Part shown: piece after piece, positions 1 to 64,000 of the stretch
Layout of the letters: each line of letters opens with the position of its first letter
Position numbering within the stretch: position 1 is the stretch's first letter
Assembly: GCA_946481345.1 (NCBI GenBank)
Contig: CAMLMY010000006.1
Coordinates: 1-64,000 of the forward strand
Direction: 5' to 3'
DNA: 64,000 bases
From: an uncultured Gilliamella sp.
GTDB taxonomy: Bacteria; Pseudomonadota; Gammaproteobacteria; Enterobacterales; Orbaceae
Translations under genes and position numbers: made by a program
The notes under the pieces: generated by a model
Told to the model about the DNA's origin: nothing
Seen by the model: the letters and a program-made list of their open reading frames with translations, nothing else
Databases searched by the model: none

Positions 1-7
1 TTTCTTC

Positions 8-19
8 TTTTTAAAGAGC
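8..19 (-). promoter_or_regulatory. boxA-like antitermination site
   Basis: The minus strand reads GCTCTTTAAAAA, close to the rRNA-leader boxA core (GCTCTTTAACAA) at which NusB/NusE assemble. It lies downstream of the strong leftward promoter at 81-109. The match is short, and the gene it would serve is outside the window. Confidence 0.4.
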
Positions 20-80
20 TGACAGCTTTTTAATTTACTTCACAATTTCTTGTTTTAGTTTGCTGTCTCAAGGGTTGCGT

Positions 81-109
81 ATGTTACGCATTTCACTTGC
101 CTACGTCAA
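81..109 (-). promoter_or_regulatory. Strong sigma-70 promoter, probably of an rRNA operon to the left
   Basis: On the minus strand TTGACG (104-109) and TAACAT (81-86) are separated by exactly 17 bases. A discriminator rich in G and C (ACGCAACCC) follows, and an A/T-rich stretch that could be an UP element precedes the -35. This is the look of a stringently controlled stable-RNA promoter. About 60 bases downstream on the same strand is a boxA-like GCTCTTTAAAAA. The transcript would leave the window at base 1. A tRNA operon or an ordinary strong gene is the alternative. Confidence 0.55.
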
Positions 110-172
110 CCCCTATTTTACAAAATTTGCTTTTTTTTCTTCAACCGATTGCTTTTTAATCAAAAAGGCTAT

Positions 173-1354
173 TTAAAAGGTTATTTTTAGCTGTTTAATA
201 GCATTAACAGCTTTTTCAACCGCTTTTTCTACAGTTGGCGCTTTAGCTAATGCAACACCCATTCTTCTTATACCTTTTACTTCAGGTTTACCAAATAAAC
301 GTAGATCAGTGTCTGCTTCACTTAATACTTTATCTAAATTCGAGAATGTAACTGTGTCAGAATCACCATTTGCAATTAATACTGCTGATGCACTAGCACC
401 ATATTGTTCTATTAAAGGTATTGGTAACCCTAAAATTGCTCTAGCATGTAATGCAAACTCAGAAAGATTTTGCGATATTAATGTTACCATGCCGGTATCA
501 TGCGGTCGAGGAGATACTTCGCTAAACCAGACTTGATCACCTTTTACAAACAATTCAACGCCAAATAATCCATAACCACCTAAAGCTTCAGTTATTTTGG
601 TAGCAATATCTTTCGCTAAAGATAATGCATTTGCCGACATCGGCTGAGGTTGCCATGATTCTCGATAATCACCATTTTCTTGTCGATGACCAATAGGCTG
701 ACAATATGAAACACCATTAATATGTCTAACGGTTAATAACGTTATTTCATAATCGAAGTCAACAAATCCTTCAATAATAACTTTACCACTTCCGGCACGA
801 CCGCCTTCTTGAGCATATTTCCATGAAGATTCAATATCAGCGTCACTTCTTAATAAAGATTGTCCTTTACCAGAAGAACTCATAACCGGTTTAACTAAGC
901 AAGGAAAACCAATTTCTTTAACCGCAAGTTTATATTCACTTTCAGTTGCAGCAAAACGATATGGAGAGGTTGGTAATTTAAGTTCTTCAGCAGCAAGACG
1001 ACGAATACCTTCACGATTCATCGTTAATTGCGTCGCTTTAGCAGTAGGGATTACAGTAAAACCTTCTTTTTCTAATTCTACTAAGGTGTCAGTAGCAATT
1101 GCTTCTATTTCAGGAACAATATAATCAGGCTTTTCTGCTTCAATTATTTTTCTTAACTCATTGCCATCTAGCATGTTGATAATATGATAACGATGGGCTA
1201 CTTGCATAGCGGGGGCATTGGCATAACGATCAACTGCAATAACTTCGCAGCCAAAACGTTGTAATTCAATAACAACTTCTTTGGCTAATTCACCGGCACC
1301 ACAAAGTAATACTTTGGTAGCACTTGATGAGAGTGGTGTCCCTATTTTTGCCAT
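173..1354 (-). CDS. purT: Formate-dependent phosphoribosylglycinamide formyltransferase PurT
   Basis: A cytosolic ATP-grasp enzyme of purine synthesis. It makes formyl-GAR from GAR, formate and ATP, and so bypasses the folate-dependent PurN. The 393 residues match the usual family length. The N-terminal preATP-grasp Rossmann fold carries GAGELAKE near residue 19. The ATP-grasp core has the SSSGKGQS loop near residue 160 and the metal/substrate segment [11 protein letters not shown] near residue 275. The ATG is preceded by AGAGGA at four bases. It is transcribed alone, downstream of the purA terminator, so it probably has its own promoter in 1355-1400. No clear PurR operator was recognised. 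Confidence 0.97.
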
Positions 1355-1401
1355 AGTATCCTCTTAGAGATTTAATGATTATACTTTATTAACAAGCAAA
1401 A

Positions 1402-1432
1402 AATAAAAAATCGGGATAATTACCCCGATTTT
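1402..1432 (-). terminator. Intrinsic terminator of the hfq-purA operon
   Basis: The perfect stem AAAATCGGG/CCCGATTTT (1407-1415 with 1424-1432) reads on the minus strand into a T-rich run. It lies just downstream of the purA stop and separates that operon from purT. Confidence 0.8.
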
Positions 1433-1444
1433 CTGTATGCAAAA

Positions 1445-2746
<1,302 letters not shown>

Positions 2747-2762
2747 TTATTTACTCATTGTA

Positions 2763-3725
2763 TTATTTGTTAGACTTTAATTTCATGTATTGGAAAAATT
2801 CACTATCAGGGCTAATGACCATAACATCATTACCTGTAAAGCTTTGTTCATAAGCTTTTAAACTACGAATAAAGCTAAAAAACTCAATATCTTTACCAAA
2901 AGCGTCAGCATAAAGTTTAGCTGCATTAGCATCACCTTCACCGCGAATTGAGCGAGATTGACGTTCGGCTTCTGATATAATTTTGGTTTTTTCAAATGTA
3001 GCTTCAGCTCTTATTTCTTCAGCTTGTTTGATACCATCATAACGTTTGTCACGAGCAATAACTTCACGTTCAGCTCTCATGTTAGCATAAATCGATTCAG
3101 AGACTTCAGCAGGGAAGTTAATTTGTTTAATTCGAACGTCAATTACATCAACACCGAAAGCCCTTAAACTGGTTTTACTGTTTTCAGGATCTTTTTTCGC
3201 GTCAGTAACTAATTTATCAATCGGTAAATTTTCTTCACCATCTTGTGATGAACCATTTAACGAATCTTTAACTCGCGCCATTAATGAATTTCTTGATTTG
3301 GTATCGGCATTAGAATCATTAATGATATCTCGATTACTTAATTTACCAATCTCAGAACGTAAACGACCATTTAACCGAGCCAAAATTAAGTCGTTAACAT
3401 CGTTACCACCAGCAATAGTTTCATAATAACGGTTAAAATCAACAATTTTCCATTGCACAAAATAGTCCACAATTAGTTCTTTCTTTTGTACATTAAAAAA
3501 ACGTTGTTCATTATTATTATTTGAACTATTGGTAGTTTGGATTTTAGCATCAATCGTTTTAACGCTATCGATTAGAGGCATTTTAAAATGTAATCCAGGT
3601 TCAGATAAACCAATAATTTTATTAAAACGTAAAACGACACCACGAGTACCCTCTTCTATCACATAGATACTTGAAAAAAGTACGCCAATTAAAATTAAAA
3701 CTATAGGAATCAATAATTTTCGCAT
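2763..3725 (-). CDS. hflC: FtsH protease modulator HflC (SPFH/prohibitin family)
   Basis: One half of the HflK-HflC periplasmic cage that surrounds FtsH in the inner membrane and tempers its proteolysis. It has an N-terminal signal-anchor (residues about 4-22) followed by an SPFH band-7 domain starting at EEGTRGVVLRFNK. A charged helical stretch rich in Arg, Glu and Ala (residues about 215-265) comes before the C-terminal tail. The 320 residues are close to the enterobacterial length of about 334. The gene begins 14 bases after hflK ends, with an AGGAG-type ribosome site, so the partners are co-translated. Confidence 0.95.
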   Translation of the reverse strand: MRKLLIPIVLILIGVLFSSIYVIEEGTRGVVLRFNKIIGLSEPGLHFKMPLIDSVKTIDAKIQTTNSSNNNNEQRFFNVQKKELIVDYFVQWKIVDFNRYYETIAGGNDVNDLILARLNGRLRSEIGKLSNRDIINDSNADTKSRNSLMARVKDSLNGSSQDGEENLPIDKLVTDAKKDPENSKTSLRAFGVDVIDVRIKQINFPAEVSESIYANMRAEREVIARDKRYDGIKQAEEIRAEATFEKTKIISEAERQSRSIRGEGDANAAKLYADAFGKDIEFFSFIRSLKAYEQSFTGNDVMVISPDSEFFQYMKLKSNK

Positions 3726-3739
3726 ATTCTTTTTTCTCC

Positions 3740-4951
3740 TTATCGACCCATAGTCCGTCTAGTGCGATTATTAGAATTATTATTAGTCGTTGAGCTATGA
3801 TTTTGCACATCAATACTATTTTGTTGAGCACTTTCTGCATCCAAAGGATTTGGCAGATTAATATTATAATCACTGTCTGAATTTGCTGTGATTGATTCAG
3901 ATGATTGCTCATTTTTATTTTTTAATAATTGTTCTAACGGTAGTACTAATAAATTACCACTCTTATCATTAACAATAACTTTCTGCGTTTTAGCTAATAT
4001 TTTTTCCATCGTTTCAATATATAAACGATCTTTAGTAATTTCGGGCGCAGCTTTATATTGTGGTAATAATTTTTCAAACCGAGCAACATCACCAATTGCT
4101 TCTAATTCTACTTTTACTTTATAAGCATTTGCATCGGCCAAAATGGTCGCCGAACGACCTTCTGCTTGCTGAACTAATTGAACTTTATCAGCTTTAGCTT
4201 GTTTTATTTCGCGTTCACTATCATTCTGAGCTCTAATTGCATCTGCATAAGCATCTTGCACTTCTACAGGTGGACGAGCAACTTGGAAGTTAAGATCGAC
4301 AATAGTAATCCCCATATCATAATGAGAAATAACATTAATTAATTCATCTTTAGTACTATCTTCTAAATCTGAACGACCATCCGAAATGATAGCATCAATG
4401 TTAGAACTACCTACTGAAGTCCTAAGTGCACTATCCGCAGCTTGACGTAAACTATCTTCAACATTAGTCACATTAAATAAGTATTTAACTGGATCACTAA
4501 TACGATATTGTACGTTCATTTCAACAAAGACTAAGTTTTCACCTTTTTCACTTGTTGTAATGATATCGCCATGCACATTGAAGTTATAAGTACCTTGCGT
4601 ATCGACTTTATAAACTTTATCAATAAATGATGGATTCCAATTCAAACCAGGTTGAATAATTTCAGGTTGAACTTGCCCAAAACGAGTTATCACACCTCGT
4701 TGATTTTGTTTGATAGTATAAAAACCACTTACCGCCCAAATTAGGATAAGAACAACTATCACTGCCAAAATAATTTTCGAACTATTCATTGATAGCTTAA
4801 TATCAGAAGGTCCTCGATTATTACCTGAACTCCCTTTTTTAAAGAGATCTTTGAGTTGGTTAAATATCCCTCCAGTTGAATTGGAAGGTTTCTTATTATT
4901 TCCCCATGGGTCGTTATCTTGTCCGTTATTGCCGGGCTGATTCCACGCCAT
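3740..4951 (-). CDS. hflK: FtsH protease modulator HflK
   Basis: Partner of HflC in the membrane complex that regulates FtsH. The cytosolic N-terminus is rich in Gly, Asn and Pro (MAWNQPGNNGQDNDPWG). A single membrane helix lies near residues 58-77, followed by the SPFH domain from QNQRGVITRFG. The C-terminal tail is dominated by Asn and Ser, a low-complexity end whose length varies between species. The 403 residues compare with about 419 in E. coli. It lies between hflX (23 bases upstream) and hflC, the classic order. Confidence 0.95.
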   Translation of the reverse strand: MAWNQPGNNGQDNDPWGNNKKPSNSTGGIFNQLKDLFKKGSSGNNRGPSDIKLSMNSSKIILAVIVVLILIWAVSGFYTIKQNQRGVITRFGQVQPEIIQPGLNWNPSFIDKVYKVDTQGTYNFNVHGDIITTSEKGENLVFVEMNVQYRISDPVKYLFNVTNVEDSLRQAADSALRTSVGSSNIDAIISDGRSDLEDSTKDELINVISHYDMGITIVDLNFQVARPPVEVQDAYADAIRAQNDSEREIKQAKADKVQLVQQAEGRSATILADANAYKVKVELEAIGDVARFEKLLPQYKAAPEITKDRLYIETMEKILAKTQKVIVNDKSGNLLVLPLEQLLKNKNEQSSESITANSDSDYNINLPNPLDAESAQQNSIDVQNHSSTTNNNSNNRTRRTMGR

Positions 4952-4974
4952 ATTTTATATGCTCCATTTAACAA

Positions 4975-6270
4975 TTAGTTGTTATTTTGCGTATTGATTA
5001 AGTATAACAGATCTGGCTCTTGTTTACAGAGGCGATTCCATTCAATTAAAGGCATTCTTATATTTAGCAGAAAACTACCGTCATCATTGATGACTTCATG
5101 TTCTACCGCATTTAATTTATATAAACGGCTTCTAAGTTTTGCTAGATGGATAGGCAAGTTTAATTGACAAACTTGAATCTTACCGGCAAGCCTTTCTTTT
5201 AATGCAGTAAATAAGAGATCTAATCCTAAACTATTTTGTGCTGAAATCCAAACTCGAATTGGCACGCCATTTTCATCACGATCAATACTTGGTTGCTTAC
5301 CTTCCATTAAATCAATTTTATTCATTACCAACAAAGTAGGAATATCATGGGCATCAATTTCAAGTAAAACTTCATCAACAGCTTGAATGTTATCTAATAA
5401 ATTAGGATCAGCAGCATCAACGACATGTAATAGCAGTGATGCTTCTTGTGTTTCAAGTAAAGTCGCTTTAAAAGCAGCAACCAGATCATGGGGTAAATGA
5501 CGAATAAATCCAACCGTATCAGCTAAAACTACTTCGCCAACATCATCAACTATAATGCGTCTTAAGGTTGGATCCAGCGTAGCAAATAATTGATCGGCAG
5601 CATAAACATCAGCGTTAGTTAGTGCATTAAATAGTGTTGATTTGCCAGCATTGGTATAACCAACTAGTGATACTGTTGATAAATCTGCTTTTTGTCTAGA
5701 TTGACGATTTTGATTGCGTTGTTTTTCAACTTTCGCAAGTCTTGATAAGATTAACTGAATACGATGACGAATTAATCGTCTATCGGTTTCTAGCTGAGTT
5801 TCCCCAGGACCTCGTAAGCCTATACCACCTTTTTGACGTTCTAAGTGAGTCCAACCTCGAACTAAACGTGTTGACAGATATTGTAATTGCGCTAATTCAA
5901 CTTGCAATTTACCTTCATGGGTTCGAGCTCGTTGGGCAAAAATATCCAGAATCAATCCTGTTCTATCCACTACACGACATTCACATAGTTGTTCTAAGTT
6001 TCGTTCTTGAGTTGGGGTTAAGGTATGATTGACTAGAATAACTGAGGCATTCAGCTCTTTTACTTTATCGGCGATTTCTAACGCTTTTCCTTCACCAATA
6101 AAATATTTAGCTTGCGGAGACTTTCTTGAGGTTGTCACAATATCGAGAATTTCAATTTGAGCTGAAGAAACTAACACTTCAAACTCTTTTAAATCCTCGA
6201 TATCGCTTTCTTGAGGGAAGAATACATGGACTAATAAAGCGGACTCGCCGCCTTTATATCGCTCAAACAA
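4975..6270 (-). CDS. hflX: Ribosome-associated GTPase HflX
   Basis: A GTPase of the OBG-HflX class that splits stalled or heat-damaged 70S ribosomes. The N-terminal HflX domain includes [15 protein letters not shown] basic coiled-coil linker (about residues 165-195) contains [18 protein letters not shown]. The G domain has G1 GYTNAGKS, G3 [11 protein letters not shown] and G4 NKID. The 431 residues are a normal length. It follows hfq by 21 bases in the same operon. The ATG has a GAGAATG-like but weak ribosome site. Confidence 0.97.
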
Positions 6271-6291
6271 TCACATTCTCCACTCAAATAA

Positions 6292-6537
6292 TTAGCTTTC
6301 GCTTTCCTCTTCAGGTTGAGACACCAAACCAGAAATAGGTCTTGAAGGAACAACTGTAGAGATTGCGTGTTTGTATACCATTTGACTAACAGTATTTTTT
6401 AATAAAATAACAAACTGATCAAATGATTCAATTTGTCCTTGTAATTTAATACCGTTAACAAGATAAATTGATACTGGAATATGCTCGCGACGAAGCAAAT
6501 TCAAATAAGGATCTTGTAATGACTGCCCTTTTGACAT
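6292..6537 (-). CDS. hfq: RNA chaperone Hfq
   Basis: Hexameric Sm-like protein that pairs small RNAs with mRNAs. From the ATG at 6537 the product is 81 residues, [20 protein letters not shown] onward. It has the Sm1 motif ([19 protein letters not shown]) and the Sm2 signature YKHAIS near residues 55-60. An upstream in-frame extension is rejected because homology starts at MSKGQ and AAGGAT precedes that ATG. The C-terminal tail is short (about 15 residues, ending in acidic EEESES) compared with E. coli Hfq at 102 residues. First gene of the hfq-hflX-hflK-hflC-purA operon. Confidence 0.97.
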
Positions 6538-6854
6538 GAGTTTATCCTTTAAGATGAAATAAAAATATAAAGATAAAGATAAAATAAATTTACAATCAAA
6601 ATGATGATCTATCCGATTGCAACATAACATACTTATGTAGTAAGTATCAAAATAACATAAAAAACCCAGCTCTTAAACTAATCAACTGCAATTTATGCAC
6701 AAATAACTAAAAATTTAATAAATTAACGAAATTTATACAAAAAAATACGCATGATAGATATCATAAATTTAGAAAGGCTTTCGAAATGAAAAATTTCTGT
6801 TTAGTATTATAATCAATAGAAAAAACACTAATACCTATCGCTGCAATTTATAAT
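6538..6854. other. 317-base intergenic region between miaA and hfq
   Basis: Very A/T-rich, with no credible open reading frame. It should hold the hfq operon promoter. A minus-strand TATAAT is present within ATTATAAT near 6807-6814, but without a convincing -35. No clear terminator for miaA was found, so some read-through from miaA into hfq is possible, as in E. coli. Confidence 0.5.
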
Positions 6855-7766
6855 TTAAAAAATATGCTTAAAAACGGTATCTTTGTTATCTTGATTTAAC
6901 CATGTTATCGGTTGTTTCCAACCTCTAAGCCAAGTAATTTGCCGTTTCGCTAATTGACGAGTAGCACAAATACCCTTGAATACCATCTCATCATAACTGA
7001 TATCACCATTAAGATATTCCCACATTTGACGATAGCCAACACAACGGATAGAAGGTAGATTGGTATGCAGATCAGATCGCAGCATAAGTGTTTTTACTTC
7101 ATCTTCAAAGCCTTGATCTAGCATTTGTAAAAAACGCTGCTCAATACGCTGGTGCAACTCAGCTCTATCTTCCGGCATAATAGCTAGCTGCATGATGTCA
7201 TAAGGTAATGCTTCGCCACTTTCTTGAGTAAGCTCGGTTAAACTTTTACCAGAAATGAGATAAACCTCTAATGCGCGATTAAGCCGTTGCGGATCATTCG
7301 GATGAATTCGCTGAGCTGACACAGGATCAACCTTCTTTAACTCCTCATGAATCGCTTGCCAACCTAATTTATTGGCTTTTTCTTCAATTTGCTGCCGTAT
7401 ATCACTATCCGCAGCAGGAAGAGGTGAAAGTCCTTCAATTAAAGCTTTAAAATACAGCATTGTTCCGCCAACTAGTAATGGTGTTCGACCATTACTTAAC
7501 GATTTTTCAATTTCTTCAATCGCATCATGCCGAAAATTAGCTGCCGAGTAACTTTCAGCAGGATCACAGATATCAATCAGTTTATGTGGATATTCTTGCT
7601 GCTCTTGTTTAGTGGGTTTCGCACTGCCGATATCCATACCGCGATAAATAAGTGCCGAATCAACACTAATAATATCAATCGGATACTTGTTATAAAGTTC
7701 CATGGCAAAAGCCGTCTTGCCGGATGCAGTAGGCCCCATTAATGAAATAATTTTTGCTTTATTCAT
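6855..7766 (-). CDS. miaA: tRNA dimethylallyltransferase MiaA
   Basis: Transfers an isopentenyl group to N6 of A37 in tRNAs that read UNN codons. MiaB, encoded at 27.1 kb here, then methylthiolates that base. The P-loop GPTASGKT is at residues 11-18. [16 protein letters not shown] near residue 36 and the substrate-binding [18 protein letters not shown] near residue 101 are both typical. The 303 residues are standard. Its start overlaps the mutL stop by four bases (ATGA), so it is translationally coupled in the amiB-mutL-miaA operon. Confidence 0.98.
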
Positions 7767-9622
7767 GATAAAATTGATTGTGATAAAGATTGAAGATCAA
7801 TCGGATATAAAAATGTATCTTGCTGTAATAAATTAATATCTATCTGTTCTAGTTGTGCTAATAACTGAATAACTTTCGTTACGCTCCAACTCTCCGCATA
7901 ATTATCACTACTATTTTCTGCCAACCACATCGCAATTTGCGTAGGATCGATAACAGCCGATTGATCAGATAAAAGAAAAGCAATTAAACTTGGTAATAAT
8001 TGTTGCCAATTAGTAGTTCGTAACATTTTCGGCACATTATGCAAATGTAATTTAGCTTTATCAATATAAAAATCAAATCCTAAAAAAATTAATTGCGGAC
8101 GATAATCACTTAATACCTGTTGTTCTTTTTGATTGACCAAAATTGTTAGTGGAATCAGTAATTTTTCTGACTCTTGAGTTAATAATTTTATTGCTTTTAC
8201 TTTTTGCTGAGCAATATTTAACTTCATAAGCATAAATGTTTGCTGACTATCTTGTAATTTTTCAAGTAAAGCAATATCAGGTTGAATAACGGTTAATACT
8301 CGACCAAACTGTACTAATGAAGAACTATCAAGCTGCTGTTGCAGTGATTGTAATGGTACATTTCGTTTAGGAAACAGCGTCTCAATAACCGCTTGTTGCG
8401 GTGCAGTTATTGAACCATTATCACCGGCTAATGGCAATTGATTAGACTGCGTCTTTTCAATTTCAAAGCTTGCTTTAGTATCGATTAACTGACCATAAAT
8501 TACATTTTCTTTAACATGATTAATCGGTTTTTTGGGTAATATGTTAGTCGCAGAATAGCCTTTAGGCTCCGTAGCTATTTTTTGATTAAAAATATTTTCA
8601 CCAGCAGCTTGTCGATTTGGTGTTATTACCACTTTTTCATCATCGGTAAGCTGTTGGTTTGATTCGAGAGCCATAACAATAGCTTGATAAACAAAATCAT
8701 GTACTAATCTTGCTTCATGAAAACGCACTTCGTGTTTAGCTGGATGAACATTAACATCAACCTGTTTGGGATCGATTTGTAGAAAAACCACATAACTTTG
8801 TTGTTCATTAGTTCGACTAATATAAGCTTGGCGCAGCGCATGATTAATTAATTTATCTTTTATTACTCGACCATTAACATAAAAATATTGCAGATCACTA
8901 ATTTCATTACTTGCTACCCACCCTTGAATTAATAAATCATCATGTTGCCAATCTAATTTTACTGCTTTTTGTACAAATGTACGTCCACAAACTAATTCAA
9001 CGCGTTTTTCAAGTGCAGATGCTCGATACTGTTTAATTAGTTTTCCATTATGTTGCAGATTGAAAGTGACATCAGGCCGAGCCAGAGCTATACGCCTAAC
9101 AAATTCTTCAATATGCATAAATTCAGTTTTTTCGGTCTTTAGAAAACGACGCCGAGCAGGGGTGTTATAAAATAAGTCCAGAACTTCAACCGAAGTACCA
9201 ACAGGATGTGCCGCAGGTTTAATGGTTGGTTTCATATCTCGACCTTCAGCATAAACTTGCCATGCCTCAGATTGATCGGCAGTACGTGACGTTAAAGTTA
9301 ACCTAGCAACAGAACTAATACTGGCTAGCGCTTCACCACGAAAACCTAGGCTCATTATGGTATCTAAATCATCCAACGAGCTAATTTTACTAGTCGCATG
9401 GCGTGCTAAAGCTAATGCTAATTCGCTTTTAGCAATACCACCACCATTATCACGGATGCGAATTAATTTACTACCGCCTTGTTCAATATCGATATCAATT
9501 TGCGTACTACCTGCATCAAGGCTGTTTTCAACTAACTCTTTAATTACCGATACAGGTCGTTCTACCACTTCACCAGCAGCAATTTGATTCGCTAGTTGAG
9601 GTGATAGAATTTGAATTGCCAT
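7763..9622 (-). CDS. mutL: DNA mismatch repair protein MutL
   Basis: Links MutS mismatch recognition to MutH/UvrD in methyl-directed repair. The N-terminal GHKL ATPase has ENSLDAG (residues 32-38), DNGGGI near 58 and GFRGEAL near 93. A long Gln/Asn-rich linker separates it from the C-terminal dimerisation domain. The 619 residues match E. coli (615). As in Dam-methylating enterobacteria, no DQHAAxER endonuclease motif was seen. It overlaps amiB upstream by one base (TAATG) and miaA downstream by four. Confidence 0.97.
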
Positions 9623-10389
9623 TAATGCTGTTCTCCAAAATTAGGATTTTTTTTGACATAATTTTTTATGCCTTGATAAATCAGTTTAGCGATCTTGTCT
9701 TGATGAGCATTACTAGCCAACAAACTTTCTTCAGCTTGATTAGTAATAAATCCAACCTCAATCAATATTGAAGGGATATCAGGTGAACGTAATACGCCTA
9801 AACTAGCATGTTCAGGTACACCTTTATGCAATTTAATAACACCTTTCATCTCTTTTAAAACCTGAGTAGCAAGTTCATAACCAACACGCTGCGAATAAGA
9901 GAATTGTAAATCGAGTACTGCTTGGCTTAAATTTTGGTCGTGATCATCACTTAATGCATCACCAGCGCCACCTAATAACTGTGACTGTTTTTCATCTTGT
10001 TCCAACCAACGACCCAATTCAGTATCAGCTCGTTTGGTAGATAATACCCAAATTGATGCACCAGAAGCATTACGATTCGGTGCGGCATCAGCATGGATAG
10101 AAATTAGCAAGTTCGCTTTATTTTTACGCGCAATATCAGAACGCTGAGGGACTGAAATAAAATTGTCGGTATTACGGGTTAATACCCCTTTAAAATTAGG
10201 ATCTTTATTTAATAAATTAGTTAATTTTTTAGCTATCGATAAAGTTACATTTTTTTCATATAACTTATTCTTACCAACAGCACCAGAATCCTTACCACCA
10301 TGTCCAGCATCGACGGCAATAACAACTTTTGCAGCATAAGCTGAACTACATAGTAGTAATAATATAAAAAAAGTTAATATTTTCTTCAT
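9622..10389 (-). CDS. amiB: N-acetylmuramoyl-L-alanine amidase, AmiB-like, catalytic domain only
   Basis: Zn-dependent amidase_3 enzyme that cuts the stem peptide from muramic acid in septal peptidoglycan. A Sec signal peptide (residues 1-19, ending SSAYA) is followed immediately by the catalytic domain: [13 protein letters not shown], the Glu of YEKN, SIHADA and IEVGFITN supply the Zn and catalytic residues. At 255 residues it is much shorter than E. coli AmiB (445) because the N-terminal AMIN domain and the C-terminal LysM repeats are absent. Position between tsaE and mutL identifies it as the amiB locus. A second amidase with an AMIN domain is at 25587. Confidence 0.9.
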
Positions 10390-10406
10390 TGTTTTTTCAC
10401 TAATTT

Positions 10407-10880
10407 TTATAGTAATGGGTTGATAATAGCTCGACCTTTTTCACTATTAGCTTGCACACAAACCGTACGTTCAAGCGCTAAATATGCCAAATGAATTTCA
10501 ATATCGGCAGCAGGTAACATACCTCTTGCCTGCATAGGCCATTCAATTAAACAAATAGATCTTGAGGAAAAATATTCGCGAATGCCCATAAACTCTAACT
10601 CTTCTGGATCACCAAGGCGATATAAGTCAAAATGATAAACTGAAAATGTATCAAATTGATAAGGTTCAACTAATGTATAAGTTGGACTTTTAACATTACC
10701 TTGATGACCTAATTGTTGCAAAAAACCACGACTAAAAGTGGTTTTACCAGCGCCAAGATCACCAATCAGATAAATGACAATTGTACTATCATGATTAGAT
10801 AAATAATTTAAACACTGTTTTGCCAACTGTTTACCAAACAATATTGTCTCTTGCTCGTTAGCTAAAATAATGGGTTTCAT
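10407..10880 (-). CDS. tsaE: tRNA threonylcarbamoyladenosine biosynthesis ATPase TsaE
   Basis: ATPase partner of TsaB-TsaD in making t6A37 on ANN-decoding tRNAs. The Walker A is GDLGAGKTT, followed by the family hallmark [10 protein letters not shown] and the Walker B-like ICLIEWP. The ATG at 10880 ([10 protein letters not shown]) is preferred over an upstream TTG, because homology begins there. That gives 157 residues, close to the usual 153. It heads the leftward tsaE-amiB-mutL-miaA run. TsaC, another t6A enzyme, is encoded divergently at 11.5 kb. Confidence 0.95.
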
Positions 10881-10975
10881 AACGAATTCTTTGCTCAATA
10901 AATAGCCCTTATTATATACTAATAACCATTAAAGATGTACCAACTAAGATTAAGTTGAATTTTTACCAAAAAAAT

Positions 10976-10996
10976 TTTGAGGAACGGGGTTTTTTG
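10976..10996 (+). repeat. Dispersed intergenic repeat, copy A
   Basis: TGAGGAACGGGGTTTTTT on the plus strand, between the divergent tsaE and tusB. The same core occurs in inverse orientation at 34479-34500 and 46153-46170. Similarity to the 34.5 kb copy extends further on one side as A/T-rich sequence. Function unknown. Confidence 0.75.
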
Positions 10997-11025
10997 AGGG
11001 TAAATTTAACGCTAAAAGAGGAAAA

Positions 11026-11307
11026 ATGTTACATACCATTGCAACACCGAACCAATCAACAATCGATACAACGTTAATTTCAGCGCAAGATGCCGTACTA
11101 TTTTGGCAAAATGGTGTAATTATGTGTTGTCAAGATAACTCTACATTAAATGCTATTTTGCAAAACACCCATCATTGTTATGTACTTGATAACGACATTA
11201 ATGCTCGAGGCTTAGGCGACTTAATCGATTCACGAGTTAAAATTATCAACCTGCAACAGGTTATTGATTTAACAGTTAACTATTTTCCGCAAATGAATTG
11301 GGAATAA
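11026..11307 (+). CDS. tusB: TusB/DsrH-like sulfur relay protein
   Basis: A small protein (93 residues) resembling TusB, the subunit of the TusBCD complex that passes sulfur from TusA towards MnmA for 2-thiouridine at tRNA position 34. MLHT at the start, the internal YVLDNDINARGL and the C-terminal MNW match TusB (LNEDLIARGL, MAW). The ribosome site AGAGGA is six bases before the ATG. Usually tusB is the last of tusDCB, but here neither tusC nor tusD adjoins it. Family assignment rests on these motifs only. Confidence 0.8.
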   Translation: MLHTIATPNQSTIDTTLISAQDAVLFWQNGVIMCCQDNSTLNAILQNTHHCYVLDNDINARGLGDLIDSRVKIINLQQVIDLTVNYFPQMNWE

Positions 11308-11325
11308 TTTTGCTATTTTCGATAA

Positions 11326-11448
11326 ATGCTAATTTATCTATCACAGCAAATAAGCGATATTCATTGTAATAACATTATTAATTCTTTTGTTGCCAATTTG
11401 CAAATAGTCTTACCTCAGTTTAATATAAATTTTAATGATATTGGGTAA
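11326..11448 (+). CDS. Possible 40-residue open reading frame upstream of tsaC
   Basis: An ATG-initiated frame of 40 codons, beginning [16 protein letters not shown] and ending NFNDIG, fills the 150 bases between tusB and tsaC. Its last bases overlap the upstream alternative start of tsaC. No ribosome site is evident and I recognise no family. It may be chance in A/T-rich DNA, or the remnant of a gene once placed here. Confidence 0.2.
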
Positions 11449-11461
11449 ACATAAAAATTTG

Positions 11462-12025
11462 ATGGCAAACTTATTAACTCTACTAGAAATTAATCAACTG
11501 TTACAAAAAGGTGAAGTTGTTGCTTATCCAACTGAAGCCGTTTTTGGTTTAGGTTGTGATCCTGACAGTGAATCAGCAGTGTATAAACTGTTAAATCTAA
11601 AACAACGTTCAGTTGATAAAGGATTGATTTTAATTGCCAGTCATTATCAACAACTGATCCCTTATATTGATCAATCGGCAGTAACGAAAGAACAAATACA
11701 AATGGCGTTTAACAGTTGGCCGGGACCAAATACTTGGATTTTTCCCAAGAATGCTAACACTCCTGATTTTTTAAGTGGAAAATATCAGTCCATTGCTGTT
11801 CGTGTTACCGATCATCCTTTAGTTTGTAAATTGTGTGATTTATTTGCTAAGCCATTAGTTTCAACCAGTGCCAATCTTTCTGGCCATCCAGCTTGTAAAA
11901 CAGCGTTAGAAGTGGCGAACCAATTCGGTAATAATTTCCCCATTTTAGCTGGTCAAACAGGCAATCGTTCACAACCATCAATCATTCGCGATGTGCAAAC
12001 TGGCACTATCATTCGGCAGGGGTAA
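11462..12025 (+). CDS. tsaC: Threonylcarbamoyl-AMP synthase TsaC
   Basis: Makes threonylcarbamoyl-adenylate from threonine, bicarbonate and ATP for t6A. The YrdC-fold signature is clear: [17 protein letters not shown] near the N-terminus, [12 protein letters not shown], and [11 protein letters not shown] near residue 140. The ATG at 11462 ([10 protein letters not shown]) gives 187 residues, close to E. coli TsaC (190). An in-frame ATG at 11435 would add nine residues with no homology support, and neither start has a strong ribosome site. anmK begins four bases after the stop. Confidence 0.95.
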
Positions 12026-12029
12026 TATT

Positions 12030-13136
12030 ATGCAAAATTTATATATTGGTGTCATGTCGGGTACCAGTATGGATGGAGTAGATATCGCATTAGTTGATAT
12101 CAGCAATGGAAAAATTACCGCTATTGCTAGTGATTGCTATCCAATGCCAAACGAAATTAAAACTCGATTATTAACGCTTTGTAATAGTAAACAAACAACA
12201 TTACAAGATTTAGGCGAACTTGATCATCAACTTGGCATAATTTACGCTAAAAGTATTAATCAATTTTTAAAACAAAATAATATTGATAACAAACAAGTTA
12301 AAGCGATTGGCTGTCATGGACAGACTATTTATCATTCGCCGAATGGTGATAATCCATTTACCATGCAAATAGGTGATGCCAATATCATCGCCGCCCAAAC
12401 AGGCATTACAACTATTGCAGATTTTCGTCGTAAAGATATGGCTTATGGAGGTCAAGGTGCGCCATTAGTTCCTGCTTTTCATAAAGCAATATTTTTAAAC
12501 TCGGCAATTAACTGTGTAGTCTTAAATATTGGCGGTATCAGTAATATTTCTGTGTTAATACCTGACCAACCAGTAATTGGCTACGATACCGGCCCTGGTA
12601 ATGTATTACTTGATGGCTGGATAAATAAAAGCCTCGGAACAAGCTATGATAAAGATGGTTTATGGGCAAAATCAGGTAAAGTAAATCAAAACTTATTAAG
12701 TGCGTTATGTAATGAAGATTATTTCCAATTACCAGCGCCAAAAAGTACTGGCAGAGAATTATTTAATTTAGCTTGGCTGATGCAAAAATTAACTGACTTT
12801 GCTTTAAATGGCCAAGATATTCAAGCGACATTGGTTGAATTTACCGCCATTACAATTGCCAATGAAATTGATAAATTACCGATAAAAAATAACTTGCCAT
12901 GCCAGTTATTAGTCTGTGGTGGTGGCGCCAAAAATCCACTTATTATGCAACAATTATCAGCATTACTACCGAAATGGCAAGTTTCTGCTACAGATAAAAA
13001 AGGAGTAAACAGTGATGATATGGAAGCGATCGCTTTTGCTTGGCTTGCTTATTGTAGAATGAATAATATTCCTTCTAATATTCCAGAAGTTACTGGAGCA
13101 AGCCAATCTGTATGTTTAGGGGTTATTTATCAATAA
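12030..13136 (+). CDS. anmK: Anhydro-N-acetylmuramic acid kinase AnmK
   Basis: Phosphorylates and opens 1,6-anhydroMurNAc from cell-wall turnover, giving MurNAc-6-phosphate for recycling by MurQ. The product begins MQNLYIGVMSGTSMDGVD, the canonical ATP/substrate loop. GHDGQT-type GCHGQTIYHSP and the phosphate segment GYDTGPGNVLLD follow. The ATG at 12030 gives 368 residues, standard for the family (369). A longer frame opening at 11991 inside tsaC has no homology and is rejected. The next gene, kdgR, converges six bases beyond the stop. Confidence 0.97.
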   Translation: MQNLYIGVMSGTSMDGVDIALVDISNGKITAIASDCYPMPNEIKTRLLTLCNSKQTTLQDLGELDHQLGIIYAKSINQFLKQNNIDNKQVKAIGCHGQTIYHSPNGDNPFTMQIGDANIIAAQTGITTIADFRRKDMAYGGQGAPLVPAFHKAIFLNSAINCVVLNIGGISNISVLIPDQPVIGYDTGPGNVLLDGWINKSLGTSYDKDGLWAKSGKVNQNLLSALCNEDYFQLPAPKSTGRELFNLAWLMQKLTDFALNGQDIQATLVEFTAITIANEIDKLPIKNNLPCQLLVCGGGAKNPLIMQQLSALLPKWQVSATDKKGVNSDDMEAIAFAWLAYCRMNNIPSNIPEVTGASQSVCLGVIYQ

Positions 13137-13142
13137 CCACCT

Positions 13143-13937
13143 TTAGTCCGTTGATTTTGATTGCTTAACATAACCAATTAATTCAGATATTTTAGCTGCA
13201 CATTGGCTAATTTCACTGACTAAATTAGCTTCATCTTCAGCTGTACTACATCTAAAGATAGAAGTTGATAAACTTAAAGCAGCAATAATATTACCTAAAC
13301 GATTGTAAATTGGTACAGCAAAGCAACGTAAACCTAGTTCAGACTCTTCATCATCTTTACCATAACCAACACGTTTTACTTCATCAAGTTCAGCTAAAAA
13401 TGCGTCTTTATTAGTAATGGTGTTAGCTGTATATTGAACAAAATCGATGTTGTTTATTAAGCTTTTTTTGCTTTCATCATCTAACCATGCCAATAAAACT
13501 TTACCTAGACCGCTAGCATGAACCGTCGCTTGATTACCTATTTTAGATGTCAAACAAAGACTATATTGTTCTGATGCCACTTTATTAATATAGATAATTT
13601 GATCACCTTCACGAACAGCTAAATGGATTGTTTCTTTCGTTTTGTCCCTTAGCTTTCTCATTTCTAAATCAGCAATAGCCAAAAAGTTTTGGTGATAAAG
13701 CACTCGATTACCTAAATCAAGTAATTTTAAATTAAGAGAATATTTATCTGAATCTTCTTCTTGATTAACATAACCTAATGATTTCATGGTTTGTAAAAAT
13801 CGATAAGCTGTGCTTTTTGGCATCATTACTTTTTGCGATAATTCTGATATAGCAATGTCTTTAGATTCAGATAAAGCTTCTAAAATTCCGAAAACTTTTA
13901 AAACCGAAGCAACCGATTCTGGTGAGCTATCATTCAT
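13143..13937 (-). CDS. kdgR: IclR-family repressor KdgR of pectin-oligomer catabolism
   Basis: Transcriptional repressor relieved by 2-keto-3-deoxygluconate. The N-terminal winged helix includes VASVLKVFGILEAL and MMPKSTAYRFLQTMKSLGYV, nearly identical in pattern to enterobacterial KdgR. The C-terminal IclR effector domain carries ETIHLAVREGDQIIYI and GKVLLAW. The ATG at 13937 has AAGGAG upstream at 11 bases; a GTG three codons earlier lies too close to that site. At 264 residues it matches KdgR (263). It sits next to the genes it should control, and KdgR-box matches occur at 16601 and 18040. Confidence 0.92.
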   Translation of the reverse strand: MNDSSPESVASVLKVFGILEALSESKDIAISELSQKVMMPKSTAYRFLQTMKSLGYVNQEEDSDKYSLNLKLLDLGNRVLYHQNFLAIADLEMRKLRDKTKETIHLAVREGDQIIYINKVASEQYSLCLTSKIGNQATVHASGLGKVLLAWLDDESKKSLINNIDFVQYTANTITNKDAFLAELDEVKRVGYGKDDEESELGLRCFAVPIYNRLGNIIAALSLSTSIFRCSTAEDEANLVSEISQCAAKISELIGYVKQSKSTD

Positions 13938-14054
13938 GATTAGCACATCTCCTTACTAAAAAATAGTCATTATTCTATTATTTAATGATCAATTAGAACA
14001 ACACAAAATTATCGAAAGTATATCATAATTAATAATGACTAGTTACTAGCTATT

Positions 14055-14375
14055 TTATAAAAAGTCCAATCTCTGCGGAGTAAACATATCAAGTAGCACA
14101 CCAGCTTGTTTACAAATACAACCATGTTCAATATTTGGTTTTTTATACAAAGTATCACCAGCACGAACAATTTTGGTCTCAGTGCCAATAGTAAATTCAA
14201 ATTCACCCGATAAAACATAAGTTAATTGTTCATGTGGGTGATGATGCATGGCTCCAATAGCGCCAGTTTCAAAATGAACTTCAACAGCCATCATATTACC
14301 ATCATGAGCTAAAACTTTACGTTTAACACCATTTCCTAAATCAATTAATTCAATATCTGAATTAAAACAAAACAT
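14055..14375 (-). CDS. kdgF: Cupin protein KdgF (unsaturated uronate linearisation)
   Basis: KdgF converts the 4,5-unsaturated uronate released from pectin or alginate oligomers to the linear 4-deoxy-L-threo-5-hexosulose uronate (DKI). The 106-residue single cupin has the metal motif HHHPHEQ (residues about 45-51), then LTYVLSGEFEF, and the second cupin motif with PNIEHGC. Length and motifs match KdgF from Yersinia and Dickeya. It lies between kdgR and the dehydrogenase gene on the same strand and should be part of the ogl operon. Confidence 0.92.
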   Translation of the reverse strand: MFCFNSDIELIDLGNGVKRKVLAHDGNMMAVEVHFETGAIGAMHHHPHEQLTYVLSGEFEFTIGTETKIVRAGDTLYKKPNIEHGCICKQAGVLLDMFTPQRLDFL

Positions 14376-14405
14376 CGCATTACTCCTAAATTTATAAAAT
14401 AAACA

Positions 14406-14440
14406 GAGATAATAAAAACTTCCCTTTAATTTATTATCTC
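14406..14440. terminator. Hairpin between the dehydrogenase gene and kdgF
   Basis: A perfect 11-base inverted repeat, GAGATAATAAA (14406-14416) with TTTATTATCTC (14430-14440). There is no proper T-run on either strand, so it is more likely an mRNA-stability or attenuating hairpin inside the operon than a full terminator. Confidence 0.5.
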
Positions 14441-14470
14441 TTAAATCAATTAATTTTCAATGTTATGGCA

Positions 14471-15271
14471 TTAAGGTTGTTTACCAATATAGGCTAAGAT
14501 ACCACCATCAACATAAAGAATATGACCATTTACAAAGTTTGAAGCTTCCGATGCTAAAAATACTGCTGCACCCGCTAAATCATCTGGAGTTCCCCAGCGT
14601 CCAGCTGGTGTTTTAGCAATAATAAACTGATCAAAAGGATGACGAGAACCATCAGCCTGTTTTTCGCGTAATGGTGCCGTTTGTGGAGTTGCAATATAAC
14701 CAGGACCAATACCATTACATTGAATATTGGCATGACCAAATTCAGAACAAATATTTTTAGTTAACATTTTTAAGCCGCCCTTAGCTGATGCATAACCAAC
14801 AACGGTTTCACGGCCAAGCTCACTCATCATTGAGCAGATGTTAATAATTTTACCACTGCCTTTTTTGATCATGGAAGGAAGCACTGCTTTTGCCATAATG
14901 AATTGACCTGTAAGATCAATATCGATAATTTTTCGATAATCGGCAGCACTTGTTTCAAGCATTGATTTGCGTTGAATAATGCCGGCATTATTCACTAAAA
15001 TATCAATCACACCATGTTCTTTTTCAATTTGCGCAATTGATTTTTCAACCGCAGCTTCATCGGTTATATCAAATAAATAGCCATGTGCATCAATGCCTGC
15101 TTCTTTATAAGCTTCAAGACCTTTTTGTAAATTTTCAGGTACCACATCATTAAATACGATTTTCGCTCCGGCACCAGCTAATGATTTTGCTATTTCAAAA
15201 CCGATACCATAAGAAGCGCCGGTAACCAGCGCTATTTTATTATTGAGTGAAAATTTATTTAAAATCGACAT
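14471..15271 (-). CDS. SDR dehydrogenase, DhuD/Gno type (DKII to 2-keto-3-deoxygluconate)
   Basis: NAD(P)-dependent short-chain dehydrogenase, 266 residues from the ATG at 15271 (GGAG nine bases upstream). The nucleotide loop is TGASYGIG, NNAG follows near residue 90, and the catalytic Ser and YxxxK are in ICSMM and GYASAK. Sequence character is that of the gluconate 5-dehydrogenase group, which includes the streptococcal DhuD that reduces DKII. Context between ogl and kdgF argues for this role, taking the place of KduD. True gluconate 5-dehydrogenase activity is the alternative; substrate is inferred, not shown. Confidence 0.8.
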   Translation of the reverse strand: MSILNKFSLNNKIALVTGASYGIGFEIAKSLAGAGAKIVFNDVVPENLQKGLEAYKEAGIDAHGYLFDITDEAAVEKSIAQIEKEHGVIDILVNNAGIIQRKSMLETSAADYRKIIDIDLTGQFIMAKAVLPSMIKKGSGKIINICSMMSELGRETVVGYASAKGGLKMLTKNICSEFGHANIQCNGIGPGYIATPQTAPLREKQADGSRHPFDQFIIAKTPAGRWGTPDDLAGAAVFLASEASNFVNGHILYVDGGILAYIGKQP

Positions 15272-15314
15272 AATTATATTCTCCGTTATAGTTGTGACAG
15301 ACAAAATCGCTCTA

Positions 15315-16487
15315 TCACATTTCTTCTAATATGTTAGCTGGCACTTTGGTTAAATAAAGTGCAGGTTCATCTTGTGCATCACAAGAATATAAAACGTATT
15401 TATTATCAGGTGAAAACGATGGATGAGGGTGAGTAACTTGACGGTCACCATCTAAAACTCGCCATGTACTATTATGTTTAACGAGTTTATGTGCTGTTTT
15501 GGTTTTAGGCGCTAAAATATAAAGCCATGGATCATTTTCAATTTTATAACCACTAGTATCAATAACATCAACAGGGCTTCCTGTTCCATCACCGATATAA
15601 AGCGTGCCATCAAAATTGCTCATTAAATGTGAACAGGCAGGCATTTCCATAATCTCTTTATCTTCATTGGTTACTGGGTTATAAAGACGAATATAGCGCT
15701 CTTGTTGTCCTTTCATATAAGATACATAAGCTAATCCTGAACCATCTGGTACCCAAAACTCATGCGTACAACTTTCACCAGGTAAATTATCATGAGCTTT
15801 TCGTTCATTTTTACCATCACGATCAACTAACCAAATTCGTGCATCAACTAAATCATGCGGCCCTTCATGACAAAATGCGATAGTTTTATCATCAAAAGGT
15901 CTAAAGATTGGATGGCCCAACCATACATTTTGATCAATAACCGTTTTAGCAACACCAGTTTCAATATCAATTTTGATTAAACGGCAGTGTGGGTTTTTAT
16001 CGTAAAACGCTTTAAATATTGTCCAGTCAGTGAGTGGTGTCCAATCTTTTTTATCAATTTCAATGCCAACAATTTCATTACAATCGCTATTAGCAACCCA
16101 TGTACCATAACCAACCCATTCATCGGGTACTGTATAAACATTTTTTTCTTCTAAAGTTTCAAGATTGACTTGTTGTAAGTTACGTTCATTTTTGACATAG
16201 TATAAAAATTTATCATCTGGTGATAAAAAACCACCAAAGGTATTATCGCCAGGTCCTTCAGTAAGTTGTTTTGCTGTTTGATTTTCAATATCAAGCAAAT
16301 AGTAGTTGCGATTAGAGTCAAATTCACCGGCAAAGAGTAACTTTTGACCATCATTGGTAAAGCATTTTTGATAAAAATAGTTACGATGGCATAAAACACC
16401 TTCTGGCGTTAACCGGATAATTTCATTTTTTGAATCTTCATCAGTAAATGATGAATATGATAGCTTTACGATATTTCCCTTAGCCAT
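15315..16487 (-). CDS. ogl: Oligogalacturonate lyase Ogl (PL22)
   Basis: Cytoplasmic lyase that splits saturated and unsaturated digalacturonate to unsaturated monomers. It forms a seven-bladed beta-propeller with a Mn-binding His cluster. The 390 residues match Dickeya/Yersinia Ogl (388). Visible hallmarks are RLTPEGVLCHRNYFYQKCFT near residue 26, WLGHPIFRPFDD, FCHEGPHDLVDARIW, ESCTHEFWVPDG and VTHPHPSFSPDN, which hold the catalytic and metal His residues. First gene of the leftward operon. CRP and KdgR sites lie in the region shared with the divergent isomerase gene. Confidence 0.96.
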   Translation of the reverse strand: MAKGNIVKLSYSSFTDEDSKNEIIRLTPEGVLCHRNYFYQKCFTNDGQKLLFAGEFDSNRNYYLLDIENQTAKQLTEGPGDNTFGGFLSPDDKFLYYVKNERNLQQVNLETLEEKNVYTVPDEWVGYGTWVANSDCNEIVGIEIDKKDWTPLTDWTIFKAFYDKNPHCRLIKIDIETGVAKTVIDQNVWLGHPIFRPFDDKTIAFCHEGPHDLVDARIWLVDRDGKNERKAHDNLPGESCTHEFWVPDGSGLAYVSYMKGQQERYIRLYNPVTNEDKEIMEMPACSHLMSNFDGTLYIGDGTGSPVDVIDTSGYKIENDPWLYILAPKTKTAHKLVKHNSTWRVLDGDRQVTHPHPSFSPDNKYVLYSCDAQDEPALYLTKVPANILEEM

Positions 16488-16571
16488 ATAAACTCCCTGA
16501 ATATAAGTATAATAAAAAGTTCAAAATATTATGATTTGTTAAATATAGTAATATAAAAACTATGATGGTTT

Positions 16572-16587
16572 TGTGACTTTCATCACA
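16572..16587. promoter_or_regulatory. CRP binding site
   Basis: TGTGA-N6-TCACA, a perfect symmetric CRP core, lies in the divergent region between ogl and the isomerase gene. It is centred about 92 bases from the ogl start and 158 from the isomerase start. It fits cAMP-CRP activation of pectin genes. Confidence 0.8.
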
Positions 16588-16600
16588 TTGCAATAAATTT

Positions 16601-16619
16601 ATTAAAACATCGTTTTATT
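16601..16619. promoter_or_regulatory. KdgR operator
   Basis: ATTAAAACATCGTTTTATT fits the Erwinia KdgR box AATRAAAYRNYRTTTYATT at 17 of 18 defined positions. It is nearly midway between the divergent ogl and isomerase starts, so it could repress both. The match was made by eye. Confidence 0.75.
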
Positions 16620-16632
16620 TTAGTTAAAAAAA

Positions 16633-16660
16633 TTGATATATTTTTTTGCGAGCTTATAAT
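16633..16660 (+). promoter_or_regulatory. Promoter of the RpiB-family isomerase gene
   Basis: TTGATA (16633-16638) and a perfect TATAAT (16655-16660) with a 16-base spacer. They lie about 78 bases before the ATG and just downstream of the KdgR and CRP sites. Confidence 0.6.
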
Positions 16661-16737
16661 TAAAGCGTAAGTACTAATAACAAATGACAAAATTGTTAGA
16701 TGGTTTGTTATTATTTCAATGAAAATAGAGGGAAATC

Positions 16738-17373
16738 ATGAAAATAGCACTAATGAACGAGTTTAGCCAAGCAGCTAAAAATCCAATTATTTTAAATGAA
16801 TTAAAAAATGCAACTGAGAAATATGGACATACTGTTTTTAATGTTGGCATGGATGGCGACAATGATAAAAAATTAACTTATGTTCATTTAGGTATAATTA
16901 GCGCTATTTTATTAAACAGTAAAGCAGTTGATTTTGTTATCACCGGATGTGGCACAGGCCAAGGCGCATTAATGGCATTAAATGCATTTCCTGGTGTTAA
17001 TTGTGGTTATTGTATCGAACCTACTGATGCTTATTTATTTGCACAAGTGAATAATGGTAATGCATTATCACTTGCTTTTGCTAAAGGCTTTGGTTGGGGT
17101 GCAGAACTTAATGCTCGTTATATTTTTGAAAAAGCATTTGATGGTGAAAAAGGTTTAGGTTATCCACCTGAACGCCGAGAATCTCAAAATGCTAATGCGG
17201 TAATTTTAAATGATATGAAAAATGCTGCAGGAAAAAGTTTAATCGAAGCATTGAAATCAATTGATCAATCATTACTTAAAGATGCAATCAAAGGCGAACG
17301 TTTCCAAAAATGTTTATTTGAAAACAGCCAAGATCCTGAAATAACAGCTTATATCAAAAGCCTATTAGCTTAA
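16738..17373 (+). CDS. RpiB/LacAB-family isomerase, probable DhuI-type (DKI to DKII)
   Basis: A 211-residue RpiB/LacA/LacB-type protein with an N-terminal MKIALMNEFSQ and the anion-binding loop GCGTGQGALMALN near residue 70. About 60 extra C-terminal residues exceed plain RpiB (about 150). In streptococci an RpiB-family enzyme, DhuI, isomerises 4-deoxy-L-threo-5-hexosulose uronate, the job done by KduI elsewhere. No kduI lies in this island, and this gene shares a KdgR/CRP control region with ogl. The role is inferred from family and context. It has AGGGAAA before the ATG and a strong terminator after. Confidence 0.78.
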   Translation: MKIALMNEFSQAAKNPIILNELKNATEKYGHTVFNVGMDGDNDKKLTYVHLGIISAILLNSKAVDFVITGCGTGQGALMALNAFPGVNCGYCIEPTDAYLFAQVNNGNALSLAFAKGFGWGAELNARYIFEKAFDGEKGLGYPPERRESQNANAVILNDMKNAAGKSLIEALKSIDQSLLKDAIKGERFQKCLFENSQDPEITAYIKSLLA

Positions 17374-17411
17374 TTGATATTAATTAATTAGTTACTACAT
17401 CCTATAATGTC

Positions 17412-17452
17412 AGTGTCATTTCAACTCAATTGATGAAATGACACTTTTTTAT
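17412..17452 (+). terminator. Intrinsic terminator after the isomerase gene
   Basis: Perfect 12-base stem AGTGTCATTTCA/TGAAATGACACT followed by six T residues, 39 bases after the stop codon. Confidence 0.9.
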
Positions 17453-17595
17453 TTCTACATTTCTTCATAACAATTAAATTAATATTTAAGCTAAGGTTAG
17501 CAATAAACTTAAATATCCTTATTAATAATAGCTTATTGAACAAGATTAAAAACTAACTGACGAATAGAAATAAGTAAAATTGAATTGATAATAAA

Positions 17596-17635
17596 AAGAA
17601 TAAAAACGCTAAATCTGATTATTAGACTTAGCGTT
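17596..17635 (-). terminator. Intrinsic terminator of the decayed exported-protein gene
   Basis: On the minus strand AACGCTAAGTCT pairs with AGATTTAGCGTT (12 pairs, one G-U) and runs into TTTTATTCTTTTT. It lies just beyond the stop of the pseudogene at 17659. Confidence 0.8.
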
Positions 17636-17658
17636 CTTATAGATTGATAACTCTTTAA

Positions 17659-18011
17659 TTATTTAGCTTTATTCTTTTCAATTAAGATTTTTAACTCTTT
17701 TGGTAAAACTATATTACCATTTTGATCACGAGTTATTTTAAAATCAACATTGTCTTTCCATAATTCACTGCTGGTCACAGATTTAAAATCTTTACTTTTA
17801 ATCTGTGGTCCAAATGAATCTTTTATTGCGGCTTGCCAACTAATACAAAGTATTAATAAATTAGCTTAATAATACCACGAAGAATTCGAGCCATTGATTT
17901 CCAGTTATGTTCATATTGAAAGGTTGTTTGACTTGAACCAGCAAAAGAATAGATAGGAAAGGTGGATAGAAACATTAAAAGCGGTATTTTTTTTAATTTA
18001 AAATGACTCAT
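17659..18011 (-). pseudogene. Decayed secreted-protein gene in the pectin island
   Basis: From the ATG at 18011 (AGGAAAA upstream) the frame reads a clear Sec signal peptide MSHFKLKKIPLLMFLSTFPI, then SFAGSSQTTFQYEHNWKSMA, and stops after 52 codons. In another frame the sequence continues, from WQAAIKDSFGPQIKSKDF through to LPKELKILIEKNKAK and a stop at 17659. So about 115 codons remain, with a frame break and probably an internal deletion. Ribosome site, KdgR box 29 bases upstream and terminator are all intact. The N-terminus FQYEHNW recalls KdgM-type porins, while the C-terminus does not look like a porin and could come from a lyase. The family is not settled. Confidence 0.6.
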
Positions 18012-18039
18012 TATTGTTTTCCTATTTTTAATATATTTT

Positions 18040-18058
18040 TTTGAAATACTGTTTTATA
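18040..18058. promoter_or_regulatory. Probable KdgR operator
   Basis: TTTGAAATACTGTTTTATA matches AATRAAAYRNYRTTTYATT at 15 of 18 defined positions. It lies 29 bases upstream of the decayed exported-protein gene, and about 250 upstream of the transporter ATG on the other strand. Confidence 0.55.
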
Positions 18059-18084
18059 TTTTTTATTATTTTTTTAATGTTTTC

Positions 18085-18100
18085 TGTTAATAAGATCACA
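18085..18100. promoter_or_regulatory. Probable CRP site
   Basis: TGTTA-N6-TCACA, one mismatch from the symmetric CRP core. It lies in the divergent region between the decayed gene and the transporter gene, near the KdgR-like box. The pairing repeats the CRP/KdgR arrangement upstream of ogl. Confidence 0.5.
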
Positions 18101-18310
18101 ATTTCAGAAAACAATTTCAGAAAAACAATAACTATATGATATATATCAATTTAATTTATAATAATATCAATATATTAACTTTTCAAATTAAATAAATTGT
18201 TACCAACGTCACATTTCTTAAAAAATTTTGAAATAAATTTGTATAAATTTAGTATTATTCTAATAATATTTTTAAAACGGTATTTCATAATTATTAAAGG
18301 AAATAAATTT

Positions 18311-19822
18311 ATGGCTGACAATCAAAAGAAAATAACCACACTAACTCGATTTTCGTATGGTAGTGGTAATTTGATAGGAAGTGGGGCGCTAGCAATTAGT
18401 GCTGCTTGGTTACTATATTTTTATACAACATTCTGTGGTCTTTCTGCATTTCAAGCAACATTAATTTTTTCAATCGCTACTTATTTAGATGTCATTCTAA
18501 ATCCATTAATGGGATTTATTACTGATAATTTTAACCACACAAAACTTGGCCGTCGATTTGGCCGTCGCCGATTTTTCATTTTATTTGCTGTTCCATGTAT
18601 GATTATTTACCCATTACTTTGGGTTGATGGCATGAATTTTTGGTACTACTTAACTACCTATATTTTATTTGAATTCATCTATACCATGATTATGATTCCA
18701 TATAATACTTTACCGGTAGAGATGACCAAAAACTTTGATCAAAGAACTTACTTAGCCGGTTCTAAAGCAATGTTTGGTAAAGTTGCTAATTTCTTAGCTG
18801 CAGCAATTCCAGGGGTATTTTTCTATCTATTTGATGGTAAAGACTCCCCATTACCGTTCTTACTAACAGGTATTACTTATGCAACTATTATGGCTATTGC
18901 ATTAATCTTGCTTTACCTAAATAGTTGGGAGAAATCAATTGATGAAATTGAAGATGAAACAACTTCTGGTCTTTGGGAAAGCATTGTTAAATTATTCTCA
19001 GATGTGTTTTCAACCTTCCGTTTAAAAACATTTAGAAACCATTTAGGTATGTATCTATTTGGTTTTGGTGCTGAATGGCTATTCGCGGCAACATTTACCT
19101 ATTTTGTAGTATTTAACTTAGGCCAACCTAAAACTTTTGTTTCACAAATGAATAGTTTAAGTAGTATATGTCAGTTAATTTCAACGGCATTCTTTATGGC
19201 TTGGTGTGTAAAACGAGGATTCAAAAGACCATTTGTTATTGCAATACTAATCGTAATATCTTCAGTAATTGGTTATATCGGAGTCTATTATTTTAACATG
19301 CCTCATGTTACTTGGATTGTTATTGGTATTACAATTTGGTTTGGCTTAGGAACTGGTGGGGTTTATTACATTCCGTGGAGTGTATACACCTTCTTAGCTG
19401 ATATCGATGAAGTATTAACCGGAAGACGTCGTGAAGGTATCTATGCAGGTGCAATGACCATGGCTGGAAAACTAATGCGAGCGACCATTGTATTTATTCT
19501 AGGGATTGTATTGAAATACTCAGGTTTTGTCTCTGGTGTAAATACCGTTCAACCAGATAGTGCAGTGACTGCAATCAACTTAGTTCTTATCTTTGGTGTG
19601 TGTGGAATGGCATTATTAGGTATTTTCTTTACTTACCGAATGAAATTAGACAAATCTACTCATGCACTTATTATTCAAGAACTTGATAGATTAAAAACTG
19701 GTGGTAAAAAAGAAGATGCAACACCAGAAATAAGAAGCTTAGTTAAAGAACTAACTGGCTTTGATTATGATAACTGTTTTGGTAACAATAATGTTGGTTT
19801 TAAACAACATCATCCAAAATAA
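18311..19822 (+). CDS. togT: GPH-family cation:oligogalacturonide symporter, TogT-like
   Basis: A 12-helix inner-membrane carrier of the glycoside-pentoside-hexuronide family, 503 residues from the ATG at 18311 (AAAGGA ten bases upstream). An upstream in-frame extension is A/T-rich leader and is rejected. Family features include FSYGSGNLIGSGALA at the start, LNPLMGFITDN, RFGRRRFFILFAVPCM in the loop after helix 3, and YNTLPVEMT. Position beside ogl/kdgF and the shared KdgR/CRP-like sites point to import of pectin oligomers, as for Dickeya TogT. Another uronide or glycoside remains possible. Confidence 0.85.
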   Translation: MADNQKKITTLTRFSYGSGNLIGSGALAISAAWLLYFYTTFCGLSAFQATLIFSIATYLDVILNPLMGFITDNFNHTKLGRRFGRRRFFILFAVPCMIIYPLLWVDGMNFWYYLTTYILFEFIYTMIMIPYNTLPVEMTKNFDQRTYLAGSKAMFGKVANFLAAAIPGVFFYLFDGKDSPLPFLLTGITYATIMAIALILLYLNSWEKSIDEIEDETTSGLWESIVKLFSDVFSTFRLKTFRNHLGMYLFGFGAEWLFAATFTYFVVFNLGQPKTFVSQMNSLSSICQLISTAFFMAWCVKRGFKRPFVIAILIVISSVIGYIGVYYFNMPHVTWIVIGITIWFGLGTGGVYYIPWSVYTFLADIDEVLTGRRREGIYAGAMTMAGKLMRATIVFILGIVLKYSGFVSGVNTVQPDSAVTAINLVLIFGVCGMALLGIFFTYRMKLDKSTHALIIQELDRLKTGGKKEDATPEIRSLVKELTGFDYDNCFGNNNVGFKQHHPK

Positions 19823-19837
19823 CGATTTATAATTAAA

Positions 19838-19876
19838 TAAAAAATCATCTAATTGATAAGATTAGATGATTTTTTT
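19838..19876. terminator. Bidirectional terminator between togT and the HAD gene
   Basis: AAAAATCATCTAAT pairs with ATTAGATGATTTTT around a seven-base loop. There are T-runs on both strands, and it serves two convergent genes. Confidence 0.9.
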
Positions 19877-19887
19877 TATATCTAAAT

Positions 19888-20667
19888 TTAAATTAAACCA
19901 AATTTTTGCAGCGCTTTAGCAATACCATCATTATCATTATTATCGGTTATATACTCAGCTTTATCTTTCAAATCATCAACTGCATTAGCCATAGCAATTG
20001 GATGATCAACGGTTAAGAACATTTCTAAATCATTCATACCATCACCAAATGCATAAGTAGGTACATTATCAAAACCTTTGGTTTTTAATAATTCATTAAT
20101 GCCGTTACCTTTCGATCCACCATGGTTAAAGACATCAACACAATAATGAGTATTACGAATAAAAGTTAATTCAGGAAAAGCTTCTCGATAAGGCGATTCG
20201 CCTTGCTCACAAAGCAATAACAACATCTGAATCTGTTCTTTTAAATAAATTTGATCATCAACCGGAGGAATTTCTAGTTTTAAAGAACGATAAAACTGTT
20301 CGGTAGCTTGATTAATTTCACTGACTCTCATCTTATTATAATTATAAAAAGACAAAGGAATATTCATTTTTTCCCTTGAAAATTCATATAATCTAGTAAT
20401 AACATTTTTATCAATATTATTGGTAAATACGACTTCTTTTTCATAAATAACAGCTTGGCCATTCATTGCTATAATCGAATTTATGCCCGTCTCTTTCATC
20501 AATTTAGCGGCTTCCATAGGGGTTCGGCCTGTTGCTAGCATAGGTATAATATTATTTTGCTTTAATCTTTCAATTGCAGCATAAGAACTTGGCAACACTT
20601 CTATATTACTATCAAATAAAGTACCATCTAAATCGAAAAAAACGATAGCATCAGGTTTTTTAGTCAT
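19888..20667 (-). CDS. Cof-type HAD-IIB phosphatase
   Basis: Haloacid dehalogenase-like hydrolase acting on an unknown phosphorylated metabolite. Motif I is FFDLDGTLFDSN (nucleophile Asp near residue 12). Motif II is LATGRTP, the motif III Lys is in GGSKGNG, and motif IV is FGDGMNDLEMF. A C2-type cap lies between motifs II and III. The 259 residues are typical of Cof/YkrA proteins. It starts two bases after hda stops, so the two are probably cotranscribed, although no functional link is known. Substrates of such enzymes (sugar phosphates, flavin or nucleotide phosphates) cannot be told from sequence. Confidence 0.9.
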   Translation of the reverse strand: MTKKPDAIVFFDLDGTLFDSNIEVLPSSYAAIERLKQNNIIPMLATGRTPMEAAKLMKETGINSIIAMNGQAVIYEKEVVFTNNIDKNVITRLYEFSREKMNIPLSFYNYNKMRVSEINQATEQFYRSLKLEIPPVDDQIYLKEQIQMLLLLCEQGESPYREAFPELTFIRNTHYCVDVFNHGGSKGNGINELLKTKGFDNVPTYAFGDGMNDLEMFLTVDHPIAMANAVDDLKDKAEYITDNNDNDGIAKALQKFGLI

Positions 20668-20669
20668 TT

Positions 20670-21353
20670 TTACAAATCCAAAATATTTTTAATAAAAGGA
20701 ATAGTTAATTTGCGTTGTTGAGCTAATGTTGCAACCTCAAATTTTTCCATTAAAGAAAACAATGTTCGCATATCGCGATTAACACGTTTTAACAAAAACA
20801 AACCAACTTCAGTTGATAACTCAAAGCCACTTAATTGCGCTCTAAGTTGCAGAGCTTTTAGTTTATCTTCATCACTTAATTCTTTTAGTTGATAAACCTG
20901 TCCCCAAGTTAATCTTGAAGCTAAATCAGGCAAGATAAAAGGAATTTGTTTAGGCGGAGCACAAGCGGTAATTAAAAGTTTACTAACATTTTTTTCAGTT
21001 AAACGGTTAAATAAATCAAAAATTGCCTCTTCCCAATCTCGATGACCTGCTATGGCATCAATGTCATCCAAACAAACCAAATCATAATTATCTAAACCTT
21101 GTAAAATTTCAGGAACCAATAACACATGTTGCTTTAATGGAATATAACTAGCTAATTTATTTTGGCTTGAAGCATGTAATAGATGCGTACGACCAGCTGC
21201 GCTTGCTGACCATATATAAAAGACATTAAAACCTTCCCTATCAAGTAAGGTTTGCAAAGAATCAAACAATAGCTGATTATCACCCACATAGAAACTATCA
21301 AATGTTTCGTTATTAGGTAATATAAAAGGTAAAGGCAACTGTGAAAGAGTAAT
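20670..21353 (-). CDS. hda: DnaA inactivator Hda, with apparent AUU start codon
   Basis: AAA+ protein that, with the DNA-loaded beta clamp, stimulates DnaA-ATP hydrolysis to prevent over-initiation. The Walker A variant SAAGRTHLL, LVCLDDIDAIAG, LPDLASRLTWGQVY and the C-terminal QRKLTIPFIKNILDL are diagnostic. No ATG or GTG opens the frame. The first TTG (21338) would cut off the clamp-binding segment QLPLP, which matches E. coli QLSLPL. The only upstream codons after a stop are GGT CAT TTT ATT ACT CTT TCA CAG. ATT at 21351-21353 lies six bases after GAGGT, giving 227 residues. E. coli hda also uses a rare start, CUG. Confidence 0.93.
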   Translation of the reverse strand: MTLSQLPLPFILPNNETFDSFYVGDNQLLFDSLQTLLDREGFNVFYIWSASAAGRTHLLHASSQNKLASYIPLKQHVLLVPEILQGLDNYDLVCLDDIDAIAGHRDWEEAIFDLFNRLTEKNVSKLLITACAPPKQIPFILPDLASRLTWGQVYQLKELSDEDKLKALQLRAQLSGFELSTEVGLFLLKRVNRDMRTLFSLMEKFEVATLAQQRKLTIPFIKNILDL

Positions 21354-21555
21354 AAAATGACCTCACAATAAAAATACAATCATACTAAGTATAAATTTGC
21401 TTTCACAAAAATCAATTACTTTTATAGAGAACAAAATAAGTTAGCAAAAGCAGCTATTAAAAATCGATATACAAAAACTAGTTAACCTACAAAAAAACAA
21501 ATAATAACATAACTAAAATGCTATTTAGTTATAAACTTTAACTTATTATTATTCA

Positions 21556-22575
21556 TTAATAATAAAATAAATTATTTTCATTTTTTCCAAGAAAGAACCT
21601 TTTAGAAGGTTTCACACTATTATGCTGCTTTTTTTGTTTTAATTTAGCGACTTTTTTATTAGTAAAACGTCTTAAATCCATTCTAGCTATTTTCGGCAGA
21701 TTTAAAGTTTTAAAAATTTTCTCGGCTATTTTTGCTTTTTTATTAACATTAGGTATAGATTCAATAATCATACCAATACTGCAAAAAATACTACTACCAA
21801 AGAATATAGGTTTCATAAAAGAGATATATTCAGCTGTTAAATGAAGTAATTGATAGAGACTACCCCAAACTAAAATATAAAAAACATTAAAAAGAATCAT
21901 AAAAAAAAGGATCAGAAATAATGTCGCTTTAGCTTGATGTATTAAATAAGCTATTCGTCCTTTACTGCAATTAGGACATATACTAATAATCCTTTCGTCA
22001 GGTTTAGTTAAAGCATAAAGTTCATAATGATCTTCTTGCCACTGCGCTATAACAGCAACTTTTTCACCCGCTTGAAAAGGGCAATCACCTATCCAACCTC
22101 GATAAATAACACCATCAATTTGAACATTAACAAAATTAGCCTTAATTAAAAAAGGATTAACTTTTTCTGCTAAGAAGCTTTTTTTAAATTTCTCAAAATC
22201 AAATTCAAGAGATGCAGCATTAATAGAAGGCTCTTTTGCTAATAAGCTTTTTTTAAATTCCTTAAAATCAAACTCAAGAGATGCTGTATCAATAGAAGAA
22301 TTAACTTCTTTTGCTAAGAAATCTTTTTTTAATTCCTCAAAATTATACTCAGGAGATAAATCATTAATATAAGTATTAATTATCCTATTTTTAAGTTCGC
22401 TTTTAGGTACGAATTCAAAATAATTATACTCTTCTTGTAAATCTATACGCTCAATTATTCCTTTAATGCAGACAAATTCAGTCTCCCAGCTCGGTAGAAC
22501 AGGATAAGTTGGTTTATGGCGCCAAGAACGACTGACGATCTTATTTTGAATTTTGTAGAACTGTTTAATACTCAT
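21556..22575 (-). CDS. Unrecognised membrane protein with three tandem repeats
   Basis: I do not recognise this 339-residue protein with confidence. Residues 1-70 form a basic-aromatic N-terminus. Residues 74-142 are three tandem copies of about 23 residues built on SLEFDFKEFKKSLLAKE. A compact domain with YRGWIGDCPFQAGEKVAVIA follows, then a Cys pair CPNC (200-203). There are two membrane helices (about 216-238 and 251-272) and a Lys-rich C-terminal tail. The order of soluble domain, CPxC-like turn, paired helices and basic tail recalls enterobacterial proteins labelled putative type VI effectors, but no T6SS gene is near. It lies beside oriC in its own transcript. Confidence 0.75.
   Translation of the reverse strand: MSIKQFYKIQNKIVSRSWRHKPTYPVLPSWETEFVCIKGIIERIDLQEEYNYFEFVPKSELKNRIINTYINDLSPEYNFEELKKDFLAKEVNSSIDTASLEFDFKEFKKSLLAKEPSINAASLEFDFEKFKKSFLAEKVNPFLIKANFVNVQIDGVIYRGWIGDCPFQAGEKVAVIAQWQEDHYELYALTKPDERIISICPNCSKGRIAYLIHQAKATLFLILFFMILFNVFYILVWGSLYQLLHLTAEYISFMKPIFFGSSIFCSIGMIIESIPNVNKKAKIAEKIFKTLNLPKIARMDLRRFTNKKVAKLKQKKQHNSVKPSKRFFLGKNENNLFYY
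22150..22356 (-). repeat. Triplicated coding repeat of about 70 bases
   Basis: Three consecutive units encode SPEYNFEELKKDFLAKE, SLEFDFKEFKKSLLAKE and SLEFDFEKFKKSFLAEK. Units 2 and 3 are nearly identical at DNA level too, which indicates recent tandem duplication inside the hypothetical membrane-protein gene. Confidence 0.85.
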
Positions 22576-22707
22576 AACAACATATTTATCTATACAACTT
22601 CTGCTATTATAAATTGTTTTTAACTAAAATCCTCTAATTAACTTAAATTAGCTAGCTTAATTTATGAGCAATAAAAGATAAAAATTTAAGCAAACAAATT
22701 TATTTTT

Positions 22708-22716
22708 TGTGGATAA
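22708..22716 (-). promoter_or_regulatory. DnaA box, exact consensus
   Basis: TTATCCACA on the minus strand, the highest-affinity DnaA box sequence, at the left end of oriC. Confidence 0.85.
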
Positions 22717-22781
22717 CTCTGTGACAAACAACGATCATAAGCTGTTATGATCGCATTAATAACCTTAATTGAAGTCAATGT

Positions 22782-22790
22782 TGTGGATAA
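22782..22790 (-). promoter_or_regulatory. DnaA box, exact consensus
   Basis: A second exact TTATCCACA on the minus strand, 74 bases (about seven helical turns) from the first and in the same orientation. Confidence 0.85.
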
Positions 22791-22799
22791 ATAAGAGAG

Positions 22800-22808
22800 T
22801 TATAAACA
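22800..22808 (+). promoter_or_regulatory. DnaA box-like site
   Basis: TTATAAACA, one mismatch from TTATNCACA, ten bases beyond the second exact box and in the opposite orientation. Confidence 0.45.
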
Positions 22809-22887
22809 AGTTTAATTAAAAAAAGATCCGATCAATTAACAGAATTAACTGATCAATAAGATCATATAAAATAAAAATAAAAACCAG

Positions 22888-22896
22888 TTATCAACA
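22888..22896 (+). promoter_or_regulatory. DnaA box-like site
   Basis: TTATCAACA, one mismatch from the consensus, between the box cluster and the A/T-rich GATC blocks. Confidence 0.5.
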
Positions 22897-23087
22897 AAAA
22901 TGATCCAAACTAATAATAGTAAAAATAAAAAGATCATATAAAAGATCTTATTTAATTTAGATCCCGATCAAAATAGATCATTTGACGTAATAAAAAAGAT
23001 GCGTAAAATTCGTAACACTAAATAAAACCAAATCACCTGATCAAAAATAGTGATCATCTATCAGTAATATAAAAAACGAGGCTTTAT

Positions 23088-24980
23088 ATGTTTTATCCAG
23101 ATCTTTTTGATGTCATCATTGTTGGTGGAGGTCATGCCGGAACTGAAGCTGCAATGGCATCAGCAAGAATGGGCCGAAAAACATTACTTTTAACGCATAA
23201 TATCAATACATTAGGACAAATGTCTTGTAATCCAGCTATTGGTGGTATTGGTAAAGGTCACTTAGTAAAAGAGATTGATGCTATGGGCGGATTAATGGCG
23301 CAAGCTATAGATCTTGCAGGGATCCAGTTTCGGATCTTAAATAGCAGTAAGGGGCCAGCGGTAAGAGCAACACGTGCTCAAGCGGATCGATCCTTATATC
23401 GTAAAGTAATAAGAACTACACTGGGAAACCAAGAAAACCTAATGTTGTTTCAACAATCTGTTGAAGATGTGATCATTGAAAACGATCAGATCACCGGTGT
23501 TGTTACCCAAATGGGTGTCTCTTTTAAAGCAAAAGCTGTAGTACTTACAACAGGTACCTTTTTAGATGGTAAGATCCATATAGGTTTAGATAACTATAGT
23601 GGTGGTAGAACTGGCGATCCCGCTTCTATCGGTTTGTCTAAATCTTTACATCAATATCCATTTAGAATGGGACGATTAAAGACAGGAACACCACCACGTA
23701 TTGATGCAAGAACAATAGACTTTTCTAAATTAGGCACTCAATATGGTGATGATCCAGTGCCAGTATTTTCATTTTTAGGCGATGCGAAACAGCATCCTAG
23801 ACAGATCCCTTGTTATATAACAAATACTAATGAAACAACCCATGAGATCATTCGCAATAGCTTAGATCGAAGTCCTATGTACACAGGTGTGATTGAAGGT
23901 GTTGGCCCGCGATATTGTCCGTCTATTGAAGATAAAATAATGCGTTTTGCTGATCGTAATTCTCATCAGATCTATTTAGAACCAGAAGGGTTAGATAGTA
24001 ATGAGATTTATCCTAATGGGATCTCGACCAGTTTACCTTTTGACACACAATTAGCTTTTGTTCGTAGTATGAAAGGACTAGAAAACGCGAATATCGTAAG
24101 ACCTGGTTATGCGATTGAATATGATTATTTTGATCCGCGTGATCTTAAACCAACTTTAGAAAGTAAAGTGATCAAAGGTTTATTTTTAGCTGGTCAAATA
24201 AATGGCACTACAGGCTATGAAGAAGCAGCTTCTCAAGGTCTGTTAGCAGGTTTAAATGCAGCAAGATTTGTATATGATCAAGATCAATGGTTCCCTACTC
24301 GTGATCAAGCTTATTTAGGGGTATTAGTTGATGATCTTTGTACTTTAGGCACCAACGAACCTTACCGTATGTTTACTTCGCGTGCTGAATATCGCTTAAT
24401 GTTACGTGAAGATAATGCCGATATTCGTTTGACTGAAATAGGCCGACAATTAGGCATGGTTGATGATTATCGTTGGCAACGATTTAATGAAAAATTTGAA
24501 GCTATTGAACAAGAAAGAGCCCGTCTTCGTGATATCTGGGTTCATCCTCATATTGAAACCATTGACGAAGTGAATGCTGTTTTAAGTGCTAATCTCACCA
24601 AAGAGGCCAATGGTGAAGAGTTACTTAAACGCCCTGAAATGAGCTATAAAACACTACAATCATTATCGCTTTTTGCGCCTGGTTTAACTGATACTCAAGC
24701 TGCTGAACAAGTTGAGATACAAGTAAAATATGATGGTTATATAAAATTACAGATTGAAGAAATTGAAAGACAAAAAAGAAATGAAGAAACCCTTATTCCT
24801 GAGCACATTGATTATGCTGAAATATCAGGGTTATCTAATGAAGTCGTTGCTAAATTAAAACAGCATAAACCTGTTTCAATTGGCCAAGCTTCACGTATTT
24901 CTGGCATTACACCTGCGGCAATTTCAATGTTATTAGTTTATTTAAAAAAGAAAAACTATGTTAAAAAAGAAACTCATTAA
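23088..24980 (+). CDS. mnmG: tRNA uridine-34 modification enzyme MnmG (GidA)
   Basis: FAD protein that works with MnmE to install carboxymethylaminomethyl or aminomethyl groups on U34 of tRNAs. The dinucleotide-binding motif [10 protein letters not shown] is at residues 13-22. Family signatures [19 protein letters not shown] and [12 protein letters not shown] follow, with the C-terminal helical domain ending in [17 protein letters not shown]. The 630 residues match E. coli (629). It overlaps rsmG by 23 bases. Position next to oriC is conserved in many gammaproteobacteria. The gene is unusually rich in GATC in its first 1.3 kb. Confidence 0.98.
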
Positions 24981-25557
24981 TCTTATTGATCAAACGGATC
25001 TTTCGATCACTTCTCAACAAATTGATCTATTGATCGATTATGTTGAAATGCTTAATAAATGGAATAAAGCTTACAATTTAACCGCAGTGCGCGATCCTAG
25101 TGAAATGTTAATTAAACATATTATGGATAGTTTAGTTGTTTCGCCTTATTTAGTTGGCAATACTTTTATTGATGTGGGAACAGGCCCTGGATTACCAGGG
25201 ATCCCTTTAGCAATAATAAATCCTGATAAACAATTTGATCTGGTGGATAGTTTAGGTAAAAGAATTCGTTTTTTAAAACAAGTTCAATTTGAATTAAAAT
25301 TAACTAATATTCAACCTATTCAAAGTCGTATAGAAGAATATAATGAGAAAAAATTTGATGGAGTTATTAGCCGAGCATTTGCTTCTTTGCAAGATATGCT
25401 AACTTGGTGTAAACATCTTCCTAACCAGAAAGGATCATTTTACGCATTAAAAGGTAGCGATCTTGATGTGATCCCTGAAGGGTTTACTCTTAAACAAAAT
25501 ATTAAACTGACTATTCCGGAGTTAAATGCTGAACGACGATTAATGATCATTCAGTAA
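24958..25557 (+). CDS. rsmG: 16S rRNA (guanine-527-N7)-methyltransferase RsmG (GidB)
   Basis: SAM-dependent methylation of G527 in the 530 loop of 16S rRNA. Loss of this enzyme is known to give low-level streptomycin resistance. SAM-binding motif I is [17 protein letters not shown] near residues 66-82. [12 protein letters not shown] near residue 38 and [12 protein letters not shown] near residue 132 are family hallmarks. The 199 residues compare with 207 in E. coli. The start lies inside the mnmG end, and a terminator follows six bases after the stop. Confidence 0.97.
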
Positions 25558-25562
25558 AGGTA

Positions 25563-25595
25563 AAATTGATCTAAAAAATGATTAGATCAATTTTT
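25563..25595. terminator. Terminator between rsmG and the AMIN amidase
   Basis: AAATTGATCTAA pairs with TTAGATCAATTT around a seven-base loop and is followed by T residues. The distal arm overlaps the last codons of the convergent amidase gene. Confidence 0.8.
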
Positions 25596-26816
25596 ACGAC
25601 GTTTTAAATAATCTTTAATACCATCAACAATTGCTTTAGATACTTGATTTTGGAAGGAAGCAGTCTTAAGTTTTTGCTCTTCATTAATATTACTAATAAA
25701 GGCTGTTTCAACTAAAACTGATGGGATATCCGGTGCTTTTAATACTGCAAAACCTGCTTTTTCAATCGATGGTTTGTGCAGTTTATTTACTTTCTTCATT
25801 CGGTTTAAAATAGCTGTACCTAATAATACCCCATTAGACAACGTTGTTTTTTGTACTAAATCTAAAATCGTATTATCTAAATATTTATCACCACTTCTAC
25901 TTACGCCACCTATTTGGTCGGCATCATTTTGGGTTTGAGCTAAATAACTGGCTGCTGAACTACTAGCTCCACGGGTTGATAAAGCAAATACTGATGATCC
26001 TTTAACTGAGCGATTAGCAAAAGCATCAGCATGGATAGAAATAAATAGATCTGCATGTAAAGATCTTGCCTTCGCTACACGAACATTTAAAGGTATAAAC
26101 ACATCTTCCTTACGGGTCATATAGGCTTTTACATTAGGTTCTTTTTTGAGCAAATTGTAAGTACGGCGTGCAATTTGCAACACTATATCTTTTTCCCGAG
26201 TTTTCTTATAACCAATAGCGCCAGGATCTTCACCTCCATGGCCAGGATCAAGCATAACGATAATAGGTGAATTTTTCTTCTTATTAGATGATTTTATTTG
26301 TGATTGTTTTTTATTTAGCTCGCCTTTTTGATACTCTTCTAAGAGTGCTAAAAGGGGATCATCATCAGTTACAGTTGGTTTAGAAGGATAAAGATCAACG
26401 ACTAATCGATGTTTGAATTCAGCAATCGGTGGTAATGTAAATGTATTTGGATCGATACCTTGTTTTAGTTCAATCATCAAACGAACAGTTTTGGGATCTA
26501 ACTGCAATGTCCGAATAGATTTAATAAAAGGATCTCGACTTAGTACTTTTGTTGAAATCGTTTTTAACGTTGGATTTAAATTGAGATTATCAATATCAAT
26601 AACAATACGATCGGGGTTGTGTAACTTTGCATGTTTATAGTTAAGTTTTGCGTTCGATTCTAACGTTATTCGTGTATAAGTTGATGATGGCCAAACACGC
26701 ACAGCAATAATCTGAGCCATTGATGCAGCAAAACCAACCCGTGTGACCGACAATAAACAAGTTGCCATAATGCCTTTAATCAAAAAGCGCTTTGTTGGAC
26801 TAAATGTTTTTGACAT
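25587..26816 (-). CDS. amiC: N-acetylmuramoyl-L-alanine amidase with AMIN domain, AmiC-like
   Basis: Periplasmic septal peptidoglycan amidase, 409 residues (E. coli AmiC 417). After an N-terminal signal (residues 1-31) comes an AMIN domain (about 35-150) that would target the septum. A Lys/Ser-rich linker follows, then amidase_3 with MLDPGHGGEDPGA, REKD, FISIHADA and LVETAFISN. AmiA and AmiC are normally exported by Tat with a twin-arginine motif. Here the n-region reads TKRFLIKG, so only a Lys-Arg pair precedes the Phe. Export route is therefore open. It complements the AMIN-less amidase at 9622. Confidence 0.9.
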   Translation of the reverse strand: MSKTFSPTKRFLIKGIMATCLLSVTRVGFAASMAQIIAVRVWPSSTYTRITLESNAKLNYKHAKLHNPDRIVIDIDNLNLNPTLKTISTKVLSRDPFIKSIRTLQLDPKTVRLMIELKQGIDPNTFTLPPIAEFKHRLVVDLYPSKPTVTDDDPLLALLEEYQKGELNKKQSQIKSSNKKKNSPIIVMLDPGHGGEDPGAIGYKKTREKDIVLQIARRTYNLLKKEPNVKAYMTRKEDVFIPLNVRVAKARSLHADLFISIHADAFANRSVKGSSVFALSTRGASSSAASYLAQTQNDADQIGGVSRSGDKYLDNTILDLVQKTTLSNGVLLGTAILNRMKKVNKLHKPSIEKAGFAVLKAPDIPSVLVETAFISNINEEQKLKTASFQNQVSKAIVDGIKDYLKRRKN

Positions 26817-27070
26817 ACCTAAACACTTATATTGTTAATAATATTAATAGGCTAAGAATAATAACATAAAATAATTAGAATGATTATTATAATTAGTTGT
26901 TTTTTCGATAAATTAATTACTAATTGTTTATTTTTTATATATAAAGTAATAAATATAGTTTTTTATATTTATTATAGACCCTACAATCACAAAGGATTAC
27001 AATATGGCTCGCTAAAATCGCGGATTTAAACCCGTTTTCATTTTAACAATTAAATATAGCTGAGTTATTG

Positions 27071-28498
27071 ATGAGCAAAAAATTACATATCAAAACTTGG
27101 GGCTGCCAAATGAACGAATATGATTCAACTAAAATGGCAGATCTCCTTGAATCCACCCATGGTTTAACCTTAACAGAAAATGCCGAAGAAGCAGATATTT
27201 TATTATTAAATACCTGTTCTATTCGAGAAAAAGCCCAAGAAAAAGTTTTTCACCAACTAGGTCGTTGGAAAAATTTAAAACAACATAATCCTAATATTAT
27301 TATTGGTGTTGGTGGTTGTGTAGCGTCACAAGAAGGTGCCCATATTCGTAAACGAGCGCCTTTTGTTGATATTATTTTTGGACCACAAACTTTTCACCGT
27401 TTGCCAGATATGATTGAACAGATCCGCAGTGGTAATGGTCAGCATGTTGTTGATGTTAGTTTTCCTGAAATTGAAAAATTTGACCGTCTACCTGAACCAC
27501 GTAGTGAAGGCCCAACGGCATTTGTATCCATAATGGAAGGATGTAACAAATACTGTACTTATTGTGTGGTACCTTACACTCGTGGTGAAGAGGTAAGTAG
27601 ACCTTGTGATGATGTAATTTATGAAATTGCTCAGTTAGCAGAACAAGGTGTTCGTGAAGTGAATTTATTAGGGCAAAACGTAAATGCCTATCGCGGACCA
27701 ACCTTTGATGGTGATATCTGTTCTTTTGCTGAATTATTACGTTTAGTTGCTGCTATTGATGGTATTGATCGTATTCGTTTTACCACTAGCCATCCAATTG
27801 AATTTACAGATGACATTATCGATGTTTATCGTGATACGCCTGAACTGGTTAATTTTTTACATTTACCTGTACAAAGTGGTTCTGATCGCGTATTGAATTT
27901 GATGAAACGAACTCATACTGCAATTGAATATAAATCAATTATTCGTAAATTACGTAAAGTTCGCCCAGATATTCAAATCAGTTCTGATTTTATTGTTGGT
28001 TTCCCTGGTGAAACTCAAGAAGATTTTGAACAAACTATGAAATTAATCGCTGATGTTAATTTTGACTTAAGTTATAGTTTTGTCTATTCAGCTCGTCCAG
28101 GTACGCCTGCTGCAGAAATGGAAGATAATGTTTCTGAAGAAGAGAAAAAACAACGGCTCTATATTCTTCAAGAGCGAATCAATCAACAAGCTATGCAATT
28201 TAGTCGTCGCATGTTAAATACCGTACAACGTATTTTAGTTGAAGGTCCATCTAAAAAGGATCTTATGGAATTAACCGGCCGAACTGAAAACAATCGAATT
28301 GTTAATTTTGCTGGACATCCAGATATGATTGGTAAATTTGTTGATGTTGAAATTACCGATGTTTATCCTAACTCATTGCGTGGTAAAGTAGTAAGAACTG
28401 AAGATCAGATGGATCTACGGGTTAGTGAATCACCAATATCAGTTATTTCCCGAACTCGTAAAGAAAATAATTTAGGCGTTGGTATTTATCAACCATAA
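27071..28498 (+). CDS. miaB: tRNA-2-methylthio-N6-dimethylallyladenosine synthase MiaB
   Basis: Radical-SAM methylthiotransferase that adds the 2-methylthio group to i6A37, following MiaA. The N-terminal UPF0004 domain starts [16 protein letters not shown] and supplies three Cys for the auxiliary cluster. The radical-SAM motif is CNKYCTYC near residue 157, and the C-terminal TRAM domain begins near residue 375. The ATG at 27071 gives 475 residues (E. coli 474). The TTG just before it is not needed. No strong ribosome site is visible. Confidence 0.97.
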
Positions 28499-28563
28499 TT
28501 ATACAAATAGTGGTGTAATTTAATTAATAATAAAGATGGTAATTTATAAATAAGGAATATTAA

Positions 28564-29037
28564 GTGTTTATTATATTTGGTACAAAAGGACGTGAAGTTA
28601 ATGAACATACAGGACCATTTAATTGCCCGAACTGTTGTGCACAGCAAAATATTGCTGGTGATAAAAAACAACATCAGTATACGCAAATAAAGGTAGCCAA
28701 ATATTTTACGCTATTTTTTATTCCTATTTTTAGTTTTCAAACTTTAGGTCGATATATTAAATGCCAACACTGTAATTCTGATTTTAATGAAAATGTTTTA
28801 ACTTATATTCCACCTACATTTGAACAGCAAGTAGCATCTTATGTCGAGCAAGAGTTAAAAAGTGGTACACCTATCACGATGGTTATCAATAAGTTGAAAA
28901 GCCAAGGGCTCGATAATAATCAAGCAACTAGTGCTGTGAATAATGTAGTTGGTGACAACATAGTGACTTGTCATCATTGCCATATGGATTTTTTAAAAGG
29001 TGTTGAAAAATGTTCTTTATGTGAAGAGCGTATTTGA
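28564..29037 (+). CDS. Zinc-ribbon protein of unknown function
   Basis: A 157-residue protein starting at GTG with AAGGAA at eight bases. It has an N-terminal zinc ribbon built from CPNCCA (about residue 21) and CQHC near residue 68. A hydrophobic stretch KYFTLFFIPIFSF between these pairs may be a membrane dip or the hydrophobic core. A C-terminal second ribbon uses CHHC and CSLC. It resembles the loose family of zinc-ribbon domain proteins of unknown role. It is inserted between miaB and ybeZ, which are adjacent in E. coli, on the same strand and tightly spaced, so it is probably cotranscribed with ybeZ. Confidence 0.75.
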   Translation: MFIIFGTKGREVNEHTGPFNCPNCCAQQNIAGDKKQHQYTQIKVAKYFTLFFIPIFSFQTLGRYIKCQHCNSDFNENVLTYIPPTFEQQVASYVEQELKSGTPITMVINKLKSQGLDNNQATSAVNNVVGDNIVTCHHCHMDFLKGVEKCSLCEERI

Positions 29038-29068
29038 TCATTAACCTGAATAATTAGAGGACTTATCA

Positions 29069-30082
29069 TTGAATATTACGACCCATGAAACCGTGCTAGA
29101 GCCAGCAGATAATCAGCGACTTAATAGTCTTTGTGGTCCTTATGATGACAATATTAAACAACTTGAACGTCGTTTAGGGATTGAAATAAATCACCGTGGT
29201 AATCTCTTTGCCATCACTGGTGATACCATTTGTGTAAAAGCTGCATCAGAAATATTACAATCGCTTTATAAGCAAACTAAACAAAAAGATAATATTATCG
29301 ATATTGAGCCAGAGCAGATACATTTAGCTATTAAAGAATCTGGTGCTTTAGAAAAAGCTAAAGAGCATCTTCCTGCGTATGTTGATCTGCATGGTAGTAA
29401 GCAAGTCATGATAAAAACCAAACGTGGAGTAATAAAACCACGTACACCTAATCAGGCTCAATATATTGCTCATGTATTAGATTATGATATTTCTTTTGGT
29501 ATTGGTCCGGCTGGTACCGGAAAAACCTATTTAGCGGTAGCCGCAGCGGTTGATGCACTAGAAAAACAGCAAATTAGACGTATCGTTTTAACTCGCCCTG
29601 CGGTTGAAGCCGGCGAAAAACTAGGTTTTTTACCTGGTGATTTAAGTCAAAAAGTCGATCCTTATTTACGTCCACTTTATGATGCATTGTTTGAAATGCT
29701 TGGTTTTGAAAAAGTTGAAAAACTAATCGAAAAAAGTGTTATTGAAGTTGCTCCATTAGCCTATATGCGTGGGCGTACTCTTAATGATGCCTTTATTATT
29801 CTTGATGAAAGCCAAAATACCACAATTGAGCAAATGAAGATGTTTTTAACGCGTATTGGTTTTAATTCTAAAGCGGTCATCACTGGTGATATTACGCAAA
29901 TTGATTTACCTCGTCACCAAAAATCAGGATTACGCCATGCCATCGAAGTATTAAGCGAAGTTGATGATATTAGTTTTAATTTTTTCAAGAGTGAAGATGT
30001 AGTTCGCCATCCTGTCGTAGCTAGAATTGTTAATGCTTATGAAAAATGGGAACAACAAGAACACAAGCAACAACAGTCATAA
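29069..30082 (+). CDS. ybeZ: PhoH-like ATPase YbeZ (PhoL)
   Basis: Cytosolic P-loop ATPase of the PhoH family, thought to act in RNA metabolism with the rRNA endonuclease YbeY. The N-terminal KH-like region is followed by Walker A GPAGTGKTYLA near residue 148 and Walker B FIILDESQNTT near residue 241. The 337 residues are close to E. coli YbeZ (346). The start is TTG with GAGGA seven bases upstream, and no ATG fits homology. The expected ybeY-ybeX-lnt genes do not follow; mrdA comes next. Confidence 0.92.
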   Translation: MNITTHETVLEPADNQRLNSLCGPYDDNIKQLERRLGIEINHRGNLFAITGDTICVKAASEILQSLYKQTKQKDNIIDIEPEQIHLAIKESGALEKAKEHLPAYVDLHGSKQVMIKTKRGVIKPRTPNQAQYIAHVLDYDISFGIGPAGTGKTYLAVAAAVDALEKQQIRRIVLTRPAVEAGEKLGFLPGDLSQKVDPYLRPLYDALFEMLGFEKVEKLIEKSVIEVAPLAYMRGRTLNDAFIILDESQNTTIEQMKMFLTRIGFNSKAVITGDITQIDLPRHQKSGLRHAIEVLSEVDDISFNFFKSEDVVRHPVVARIVNAYEKWEQQEHKQQQS

Positions 30083-30105
30083 ACAGAATTTAGAGGAGCT
30101 ATATT

Positions 30106-32052
30106 ATCTCTATTTCAGGTAAAACAAAAAAGGGCAATATTCGCGATCACTCAGCAGAAACAAACTTATTTTTGCGTAGGGCGTTGTTTGCATTTGTGGT
30201 AATTATTCTATTAATTTTTGTGTTATTAGCCAATTTAGCTGATCTACAAATTTCAAACTTTAGTTATTACAGTACCAAATCAAACAACAATCGTATTGAA
30301 ATTATCCCTATTCCTCCTAGTCGCGGTATGATTTATGATCGTAATGGTACACCATTGGCGATAAATAATATTACCTATCAACTTAATATTGTTCCTGATA
30401 AAACCAAAAACCTTAATGAACAGTTTGAACAGTTAAAAATGATTGTTGATTTAACTGATGAAGATATTGAGAATTTCCAAAAGGAACGCCGTAATTATCG
30501 GGCTCATCGACCTGTGCCACTAAAAGAAAATTTAACAGAAAAACAAATAGCACGTTTTATTGTTGATCAGCATCGTTTTCCATTTGTGTCGATTGTTAAA
30601 ATTCAACATCGATATTATCCATATGGCGCTTCACTTACCCATATTCTTGGCTATATCTCTAAAATAAATACTCAAGATAAACAACGTTTAGAAGAAGAAA
30701 ATAAAGCCAGCGATTATGTGGCTACTTTCAATATTGGTAAAATGGGGATTGAACGGTATTACGAAGATGTCTTACATGGTACGGCTGGTAATGAAAAAGT
30801 TGAAGTAAATAGCCGAGGTCGTATTGTTCGCTTACTTGAACAACATCCACCACAAGCTGGTGAAGATATCTATTTATCCATCAACCTTAAATTACAACTC
30901 TATATTGAATCACTACTTACTGGACGAAAAGCATCAGTTGTTGCTATTGATCCCAATAATGGTGAAGTATTAGCAATGGTGTCTAGCCCTAGTTATGACT
31001 CAAATGATTTTGTTGGTGGTATTTCCAGTAAAAAATATAGTGAGTTACTTAATGATCCAAGTAAACCACTATTTAACCGAGCTTTACTTGGTGCTTACCC
31101 TCCTGCTTCAACGGTAAAACCATTTATTTCGATAGCCGCTTTAAGTGAAGGTGTCGTTTCACCGAAAAGTGTGGTTAATGATCCTGGCTGGTGGCAATTA
31201 CCCGGTACAGAAAGACGTTATCGAGATTGGCTAAAATGGGGGCACGGCCATGTTGATGTATTACGAGCAATTGAAGAATCGGTAGATACCTATTTTTACC
31301 AAGTTGCTTATGATATGGGTATTGATCGCCTAAATTTATGGATGACTAAGTTTGGTTATGGTGAGCGTACCGGCATTGATATTTCGGCTAATGAAGAGAC
31401 TCGTGCGGTTATGCCAAGTCGGGAATGGAAATTGAAGCGCCATAAAAAATCTTGGTTACAAGGTGACACCATTCCAGTTGGTATAGGTCAAGGTTATTGG
31501 ACTGCCACACCTATGCAAATGGCTAAAGCCTTAACCACATTAATTAATAATGGTAAAACTTTTACGCCGCACTTTTTACTCTATAAAAAAAGTGACATTA
31601 TTAATACTAATCAGAATCAGCCAACTATTGATCCCGAAAAATATGTTGAACCTAATAGCCTAGTTGATGTTAATCCAGCTTATTGGGCATTAGCTAAAGA
31701 AGGTATGCATCGAGTTATGTTTGGTGCTCGAGGTACTGCACGTAAAGTTTATGCTGGTGCTAAATATCAAGCGGCAGGTAAGTCAGGTACCGCTCAAGTT
31801 TATGGTTTAAAAGAAAACGAAACTTATAATGCCCATAAAATACCCGAACATTTACGTGACCATGCCTTATTTATCGCTTATGCACCTTATGATAAACCGA
31901 AAATAGCGCTAGCTATAGTCCTTGAAAATGGTGGCGGTGGTAGCTCCAATGGCGGTGCAGTAGCCCGTAAAATATTGGATTATTATCTTGAGGGTGATAA
32001 CTCAACAGAATTAGATGATGCATCATCATCGACGACAGGACATGAAGATTAA
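30106..32052 (+). CDS. mrdA: Penicillin-binding protein 2 (MrdA), apparent AUC or AUU start
   Basis: The transpeptidase of the Rod complex that makes lateral wall peptidoglycan. It has one membrane anchor, a dimerisation domain ([15 protein letters not shown]) and a transpeptidase domain with STVKPF (acyl-Ser), SVDTYFYQ and KSGTAQ. The only conventional start, TTG at 30172, would drop [11 protein letters not shown], which matches RDYTAESALFV of E. coli PBP2, and has no ribosome site. A stop lies at 30091. Between it and that TTG there is no ATG, GTG or TTG, but GAGGAG is followed by ATT (30103) and ATC (30106). ATC has the better spacing, giving 648 residues. RodA follows by two bases. Confidence 0.9.
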
Positions 32053-32054
32053 TT

Positions 32055-33161
32055 ATGAACAATATTAAGAAATCTTTTTGGCAAAAGATACATATCGATC
32101 CCCTTTTTTGCTTATTTATAACCTTACTACTTGGTTATAGCCTTTATATTTTATGGAGTGCTAGTGGCCAAAATGTAGATATGATGCAAAAACGAGTAAT
32201 CCAAATAATTCTTGGTTTTTTTGTGATGATTGTTTTTGCCCAAATTTCACCGCGAAGCTATGAACAGTGGGCACCTTATCTCTATATTGCCTGTATTATT
32301 ATATTACTATTAGTTGATATTTTCGGTTATACCAGTAAAGGCGCTCAACGTTGGTTAGATTTAGGCGTCATTCGTTTTCAACCGTCAGAAATTGCTAAAA
32401 TTGCTGTACCATTAATGGTAGCTAAGTTTATTCATCGTGACGGCTGCCCACCACCGGTTAAAACAACTTTGCAAACTTTAGCTATTATTGGTGTACCTAC
32501 CTTATTAGTAGCAATGCAACCCGATTTAGGAACGGCTATTTTAATTATTATGTCGGGTATTTTTATTATATTTTTAGCTGGGATTAACTGGCGATTTATT
32601 CTTGTTGCTTTGATATTGATAGCCATATTTTTACCGATTATGTGGTTTTATTTAATGCATGATTATCAACGTGAACGAGTATTAACATTATTTAATCCTG
32701 AGCGTGATCCTAATGGTGCTGGCTATCATATCTTGCAATCGAAAACCGCGATAGGATCGGGGGGAATATGGGGTAAAGGTTGGCTTGAAGGTACGCAATC
32801 TCAGCTAGAATTTTTACCGGAAAGACATACTGACTTTATCTTTTCAGTTATCGCTGAAGAGTTTGGCTTTATTGGCTCTATTGTTTTGTTAGTCTTGTTT
32901 TTATGCTTAATTATACGTGGATTAATTATTGCTGCTCAGGCACAAACGACGTTTGGACGAATACTGTCTGGTGGTTTGATTTTGGTATTTTTTGTCTATG
33001 TATTTATTAATATCGGTATGGTCAGTGGAATCTTACCAGTAGTTGGTGTACCATTACCTCTAATAAGTTATGGTGGCTCTTCTCTGGTCGTTTTAATGGC
33101 AAGTTTTGGCATTATGATGTCTATTCACACTCATCGATACATGTTATCTAAAAACATTTAA
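32055..33161 (+). CDS. mrdB: Peptidoglycan glycosyltransferase MrdB (RodA)
   Basis: SEDS-family membrane polymerase that pairs with PBP2 in cell elongation. About ten membrane helices are visible over 368 residues (E. coli 370). Conserved segments are [18 protein letters not shown] near residue 94 with the Trp-Asp pair, MQPDLGTA near 155, and the C-terminal [19 protein letters not shown]. The gene begins two bases after mrdA, so it is translationally coupled, and dacA follows 14 bases later. rlpA, which lies between rodA and dacA in E. coli, is missing here. Confidence 0.97.
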
Positions 33162-33175
33162 CGGAATTTTTATAA

Positions 33176-34357
33176 ATGAAAAAGAAATTAAAATTATCTT
33201 TTGGCTTGTTGGCGCTTGCAATATGTTCTTCTGCCTCTGCAGAGATGGCATTTCCTATTCCTGCTATCCCTCAATTAGATGCGGAAGCCTATATTTTAAT
33301 CGATGCCAAATCAGGCGAAATCCTAGCACAATATAATGCTGAACAACAACGTGATCCAGCAAGCTTAACTAAAATGATGACAAGTTATGTTGTTGGTCAA
33401 GCATTAGAATCAGGCCGTATTAAAAATGATGATATGGTACTGGTGAGTAAAGATGCATGGGCAACCGGTAATCCGGTTTTAAAAGGTTCATCATTGATGT
33501 TTTTAGAGGTTGGTAAAACAGTTTCGGTTGCTGATTTGAATAAAGGTATCATTATTCAATCGGGTAATGATGCATGTATCGCTATGGCTGAACATGTTGC
33601 TGGTAGTCAAGGTGCTTTCGTTAATTTAATGAATGAATATGCAAAAAAAATAGGTTTGCAACATACCCATTTTGAAACGGTACATGGTCTTGATGCGCCA
33701 GGACAGTATACAACAGCTAAAGATATGGCACTATTAGGTCAAGCTTTGATTCGTGACTTACCAACTGAATATGCTATCTATAAAGAAAAAGAGTTCACCT
33801 ATAACCTGTCAAAACCACAATTAAATCGTAATGGTTTACTTTGGGATACAACTTTAAATGTAGATGGTATTAAAACTGGTCATACGAATGCTGCTGGTTA
33901 TAACCTTGTTGCATCAGCGGTTGATGGTAATACCCGTTTAATTTCAGCCGTGCTTGGTGGCCGAACCTTTAAAGGTCGTGAAGAAGAGAGTAAAAAATTA
34001 CTCACTTGGGGATTCCGATTCTTTGAAACGGCTAATCCAGTTAAGCCTAATGCGCCATTAGTGACAGAGTCAGTTTGGTATGGCGATCAAAACAAAGTAA
34101 ATTTAGGGGCTATTAATGGTGCTTATATTACTGTGCCAAAAGGCCGTTCAGCTGACGTTAAAGTACAATACACCATTGATGATTACATCTATGCGCCAAT
34201 TACCAAAGGTGCAGCGGTTGGTAAAATTCAATTTTTATTAGATGATAAAGTGATCAACGAACAACCTTTAGTTGCCCTTGAAAATGTTGAAGAAGCAGGC
34301 TTCTTTGGAAATATTTGGGATTGGATAAGCTTACAATTCCATAAATTATTTAATTAA
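33176..34357 (+). CDS. dacA: D-alanyl-D-alanine carboxypeptidase DacA (PBP5-like)
   Basis: Periplasmic, membrane-tethered carboxypeptidase that trims pentapeptide side chains. A signal peptide (residues 1-22, ending SSASA) comes before the catalytic domain with SLTKMM (acyl-Ser), the SGN triad and KTGHTNAAG. The C-terminal beta domain is followed by an amphipathic membrane helix ([12 protein letters not shown]). The 393 residues compare with 403 for E. coli DacA. Last gene of the mrdA-mrdB-dacA operon, ended by a clear terminator. Confidence 0.96.
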
Positions 34358-34380
34358 TTTTTAAGTTATAATTAACTTGA

Positions 34381-34418
34381 ACCGTTGTGTAACGCAAAGC
34401 TACACAGCGGTTTTTTTA
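34381..34418 (+). terminator. Intrinsic terminator after dacA
   Basis: ACCGTTGTGTA pairs with TACACAGCGGT (11 pairs, one G-U) and is followed by seven T residues, 24 bases after the stop. Confidence 0.9.
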
Positions 34419-34478
34419 TTATCTCGTATAAGCAACCATTAGTTATATACATGATTAATAACCTTTAATGTTAAGGCT

Positions 34479-34500
34479 AAAAAACCCCGTTCCTCAAAAA
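34479..34500 (-). repeat. Dispersed intergenic repeat, copy B
   Basis: AAAAAACCCCGTTCCTCAAA on the plus strand, i.e. GAGGAACGGGGTTTTTT on the minus strand, in the gap between the convergent dacA and fliR. It shares its core with copies at 10976 and 46153. Confidence 0.75.
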
Positions 34501-34544
34501 TTTTTGTTAAAAAATACCCCTGAATTTTATTAAGCTTAATTGGC

Positions 34545-35348
34545 TTAATTATTGGTGGCAGCAAGATAGATTAAAATTTGCGAAGTAGTTGAAAATATCT
34601 GTTCTAAAATAAATTCCACAAATGAAGGCAAGGTGGAAAATAAATAACTTAACATCATCAAGCCACATAATAAGGTGAGTGGATAGCCAACTACAAAAAT
34701 TGATAACTGAGGGGTAATTCTATTTAATAGCCCTAATGACAAATTAATAATCAGCAATAACGTCATTAATGGTAATGCCAACATAACGCCATTACTAAAT
34801 AATAGACCGGTTGTTTCGATTAAGGCTAAGTGACCTTTGGCTTTTAAAGGTGAAACGCTAATAGGGATAATATCAAAGCTGTTAGCTAACCCATATAGTA
34901 ACCATAGATGTCCATCTAAGCTGAGAAATATCAACAAGGCAATAATGTTAATTAAACGTGACAGTACAGAAGTAGATGGCCCACCAATAGGATCATAAAA
35001 GGTTGCCATGCCTAATCCCATTTGCATACCAATTAATTCACCTGCAAATCTTACCGTTAAAAAAGTAAGTTGTATGGTAAAACCGATTATGATGCCAATC
35101 ATGATTTGCTGGGCAATAACCCAGATACCGAGTAATGAATAAAGGGTAAGGTTGTCGTCTAACTTTGGTAAAGGTAATAAAATGACGATCAGCCCTGCTA
35201 AACCAATCTTTAACCGATTTGGCACCTCTTTTTCACCGACAATAGGTGCGACCATAATTAGCGCTAAAATACGGGTAAAAGGCAGAAAACTTGATCGAAC
35301 CCAAGCAAAAAAATCAATATTAAACAGATCGTGAATCGTGGCGTCCAT
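34545..35348 (-). CDS. fliR: Flagellar export gate protein FliR
   Basis: Inner-membrane component of the FliPQR export gate at the base of the flagellar type III secretion channel. It has 267 residues with about six hydrophobic helices; E. coli FliR has 261. GLGMATFYDPIGGPSTSVLS in the middle is a family signature. It is the last gene of the leftward fliLMNOPQR operon, five bases after fliQ. flhB, its usual partner and sometimes neighbour, is not in the window. Confidence 0.95.
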   Translation of the reverse strand: MDATIHDLFNIDFFAWVRSSFLPFTRILALIMVAPIVGEKEVPNRLKIGLAGLIVILLPLPKLDDNLTLYSLLGIWVIAQQIMIGIIIGFTIQLTFLTVRFAGELIGMQMGLGMATFYDPIGGPSTSVLSRLINIIALLIFLSLDGHLWLLYGLANSFDIIPISVSPLKAKGHLALIETTGLLFSNGVMLALPLMTLLLIINLSLGLLNRITPQLSIFVVGYPLTLLCGLMMLSYLFSTLPSFVEFILEQIFSTTSQILIYLAATNN

Positions 35349-35353
35349 TAAGG

Positions 35354-35623
35354 TTAACTAGTTAAGTTAGGAATATCAGTAATAACCAGACGGATATAAT
35401 CGATCATAGTCGTCAGCATTGAGGGGCCTAAAATGATTAATACTAACACCACCGCTAAAATCTTAGGAATAAAAGATAAGGTCATTTCATTAATTTGGGT
35501 TGCCGCTTGTAACAAACTGATAATTAGCCCAGTGACTAATGCTGCGAGTAGTAAAGGACCTGCAAGTGATGCGGCAACTTTGATTGCTTGAATGGCAAAA
35601 TGGCTAATATATTCAGAAGGCAT
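35354..35623 (-). CDS. fliQ: Flagellar export gate protein FliQ
   Basis: Small export gate subunit with two membrane helices over 89 residues (E. coli 89). LLAALVTGLIISLLQAATQI followed by NEMTLSFIPKI is the family signature. It packs around FliP and FliR in the gate complex. It lies between fliP (22 bases) and fliR (5 bases). Confidence 0.96.
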   Translation of the reverse strand: MPSEYISHFAIQAIKVAASLAGPLLLAALVTGLIISLLQAATQINEMTLSFIPKILAVVLVLIILGPSMLTTMIDYIRLVITDIPNLTS

Positions 35624-35645
35624 ATAATCCCTTATACTGTTGGTG

Positions 35646-36386
35646 TTAACTGAAAAAGCTTTGTGCTAATGAACCTAACAATAAATGCCAGCCATCAGCT
35701 AATACAAACAACATAATTTTAAAAGGTAGTGATACTGTTGCTGGTGGTACCATCATCATCCCTAATGCCATTAATGTACTGGCAACAACTAAATCAATGA
35801 CTAAAAAAGGAATAAACAGAGTAAAGCCAATTTGAAAAGCGGTTTTAAGTTCACTAACCACAAAAGCGGGGACTAAAACTCGTAGCGGGATATCTTCACG
35901 GGTTTGAATATCACCAGTATGGGACATATTAACAAATAGCGTTAAATCACTTTCACGAGTTTGACTCAACATAAATTCACGCAGTGGTTTGCTTGCCTGC
36001 GTCAAACTTTGTTGCATAGTGATTTGTTGTTGTGAATAGGGAAGATAAGCATCTTGATATATTTTATCCAATGTTGGTGACATAATAAAAAATGTCATAA
36101 ATAGTGCAATACCTAAAATTAATTGATTAGGCGGTGCGGATTGGGTACCAAGTGCACTACGTAATAGTCCTAACACAATAATGATACGAGTAAAACTCGT
36201 CATTAATAGTAATATAATTGGGATAAAAGTTAGTAGGGTTAAAAAAACTAAAGTTTCAACTGGTAATGACCAAGTTTGCCCTTCTGGTAGTGAGGTTTGA
36301 GTAACAATTGTTAACGGTGATAATTCAGCATAACTATATTGGCTGGCCAGCAATAAGCTAAATAAAATAACAAGTTTTAACCGCAC
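35646..36386 (-). CDS. fliP: Flagellar export gate protein FliP
   Basis: Core pore subunit of the flagellar type III gate. It has a cleavable signal peptide (residues 1-20, ending YSYA), which is usual for FliP, then four membrane helices. Signatures are [38 protein letters not shown] and the C-terminal [20 protein letters not shown]. The 246 residues match E. coli (245). It starts six bases after fliO. Confidence 0.97.
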
Positions 36387-36392
36387 AATTAA

Positions 36393-36794
36393 TCACACCT
36401 TTTTACTGTTTAACACAGATCTTAATATCTGATTGAACAGATTATTTTTTGACTGTTGTTCAACGTCAGCTGGCTCTGCGAATAACATTTCAGTACGTTG
36501 TTCATTGATAGTATGGAGTAAAGTCATTTGTTGTGCTGTAACCCCGACCACCAGTAATTGATGATCAACATAAACCAGCATAATGCGATCTTTGGCATTT
36601 ATATTGTAAGTTGCTTTAACATCAATGAATTGCTTAGTAGATTTTTGCCAACCTAACCGTTTTATTAGCCAGATTAAAACGAAAATAATGGTGATGACAC
36701 TAAAAAAGGCTATTCCTATTTGGCTATATAAACTTGATTCAGTAGGAATAGACGAAAAGTTTTGTATACCGGAGTTGATAGTTGATTCGCTCAT
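36393..36794 (-). CDS. fliO: Flagellar biosynthesis protein FliO
   Basis: Membrane assembly factor for the FliP ring. The 133 residues have one membrane helix (about residues 25-44) and a short cytoplasmic domain with RIMLVYVDHQLLVVGVT, the conserved part of FliO. Sequence is otherwise variable, as is normal. Position between fliN and fliP makes the assignment firm. E. coli FliO has 121 residues. Confidence 0.9.
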   Translation of the reverse strand: MSESTINSGIQNFSSIPTESSLYSQIGIAFFSVITIIFVLIWLIKRLGWQKSTKQFIDVKATYNINAKDRIMLVYVDHQLLVVGVTAQQMTLLHTINEQRTEMLFAEPADVEQQSKNNLFNQILRSVLNSKKV

Positions 36795-36814
36795 GGTTAT
36801 CTCATTAATGTTTA

Positions 36815-37195
36815 TTAACGACTTAATCTACGTACCCGTTCTGATGGGGTAATAATATCGGTAATTCGTACACCATAATTGTCACCCACCACCACGATCT
36901 CGCCTTGCGCAATTAAGTAACCGTTAATTAAAATATCTAATGGCTCACCAGCTAAACCATCTAAGGCGATAACTGAGCCTTGAGTTAAATTTAATAGATC
37001 TTTAATGGCCATTTTGGTGCGGCCAAGTTCAACACTTAAATTAACCGGAATATCTAAAATAAGATTAATATCTTGTTCTTTTACATTTGACGGTTGGGGA
37101 GAAAGGGTTTCAAAAATAGCTTCTGTCGTTACCGATTCTTCATTAGTTAAGTTAGTTGCTTGGCTATCATCACTGTTATTTGGCATATCACTCAT
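36815..37195 (-). CDS. fliN: Flagellar motor switch protein FliN
   Basis: C-ring protein that forms the base of the switch and docks FliH-FliI. From the ATG at 37195 it has 126 residues. AAGGAG is seven bases before this ATG, and an upstream in-frame ATG overlaps that site and is rejected. An acidic N-terminus comes before the SpoA domain: LDIPVNLSVELGRTKMAIKD, then LDGLAGEPLDILINGYLIAQ and the C-terminal GVRITDIITPSER. It overlaps the fliM stop by eight bases. Confidence 0.96.
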   Translation of the reverse strand: MSDMPNNSDDSQATNLTNEESVTTEAIFETLSPQPSNVKEQDINLILDIPVNLSVELGRTKMAIKDLLNLTQGSVIALDGLAGEPLDILINGYLIAQGEIVVVGDNYGVRITDIITPSERVRRLSR

Positions 37196-38225
37196 TGAAC
37201 ACTCCTTCATTCAATTGTTCTAATACAGGGTTGCTTATTTGCTCTACTTGAATTGCATATTGTTTATTTACACTACCATATTGGCCTTTTAAAACCGGTA
37301 CGCCACCAATAGTGGCATCTAGGCTGGTTGGTTTTTCAATATCTAAAATGTCGTTTACTTTTAATGCTAATAATTTGGCAACAGTTGTTTGAATATTTGT
37401 AAAATTAGCGACTAACTCAACCGTTGATTGTTTAATACCGCTAGTGAGGGAACTCATCCAGACATTATCATCTTGATGGGTTTGACTTTCGATCGGTGGT
37501 TTAATTAATAGCTCTTTGATAGGTTCAACCATTGTATATGGAATGCATATGCAGAAAGTTGCTTTAAAGCTTCCAATTTCAATTAAAAAGGTGGACGTTA
37601 ACACAACATCATCGGGAGAGCTGGTGATATTAGTAAATTTACTCTCAACTTCAGAACGAATATATTCAGTTTCAATACTGTATACGTCAATCCATGAATT
37701 TTGATATGTAGTTAAAGCAAGATCTAATACTCGTCTAATAATTTCTTGTTCGGTATGAGTAAATTCACGTCCTTCCGTTTCCATATTGGTGGTATGTCCA
37801 TCACCGCCAAAAAGCGTATCAACAACAATAAATACCAGTTCTGGTGAAAAAGAAAATAAGCAGCTTCCTCGTAAAGGATTAAGATGAACTAAATTTAAAT
37901 GGTAAGTTGCCGAAATATGCGAAAACTCTTTAAATGTTTTTGGCTCAATTGGCGAGGTAATAACATCCGTGTTACGACGTAATAAATTAAATAAACCAAT
38001 TCGAAATTGACGAGCAAAGCGTTCATTAATGATTTCTAATGCTGTTAGTCTTTCAGGGATAAAACTATGTTTAACTGATATATCATAAGGTTTTACTTCA
38101 GTCCGTTTACTTTGCTGTGATTGATAATTTTGCACAATATTTTTTTCAATACTGGCAGCATTATTCGGTGAATGTTTAGCTAAAGATTCACTTTTATCGC
38201 TAGTAGATTGAAGCTTATCAGACAT
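37188..38225 (-). CDS. fliM: Flagellar motor switch protein FliM
   Basis: Middle protein of the C-ring, the target of phospho-CheY. The 345 residues compare with 334 in E. coli. A variable N-terminal tail of about 55 residues precedes the core with RLTALEIINERFARQFRIGL. The middle domain carries FVVDTLFGGDG-type VFIVVDTLFGGDGHTTN. The C-terminal SpoA domain resembles FliN. The CheY-binding N-terminal motif (LSQxEID) is not apparent: the first residues read MSDKLQSTSDKSE. It lies between fliL (five bases) and fliN (overlap). Confidence 0.95.
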   Translation of the reverse strand: MSDKLQSTSDKSESLAKHSPNNAASIEKNIVQNYQSQQSKRTEVKPYDISVKHSFIPERLTALEIINERFARQFRIGLFNLLRRNTDVITSPIEPKTFKEFSHISATYHLNLVHLNPLRGSCLFSFSPELVFIVVDTLFGGDGHTTNMETEGREFTHTEQEIIRRVLDLALTTYQNSWIDVYSIETEYIRSEVESKFTNITSSPDDVVLTSTFLIEIGSFKATFCICIPYTMVEPIKELLIKPPIESQTHQDDNVWMSSLTSGIKQSTVELVANFTNIQTTVAKLLALKVNDILDIEKPTSLDATIGGVPVLKGQYGSVNKQYAIQVEQISNPVLEQLNEGVFNE

Positions 38226-38230
38226 GATAA

Positions 38231-38698
38231 TTACCTTATAATGAAATCAGTGAATAACACTTCATCAATTTTTACTGAATGTTTGGCATCGTATTGACGT
38301 GATAATGCTGTTTTTATTTGCTCTTGTAATTCGAGTTTGCCAGATTCTTTTTTCAAATTATTGACATATTGTTTTGAGGTTAACAGCAATACATCACTTC
38401 TTACTTCAGGCAAATATTCTAATAATACTGTTTTTTGATCTTCATCTTCGACGCGTAACACCATACCAACATATAGAATTTTATTGATATCTAAATTATC
38501 TTCAGAAGGAGGTAATGTAATGGTAAATGGTTTTAAGGTTAAAAAAACCGGTGATGAAACTTGAGGTTCTTGATGAGTGTGCGTCGTATTTTTAGCTTGA
38601 TTTTCGAACCATAAATAAGCTGCTGAACCTATTGCGAGTAAGGTAATTAGAATAAGTATTAGGTTTAAAATTCTTACTTTTTTATTGGTGGTTTGCAT
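38231..38698 (-). CDS. fliL: Flagellar basal-body associated protein FliL
   Basis: Inner-membrane protein next to the stator. The 155 residues have one N-terminal membrane helix (about 9-28) and a periplasmic SPFH-like domain with VFLTLKPFTITLP and ending VLFTDFIIR. First gene of the fliLMNOPQR operon. The 214-base gap upstream separates it from fliK and should hold its promoter. Confidence 0.93.
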   Translation of the reverse strand: MQTTNKKVRILNLILILITLLAIGSAAYLWFENQAKNTTHTHQEPQVSSPVFLTLKPFTITLPPSEDNLDINKILYVGMVLRVEDEDQKTVLLEYLPEVRSDVLLLTSKQYVNNLKKESGKLELQEQIKTALSRQYDAKHSVKIDEVLFTDFIIR

Positions 38699-38912
38699 AT
38701 TTATTATTGTCTCAATGAAAATTAACGAAAGATTTGTAGCTATTTAAATAACCAAAAATTACCAAAATAATAAATCATGCCGTAAGAATTAATCGGAAGA
38801 ATAGGCAATAAAAATATTATCTATTCAACCTTTTTAATATTAAGTTATTAAAGTTAAACACAGTGATAAGCTTAGATATCAATCATTTTATAAATATTGT
38901 CATAACCGTTAT

Positions 38913-40088
38913 TTAGGCAAAAATACTTAATCCTGATTGAACAACCTCAGTATGATGATCAATTTTTTGTTGAATTGGATTGATATCATCTAATAGTTGT
39001 TCTGTTTCAAATTGTTGTGGTTGTTGATAAGAAGATGACTGTTTAGAATCATTCATCATTGAAAAATCACTAATGTTAGTGTGTTGTAAAGTGATACCTT
39101 GTTGTTCCAATGAGGTTCTTAACATGGGGAGAGCTGATTCTAACACACCCTTAACCATATTATGCGCAACCGCCATGTGCAGATCGATTTTGTCATCAAT
39201 CATGGCTAATTTAATATGTAATGAGCCTAGTTCTTGTGGATTTAATTTTATTTCGGCATTTTGAATACCTTGTCTACTGATCAAACAAATTTGTTCGTTT
39301 AAAGACGCTTGCCACTTACTAATATCCATGGGCATCGGTAAATTTAAGTTTAAGATGGTTGGATTTGTTGTAGAGGTTGGCGGATTAAATAACGATGATT
39401 GGCCATTTAGATCTATTGATAAAGCCATTTCTGATGGTGTATTAGCCAAATTAGTAGTAAACAATTTATCTGTCAGAGTTGACGCTAAATCAGTTTGATG
39501 ATCATTGCTATAATTATTTATCAGCGTATCTGTTGACTGTGTTTGATTAATACTCAAATGTGCATTTTTTGTCGTTTGTGGCTGATTATTTTTCCAAGCC
39601 AATAAATGACTAGGGTTTGGTTGATTGGTTTTGTTGATTAATTGCTCACTGTAATTAATTGAGGCAATAATTTCGGCAGCTTTTTCATCAATATTGATAC
39701 GCTGTTTGATATCATCAGTACATTGTGTATCCAACTTTGGATCAATCATGGTTGGATTAGCTTCTAATAATAGTTTTGTTTCATATATTGGTTGATTTTT
39801 TGGTTGAGCATCCGATTGCCTATTTTGCTGTATATCCTCTTGCTGATTGAGTGGCATAGAAAATAGTATGAACAACTCTTCACTTTCCATTCGTTCTTTC
39901 TGCTCTAACTCATTGTCTTTTAAGTTTGTAGCATTAACGTGATTATTATCACTTAGCCATTGTTGTTTTTCGGTAAGTTGTAATAATTTTTGGAAAAAAT
40001 CATCATCAAGAATAGATAACTGGTTGTCGTTTAATTCAAATTGTTGAGATGAGATTAATGGAATATCGCTAAACTGATTAATATTCAT
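38913..40088 (-). CDS. fliK: Flagellar hook-length control protein FliK
   Basis: Secreted ruler that measures hook length and switches export specificity at FlhB. The N-terminal two thirds are low in complexity and rich in Gln, Asn and Thr. The C-terminal switch domain (Flg_hook) has ISRQGIQNAEIKLNPQELGS then LHIKLAM near residue 285, then a Gln-rich end. The 391 residues compare with 375 in E. coli. It is the last gene of the fliFGHIJK operon and overlaps fliJ by 11 bases. Confidence 0.93.
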   Translation of the reverse strand: MNINQFSDIPLISSQQFELNDNQLSILDDDFFQKLLQLTEKQQWLSDNNHVNATNLKDNELEQKERMESEELFILFSMPLNQQEDIQQNRQSDAQPKNQPIYETKLLLEANPTMIDPKLDTQCTDDIKQRINIDEKAAEIIASINYSEQLINKTNQPNPSHLLAWKNNQPQTTKNAHLSINQTQSTDTLINNYSNDHQTDLASTLTDKLFTTNLANTPSEMALSIDLNGQSSLFNPPTSTTNPTILNLNLPMPMDISKWQASLNEQICLISRQGIQNAEIKLNPQELGSLHIKLAMIDDKIDLHMAVAHNMVKGVLESALPMLRTSLEQQGITLQHTNISDFSMMNDSKQSSSYQQPQQFETEQLLDDINPIQQKIDHHTEVVQSGLSIFA

Positions 40089-40542
40089 TCAATGTTCTCC
40101 TTGCTATCTGCTGCTGAGCAAATTCATCGGTTAATTTTTGTTGTAAACGACTCTGTTGTAGTAACAGTTTTTTATGTTGTTTATCTAATAATGTAGTATA
40201 AGTATTTAGGCTTTTTTGTGATTGATTAAGCTCATTGGTGAGCTGCTTTTGTTTTATATCTAAAGTTAATAGTAGTTTTTTTTGTTGAGCTATACCTTGT
40301 TCAATAGCTGTAATAAAAGCATTAAAATTATTTAATTCCGATCCCTTAATGCCACTGGATAAAGCATTATTTAGCCGTTGTTGGTACTCGTGATAATAAT
40401 CATTTAATACATTTAGTTGTGATTGTGCATTACGTTTATTCTCGTGGGCATGTTTTAATTTAATCAATTTGTCATCAACTGCTTTTTCAGCGAGCTTTTT
40501 TAACGTTATAAATGCAAATTTACCATGATGTTGATTGGCCAT
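40078..40542 (-). CDS. fliJ: Flagellar export protein FliJ
   Basis: Coiled-coil protein that inserts into the FliI hexamer and couples it to FlhA. The 154 residues are nearly all helical and rich in Gln, Lys and Leu, with the typical opening FAFITLKKLAEKAVDDKLIK. Length compares with 147 in E. coli. Its end overlaps fliK, and it starts 17 bases after fliI. Confidence 0.9.
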   Translation of the reverse strand: MANQHHGKFAFITLKKLAEKAVDDKLIKLKHAHENKRNAQSQLNVLNDYYHEYQQRLNNALSSGIKGSELNNFNAFITAIEQGIAQQKKLLLTLDIKQKQLTNELNQSQKSLNTYTTLLDKQHKKLLLQQSRLQQKLTDEFAQQQIARRTLNEY

Positions 40543-40559
40543 AATTCTTTCCTAATTTA

Positions 40560-41948
40560 TCAGCGAACTGCAACAATATTGATTAATTGTTGATAAGCGT
40601 CTTGATAACTACAATGCTCATTGATTCCTTGTTGTAAAAATTGCTGCATAGCTGGAAAAAGTGAGATAGCTTTATCTAATAATGGATCGGTTCCAGCTAC
40701 GTAAGCACCAACATTAATCAAGTCCCGATTGCGCTGGAAACTTGAAAATAATTGTTTAAATAACCGTGATTTTTTTTCATTTTCTGGCGGGGTAAGATCG
40801 GTCATTACACGACTGATTGACACTTCGATATCAATGGCTGGATAATGCCCCGATTCAGCTAGTGAACGTGATAACACTATATGACCATCAAGAATTGCCC
40901 TTGCTGAATCAGCAATAGGATCTTGTTGGTCGTCACCTTCGGTTAACACAGTATAAAAAGCAGTAATTGCACCTTTTCCTTTGGCATCATTACCTGCTCT
41001 TTCAACTAATGCTGGCAATTTTGCAAATACTGATGGTGGATAACCTTTGGTTGCCGGTGGTTCGCCGATGGCTAAGGCTATTTCCCGTTGTGCCATGGCA
41101 TAACGGGTTAGTGAATCCATGATCAGTAATACATTAAACCCTTGATCACGAAAATTTTCGGCAATTTTTGTGGCATAAGCTGCACCTTGTAGACGTAATA
41201 ATGGCGATACATCGGCTGGTGCCGCGACGACGACTGAACGCGCTAAGCCTTCTTCACCAAGGATGTTTTCGATAAAATCTTTTACTTCCCTGCCACGTTC
41301 GCCAATCAGACCAACCACAATAATATCGGCTTTGGTATACCTAGCCATCATGCCAAGTAGGACACTTTTACCAACACCAGAACCAGCAAAAAGCCCCATT
41401 CGTTGACCTTGGCCAACGGTTAATAATGCATTGATAGCACGAATACCGACATCTAATACTTGATGAATAGGCGTGCGAGCCAGAGGGTTTAGTGATTTAT
41501 TGATTAATCCTTCATATTCAATATTTTCTGGTAAAGGTTTGCCATCCAATGGTTTGCCCATTGCATCAACTATTCGTCCTAATAACCCCGTCCCAATAGG
41601 TAAAACTTTATGGCTAAAATGAGTTAAATCATATTGTGAGGTATATACTCTGGCATCAAGTAATATGCCATCGGTTGATTCAAATGGCATCAGATATAAG
41701 GTTTTACCATTAAAACCAATAACTTCACACTCAACGGCTTGTACTTTTCCATCTAATTGTCGTTCGACAAAGCAGTTAGAACCTAAAGGTAATTTTAAGC
41801 CCACGGCCTCTAAAACTAAGCCGGAAGCTTTAACTAAGCGACCATATTGACGGATTAACGATATTGACTGTAATTTTTGTTGCGCACAATCAATTTTAGT
41901 CATCCATTGCGTACAAAAGTCCACCTTAATGTTCAACTCCATGTACAT
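40560..41948 (-). CDS. fliI: Flagellum-specific ATPase FliI
   Basis: Hexameric ATPase of flagellar protein export. Walker A is [15 protein letters not shown] near residue 175, followed by [16 protein letters not shown], Walker [17 protein letters not shown] and the C-terminal [18 protein letters not shown]. The first ATG (41948) overlaps fliH and gives 462 residues (E. coli 457). A GTG nine codons later aligns better with the E. coli N-terminus, so the exact start is uncertain. [11 protein letters not shown] onward is homologous to FliI. Confidence 0.96.
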
Positions 41949-42711
41949 TATCTGAGATGATTTGCCAATGATGGGTTACACTGGCGTCGATCTCATTGGT
42001 TTGGGTAAATATTTTGCAACCCCCTAATTCGATATTGGCATCGGCTATAAACTGCCATTGCTGTGGTTGCAACTCATTATTTAGTTGTGGTTCAAGCCAT
42101 AACAAGTCTGTTGGATTAATTCGTACCACAATTGGTGGGTTAACAATTGTATTTTGTTCAATTAATGATTTTATAATATGTAATAATTGTTTTTGTTTTA
42201 CTTTTGATAATGAACCAACTGTTTTTTCGGCAGCAAGTAAAGCTAAGTCAAATAGCTTTGGTACAATTTTCTCATCAATTTGGCTAATCGATTGTTGAAA
42301 GCTGATTGCTAAATTTTTGATGGCATTTATGCTAGTTAATTTTTCTGCCGTTAACTGTTGTTCTATTGTGTCCAGCCCTTCTTGGTGACCGAGAGTGAAT
42401 CCTTGCTCATAGCCAGTCTGTTTGCCAATATTAAAACCTTCTTCTTTACCTAAATTAAAGCCTTCTTGGTATGCTTCATCTCTTGCTTGTTGTTTAATAT
42501 TTTCGAGTTCTAGCAATATTGTCGGGCTATTAATATCAAAAGAGTCTTCATCATGATCATCGCGGCTATCTGGCTCTAATGGTGGCGCAAATTCTTCCAA
42601 CTCTTCTGGCTGTTGCTGGCTGGTTAATGGTGATAATTCGCTAAGTGCCAAATCTTGGAAATGCAATGGTTTCCAACTTACACTATTAGTATGATTATAC
42701 ATATTCATCAT
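41926..42711 (-). CDS. fliH: Flagellar assembly protein FliH
   Basis: Regulator of FliI that links it to the C-ring. The central GxxxG-repeat helix is very clear: [17 protein letters not shown] continuing with [11 protein letters not shown] (residues about 80-110). The C-terminal domain binds FliI. The 261 residues compare with about 228-235 in enterics. The start is among closely spaced GTG/ATG codons; the ATG at 42711 is chosen but 42717 or 42708 are possible. It overlaps fliG and fliI at its ends. Confidence 0.92.
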
Positions 42712-43693
42712 CACCACTTGTTAAGATCATCTCACCAGTTTCTGCTAAGCGCCGTGCAATAACCAAAATTTTCTTCTGTTCGGTTTCGACTTGCGACAAG
42801 CGAACTGGTGGTCTGTTTTCTAAATCTTCTCGTAATATTGAGGCAGCGCGTTGTGACATATTTGCTAATAGCTTGTCGCGTAGCGTTTCTGTTGCCCCTT
42901 TCATGGCGATGATTAAGGTTTCATTATCCACCTCTTTGAGTAGACGTTGGATACTTCTATCATCGACATCAATCAGATTTTCAAATAGGAACATTTCATC
43001 AATGATTTTTTGAGCAAGCTCATTGTCATAATCTCGTAATGCATTGATAACCAATTCTTCTTGTTGTGATTTCATCAGATTGATAATTTCTGCTGCGGTG
43101 CGGATGCCACCCATGTTATTAAGTTTAATATTTTGTCCATGTAGTAAGGTTGATAATGATGTCGATAACACTTCTAATGCTGATGGCTCTACGCCACCGA
43201 AAGTTGCAATACGTAGCATGACGTCATTACGTAATTGGTCATCAAATAAATTTAAAATCTCAGCAGCCAAATCGCGATTTAAGTGAACTAAAATGGTGGC
43301 GATAATTTGTGGATGTTCTTTTTTAACTAAATCAACCGCGCGTGCAGCATCGACAAAGTTAAGCATTTTTAAACCATCAGTGGTATCTTCGATATCGGTA
43401 TCTAATAGTTCATCAAGTAATCGGTTAGCTTTATCACTACCAATTGATTTTTCTAGAACTTTTCTTAAATAGCCATTGGTATCTGTATTTAATACTGCAC
43501 AATCATCAAGAGTATTTTGACACTCATTAAGAATATTTTTCAGTTGTTCTTGAGTTAATTGTGGTAATCCCATCATGGCACTACTAATTTTTTGTACCTC
43601 TTTATGGTTTAAAAATTGCATTACTTTGGCTGCTAATTCTTCACCTAAAATCATTAAAATTGTCGCTGCTTTTTGCGCTTCAGTTAAATTCAT
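42695..43693 (-). CDS. fliG: Flagellar motor switch protein FliG
   Basis: C-ring protein that takes torque from MotA and anchors to FliF. The ATG at 43693 (MNLTEAQKAATILMILGEE) has AAGGA eight bases upstream and shares one base with the fliF stop (TAATG). It gives 332 residues, as in E. coli (331). HPQIIATILVHL near residue 125 (EHPQ motif), MFLFENLIDVDDRSIQRLL near 235, and ASILREDLENRPPVRLSQVE carry the charged torque helix residues. Confidence 0.97.
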   Translation of the reverse strand: MNLTEAQKAATILMILGEELAAKVMQFLNHKEVQKISSAMMGLPQLTQEQLKNILNECQNTLDDCAVLNTDTNGYLRKVLEKSIGSDKANRLLDELLDTDIEDTTDGLKMLNFVDAARAVDLVKKEHPQIIATILVHLNRDLAAEILNLFDDQLRNDVMLRIATFGGVEPSALEVLSTSLSTLLHGQNIKLNNMGGIRTAAEIINLMKSQQEELVINALRDYDNELAQKIIDEMFLFENLIDVDDRSIQRLLKEVDNETLIIAMKGATETLRDKLLANMSQRAASILREDLENRPPVRLSQVETEQKKILVIARRLAETGEMILTSGDDEYV

Positions 43694-45393
43694 TACTCGG
43701 TGTCCTTTTTGTTCATCCAACCACGTATAATCAGAGCCATTACACGAGGATCTTTCTCGACAATTTTGCGGATGTATTGCTGTTGTTGCATATTATCTTC
43801 AAAAATCTTCTGTTGCAGTTTACTGTGTGCTTTGTAATCGAGTTTATCTTCACTAGCCATTGTGCTATCAGATGATCTGTTATCAGTATTAAGATATTGT
43901 CTTTGAATTTTAATCCATATCGAGCGTAATACTTTGCGCCATGCAAACCAGAGTATTAAAATGTAAATCAGATATTTAATCGCGACTTTCAGCATGTCGA
44001 AAACTTCATGTTTTTGTAAAAAGACCATGGCGGCATTTTCATCTTCAATTTGATCGGTAAATTTCAAATTAGCTACTGTTAATGAATCACCACGCAAGTC
44101 AGAAAATCCCATTGCTTGACGGGCAAGCGCTTCAATATGGGTGAGTTCCTCTTGATCTAGTTTTACCCATTTTTCAACAGCTTCTTTTTCTGAATTTTCT
44201 TCATTTGCCGATGTGATTTCATCGGCTGAAATAAATTTATAATTAACTAAAACAGCGACAGATAAACGCTTGATACGACCTTCAGGGATTTTGCTATGAA
44301 TAACTTGACGATTAACTTCAAAGTTCAATGTTTTATTTGACTGTAAATGATACATTTTTTGTTTATCGTCTTTATCTTTGCTATCGAGCTCACCATCAAT
44401 TGGTGCACTAGGCGTTGGTACCGGTTGATTAGATAATGCGCCCGGCACACCACCGATAATATTGCTTGATGCTAATTGGCTATTTTCAATTTGTTGCTTA
44501 CTACGAATAGTTTGGTTGCTGGCATCGCTATTGGGATCATAAATTTCTGATGTTGACTCTTGCCGACTAAAATCGATATCCGCATTCACTTGTACCTTAA
44601 CATTTTGTTGTCCCAAAATAGGGATAATAATTTTTTCTACTCGTTCTCGAACTAGATTTTCAATGCGTTCACTATATTCTAATTGGGCAATATTAACGTT
44701 ACTGTCACGGTATCTTTCACCGGTTAATAAATTGCCTTTTTGATCAATAATCGTCACCTTATCCGCTTGTAATTCTGGCACACTACTAGAAATTAAATGA
44801 ATGATGGCGTCAATTTGACCTTGAGATAAAGCTCGACCTGGTAATAAAGTTAGTGCAACAGAGGCGGAAGGGAATTTTCTTTCTCGAACAAATAAAGAGG
44901 GTTTAGGCATCGCTAAATGCACTCTGGCATCATCTACACTACTAATAATGGCAATGGTTCTCGATAGTTCGCCTTCTAATGCTCGTTGATAGTTGATTTG
45001 TTCATTAAACTGACTCATGCCAAAACTTTCTTTGTCGAGTAGTTCAAAACCAATTGCGCCACCTTTAGGCAAACCCTGCTGGGCTATTCGTAAACGAGTA
45101 TTATAAATTTGATTTTGGGGAATTAAGATAGTTGAGCCAGAGGATGAAAATTTATAGGGAATATTTAACTTATCAAGTTGGCTAATGATTTCACCGCCAT
45201 CCTTATCATTCAAATTACTAAATAATACGCCATAATTATCGTCTTTAAGCCATAAGTAAGTAATACTACTAATTGCTATTACAATTACTCCTACAATAAG
45301 GAGTAGCATTTTACGATTTATTTTTAATTGATTAATAAAAGGTAACTTACTCAATATTGATTCGCCTTTGTTACCAACTGCCTGGCTATCCAT
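43693..45393 (-). CDS. fliF: Flagellar M-ring protein FliF
   Basis: Forms the MS-ring in the inner membrane on which the rotor and export gate assemble. The 566 residues have membrane helices near residues 28-48 and 460-480. RBM domains carry LNDKDGGEIISQLDKLNIPY and SQFNEQINYQRALEGELSRT, and ARVHLAMPKPSLFVR. The C-terminal cytoplasmic tail that binds FliG ends RVMALIIRGWMNK. First gene of the leftward fliFGHIJK operon. fliE is divergent, with 175 bases between for both promoters. Confidence 0.97.
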   Translation of the reverse strand: MDSQAVGNKGESILSKLPFINQLKINRKMLLLIVGVIVIAISSITYLWLKDDNYGVLFSNLNDKDGGEIISQLDKLNIPYKFSSSGSTILIPQNQIYNTRLRIAQQGLPKGGAIGFELLDKESFGMSQFNEQINYQRALEGELSRTIAIISSVDDARVHLAMPKPSLFVRERKFPSASVALTLLPGRALSQGQIDAIIHLISSSVPELQADKVTIIDQKGNLLTGERYRDSNVNIAQLEYSERIENLVRERVEKIIIPILGQQNVKVQVNADIDFSRQESTSEIYDPNSDASNQTIRSKQQIENSQLASSNIIGGVPGALSNQPVPTPSAPIDGELDSKDKDDKQKMYHLQSNKTLNFEVNRQVIHSKIPEGRIKRLSVAVLVNYKFISADEITSANEENSEKEAVEKWVKLDQEELTHIEALARQAMGFSDLRGDSLTVANLKFTDQIEDENAAMVFLQKHEVFDMLKVAIKYLIYILILWFAWRKVLRSIWIKIQRQYLNTDNRSSDSTMASEDKLDYKAHSKLQQKIFEDNMQQQQYIRKIVEKDPRVMALIIRGWMNKKDTE

Positions 45394-45568
45394 ATGTATC
45401 CTAACACTAAACTGACTAGATTAATTCTAGGGTTTATTATCTGTGTATTTAAAAAAATCAATAGCTAAAAAAGCATATGCTTTACCCTTTAGTTATCGCT
45501 TTTAGATTGTTATCTTTATGATAATTTACGTTATAACTTGATTAAGACGAATAACCGTGACCTTTATT

Positions 45569-45871
45569 ATGAATAGTATTGATGCCTTTAATAGCACAAC
45601 ATTAACCCAACTTGATTTTTCACATAAGCAATCTATTAATCATAGTGAACAAAATTTTATGGCTGAATTAAAAATGGCATTAGATAAAATCAGTCAAACA
45701 CAAATAGACGCTAGCCAGCAAGCCAAAGCATTTGAGATGGGTGAAGCCAATATCGCATTAAATGAGGTGATGGTTAGCATGCAAAAGTCTTCAGTTTCTT
45801 TACAATTTGGTATTCAAGTTCGCAATAAATTAGTCGCAGCATATCAAGAAATTATGAATATGAATGTTTAA
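45569..45871 (+). CDS. fliE: Flagellar hook-basal body protein FliE
   Basis: Adaptor between MS-ring and rod. From the ATG at 45569 (MNSIDAFN) it has 100 residues, with the C-terminal signature [20 protein letters not shown] and [15 protein letters not shown]. coli FliE has 104. A GTG four codons earlier is an alternative start; neither has a clear ribosome site. It is divergent from fliF, as in enterobacteria. Confidence 0.95.
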
Positions 45872-46209
45872 ACCTTTATCGGATGGTTACTTATCGACTA
45901 GATGATAATATTTTGGTTTAAAAAATAGTATTAATTAATCACCAATTTTTATCCTAAATTGGCTTAACATCACCACTATTGTTATTACAACGACTATCGA
46001 GATACTCGCTATAAGATTATTTTTGAAGTTAAAAATGCTTTAGTTATTGCGAAGTGAGCTAGTCACCAGTACAAGCAAAGTGTATACATTAACGATGTAA
46101 AATTAATAAAAAAAAGTTTGCGGAGTGGGGTTTTTGGCAGATAAAAATAGCTAAAAAACCCCGTTCCTCAATTATTTTTATTCTTTTTTTTAACTACTCT
46201 GTGAATAAT
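45872..46209. other. 338-base convergent gap between fliE and fliT
   Basis: No credible gene. It holds the third copy of the GAGGAACGGGGTTTTTT element with a degenerate inverted partner (46119-46170), which could work as a terminator for fliT on the minus strand. Confidence 0.6.
46119..46170 (-). repeat. Dispersed intergenic repeat, copy C, as an imperfect inverted pair
   Basis: AAAAAACCCCGTTCCTCA (46153-46170) faces TGCGGAGTGGGGTTTTT (46119-46135) and can pair with about three mismatches around a 17-base loop. On the minus strand the hairpin runs into a T-tract near 46107-46115, so it may terminate fliTSD transcripts. It shares its core with copies at 10976 and 34479. Confidence 0.7.
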
Positions 46210-46572
46210 CTAAACTAAATTGGCGATTGTTTGGTAGCTATCTATTTTGGCTTGATAATCAACCTGCTCACCAATTAATTGGCTTAATTCATTATGTCGA
46301 AGATGGATTAATTGCTTTAATTGCTCATGATAACTAAGAATATTATTGATATACATTTGAAGAATATCTTGTTGTGATAATGGTATATTATCAATAGTAG
46401 TTAACCCATTTTTGAGTTGAATATCACGTGCTAACTGCTGATATTTAGTTTGCCAACTAATTAATAATTCCCAATTTTCTTGTTGTGCATTAATTAGCAT
46501 TTGCTCAACAACATAATTAAGTTGCTCGTATTGTTCTAGTACTAGACTCGTATTCAATGTTGCTACATCCAT
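46210..46572 (-). CDS. fliT: Flagellar chaperone FliT-like protein
   Basis: Small helical protein of 120 residues from the ATG at 46572, two bases after fliS stops. FliT in enterics is the export chaperone of FliD and an inhibitor of FlhDC. The assignment is mainly from position, since FliT sequences are very variable: it is the last gene of a fliD-fliS-fliT run, with a matching length (E. coli 121) and an all-helical composition rich in Gln and Leu. Confidence 0.8.
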   Translation of the reverse strand: MDVATLNTSLVLEQYEQLNYVVEQMLINAQQENWELLISWQTKYQQLARDIQLKNGLTTIDNIPLSQQDILQMYINNILSYHEQLKQLIHLRHNELSQLIGEQVDYQAKIDSYQTIANLV

Positions 46573-46574
46573 AA

Positions 46575-46952
46575 CTATGCTATCTCTCGCCAAGCTTGGG
46601 CAATATTATTAAGCAGATCAAAACAAGTTTGCAGTATTTGCGTATCATTATGTAGATTAGCGAAAACCAGTTGCTGACTGATGTATTGATATAACTGATC
46701 TAAATTTTCAGCAATTTCACCGCCTTGCTCTAAATCAAGGCAACTTTTAAGCCCATTATCAATGATATTAATAGCTTTAGAAATGGCTTTTCCTTTACCA
46801 GCAATATTATCCTTTTGTATATATAACTCAGCTAAGCGAATAGCATTTAATGCGCCATCAAATAACAAAACAATAAGCTGATGAGGTGAAGCCTGACTAA
46901 CGCTGGTTTCTAAATTAACTTGTTTATAAGCTTGAGATCCCATTTTATACAT
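46575..46952 (-). CDS. fliS: Flagellin export chaperone FliS
   Basis: Binds the flagellin C-terminus to stop premature polymerisation. The 125 residues start MYKMGSQAYKQVNLETSVSQ. HQLIVLLFDGALNAIRLA and GKAISKAINIIDNGLKSCLD are family signatures. E. coli FliS has 136 residues. It lies between fliD (nine bases) and fliT (two bases), which fits the fliDST operon of enterics. Confidence 0.95.
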   Translation of the reverse strand: MYKMGSQAYKQVNLETSVSQASPHQLIVLLFDGALNAIRLAELYIQKDNIAGKGKAISKAINIIDNGLKSCLDLEQGGEIAENLDQLYQYISQQLVFANLHNDTQILQTCFDLLNNIAQAWREIA

Positions 46953-46961
46953 TGTTATGCC

Positions 46962-48395
46962 TTATTTTTTTAAATTCGCCATCATTTCAAATTGGGTGGT
47001 AAGATAATTACTCATACCATTTAATTCATTGATTAAGATATCTAGTTTTGTGAATTGTACCCGATAACGCTCGATAGTTTGGTCAATAGAGTTATTAACT
47101 TGGTCATAGCGTTTATCTAATGATTTTAAGGTAGAATTTAAACCGTTAGTTGCCGTATCAATCATGCCGTCGCTATCAATAAAGCTACTTACTTTGGCAA
47201 AGACTTCGTTGGCAATGCCAGTTGTTTCACCATCACCAGTAAATAAAATGGCGACTGCTTCACTGTTTTCTTTAAGGTTTTTTTCTAATTCGTTTTCTTT
47301 AATTACCAGCTTGCCATTACTATCCATATTGATACCAATTTGTGCTAATACCGATAATTCTCCTGTTTGACCTTTAGAAAATATAGAGCGAATACTTTGA
47401 TCAATATTACGTAGAGTTGAATCACCAATCAGTGGGCCATTACTATTATTTAATTCATCTGAATTGGCATCACCAGCGGTAAATTGCGTTAAGCTTGATA
47501 TGGTTGATTGTAATTGATTAAAGGCATCAACCCACTCTTTAAGGGCTTCTTGAGCTTTGTCATTGTCAGCGCTGATGGTTAAATTTTGCGCTGTTGTAGT
47601 GACTGCTTTTAATGTGATATCGACACCAGGAATAACCTCTTTAACGGTATTTGATGAGCTATTAATCGTTATACCATTAAAGCTAAATTTAGCATCTTGC
47701 GCTTTAGCTACTTCACTCATAGCTGATGAATCAGCTTGATTAGCATTAAAACCAATTAGTGAATTAAGTTTATCATCATCGGATGAAATAGAGGTAATGG
47801 CTTGTTGTTCACCGGTTTCTTTCGATGTGATAACCAGTTGATAGCTATCAGTTCCAGAACGGACAATAGTGGCATTTACCGTTGTTTCACTGGTTGAACC
47901 ATCTTCATTAATCACCTTAGCTTGATTGATTGCATTGGCTATTGATTCGAGCGATGTGTCATCTTTGCCTAACGTGATATTTAATTTTTGGCCATTAGCT
48001 TGTTCTATTGTGAGGGTACGGGTTTCATTATCATTACCTAAAGCTGATGTTTTATCATTTATAGCATTCGTGGCAACACTATGTGCAGTGGCAAGTTGTT
48101 CGACGCTAACTGCATAATTACCTAATTGGGCCTTGCTATTTACATTAGTGGTAAAATAGTTGTCATTACCAGATGCAAAACGCGCTTGAAACAGCTCTTT
48201 TTTTTGCAGTTTTGCTGTTGCGCTGTTGAATGTTGATAATGCACTTTTTAATTTACCAAAACCGCTTATTTTATTATTAACTGCTTTTTGTTGGGCTTTT
48301 ATCGGTGTAAGACGATTTTTCTCAACGGCTTCTAATTGATCTAATACTTCATTTAAATCAATACCAGAACCAATTCCTAATATACTCATTGCCAT
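46962..48395 (-). CDS. fliD: Flagellar filament cap protein FliD
   Basis: Pentameric cap under which flagellin folds and polymerises. The 477 residues (E. coli 468) open with MSILGIGSGIDLNEVLDQL and close with the coiled-coil end VQFTKLDILINELNGMSNYL. The central region is Ser/Thr/Asn-rich and variable. AGGAT precedes the first ATG; a second ATG two codons later is also possible. A sigma-28 promoter lies about 40 bases upstream on the same strand. Confidence 0.95.
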   Translation of the reverse strand: MAMSILGIGSGIDLNEVLDQLEAVEKNRLTPIKAQQKAVNNKISGFGKLKSALSTFNSATAKLQKKELFQARFASGNDNYFTTNVNSKAQLGNYAVSVEQLATAHSVATNAINDKTSALGNDNETRTLTIEQANGQKLNITLGKDDTSLESIANAINQAKVINEDGSTSETTVNATIVRSGTDSYQLVITSKETGEQQAITSISSDDDKLNSLIGFNANQADSSAMSEVAKAQDAKFSFNGITINSSSNTVKEVIPGVDITLKAVTTTAQNLTISADNDKAQEALKEWVDAFNQLQSTISSLTQFTAGDANSDELNNSNGPLIGDSTLRNIDQSIRSIFSKGQTGELSVLAQIGINMDSNGKLVIKENELEKNLKENSEAVAILFTGDGETTGIANEVFAKVSSFIDSDGMIDTATNGLNSTLKSLDKRYDQVNNSIDQTIERYRVQFTKLDILINELNGMSNYLTTQFEMMANLKK

Positions 48396-48433
48396 GATTG
48401 ATTATCCTAATATAAATTCTTTCATCCCTTGTT

Positions 48434-48460
48434 TTATCGACCAATACCGTAAAAAGTTTA
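48434..48460 (-). promoter_or_regulatory. Sigma-28 (FliA) promoter of fliDST
   Basis: On the minus strand TAAACTTT-N11-GTCGATAA, one mismatch in each half from TAAAGTTT-N11-GCCGATAA, with the correct spacing. It points at fliD. Confidence 0.8.
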
Positions 48461-48859
48461 GCTGTTTTTAGTTTTTTATCTTTACTAATAAATAAGTCGG
48501 TTTTGGCAATGAGAATATTGATAATCAGTTTTATCTATTAAAAAATGAGTTAGTTATCTCAATCAATAGTGTTGTTAGCTGTCCTTTATGTTGCCTAACA
48601 TTAAAATTGTGTAGTGAAACTTCCAATATCATTACTATTGATTGATTAGAAAATATATTGCCATGAATTAAATTGGGACAAGCTTAAGCTTTGTTGCCAC
48701 AAATTTTTATTAAAGAAGGCTATCAACCAGTCGATTCAGCGATACATAACTTTGATTACTATACATATAAATATCTATGATGCCCTTTAATCATGTTCAT
48801 CAAACAACTTAGTTATTCCGCTTTATTTAACCTCAATAAATAAAAATTCAAAAAAATAT

Positions 48860-48886
48860 TAAAGTTTCCTTTTTTAATACCGATAA
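48860..48886 (+). promoter_or_regulatory. Sigma-28 (FliA) promoter of fliC
   Basis: TAAAGTTT-N11-ACCGATAA: exact -35, one mismatch in the -10, consensus spacing. It lies about 77 bases before the fliC ATG. The rest of the 567-base fliD-fliC gap is A/T-rich with no gene. Confidence 0.88.
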
Positions 48887-48962
48887 CTAAACCATCAGCA
48901 TATATATTGAATTTTTTTTCAATATCTCGTTGATCTAACTAATCATATTAAAGGAGATAAAA

Positions 48963-49775
48963 ATGGCACAAGTAATTAATACTAATACTATGTCTTTAAT
49001 GGCAAGAAACAACCTTAATCATTCTCAAAGCGTGCTTGGAACTGCAATTGAGCGTCTATCATCTGGTATGCGTATCAACAGTGCTAAAGACGATGCCGCT
49101 GGTCAAGCAATCGCTAACCGTTTTTCTTCTAGTATTCGTGGTTTAACTCAAGCTGCACGTAATGCCAATGACGGTATTTCAATTGCACAAACTACAGAAG
49201 GTGCATTAAACGAAATCAATAATAACGTACAACGTATTCGTGAATTAACTGTTCAAGCAGCAAACGGTACTAACTCTGAAAGCGATCTTGTATCAATCCA
49301 AAATGAAATCGATCAACGTTTACAAGAGATCGACCGTGTATCAGCACAAACTGACTTCAATGGTACTAAAGTATTATCAGAAGACAAAACACTTAACATT
49401 CAAGTTGGTGCAAATGATGGTGAAATCATTGCTATCAATTTAAAACAAATTGACAGCGATAAATTAGGTTTATCTGGTTTTAATGTATCTGATGCGCCAA
49501 CCGCAGATCCATTAAAAACAATCGATGAAGCATTATCAAAAATTGATGAATTACGTGGTGAGCTTGGTGCGGTACAAAATCGTTTTGAATCAACCGTAAC
49601 TAACATCAACAATACTGTAAATAACTTAAGTTCAGCACGTAGCCGTATTGAAGATGCAGATTATGCTGAAGAAGTATCTAATATGACTCGTGGTCAAATC
49701 TTACAACAAGCAGGTACTTCAGTATTAGCACAAGCTAACCAAGTACCACAATCAGTATTGTCTTTATTACAATAA
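48963..49775 (+). CDS. fliC: Flagellin FliC
   Basis: Filament subunit of 270 residues, much shorter than E. coli K-12 FliC (498). The N-terminal D0-D1 (MAQVINTNTMSLMARNNLNH to about residue 150) and C-terminal D1-D0 (ending VLAQANQVPQSVLSLLQ) are complete. The variable D2-D3 domains are reduced to a short turn around residues 165-185. QRIRELTVQAANGTN in D1 is the region known in enterics to be seen by TLR5. AAAGGAGA precedes the ATG, an ideal ribosome site. Codon use is visibly more even than in its neighbours, as expected for a highly expressed gene. Confidence 0.97.
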   Translation: MAQVINTNTMSLMARNNLNHSQSVLGTAIERLSSGMRINSAKDDAAGQAIANRFSSSIRGLTQAARNANDGISIAQTTEGALNEINNNVQRIRELTVQAANGTNSESDLVSIQNEIDQRLQEIDRVSAQTDFNGTKVLSEDKTLNIQVGANDGEIIAINLKQIDSDKLGLSGFNVSDAPTADPLKTIDEALSKIDELRGELGAVQNRFESTVTNINNTVNNLSSARSRIEDADYAEEVSNMTRGQILQQAGTSVLAQANQVPQSVLSLLQ

Positions 49776-49824
49776 AACAATACAAGTACATAACTAGAAT
49801 TTTGGTCACTCTAATTTTGTACGA

Positions 49825-49860
49825 TAACAATAGTGGTATTTTTTAATACCACTATTGTTA
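49825..49860. terminator. Perfect 16-base inverted repeat between fliC and fliA
   Basis: TAACAATAGTGGTATT, four T residues, then AATACCACTATTGTTA: a perfect 16-pair hairpin 49 bases after the fliC stop. No T-run follows on the plus strand. It may terminate, or protect the 3' end of, the abundant flagellin mRNA. Confidence 0.7.
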
Positions 49861-49961
49861 ATAATGTTAATTACCTATTTTTTAATATCTTATTCTTGCC
49901 ATTAATTCAATCAATTATCGTCATAATAATCATTAGCATTTTTTTACATTGGTTCAGAAAA

Positions 49962-50678
49962 ATGAGTGATAGCCTGTATAACTCTCAAGGTGTAGTGAAT
50001 CAAATCGATTGGCAACAATATCTATATTTAGTTCGTAATGAAGCGTTAAAATTAGCTGTTCGATTGCCAACAACGATTGAACTTGATGACTTACTGCAAG
50101 TTGGTTATATAGGTTTATTAGAGTCTATAAAACGCTATGATGCATCTCAAGGTTATACTTTTACTACCTTTGCTACTCCGAGAATAAAAGGGGCTATGCT
50201 AGATGAATTGCGTAGTCGAGATTGGTTACCACGGCAAACACGGAAAAAAATTAAAGATGTCACTAATGCTATTAATGAATTAGAACAAAAATTAGGCATA
50301 CCTCCCAATGATCAGCAGATAGCTGCACATCTGCAATTATCTCTTACTGAATATCACAAAGTATTATTAGATTCAAATTATAGCCAAATCTGTTCTTATG
50401 ATGAGATTCACAAAAAACTCGGCGATAATTTGGATGCGTTAATTGAGCCTGACGCCGATAACAATCCTTTTGCTTCCATTATTAATGATGAAATTCGCAA
50501 TATTATTGTTCAACAAATTAGTAACTTACCAGAAAAAGAAAAAATGGTTTTAGCTCTCTATTATCAAGAGGAATTAAATTTAAAAGAGATTGGAAAAGTG
50601 TTGGATATTAGCGAATCTCGAGTAAGTCAATTACATAGCCAAGCAATTAAACGAATACAAAGTAAAATTGTTTTATAA
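49962..50678 (+). CDS. fliA: Flagellar sigma factor FliA (sigma-28)
   Basis: RNA polymerase sigma factor for late flagellar genes. The ATG at 49962 (MSDSLYNSQGVVNQIDWQQY) gives 238 residues, as in E. coli (239). Region 2 has LDDLLQVGYIGLLESIKRYD and FTTFATPRIKGAMLDELR. Region 4 has NLKEIGKVLDISESRVSQLH. An upstream in-frame extension of 43 hydrophobic codons crosses the hairpin after fliC and is rejected. The genes for its anti-sigma factor FlgM and for FliZ are not in the window. Confidence 0.96.
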   Translation: MSDSLYNSQGVVNQIDWQQYLYLVRNEALKLAVRLPTTIELDDLLQVGYIGLLESIKRYDASQGYTFTTFATPRIKGAMLDELRSRDWLPRQTRKKIKDVTNAINELEQKLGIPPNDQQIAAHLQLSLTEYHKVLLDSNYSQICSYDEIHKKLGDNLDALIEPDADNNPFASIINDEIRNIIVQQISNLPEKEKMVLALYYQEELNLKEIGKVLDISESRVSQLHSQAIKRIQSKIVL

Positions 50679-50743
50679 AAAAAAGAATTAAAACAGTAAA
50701 ACATGGAAAAATAAATCGAAAATAAATTGAAATGATTTTTTTA

Positions 50744-50772
50744 TTGACCTTTCGAATTTAAAAATGTAACTT
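50744..50772 (+). promoter_or_regulatory. Possible sigma-70 promoter of flhDC
   Basis: TTGACC (50744-50749), a 17-base spacer and TAACTT (50767-50772) upstream of flhD. The -10 is weak, so the call is tentative. The leader would be about 70 bases. Confidence 0.35.
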
Positions 50773-50851
50773 TAAGTTTAAAAAAGTGGTGTTAGTTGTA
50801 TTTTATTAATTTTGCGTTTTTTTATACGAACGCAAGCAGATATGGATTGTG

Positions 50852-51190
50852 GTGGTTAAATTGGGAAATATACAAGATGACGATATTTTGAAATGTATTC
50901 ATCATTTAAATCTTTCAACGCTTTTATTAAGTCAAAAGATGATTGAAAAAGATAAAGTGATGGCGATGTATCGATTAGGAATTGATGAAAAAACAGCTGA
51001 TATCTTGAGTAATTTAAGTGCTTCTCAAATGTTGGTTCTATCTGAAACCAATCAATTAACATTTCAATTTAGATTTAAAAATTCGGCAATGATGGAAAAA
51101 TTAACTGAGGAATCTCGCGTTAGTGATATAAAGCAGATGCATACAGGGATCCTTCTATCAAGCTTACTTTTAGATTCAATTAATAAGTAG
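50852..51190 (+). CDS. flhD: Flagellar master regulator FlhD
   Basis: With FlhC it forms the activator of class II flagellar promoters. From the GTG at 50852 it has 112 residues, close to E. coli FlhD (116-119). HHLNLSTLLLSQKMIEKDKV, AMYRLGIDEKTAD and LSETNQLTFQFRF match FlhD closely. Another GTG is directly upstream (50849), and no ATG fits, so the exact start is uncertain. flhC follows four bases after the stop. Confidence 0.94.
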   Translation: MVKLGNIQDDDILKCIHHLNLSTLLLSQKMIEKDKVMAMYRLGIDEKTADILSNLSASQMLVLSETNQLTFQFRFKNSAMMEKLTEESRVSDIKQMHTGILLSSLLLDSINK

Positions 51191-51194
51191 GTAG

Positions 51195-51809
51195 ATGATA
51201 AAGATGAGTAGCACAAGTATTATTCAAAAGTATAAAGAAGTTCAATTAGCTATTCGATTAATTTCACTCGGCGCTAGAATCCAAATGTTAGAAAGTGAAA
51301 CCAATTTAAGCCGTGGTAAATTAATTAAATTATATAAAGAAATTCAAGGATGTCCTCCTCCTAAAGGTTTACTTCCCTTTTCAACTACGTGGTTTATGAC
51401 TTGGGAGCCCAATATTCACTCAAGTATGTTTTATAATGCTTACCATTTTTTAGTTAAAAATGGCATTAAACCTGGTGTTCAGGCCATTTTAAAAGCCTAT
51501 CAACTCTATTTAGAACAGTGTTCCTTTCCTCAAGATGAAGAGCCTATTTTAGGATTAACCCGAGCATGGATTTTAGTTAAATTTGTTGAAAGTAATGTTA
51601 TGCAGCAGTCAAGTTGCAAGGAGTGCAAAGGGCGATTTATTACCCATGCTTATCAACCTCATAATAGCTTTGTGTGCAGTTTATGCCAGCCACCATCAAG
51701 AGCAGAAAAAAATAATAAAACACATAAAGAGAGTCATGCCAAATGTTTACAAGTTTTATCAATACCAAATGCATTTAATTTAGTCACAGCAAATCAGGTA
51801 ACAATTTAA
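51195..51809 (+). CDS. flhC: Flagellar master regulator FlhC
   Basis: DNA-binding partner of FlhD with a Cys4 zinc site. The 204 residues (E. coli 192) include [32 protein letters not shown] and [12 protein letters not shown], then CKECKGRF and CSLCQPP, which supply the zinc cysteines. Beyond this the C-terminal tail is longer than in E. coli. The ATG at 51195 is used; an ATG three codons later is possible. motAB follow after 58 bases, the E. coli order. Confidence 0.94.
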
Positions 51810-51867
51810 GTAAACATTAAGCTGTAAAACAGAGTTAGTTATATTTTATGGAGATAAAGGAAAGCCA

Positions 51868-52755
51868 ATGCTAATAATTATAGGATATATTGTGGTTATC
51901 GCTTCAGCCTTAGTCGGCTATGTGCTAAGTGGCGGGTATTTGGCGGTACTTTTTCAGCCATTAGAGTTTCTCATTATTGGTGGGACAGCTATTGGTGCTT
52001 TCATTGTCAGTAATGAAAAGAAAGTTATCAAAGCGACACTTAAATCGCTAGGTAATTTATTTAAAACCTCAAAATATAATAAAACACTTTATTTAACATT
52101 AATTAATTTAATGTACACCATATTAACTAAAGTGCGTCAAAGTGGTGGCTTATCGATTGAAGAAGATATCGATAATCCCAAAGAGAGTGAGTTATTTAAA
52201 AAATACCCACTTATTTTAGCCAATCCGCAAGTTTGTGATTTTATCACTGATTATTTACGTTTGATGATCAGTGGCAATATGGAAGTATATGAAATCGAAG
52301 CACTAATGAATGAGGAAATAGAAACCTATACTCATGAACTTGAAAAACCAGCTGATGCTATTGCTAGCGTCGGTGATGGTTTACCCGCTTTTGGTATTGT
52401 GGCAGCAGTTATGGGGGTTATTAACACCTTAGCACAAGCTGACCGACCAGCTAGCGAATTGGGTGAGCTTATTGCCCATGCTATGGTTGGTACCTTTTTA
52501 GGTATTTTACTTGCTTATGGTTTTGTGTCGCCTTTAGCAGCATTATTAAGGCAAAAAAATGCCGATACAGTAAAAATTTTAGAATGTACTAAAGTGATTC
52601 TTATTGCCAGTATGCATGATTATGCTCCGCAAATTTGTATTGAGTTTGGTCGCAAAACAATTTTTTCCCACGAACGGCCATCTTTCTTTGAATTAGAAAA
52701 ATATATTCAAGAAGTGAAAGATAAAAACGCTAACCCAACAGAAAATAATGAATAA
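51868..52755 (+). CDS. motA: Flagellar stator protein MotA
   Basis: Proton-channel subunit of the stator. The 295 residues equal E. coli MotA. There are four membrane helices, with the large cytoplasmic loop after helix 2. RQSGGLSIEEDIDNPKES is in that loop with the charged residues that meet FliG. The conserved prolines flank FGIVAAVMGVINTL. AAAGGAAAG precedes the ATG. It overlaps motB by one base (TAATG). No sigma-28 promoter was seen upstream, so it may be read from the flhDC transcript. Confidence 0.96.
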   Translation: MLIIIGYIVVIASALVGYVLSGGYLAVLFQPLEFLIIGGTAIGAFIVSNEKKVIKATLKSLGNLFKTSKYNKTLYLTLINLMYTILTKVRQSGGLSIEEDIDNPKESELFKKYPLILANPQVCDFITDYLRLMISGNMEVYEIEALMNEEIETYTHELEKPADAIASVGDGLPAFGIVAAVMGVINTLAQADRPASELGELIAHAMVGTFLGILLAYGFVSPLAALLRQKNADTVKILECTKVILIASMHDYAPQICIEFGRKTIFSHERPSFFELEKYIQEVKDKNANPTENNE

Positions 52756-53642
52756 TGAAAAAGAAGTCAGTAAGAATAATTATTTCTAAAAAGAAATCCG
52801 GTCATGGCGGTGGCCATCATGGTGGATCATGGAAGATTGCTTATGCTGACTTTATGACGGCGATGATGGCGCTATTTCTCGTCATGTGGTTAATTGCTAA
52901 GTCCAGTCCACAAGAGTTACAAGGCATTGCTGAATACTTTAGAACACCATTGATATTAGGTCAAAATGGTGGCAAAAATATCAGTGATAGTGAAAGTCCG
53001 ATACCGGGTGGTGGCGATGATGTATCTAAAAATGTAGGTGAAGATAAAAATACCATATTGAATGTCGAGTCTGATTTGAATCAAGATGAAAAAAAGCAAT
53101 TAATTGATACAGCGAATAAAATATATGAAGTATTTGAACTTGATCCTCGATTGCAGAAATTAGCCGCTAATCTTATTGTTGAACTAACAGAAATGGGGCT
53201 AAGAATTCAGATTTTAGCCACCGATGATAAACCGATGTTTGATGTTGGTAGTGCGGTTATTCATCCTAATATGCAAGAAATTTTGTATGCTTTAGCACCA
53301 ATCATAAATTCGTTACCTAATAAAATGACGTTATCTGGTCATACTGATGAGCGTCAGTATATAACCGGCGATCGTGGTTATAGTAACTGGGAGTTATCCG
53401 CAGATAGAGCAAACTCATCAAGAAGAGAGTTGATAGCTGGTGGATTAGATTCCAATAAAATCATTCGTATTATTGGTTTAGCCGATACGGTGGGATTAAA
53501 TAACCCAAATTACAGCAAAGATGCCAATCGTCGTATTAGTATTTTAATTTTGAACAAATCAGCACAGCAGTATATTGAAGATGAAAATACCATGACTGGC
53601 ATCGATTTTTTAAAACAGGCCAAACAAATTAAATCAGAATAA
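52755..53642 (+). CDS. motB: Flagellar stator protein MotB
   Basis: Anchors the stator to peptidoglycan and carries the proton-binding Asp. A His/Gly-rich N-terminus is followed by a single helix with WKIAYADFMTAMMALFLVMW; Asp32 is the expected proton carrier. The C-terminal OmpA-like domain has LSGHTDERQY and ELSADRANSSRREL. The 295 residues compare with 308 in E. coli. Unlike E. coli, cheA and cheW do not follow; flgK does. Confidence 0.96.
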   Translation: MKKKSVRIIISKKKSGHGGGHHGGSWKIAYADFMTAMMALFLVMWLIAKSSPQELQGIAEYFRTPLILGQNGGKNISDSESPIPGGGDDVSKNVGEDKNTILNVESDLNQDEKKQLIDTANKIYEVFELDPRLQKLAANLIVELTEMGLRIQILATDDKPMFDVGSAVIHPNMQEILYALAPIINSLPNKMTLSGHTDERQYITGDRGYSNWELSADRANSSRRELIAGGLDSNKIIRIIGLADTVGLNNPNYSKDANRRISILILNKSAQQYIEDENTMTGIDFLKQAKQIKSE

Positions 53643-53717
53643 TATCAACATAAATACTCAGATTAAGCTGGTTAAAAAATTAAAATCAAAAAAAATCCAT
53701 TTTTATCTAAAAATAAC

Positions 53718-53744
53718 TAAAGTTTTTAAATTGTAGGCCGATAT
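53718..53744 (+). promoter_or_regulatory. Sigma-28 (FliA) promoter of flgKL
   Basis: TAAAGTTT-N11-GCCGATAT: exact -35, one mismatch in the -10, correct spacing. It lies 62 bases before the flgK ATG. Confidence 0.88.
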
Positions 53745-53805
53745 AAATAATAACACTTTAGTTTAATAATTTTATTATTAACTGAGATTATATTTAGGAG
53801 CCTTT

Positions 53806-55449
53806 ATGTCAAATTCATTGATGAATACCGGTATTAGTGGATTAAATACAGCACAAAATATGCTTAATGTGATTAGCAATAATATTAGTAATGCACATAC
53901 AGTTGGTTATAATCGCCAGCAGCAAATTTTGCGTCAAGCAAACGGCACTAAGTATAATTTTGGCTTTGTAGGTAATGGTGTTGCGGTATCATCAGTTAAC
54001 CGCGCATATAACAGTTTTGTGGTTGGTCAATTACGCCAATCACAATCGCAAAATGGTTCGATAAAAGCCTATTACAATGAATTATCAAAAGTCGATAATT
54101 TACTAGCTGAAAACGAAAACAGTATTTCCTCACAATTAAATAATCTGTTTGCTAGCTTAAATAAGCTCTCTTCCAATGCGGGTGATGCAGCAACGAAACA
54201 GACAGTGATTAGTGATCTTACCTCTTTAGTCAGCCAGTTCAATAAAACGGAATTGAATTTAAAAAATCAGATTGCCAATATCAATACTGAACTGACAAAT
54301 AACATAGATAAAGTTAATACTTATACCCAACAAATTGCCGATCTCAATCAAAAAATTGCCAAATTACAGGCTGTAAGTGGTGGTCATGAACCTAATTCTT
54401 TACTAGATGAACGAGATCAACTGGTAACTGAATTAAGCGAACTGATTGGTATAACAGTTAGCGAGCAAAATGGCCAATATAATATTTCGCTTAGCAATGG
54501 TTTAAGCTTAGTACAAGGCGCATCGACAAATCAGTTAGCGGTGCAGCCTTCGGCCTCTGATCCTGCCTTAAATACGATTATTTACACCCATAATTCTGGT
54601 GCGACACAAGAACTGACAAGTCAAAATATCGCATCAGGCCGATTAAATGGATTATTAGCTTTTCGTGATGGACCACTCCTTGAAGCTCGCAATCAATTAG
54701 GGTTGCTGGCGTTAAATTTAGCTGAGCGCTTTAATGAAGTACATACGGCTGGCGTTGATGTTAATGGCGATCCTGGCGAAAAACTATTTGATTATCACAA
54801 ACCAACTAGTATTGCTAATAGCCAAAATCAAGGTAATGCTACCGTTAAAATGGATTATAACTCGGTAACAGAAGTCAAAGCTTCTGATTATAAAATAGAG
54901 TTCAATGGCAATGATTGGGTAGTAACCAGATTATCTGATAATCAACAAATTACCCCACAAGTTAGCGATGGTAAGTTAGTGTTTGACGGCTTATCGATTG
55001 AAATTAGTGGCAATGCGGTTGCTGGTGATAGCTTTTTACTTAAACCTGTTGCCGATGTAGCCTCATCATTACAGTTACTGGTTAAAGATGTAAATAAACT
55101 CGCTACCGGTATTAACGATGATGAAAATGGTAGTGGTGATAATCGAAATGTGGCAAAACTACTTGATATACAAAATGAAAAACTAGTTAATGGTACTAAA
55201 ACCTTAAATAGTGCGTATACATCATTAGTTAGTTATATAGGTAGTGAGACGCAGACAGCTAAAATTTCAGCGCAATCGAGTCAAAATATCACTCAAGAAA
55301 TTTATGAGCAGAATCAATCTATCTCTGGTGTGAATATCGAAGAAGAATATATTTCTATGCAAGTTTATATGCAATATTACCAAGCAAATGCCAAAGTTAT
55401 TGATGCGGCAACGACAATATTTGATACCATTTTAGGTTTGGCCAAATAA
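53806..55449 (+). CDS. flgK: Hook-filament junction protein FlgK (HAP1)
   Basis: First of two junction proteins between hook and filament. The 547 residues equal E. coli FlgK. The N-terminus LMNTGISGLNTAQNMLNVIS and then NNISNAHTVGYNRQ is the rod/hook/HAP signature. The C-terminus with SGVNIEEEYISMQVYMQYYQ closes the D0 coiled coil. TAGGAG precedes the ATG. It forms an operon with flgL under a sigma-28 promoter. Confidence 0.97.
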   Translation: MSNSLMNTGISGLNTAQNMLNVISNNISNAHTVGYNRQQQILRQANGTKYNFGFVGNGVAVSSVNRAYNSFVVGQLRQSQSQNGSIKAYYNELSKVDNLLAENENSISSQLNNLFASLNKLSSNAGDAATKQTVISDLTSLVSQFNKTELNLKNQIANINTELTNNIDKVNTYTQQIADLNQKIAKLQAVSGGHEPNSLLDERDQLVTELSELIGITVSEQNGQYNISLSNGLSLVQGASTNQLAVQPSASDPALNTIIYTHNSGATQELTSQNIASGRLNGLLAFRDGPLLEARNQLGLLALNLAERFNEVHTAGVDVNGDPGEKLFDYHKPTSIANSQNQGNATVKMDYNSVTEVKASDYKIEFNGNDWVVTRLSDNQQITPQVSDGKLVFDGLSIEISGNAVAGDSFLLKPVADVASSLQLLVKDVNKLATGINDDENGSGDNRNVAKLLDIQNEKLVNGTKTLNSAYTSLVSYIGSETQTAKISAQSSQNITQEIYEQNQSISGVNIEEEYISMQVYMQYYQANAKVIDAATTIFDTILGLAK

Positions 55450-55464
55450 TAAAAGGATTTAAAC

Positions 55465-56403
55465 ATGCGACTTAGTACTCATTCAATGTATCAAAAAAAT
55501 CTAAATAGTATTTTAAATACCAATACCAAGTGGCAAAAGTCAGGATTACATTTTGCAACTGGCAAGAAAATATTATCACCTTCAGATGATCCAATGGGTG
55601 CTTCACAAACATTAATTTTAAAGCAAGCTCAATCAAGAAATAACCAATTTCAAGCAGCACGAGATAGTGTTGATAAATCATTAAGTCGGCAAGATACAGT
55701 ATTAAAAGAAGCGAATACTGTGATTCAATCAATCCAAGAAACTTTAGTTTATGCCGGTAATGAGACGTTAAATGATGAAAACAGACAAGATTTAGCTAAT
55801 AAGCTACAAGGATTAAAAGATCAGTTAATTTCGTTAGCCAATGCTAAAGATACCAATGGTAATTATCTGTTTGCTGGTAATAAAAATGATACCCCTCCTT
55901 TTGTGGTTGATGAAAGCGGTAAAGTGAATTATGTCGGTGGTTCAACCACGATTAATGTTTTCATCGATGATACCCGTGAAGTATCGCTAAGTTTTACTGG
56001 TCAACAGATTTTTATGACAGGCGCCAATACAGAAGTAGAAAGTGATGTCTTTGCGAGTATCGATTATGCCATAGCGGCATTGCAAATTGGTTTAGATGAT
56101 AATGATCCTGAAGCTATTGAACAGTTTCGATTAGGTTTATCTAAAGCCAGTCAAGGTGTTGATAACTCATTTGAAAACATCTCGACTGTTAGAGCTGCAG
56201 GCGGAAATGTATTGGCTGAAGTCGAAAGATTAACCGCACTGGGTAAAACCTTAGATATTGATTTTGAAACGCAAATTAGTCAAATTGAAGATGTTGATTG
56301 GTATGAAGCGATTTCAGATTATGTGATGCTACAAGCAAATTTACAAGCAGCACAATATACATTTATGAACATGCAAAACATGTCATTATTTCAAATGAAA
56401 TAA
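55465..56403 (+). CDS. flgL: Hook-filament junction protein FlgL (HAP3)
   Basis: Second junction protein, flagellin-like in fold. The 312 residues (E. coli 317) start MRLSTHSMYQKNLNSILNTN. FATGKKILSPSDDPMGASQT is the signature, and the end YVMLQANLQAAQYTFMNMQN matches the D0 helix. It follows flgK by 15 bases with AAAGGA upstream. The gap to flgJ (292 bases) has only a weak hairpin near 56447-56473. Confidence 0.96.
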   Translation: MRLSTHSMYQKNLNSILNTNTKWQKSGLHFATGKKILSPSDDPMGASQTLILKQAQSRNNQFQAARDSVDKSLSRQDTVLKEANTVIQSIQETLVYAGNETLNDENRQDLANKLQGLKDQLISLANAKDTNGNYLFAGNKNDTPPFVVDESGKVNYVGGSTTINVFIDDTREVSLSFTGQQIFMTGANTEVESDVFASIDYAIAALQIGLDDNDPEAIEQFRLGLSKASQGVDNSFENISTVRAAGGNVLAEVERLTALGKTLDIDFETQISQIEDVDWYEAISDYVMLQANLQAAQYTFMNMQNMSLFQMK

Positions 56404-56695
56404 TCTATTATTAATTTTTACACATCCTAAACATGACTATTCATCTAACAAACAGGGGGTTACAACCTCCTGATTATCAAATTTCTTACTATTATCATTT
56501 TATTATCATACTGTTTTTTATATTGCTATGCTGATGACCAGCTATTTGCCAAAGGGTGAGAAACGTGATTATAGGTGATCTCGATATGTTCAACTAACGC
56601 ATTATTAGTTATTTATTGACTATAGCGCAGAGTTTGGTCTACTTTTGGGCTGTGATAATAATGTAATTTATTTAACAGCTATATTTATTTAAGCA

Positions 56696-57721
56696 CTATT
56701 TAAAGGCAATTTGTCTAAATCCAGATATTGATTTTTTCGGTGTATTTTTGGCAATTTGCTCGATTCGACCAATAATTTGGATCAGTTTCTCGCTATAGTT
56801 AGGATCAGTTGCATAGTGTGCGTCTTGTAGTGCTTTGGCTGCTGTTCTAGCATCGGGAGCATTAACAACTGCACGATAACGTGGGCTTTTGGTTAATAAA
56901 TTAAGGTAATCAGTTAATGCATGTTGTTTACTGTTGTATACCCTAAATTCATCTTTAATTTTAACCATATTGTTATTTAGGAATTCTTGAGTAGTTAACC
57001 GAGTTGAATCACCTTGCCATGATGAGGTTGCTTTTATACCGAAATAGTTATAACTCGGCTTATTATCAGCCGTTTTTATTTGTTTTTTACCCCAACCGGT
57101 TTCTAAAGCTGCTTGAGCAATAATGACTTCATAAGGAATACCAGATATTTTCGATGCCTGCTTTGCTGGCTCAAACCATTCGATGACAAATTGGCTAATA
57201 TGGTCTTTATCAACTTTGTTGAGCGAAGTTGGCAAGGTTGATTCATTAACATTGGCTTTGGTTAAATTGTTGGCTTTATGCTGTTGATAAAGCATTTGCC
57301 CTAATGCTGCTGGCGATAAATTGGATGAATTATCACTAAATAAAGATTGTGCCAATCGCATATTGGTTTGATTATTATTCGCTTGAGCTTGTGAATGAAT
57401 ATTAAGCGTAGAATGTGGCTGATTAGTTAATTGTTTAACAATAACATTAGATAGCCCTAAACCTTTACCTGCCGCTTGTTGAGCAATTTGTTGATCAAAC
57501 ATAGAGGTAAATAATTGCATTGCTGATTGATTAAATAAACCGCCATTGGGTACCGCTTTGCGCATAGATTGCATCATCATATTTACAAATAGTGTCTCAA
57601 ACTGATCAGCAACTTGTTTTATGCTGTCAGTTGATCCACTAACGGCATTACGTTTTAATTGATTAATGCTAGAAAAATCATAAGCAAAACGATTCATGGA
57701 CTGATTTATTAGGTTTTTCAT
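56696..57721 (-). CDS. flgJ: Flagellar rod cap and muramidase FlgJ
   Basis: Bifunctional protein. The N-terminal rod-scaffold domain has KQVADQFETLFVNMMMQSMR and GLFNQSAMQLFTSMFDQQIA. The C-terminal GH73-type glucosaminidase domain has IAQAALETGWGKKQI (catalytic Glu), YNYFGIKAT and LNLLTKSPRYRAV. It opens the peptidoglycan for the rod. The 341 residues exceed E. coli (313) because of a longer Asn/Gln-rich linker. Last gene of the leftward flgBCDEFGHIJ operon. Confidence 0.95.
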   Translation of the reverse strand: MKNLINQSMNRFAYDFSSINQLKRNAVSGSTDSIKQVADQFETLFVNMMMQSMRKAVPNGGLFNQSAMQLFTSMFDQQIAQQAAGKGLGLSNVIVKQLTNQPHSTLNIHSQAQANNNQTNMRLAQSLFSDNSSNLSPAALGQMLYQQHKANNLTKANVNESTLPTSLNKVDKDHISQFVIEWFEPAKQASKISGIPYEVIIAQAALETGWGKKQIKTADNKPSYNYFGIKATSSWQGDSTRLTTQEFLNNNMVKIKDEFRVYNSKQHALTDYLNLLTKSPRYRAVVNAPDARTAAKALQDAHYATDPNYSEKLIQIIGRIEQIAKNTPKKSISGFRQIAFK

Positions 57722-57736
57722 TTCAATAGTTCTGCT

Positions 57737-58855
57737 TTAAATAGTTTCCAGTGCGGCATGCAAACAACCCGCGGTTTTTAATGCTTCTAGTATCGACATT
57801 AACTCAGTAGGATTGGCACCTAATAAGTTAAGTGAATGAATAACTCGATTTAGATCGGCGCCAGACGCTAAATTCTGCAGTGCGCCACCATCTTGCTCGA
57901 TAGTTACTTCATCATCTGGAACTACTGCTGTGTTGCCACCGGCGAGTGGCGTATTGGGTTGGCTAACTTTCAATTTGTTATTTACCACTACGGATAAATT
58001 ACCATGTGCAACGGCACAATTGTCTAATTGTACTTTTTGATTCATGACCACGACACCAGTACGTGTATTAATCACCACTTTAGCGGAAATAGGGCTAGCA
58101 CTAATTTGGAGATTTTGAATTGTAGATAATAATTTAACTCTTGCTTGACTGTCTTGTGGCATAGTCAATTTTACGGTCATGCCATCTAAAGCAATGGCGA
58201 TATTTTTTTGCACTTTGTTAATAGCATCAGCAATTTTTGTAGCCACAGTAAAATCAAAATAGTTAAGATGTAAATGAATAGTGCTGTTTTCATCTAAGCG
58301 TGTAACTAATTCTCTTTCGATGGTTGCACCGCTAGGAATGGTGGCACCAGCCATTTGGTTAACCGTTACACTACTGCTTCTACTGCTTGCCCCCATACCA
58401 CCAACAAAAAGATTACCTTGTGCAATCGCATAAACTTGGTTATCGGCGCCTTTTAATGGTGTCATAATCAATGTACCACCACGCAGGCTTTTGGCGTTGC
58501 CTAATGACGAAACAACCACATCAATTTGTTGGCCAACACGCGCATAAGACGGTAATTTAGCCGTGACCATTACCGCAGCCACATTTTTTAACTGCATGTT
58601 GCTTCCTGATGGCACGGTAATACCTAATTGTGAGAGCATATTGGTGATACTTTGTATCGTAAATGGTGTCTGTGAAGTTTGGTCACCGGTACCGTCAAGC
58701 CCTACCACGATACCATAGCCGACTAAGGCATTTTCGCGAACGCCTTGTATTGTCACCAAATCTCTTATTCGCTCGGCATAACTAGAAGGGACAATCACTA
58801 TTAGCAAAACAAAACAGATAAAAGTACGTAATTTATTTAGCATAATGATACTCAT
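57737..58855 (-). CDS. flgI: Flagellar P-ring protein FlgI
   Basis: Periplasmic ring around the rod in the peptidoglycan layer. A signal peptide (about residues 1-27, ending SSYA) comes before [20 protein letters not shown] and [19 protein letters not shown], the family hallmarks. The 372 residues compare with 365 in E. coli. The first ATG overlaps the flgH stop (TAATG); a second ATG four codons on is also possible. Confidence 0.96.
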
Positions 58856-59544
58856 TAAAATGGCGAAAGATTAAAAAACAGGCGCTGTAACCAACCCATT
58901 GTTTGTGCTTCATCGATGTAGCCATTACCTACATATTCAATACGAGCATCAGCGACCTGAGTTGATATAACGGTATTACTACCACTTATTGTCCGAGGGT
59001 TAACAACACCTGAAAATCGAATAAATTCTGTGCCCTGATTTATTGCAATTTGTTTTTCACCAATCACTTTTAAATTACCATTAATCATGACATCTTGAAC
59101 GGTGACGGTAATGGTACCGCTAAAGGTATTTTTAGCATTGGCACCACCAGAACCCTTAAAATCATTGCTACCTGAGATATCGGTATCCACTTTACCACGA
59201 CCAACTAGCCCATCTAAAAAGTGCGGTACGGTTTTTACCCCTAAATTGACCCCACCATTACGGCCGGCATTAATGGATGAACTTTTACTTGCGCTAACGT
59301 TTTCTTGTAAAACAATAGTTAATACATCACCAATATTGCGTGGTCGACGATCTTCAAACATCGGTTGATAACCAAAACTACTTGGTTGTGAGGCTTGATA
59401 AATGGAACCACTGCTGTTCACAATTTCTGGCATTTTTGGAACAATACTGGTATCGCCTTCAACTAATGCTTTTTTAGGTAATTGACTACAACCAACTAAC
59501 GACAAAGTTATTAAAATGTAAAGATATCTCATTACCGCTATCAT
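58855..59544 (-). CDS. flgH: Flagellar L-ring lipoprotein FlgH
   Basis: Outer-membrane ring of the basal body. The lipoprotein signal has the lipobox LVGC with Cys near residue 19. [34 protein letters not shown] and [19 protein letters not shown] are typical. The 229 residues compare with 232 in E. coli. Start is either the first ATG or the one four codons later (59532); the latter gives a more typical short signal. Confidence 0.96.
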
Positions 59545-59554
59545 TTTGTTAGAT

Positions 59555-60337
59555 TTATAATTGATTTAAACGTTGCAACATTTGGTCAGATGCCGATATT
59601 GCTTTACTATTAATTTCGTAAGCACGTTGTACTTGAATCATATTAACCAGCTCTTCGGCCACATTTACATTTGACGTTTCAATATAACCTTGGTATAGCA
59701 ATCCAGCACCATTGAGCCCCGGTGTATTTTCAGTTGGTGCACCAGAACTTTCGGTTTCTAGATATAGATTTTCACCAACGCTTTCTAATCCGGTGTCATT
59801 GATAAAAGTGTGTAATGTTAATTGACCAACTTGTACTTGAGTTGATTGATTAGCTAAGGTGACATTGACGATGCCATCACGTGCTACGGTCATTTTTATA
59901 GCATTGGATGGAATGTTAATTGTTGGTTGAATTTCATAACCGGCAGCTGTTACTAACTGACCATTTTGATTAACTTGAAAAGCGCCACTGCGGGTATAGG
60001 CTTGCGTTCCATCAGGCATAAGAACTTGGAAAAATCCTTGTCCATTAATGGCAATATCACTACTGTTATCGGTTAATTCTAAATTACCTTGGCTATGAAT
60101 TCGTTCGGTTGCAACTGGTCTTACACCGGTACCAATTTGTAATCCTGAAGGTAATGTTGTTTGTTCTGAAGATTGCGCTCCTGGTTGGCGAACTGTTTGG
60201 TATAACAGATCTTCAAAAACGGCGCGTTGGCGTTTAAAACCCCCTGTACTCACGTTGGCTAAATTATTGGAAATAATATCCATATTCATTTGTTGCGCAG
60301 TTAAACCGGTTTTTGCAATCCATAATGATTTAATCAT
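59555..60337 (-). CDS. flgG: Flagellar distal rod protein FlgG
   Basis: Main structural protein of the distal rod. The 260 residues equal E. coli FlgG. The N-terminal signature is [20 protein letters not shown]. The central [20 protein letters not shown] is the FlgG-specific region. The C-terminal [20 protein letters not shown] and [19 protein letters not shown] close the coiled coil. It starts 18 bases after flgF. Confidence 0.97.
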
Positions 60338-60355
60338 TGCTGTTTCCTATTTTAG

Positions 60356-61111
60356 TTAAGTTAACGATAATATTTGGTTGGCTTTTTGGGCATTTTCGTC
60401 GGCAGTAGTAATTTGTTTCATCTGCATTTCAAATTGACGTGAATGGCTAATTAGATTCACCATTGCCGTTACCGGATTAACATTACTGCCTTCGAGTACT
60501 CCGGACATCAATTTTGCATTAGGGTTATCTTGTAACACGGCACCACGATTATTTATGGTTGCCTCAGTGGCATGGAAAAATCCATCATCACCACGTACCA
60601 ATTCATTGCGTTCAAGGTGAACTTTTTTTATTTTTCCTACTTGGGCAATGGTGGTGCGTTTATCGCCAGCACCTAAAGCTGATAAAGTCCCATCAGTACT
60701 GACACTAACTTGTGAACGCTGAGGTACCGTTAATACGCCATTATCACCAAGTAACGGAAGGCCTTGAATGTTAAGTGTACCGTTTTCATCGATTTGAATC
60801 GCACCATTACGGGTATATCCTTCACTGCCATCAGCTAACTGTACTGCTAGCCAATCGTCTTGGGATAAAGCAACATCTAAATTGCGTCCAGTGTAATTAA
60901 AGGCACCGATTGTTGAATCATAGGTTGGCGTAGTTGCCGTTACCATAGTTCTTGTCGGCATACTACTACCGACAATAGGAACGGCTTTCATTGCTGTTAA
61001 TTGCGCCCGAAAGCCAACTGTCGATACATTAGCTAAATTATGACTAGTTATGGACTGTTGATTTAATGTTTGGCTTGCGCCAGACATAGCAGTATAAATA
61101 ACGCGATCCAT
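60356..61111 (-). CDS. flgF: Flagellar proximal rod protein FlgF
   Basis: Rod protein of 251 residues, as in E. coli. It starts MDRVIYTAMSGASQTLNQQS and has the rod signature ITSHNLANVSTVGFRAQL. The C-terminus carries SNVNPVTAMVNLISHSRQFE. It lies between flgE (14 bases) and flgG (18 bases), with AAGGAG before the ATG. Confidence 0.96.
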   Translation of the reverse strand: MDRVIYTAMSGASQTLNQQSITSHNLANVSTVGFRAQLTAMKAVPIVGSSMPTRTMVTATTPTYDSTIGAFNYTGRNLDVALSQDDWLAVQLADGSEGYTRNGAIQIDENGTLNIQGLPLLGDNGVLTVPQRSQVSVSTDGTLSALGAGDKRTTIAQVGKIKKVHLERNELVRGDDGFFHATEATINNRGAVLQDNPNAKLMSGVLEGSNVNPVTAMVNLISHSRQFEMQMKQITTADENAQKANQILSLT

Positions 61112-61125
61112 AAATACTCCTTAAA

Positions 61126-62337
61126 TTATCTTAAATTAACCAATGTATTAAGGATTTGATCCTGAGTTTTAATGGTTTGTGAATTAGATTGATAATTACG
61201 TTGGGCAACAATCATATTGACTAACTCTTGGCTCATATCGACATTGGATGATTCAACTGCACCACTGGTTAGTAAACCAAAAGTACCAGTATTAGCTGAG
61301 CCTAATACTTCACCACCAGATTTAAGGGTCGCCCGCCAGTTATTGTTACCAGCTGATTCTAAGCCATTAACATTGGCAAAATCAGCCATGGCAATTTGAC
61401 CTAACAACATCGTTTGTTGGTTAGAATAGACGCCATAAATTGAGCCATCATCACTGATACTATAGCCAACCAGATCACCAGCAGCATAACCATCAACGAC
61501 AGGGGTTTTAATGCTACCGACTTCTTTACCCATATTTTGTTGAGTACTGTTTGCTAATGACAGCGTGAAGCTATTGTCGGCTGAACCATTAAGCCCATTA
61601 ATATTAATCGTCATTTCTGGATCACTAATTAATTTGCCTGATGAATCAAACTCCATTTGCCCTAATGCTTGTAGGCTTGCGTTAGGATCACTACTATCAA
61701 GATAATGAACATCCCATTGATTATCAGCCGTTTTAACATAAAAAAGCTGAACATTACGTTGATTACCTAAAGAATCATAAGTGGTGATCGTAGTTGAATA
61801 ATTAAAGGTATCAGCATCGGTGGCATTAATTGGTTGTTTTTCAGGTACTTTGCTATTTGAATTTAAATTTGTTTGCAAAGAGGCTTTATTGGTTGCTGAT
61901 GCATTTAACATCTCTTGTGAAATCTTTAATGGGCCTGGTGCTGAACCTTGTTGGATCTGTGGTGGCGTGCCTGTGGCAAGATAACCGGTTAATTGAAAAC
62001 CATCCGCTGAGATAATATTGCGATCAGCATCTAATTGAAACTGGCCATTACGGGTATAATAGATTTGACCACTACTATCAACTAAGCGGAAAAAGCCATT
62101 ACCAGAGATAGCAACATCTAGACTATTATTGGTTGACGTTGTGGTGCCATCATTAAAATTTTGCATAACGGCAGCCACTTTGACGCCCATTCCTACTTTT
62201 GAACCAGCATAAATATCGGCAAATGAAATGCTAGCACTTTTAAAGCCAACTGTTGCAGAATTGGCAATATTATTACCAATAACATCTAATTGTTTTGATG
62301 CGGCATTCATACCACTAATTGCTTGAGAAAATCCCAT
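61126..62337 (-). CDS. flgE: Flagellar hook protein FlgE
   Basis: Subunit of the universal-joint hook. The 403 residues (E. coli 402) start MGFSQAISGMNAASKQLDVI, with NNIANSATVGFKSASISFAD as the D0 signature. The C-terminus has SSNVDMSQELVNMIVAQRNY and QSNSQTIKTQDQILNTLVNL. Between these lie D1 and the variable D2. AAGGGGA is before the ATG. Confidence 0.97.
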   Translation of the reverse strand: MGFSQAISGMNAASKQLDVIGNNIANSATVGFKSASISFADIYAGSKVGMGVKVAAVMQNFNDGTTTSTNNSLDVAISGNGFFRLVDSSGQIYYTRNGQFQLDADRNIISADGFQLTGYLATGTPPQIQQGSAPGPLKISQEMLNASATNKASLQTNLNSNSKVPEKQPINATDADTFNYSTTITTYDSLGNQRNVQLFYVKTADNQWDVHYLDSSDPNASLQALGQMEFDSSGKLISDPEMTININGLNGSADNSFTLSLANSTQQNMGKEVGSIKTPVVDGYAAGDLVGYSISDDGSIYGVYSNQQTMLLGQIAMADFANVNGLESAGNNNWRATLKSGGEVLGSANTGTFGLLTSGAVESSNVDMSQELVNMIVAQRNYQSNSQTIKTQDQILNTLVNLR

Positions 62338-62353
62338 ATTAACTTATTCCCCT

Positions 62354-63076
62354 TTAAAGAATTTGACGTACTTCGTCAATACTAATTGAACCAAGTATCC
62401 CTAAATCAAGTAATACTTTATTATTAACTTTGCTATTAATTACGCCGTATACAACCGAGTAAGATAGTGGTGTGGACGATACTTTTTGCCCGTCATAAGT
62501 GGCATTAACCGAAAACGTATAACTACCATCTGGCGCCAGTGTTCCATCATTCAGTTCCCCATCCCAAGTAAAAGAGCTAACTCCAGCAGGAATCGAACCT
62601 AAATCGACCTCACGTACAACATTGCCATTTTCATCTTTGATGGTAATGACCACTGACTCAGCATCACGCATAAGTTCAAAGCCAAATGGTGTGGTAATAG
62701 TTTCTTTTTCACTTTCCGAACCTTCCACTTCTGATGTAGCGACTAAAATTTTATTACCTGGAACCATGACACCTTTACCAATCATGTTGCTGGCATTGAC
62801 TGATAAGCTATCGTCAATTTGGCCTGAAACCATACCTAATGTGGTATTCAGTCGTTCGATACCCGCTAACGTATTGATTTGAGCTAATTGCGAGGTTAAC
62901 TGACTGTTATCCATTGGATTGGTAGGATCTTGATTTTTCATTTGGGCAATAAGTAATGTTAAAAAATTATCTTGTAGTTCCTGACTAGAGTTACCATCAG
63001 ACGTACCTTTCTTTAGCGCTTGTGGACTGGCCATATTAGTTGATTCTGAAACTGCTACATTTGAGATACCCATCAA
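62354..63076 (-). CDS. flgD: Hook assembly scaffold FlgD
   Basis: Cap under which FlgE polymerises. The 240 residues (E. coli 231) have the N-terminal signature LQDNFLTLLIAQMKNQDPTN then PMDNSQLTSQLAQI near residues 35-65. The central FlgD Ig-like and tudor-like domains follow, with GVSSFTWDGELNDGTLAPDG. The first ATG is adjacent to a second, so the exact start is uncertain by one codon. Confidence 0.95.
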   Translation of the reverse strand: MMGISNVAVSESTNMASPQALKKGTSDGNSSQELQDNFLTLLIAQMKNQDPTNPMDNSQLTSQLAQINTLAGIERLNTTLGMVSGQIDDSLSVNASNMIGKGVMVPGNKILVATSEVEGSESEKETITTPFGFELMRDAESVVITIKDENGNVVREVDLGSIPAGVSSFTWDGELNDGTLAPDGSYTFSVNATYDGQKVSSTPLSYSVVYGVINSKVNNKVLLDLGILGSISIDEVRQIL

Positions 63077-63086
63077 TTACGCCCTT

Positions 63087-63491
63087 TTATTGTCCTAGAG
63101 TCAGTGTTTTTAGCATTAAACTTTTTGCGGTGTTAATCACTTCTACATTTGCTTGGTAGCTACGAGATGCAGAAATGGTATTAACCATCTCTGCTACTAC
63201 ATCAACGTTAGGTTTTTGAATGTAGCCTTGTTCGTCAGCCAAAGGATGATTAGGTTCATAAACTAAATTCATTGGCGCAGGATCTTCAATAACTTGTGCT
63301 ACTTTTACTCCAGCAACACTATTGGAATAACCATTGTCATCGACTTGAAAGATAACTTGTTTGGCTCGATAAGCTTGACCAGAAGTACTGGTAACACTAT
63401 CAGCATTAGCTAAATTACTGGCACTGACATTCATTCGTTGTGTTTGTGCCATTAAGGCTGAACCAGAAACCGAAAAAATAGAGAAGCTCAT
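63087..63491 (-). CDS. flgC: Flagellar proximal rod protein FlgC
   Basis: Rod protein of 134 residues, as in E. coli. It starts [20 protein letters not shown], then [20 protein letters not shown]. The C-terminus [20 protein letters not shown] is the typical D0 helix. It lies between flgB (five bases) and flgD (ten bases). Confidence 0.96.
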
Positions 63492-63496
63492 GATGA

Positions 63497-63907
63497 TTAT
63501 CCTTGCTGTAATACCGAAATGACATTTTTAAACTGTTCACCTAAAAAGGTTAAATTACTTTGATAGTGGATACTGTTATCCATAAAAGCAGTTCGTTCTT
63601 GCTCCATCTCAACAGTGTTGCCATCAGCAGATGATTGATAAGGAATACGATAAAGAAGATTATAATTAGTGAAATCAGCGCTAGTTATTTGAATATGTTT
63701 TGCAGAAGTAATATTTAGTTTTATATTATTGTGGGTCGATTGATTATTGATGGCTCTGTTTAATTCAGTATTAAAATCAATGTCTCTCGCTTGGTAATTA
63801 GGCGTATCACTATTAGCAATATTGGTTGCAAGTATATTTTGACGTTTTTCACGAACATTGAGTGCTTGTTGGTGAAAATTAACGAAAGTATCTAATTTAT
63901 TTAGCAT
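63497..63907 (-). CDS. flgB: Flagellar proximal rod protein FlgB
   Basis: First rod protein, 136 residues (E. coli 138). [20 protein letters not shown] near residue 24 and the end [17 protein letters not shown] are family signatures. It heads the leftward flgBCDEFGHIJ operon. Its promoter should lie in 63908-64000, where I see A/T-rich sequence but no confident FlhDC or sigma site. flgA, usually divergent from flgB, would lie beyond the window. Confidence 0.96.
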
Positions 63908-64000
63908 AAAATCATCTCATCCTGATAGATAAAAAGAATTTTAAGCAAATCAAAAAAAAATCATCGTATAAATAACGATAAAAATTGCCCTTATTTCAAC

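Follow-up and report, generated by a model that had tools for sequence, protein, structure and literature searches.

The hda gene of Gilliamella very probably starts at AUU, in place of the CUG of Escherichia coli

In Escherichia coli, infC and pcnB are listed as the only two genes with an AUU start (PMC9410913), that of pcnB being attributed in the same source to Binns and Masters (2002), and IF3 is reported to discriminate against this codon (PMC5472188). Hda is described as having an N-terminal clamp-binding motif (PMC4776307). In Caulobacter, an excess of HdaA is reported to delay initiation and its depletion to cause over-initiation (PMC9945499), effects which suggest, from a distant relative, that Hda is wanted in small amounts. 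The E. coli hda gene itself is annotated from CTG in the one RefSeq record examined (CTG AAC ACA CCG GCA CAG), in line with the rare CUG start given in the original prediction for this locus. A JBC paper of 2008 is also said to describe the CUG start of E. coli hda.

The gene presented here appears to use a different rare codon. A literature search, covering titles and abstract openings and few of the subscription journals, returned no report of an AUU start of hda. As far as the comparison of genomes shows, hda of Orbaceae, with its conserved AUU start, is a real addition to the small class of AUU genes, taking the place of the E. coli CUG.

The hda locus and its first codons

The window (the whole stretch of 64,000 nucleotides of Gilliamella DNA that was analysed) has a G+C content of 0.3445 and bears hda on the minus strand, in a frame bounded by a TGA at 21365-21363 and a TAA at 20672-20670. 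Read from ATT, the coding sequence occupies 20670..21353 and encodes 227 codons plus the stop. Its identity is well established, with 296 bits against NF005982 (curated cut-off 268) and 248.3 bits against TIGR03420 (curated cut-off 194.8). The E. coli Hda structure PDB 5x06 aligned to residues 3-227 of the protein (E-value = 4.3e-74), which is also 100% identical, after rounding, to Hda of Gilliamella apis NO3. In the structural alignment QLPLP, at 21327..21341 on the minus strand, pairs with QLSLP of 5x06, the correspondence that had been predicted, and we take these letters to be the clamp-binding motif of Hda.

After the TGA the frame reads GGT CAT TTT ATT ACT CTT TCA CAG TTG CCT TTA CCT. 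Neither ATG nor GTG nor TTG occurs before QLPLP in the window, and ATT (21351..21353, minus strand) is the sole near-cognate codon between the upstream stop and the motif. It is preceded by the Shine-Dalgarno (SD) sequence GAGGT (21364-21360), from which it is separated by the six bases CATTTT. This reading agrees with the original prediction on the in-frame TGA at 21363-21365 followed by eight codons before the first TTG, on the lack of any ATG or GTG that could open the frame, and on the coordinates and spacing of GAGGT and ATT. The prediction that a start at this TTG (21336..21338, minus strand) would delete QLPLP holds in part. The Q, which is the conserved first residue of the motif in the alignment to QLSLP of PDB 5x06, would be lost, as would the start residue and the next three residues; however, the TTG is itself the codon of the first L, which would become M and leave M-PLP.

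Downstream of hda, a gene for a Cof-type HAD-IIB hydrolase (19888..20667, minus strand) opens with an ATG two bases after the hda stop and is probably its operon partner, with hda as the first of two genes. Further along, an ORF for a membrane protein at 18197-19822 was called from TTG; its start, judged by eye, is probably the ATG of MADNQKK further downstream. On the other side of hda, the gene at 21556-22575 matches NF041560, a putative type VI secretion system effector, with 114.2 bits (cut-off 90). Between them, TATACT at 21388..21393 (minus strand) is the probable -10 box; it is found in 32/32 close Gilliamella genomes, its place varying by one base. A possible -35 box, TTGATT, was located at 21410..21415 on the same strand by promoter scan and comparison, the scan being no better than on shuffled sequences (four promoters found, 5.1 expected). 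From the TATACT box a leader of some 28 bases would be expected, which would include the SD and leave little room for a riboswitch. The assembly from which the window comes (G000) has an estimated contamination of 4.62%; on its contigs C1 and C29, dnaA and full-length dnaN were each matched twice, and it may mix two related strains or species.

Conservation and history of the start codon

The hda gene was obtained from 43 of 44 Orbaceae genomes searched; the remaining one (G005, 81% complete) gave a DnaA-level match alone. The close set consists of 32 Gilliamella hda genes (L001-L032), with one genome per species. Two further genomes with the same genus label, L033 (ATT) and L034 (ATC), are reported separately and kept outside the counts per site. 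The start codon is ATT in 32/32 genes of the close set, and GAGG is present at -11..-8 in 32/32 as well. A sequencing error as the source of ATT, which an ATG in close relatives would have pointed to, is thereby ruled out, and the comparison of 5' ends that had been proposed for this gene found both the codon and its SD conserved.

Alternative start codons upstream of the motif are almost missing from the family. In 31/32 close Gilliamella no canonical codon lies in frame upstream, the exception being L015, whose upstream frame is open, with a TTG inside the SD and a GTG and an ATG at least 26 codons upstream of the motif Q. Among all Orbaceae, 40/43 genes have no in-frame ATG, GTG or TTG between the upstream stop and the Q. 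Beside L015, L035 has a TTG at -16 and at -26, and L112, from the Frischella-like genome G063, has an ATG six codons before the Q and two codons upstream of ATT; it reads GGAGTTATGGCAATT, and the spacing between SD and ATG is 2-3 bases. ATT with no option of ATG, GTG or TTG was also found in L033, in both genomes of genus g27 and in three of the four of genus g28, and all six genomes of these two genera share the spacing between ATT and the motif.

Substitution patterns in the close set place the N-terminus inside the protein. The pN/pS ratio of 1.36 over codons -8..-4 gives way to 0.07 over codons 2-4, 0.16 over codons 5-26 and 0.09 over codons 27-227, and QLPLP thus lies within the constrained protein. 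The low value of 0.23 at codons -3..-1 is due to the SD, whose GG never varies, and to the equally invariant TTT beside ATT; the middle codon of the three encodes H, Y, S or F. No synonymous change was seen at codons 2-3 among the 32 genomes. Since no ATG, GTG or TTG can supply the required N-terminus (in the window and in 40/43 Orbaceae) and ATT is conserved at proper spacing from the SD (32/32 close Gilliamella), both lines point to AUU, and we regard it as very likely, from the comparison of sequences, that hda of Gilliamella starts there.

Regarding the origin of this codon, we built a protein tree of 43 selected loci, on which the start-codon labels outside Gilliamella were set by eye. 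The ATT rows, together with the single ATC row (L034), form one clade (support 100/98) that is nested in CTG Orbaceae. Genus g29 reads CTG AAT after GAGG, while genus g2 reads CTG ATC, where either CTG or ATC may be the start. CTG also appears in the rows of families f19, f11 and f23, and in 13/13 rows fetched from family f19 the motif is preceded, at a distance of five codons, by CTG AAC or CTG AAT. The TTG rows of family f9 sit beside CTG rows in the tree, so that CTG, the start of E. coli hda, is the likely ancestral codon rather than a certain one. Most simply, CTG changed to ATT once, in the ancestor that Gilliamella shares with the Frischella-like genera, and ATT later gave way once to ATC.

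A single base change would turn CTG into ATG, GTG or TTG, and ATT into ATG. With a G+C content of 34% and such short routes, drift should frequently have arrived at canonical codons, and inside the ATT clade at most L112 has one. Because canonical codons are one change away and yet rarely reached, the best reading appears to be that weak initiation of hda has been kept by selection while the gene exchanged one non-canonical start for another. Selection for weak initiation as such had been suggested in the original prediction; the switch from CTG to ATT on the tree fits it, whereas the upstream ATG of L112 does not, and the suggestion stands as a probable interpretation. Taken as a whole, the explanation of an AUU start with an SD, weak initiation and low Hda, kept by selection, is in our view likely to be correct.

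Its strongest competitor accepts the AUU start and regards it as a historical accident, a non-canonical start having been inherited from an ancestor shared with E. coli and CTG having drifted to ATT with no selection involved. The apparently ancestral CTG would suit such a course, as would the unexceptional invariance of ATT at the codon level: 17/149 other codons with an invariant amino acid are also invariant as codons (0/8 for the Ile codons), and the invariance of ATT, taken by itself, argues modestly for selection. However, CTG becomes TTG by a single C-to-T change, in a window of 34% G+C, and ATT needs one change to become ATG, and still 40/43 Orbaceae genes lack a canonical start. The invariant TTT before ATT and the lack of synonymous change in codons 2-3 also speak against drift, which we consider unlikely, though it deserves more weight than any of the other rivals.

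RNA structure, coupling and downstream starts

A possible hairpin spans 21338..21369 on the minus strand. In the minimum-energy fold ATTGTGAGG pairs with codons 3-6, the arm that contains the SD (21361-21369) facing 21338-21346 and ATT lying in the loop. Such a structure could hide the SD and be the real control, for instance as a thermosensor, with the start codon playing a secondary part. In 16/21 distinct rows 8 or 9 of the 9 pairs are standard, as this would require, but the z-score of the fold is -1.18, the pairing is reduced to 6-7 of 9 in L009, L015, L031 and L033 and to 4 of 9 in L034, and one pair, in L009, is changed on both sides by eye. With hardly any compensatory change the hairpin at the hda start is unproven, its arms being the SD and conserved codons that are conserved for other reasons. 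Covariation gives no support to an SD hairpin as the control, a role that we consider improbable.

A leader mini-ORF was also considered. In the window ATG ATT GTA TTT TTA TTG TGA ends in the SD, and hda could be reached at AUU by re-initiation or coupling. The mini-ORF ending at this TGA occurs in 17/32 Gilliamella, the window among them, but 15/32 do not have it. The TGA keeps its place in 30/32 and is missing in 2/32, so it is hardly part of the mechanism. In addition, the ATG of the mini-ORF would stand at or upstream of the likely transcript start, at about -28. With 15 genomes devoid of the mini-ORF this route was rejected, and we consider re-initiation or coupling highly improbable.

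Finally, a start at the TTG (21338-21336) or further downstream, for example at the GTG of codon 23, giving a protein with no clamp Q, is scarcely credible and was rejected: both are normal start codons in frame, but the TTG (codon 6) is shared by 9/32 relatives, the other 23/32 having TTA, CTA or CTG, and the GTG by 8/32, inspection by eye shows no suitably spaced SD ahead of either codon in the window, the protein sequence is constrained over codons 2-26 (pN/pS 0.07-0.16), and the commoner TTG of codons 29 and 33 (28/32 and 24/32) would cut further into the conserved protein.

Start codons across the order, IF3 and comparison with known systems

The AUU start of hda was placed in a survey of the order that comprised 65 genera with readable loci; one of the contributing searches matched 95/100 genera, the best matches being used. 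For comparison, loci outside the order were drawn from 115 genomes, of which 112 had a match and the 30 best-scoring were used, and both samples lean to high-scoring Hda. Rows were dropped for duplicate genomes (L051-L076), for the same 5' end as L109 (L077) or the same place as L036 (L101), for distance (L078, 25% identical), for a motif that was not located (L145) and as a stray (L160). A simple SD rule proved too strict, since it classed 67/131 loci of the order and 27/30 outside it as canonical but with none preceded by an SD, and for this reason starts were judged by the presence or absence of codons alone.

By this measure, an ATG lies within 15 codons before the hda motif in 22/65 genera of the order versus 28/30 outside loci. 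Among 30 matched genomes of the order, hda has no ATG, GTG or TTG in 10, GTG or TTG only in 12 and ATG in 8, while dnaN has ATG in 30/30 of the same genomes. For infC, 26 of 28 loci could be located, and 26/26 of these have no ATG within 20 codons. The negative control dnaA failed: 17/20 readable loci have GTG or TTG and no ATG within 15 codons before W..CL (of the 30 genomes, three loci were cut at the locus end and seven were not located). Weak starts are thus not peculiar to hda, dnaA being mostly devoid of ATG too. The recF control was of little use, with 11/30 located by pattern and 10 of those having ATG. What sets hda apart in part of the order is that, like infC and pcnB, it goes beyond GTG and TTG. 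The 24 genomes of family f22 (genera g23 and g85) gave a single match each, at DnaA level (2e-37 to 3e-36), and these genomes may lack Hda or have a much diverged form of it.

The two known AUU genes were also sought in Gilliamella. Its infC has ATT after an SD in 4/4 loci read (L194, L196, L197 and L202), and pcnB, assigned by homology, has ATT after an SD in 5/5 (L243 of the assembly studied here, and L237, L242, L248 and L250). The pcnB gene of L243 reads AGGTGCACT ATT TTT, with an in-frame ATG 11 codons downstream. The infC gene was found in 8/8 other Orbaceae genomes searched and was not found in the assembly of the window, which is 75% complete. On the sequence comparison, hda looks like a third AUU gene beside infC and pcnB, and it is plausible that it, too, would be a target of IF3 discrimination.

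We propose that translation of Gilliamella hda begins at AUU (21353-21351), aided by its GAGGT Shine-Dalgarno sequence. IF3, by discriminating against AUU, would allow little Hda to be made per hda mRNA, and Hda would stay scarce relative to DnaA and to the clamp; when IF3 is short, more Hda would be made. The weak start would have been held by selection through the change from CTG to ATT. A wider version of this idea, which we put forward tentatively and regard as possible rather than probable, is that Gilliamella and the Frischella-like Orbaceae have a small AUU regulon made up of infC, pcnB and hda, in which the amount of IF3 per ribosome would set, along with its own synthesis, the Hda brake, and in which selection would have kept a weak, IF3-sensitive start through the replacement of CUG by AUU.

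Hda, which acts with the loaded clamp to stimulate the hydrolysis of DnaA-ATP (RIDA), is a brake on DNA replication, and the long retention of a rare AUU start in Gilliamella and its relatives, which live in the bee gut, would suggest that it is made in deliberately small amounts. The replacement of CUG by AUU in one gene amounts to a natural replacement experiment: if the strength of the start is what matters, one weak codon should be able to stand in for another and canonical codons should be avoided, as the tree shows within Orbaceae. Both the need for scarce Hda and a link through IF3 between translation and the control of replication could be tested by changes of a single codon. In addition, gene callers limited to ATG, GTG and TTG would truncate or misplace Hda in these genomes.

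Among the known systems, sigR of Streptomyces resembles hda as proposed here in that a non-canonical start sets the amount of a regulator; it belongs to another phylum, starts at GTC and is reported as IF3-repressed by experiment (PMC5472188). The E. coli hda gene is orthologous and likewise has a non-canonical start shortly after GAGGT. It differs in the codon, CUG instead of AUU, and in the distance from the start to the clamp Q, which is five codons in E. coli and four in Gilliamella, the N-terminus of the latter being one codon shorter. The neighborhood differs as well, the upstream neighbor in Gilliamella not being uraA and the HAD hydrolase gene lying downstream. Like Gilliamella hda, infC combines an AUU start with a strong SD, but it serves the autogenous feedback of IF3, while control of hda would act in trans; to our knowledge, no link of Hda to IF3 is known. 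A non-autogenous AUU gene is pcnB, of different function (polyadenylation), which in the assembly studied here has an SD and spacing similar to those of hda. Its ATT occurs both in Gilliamella and in E. coli-like rows; the codon of hda, in contrast, has changed.
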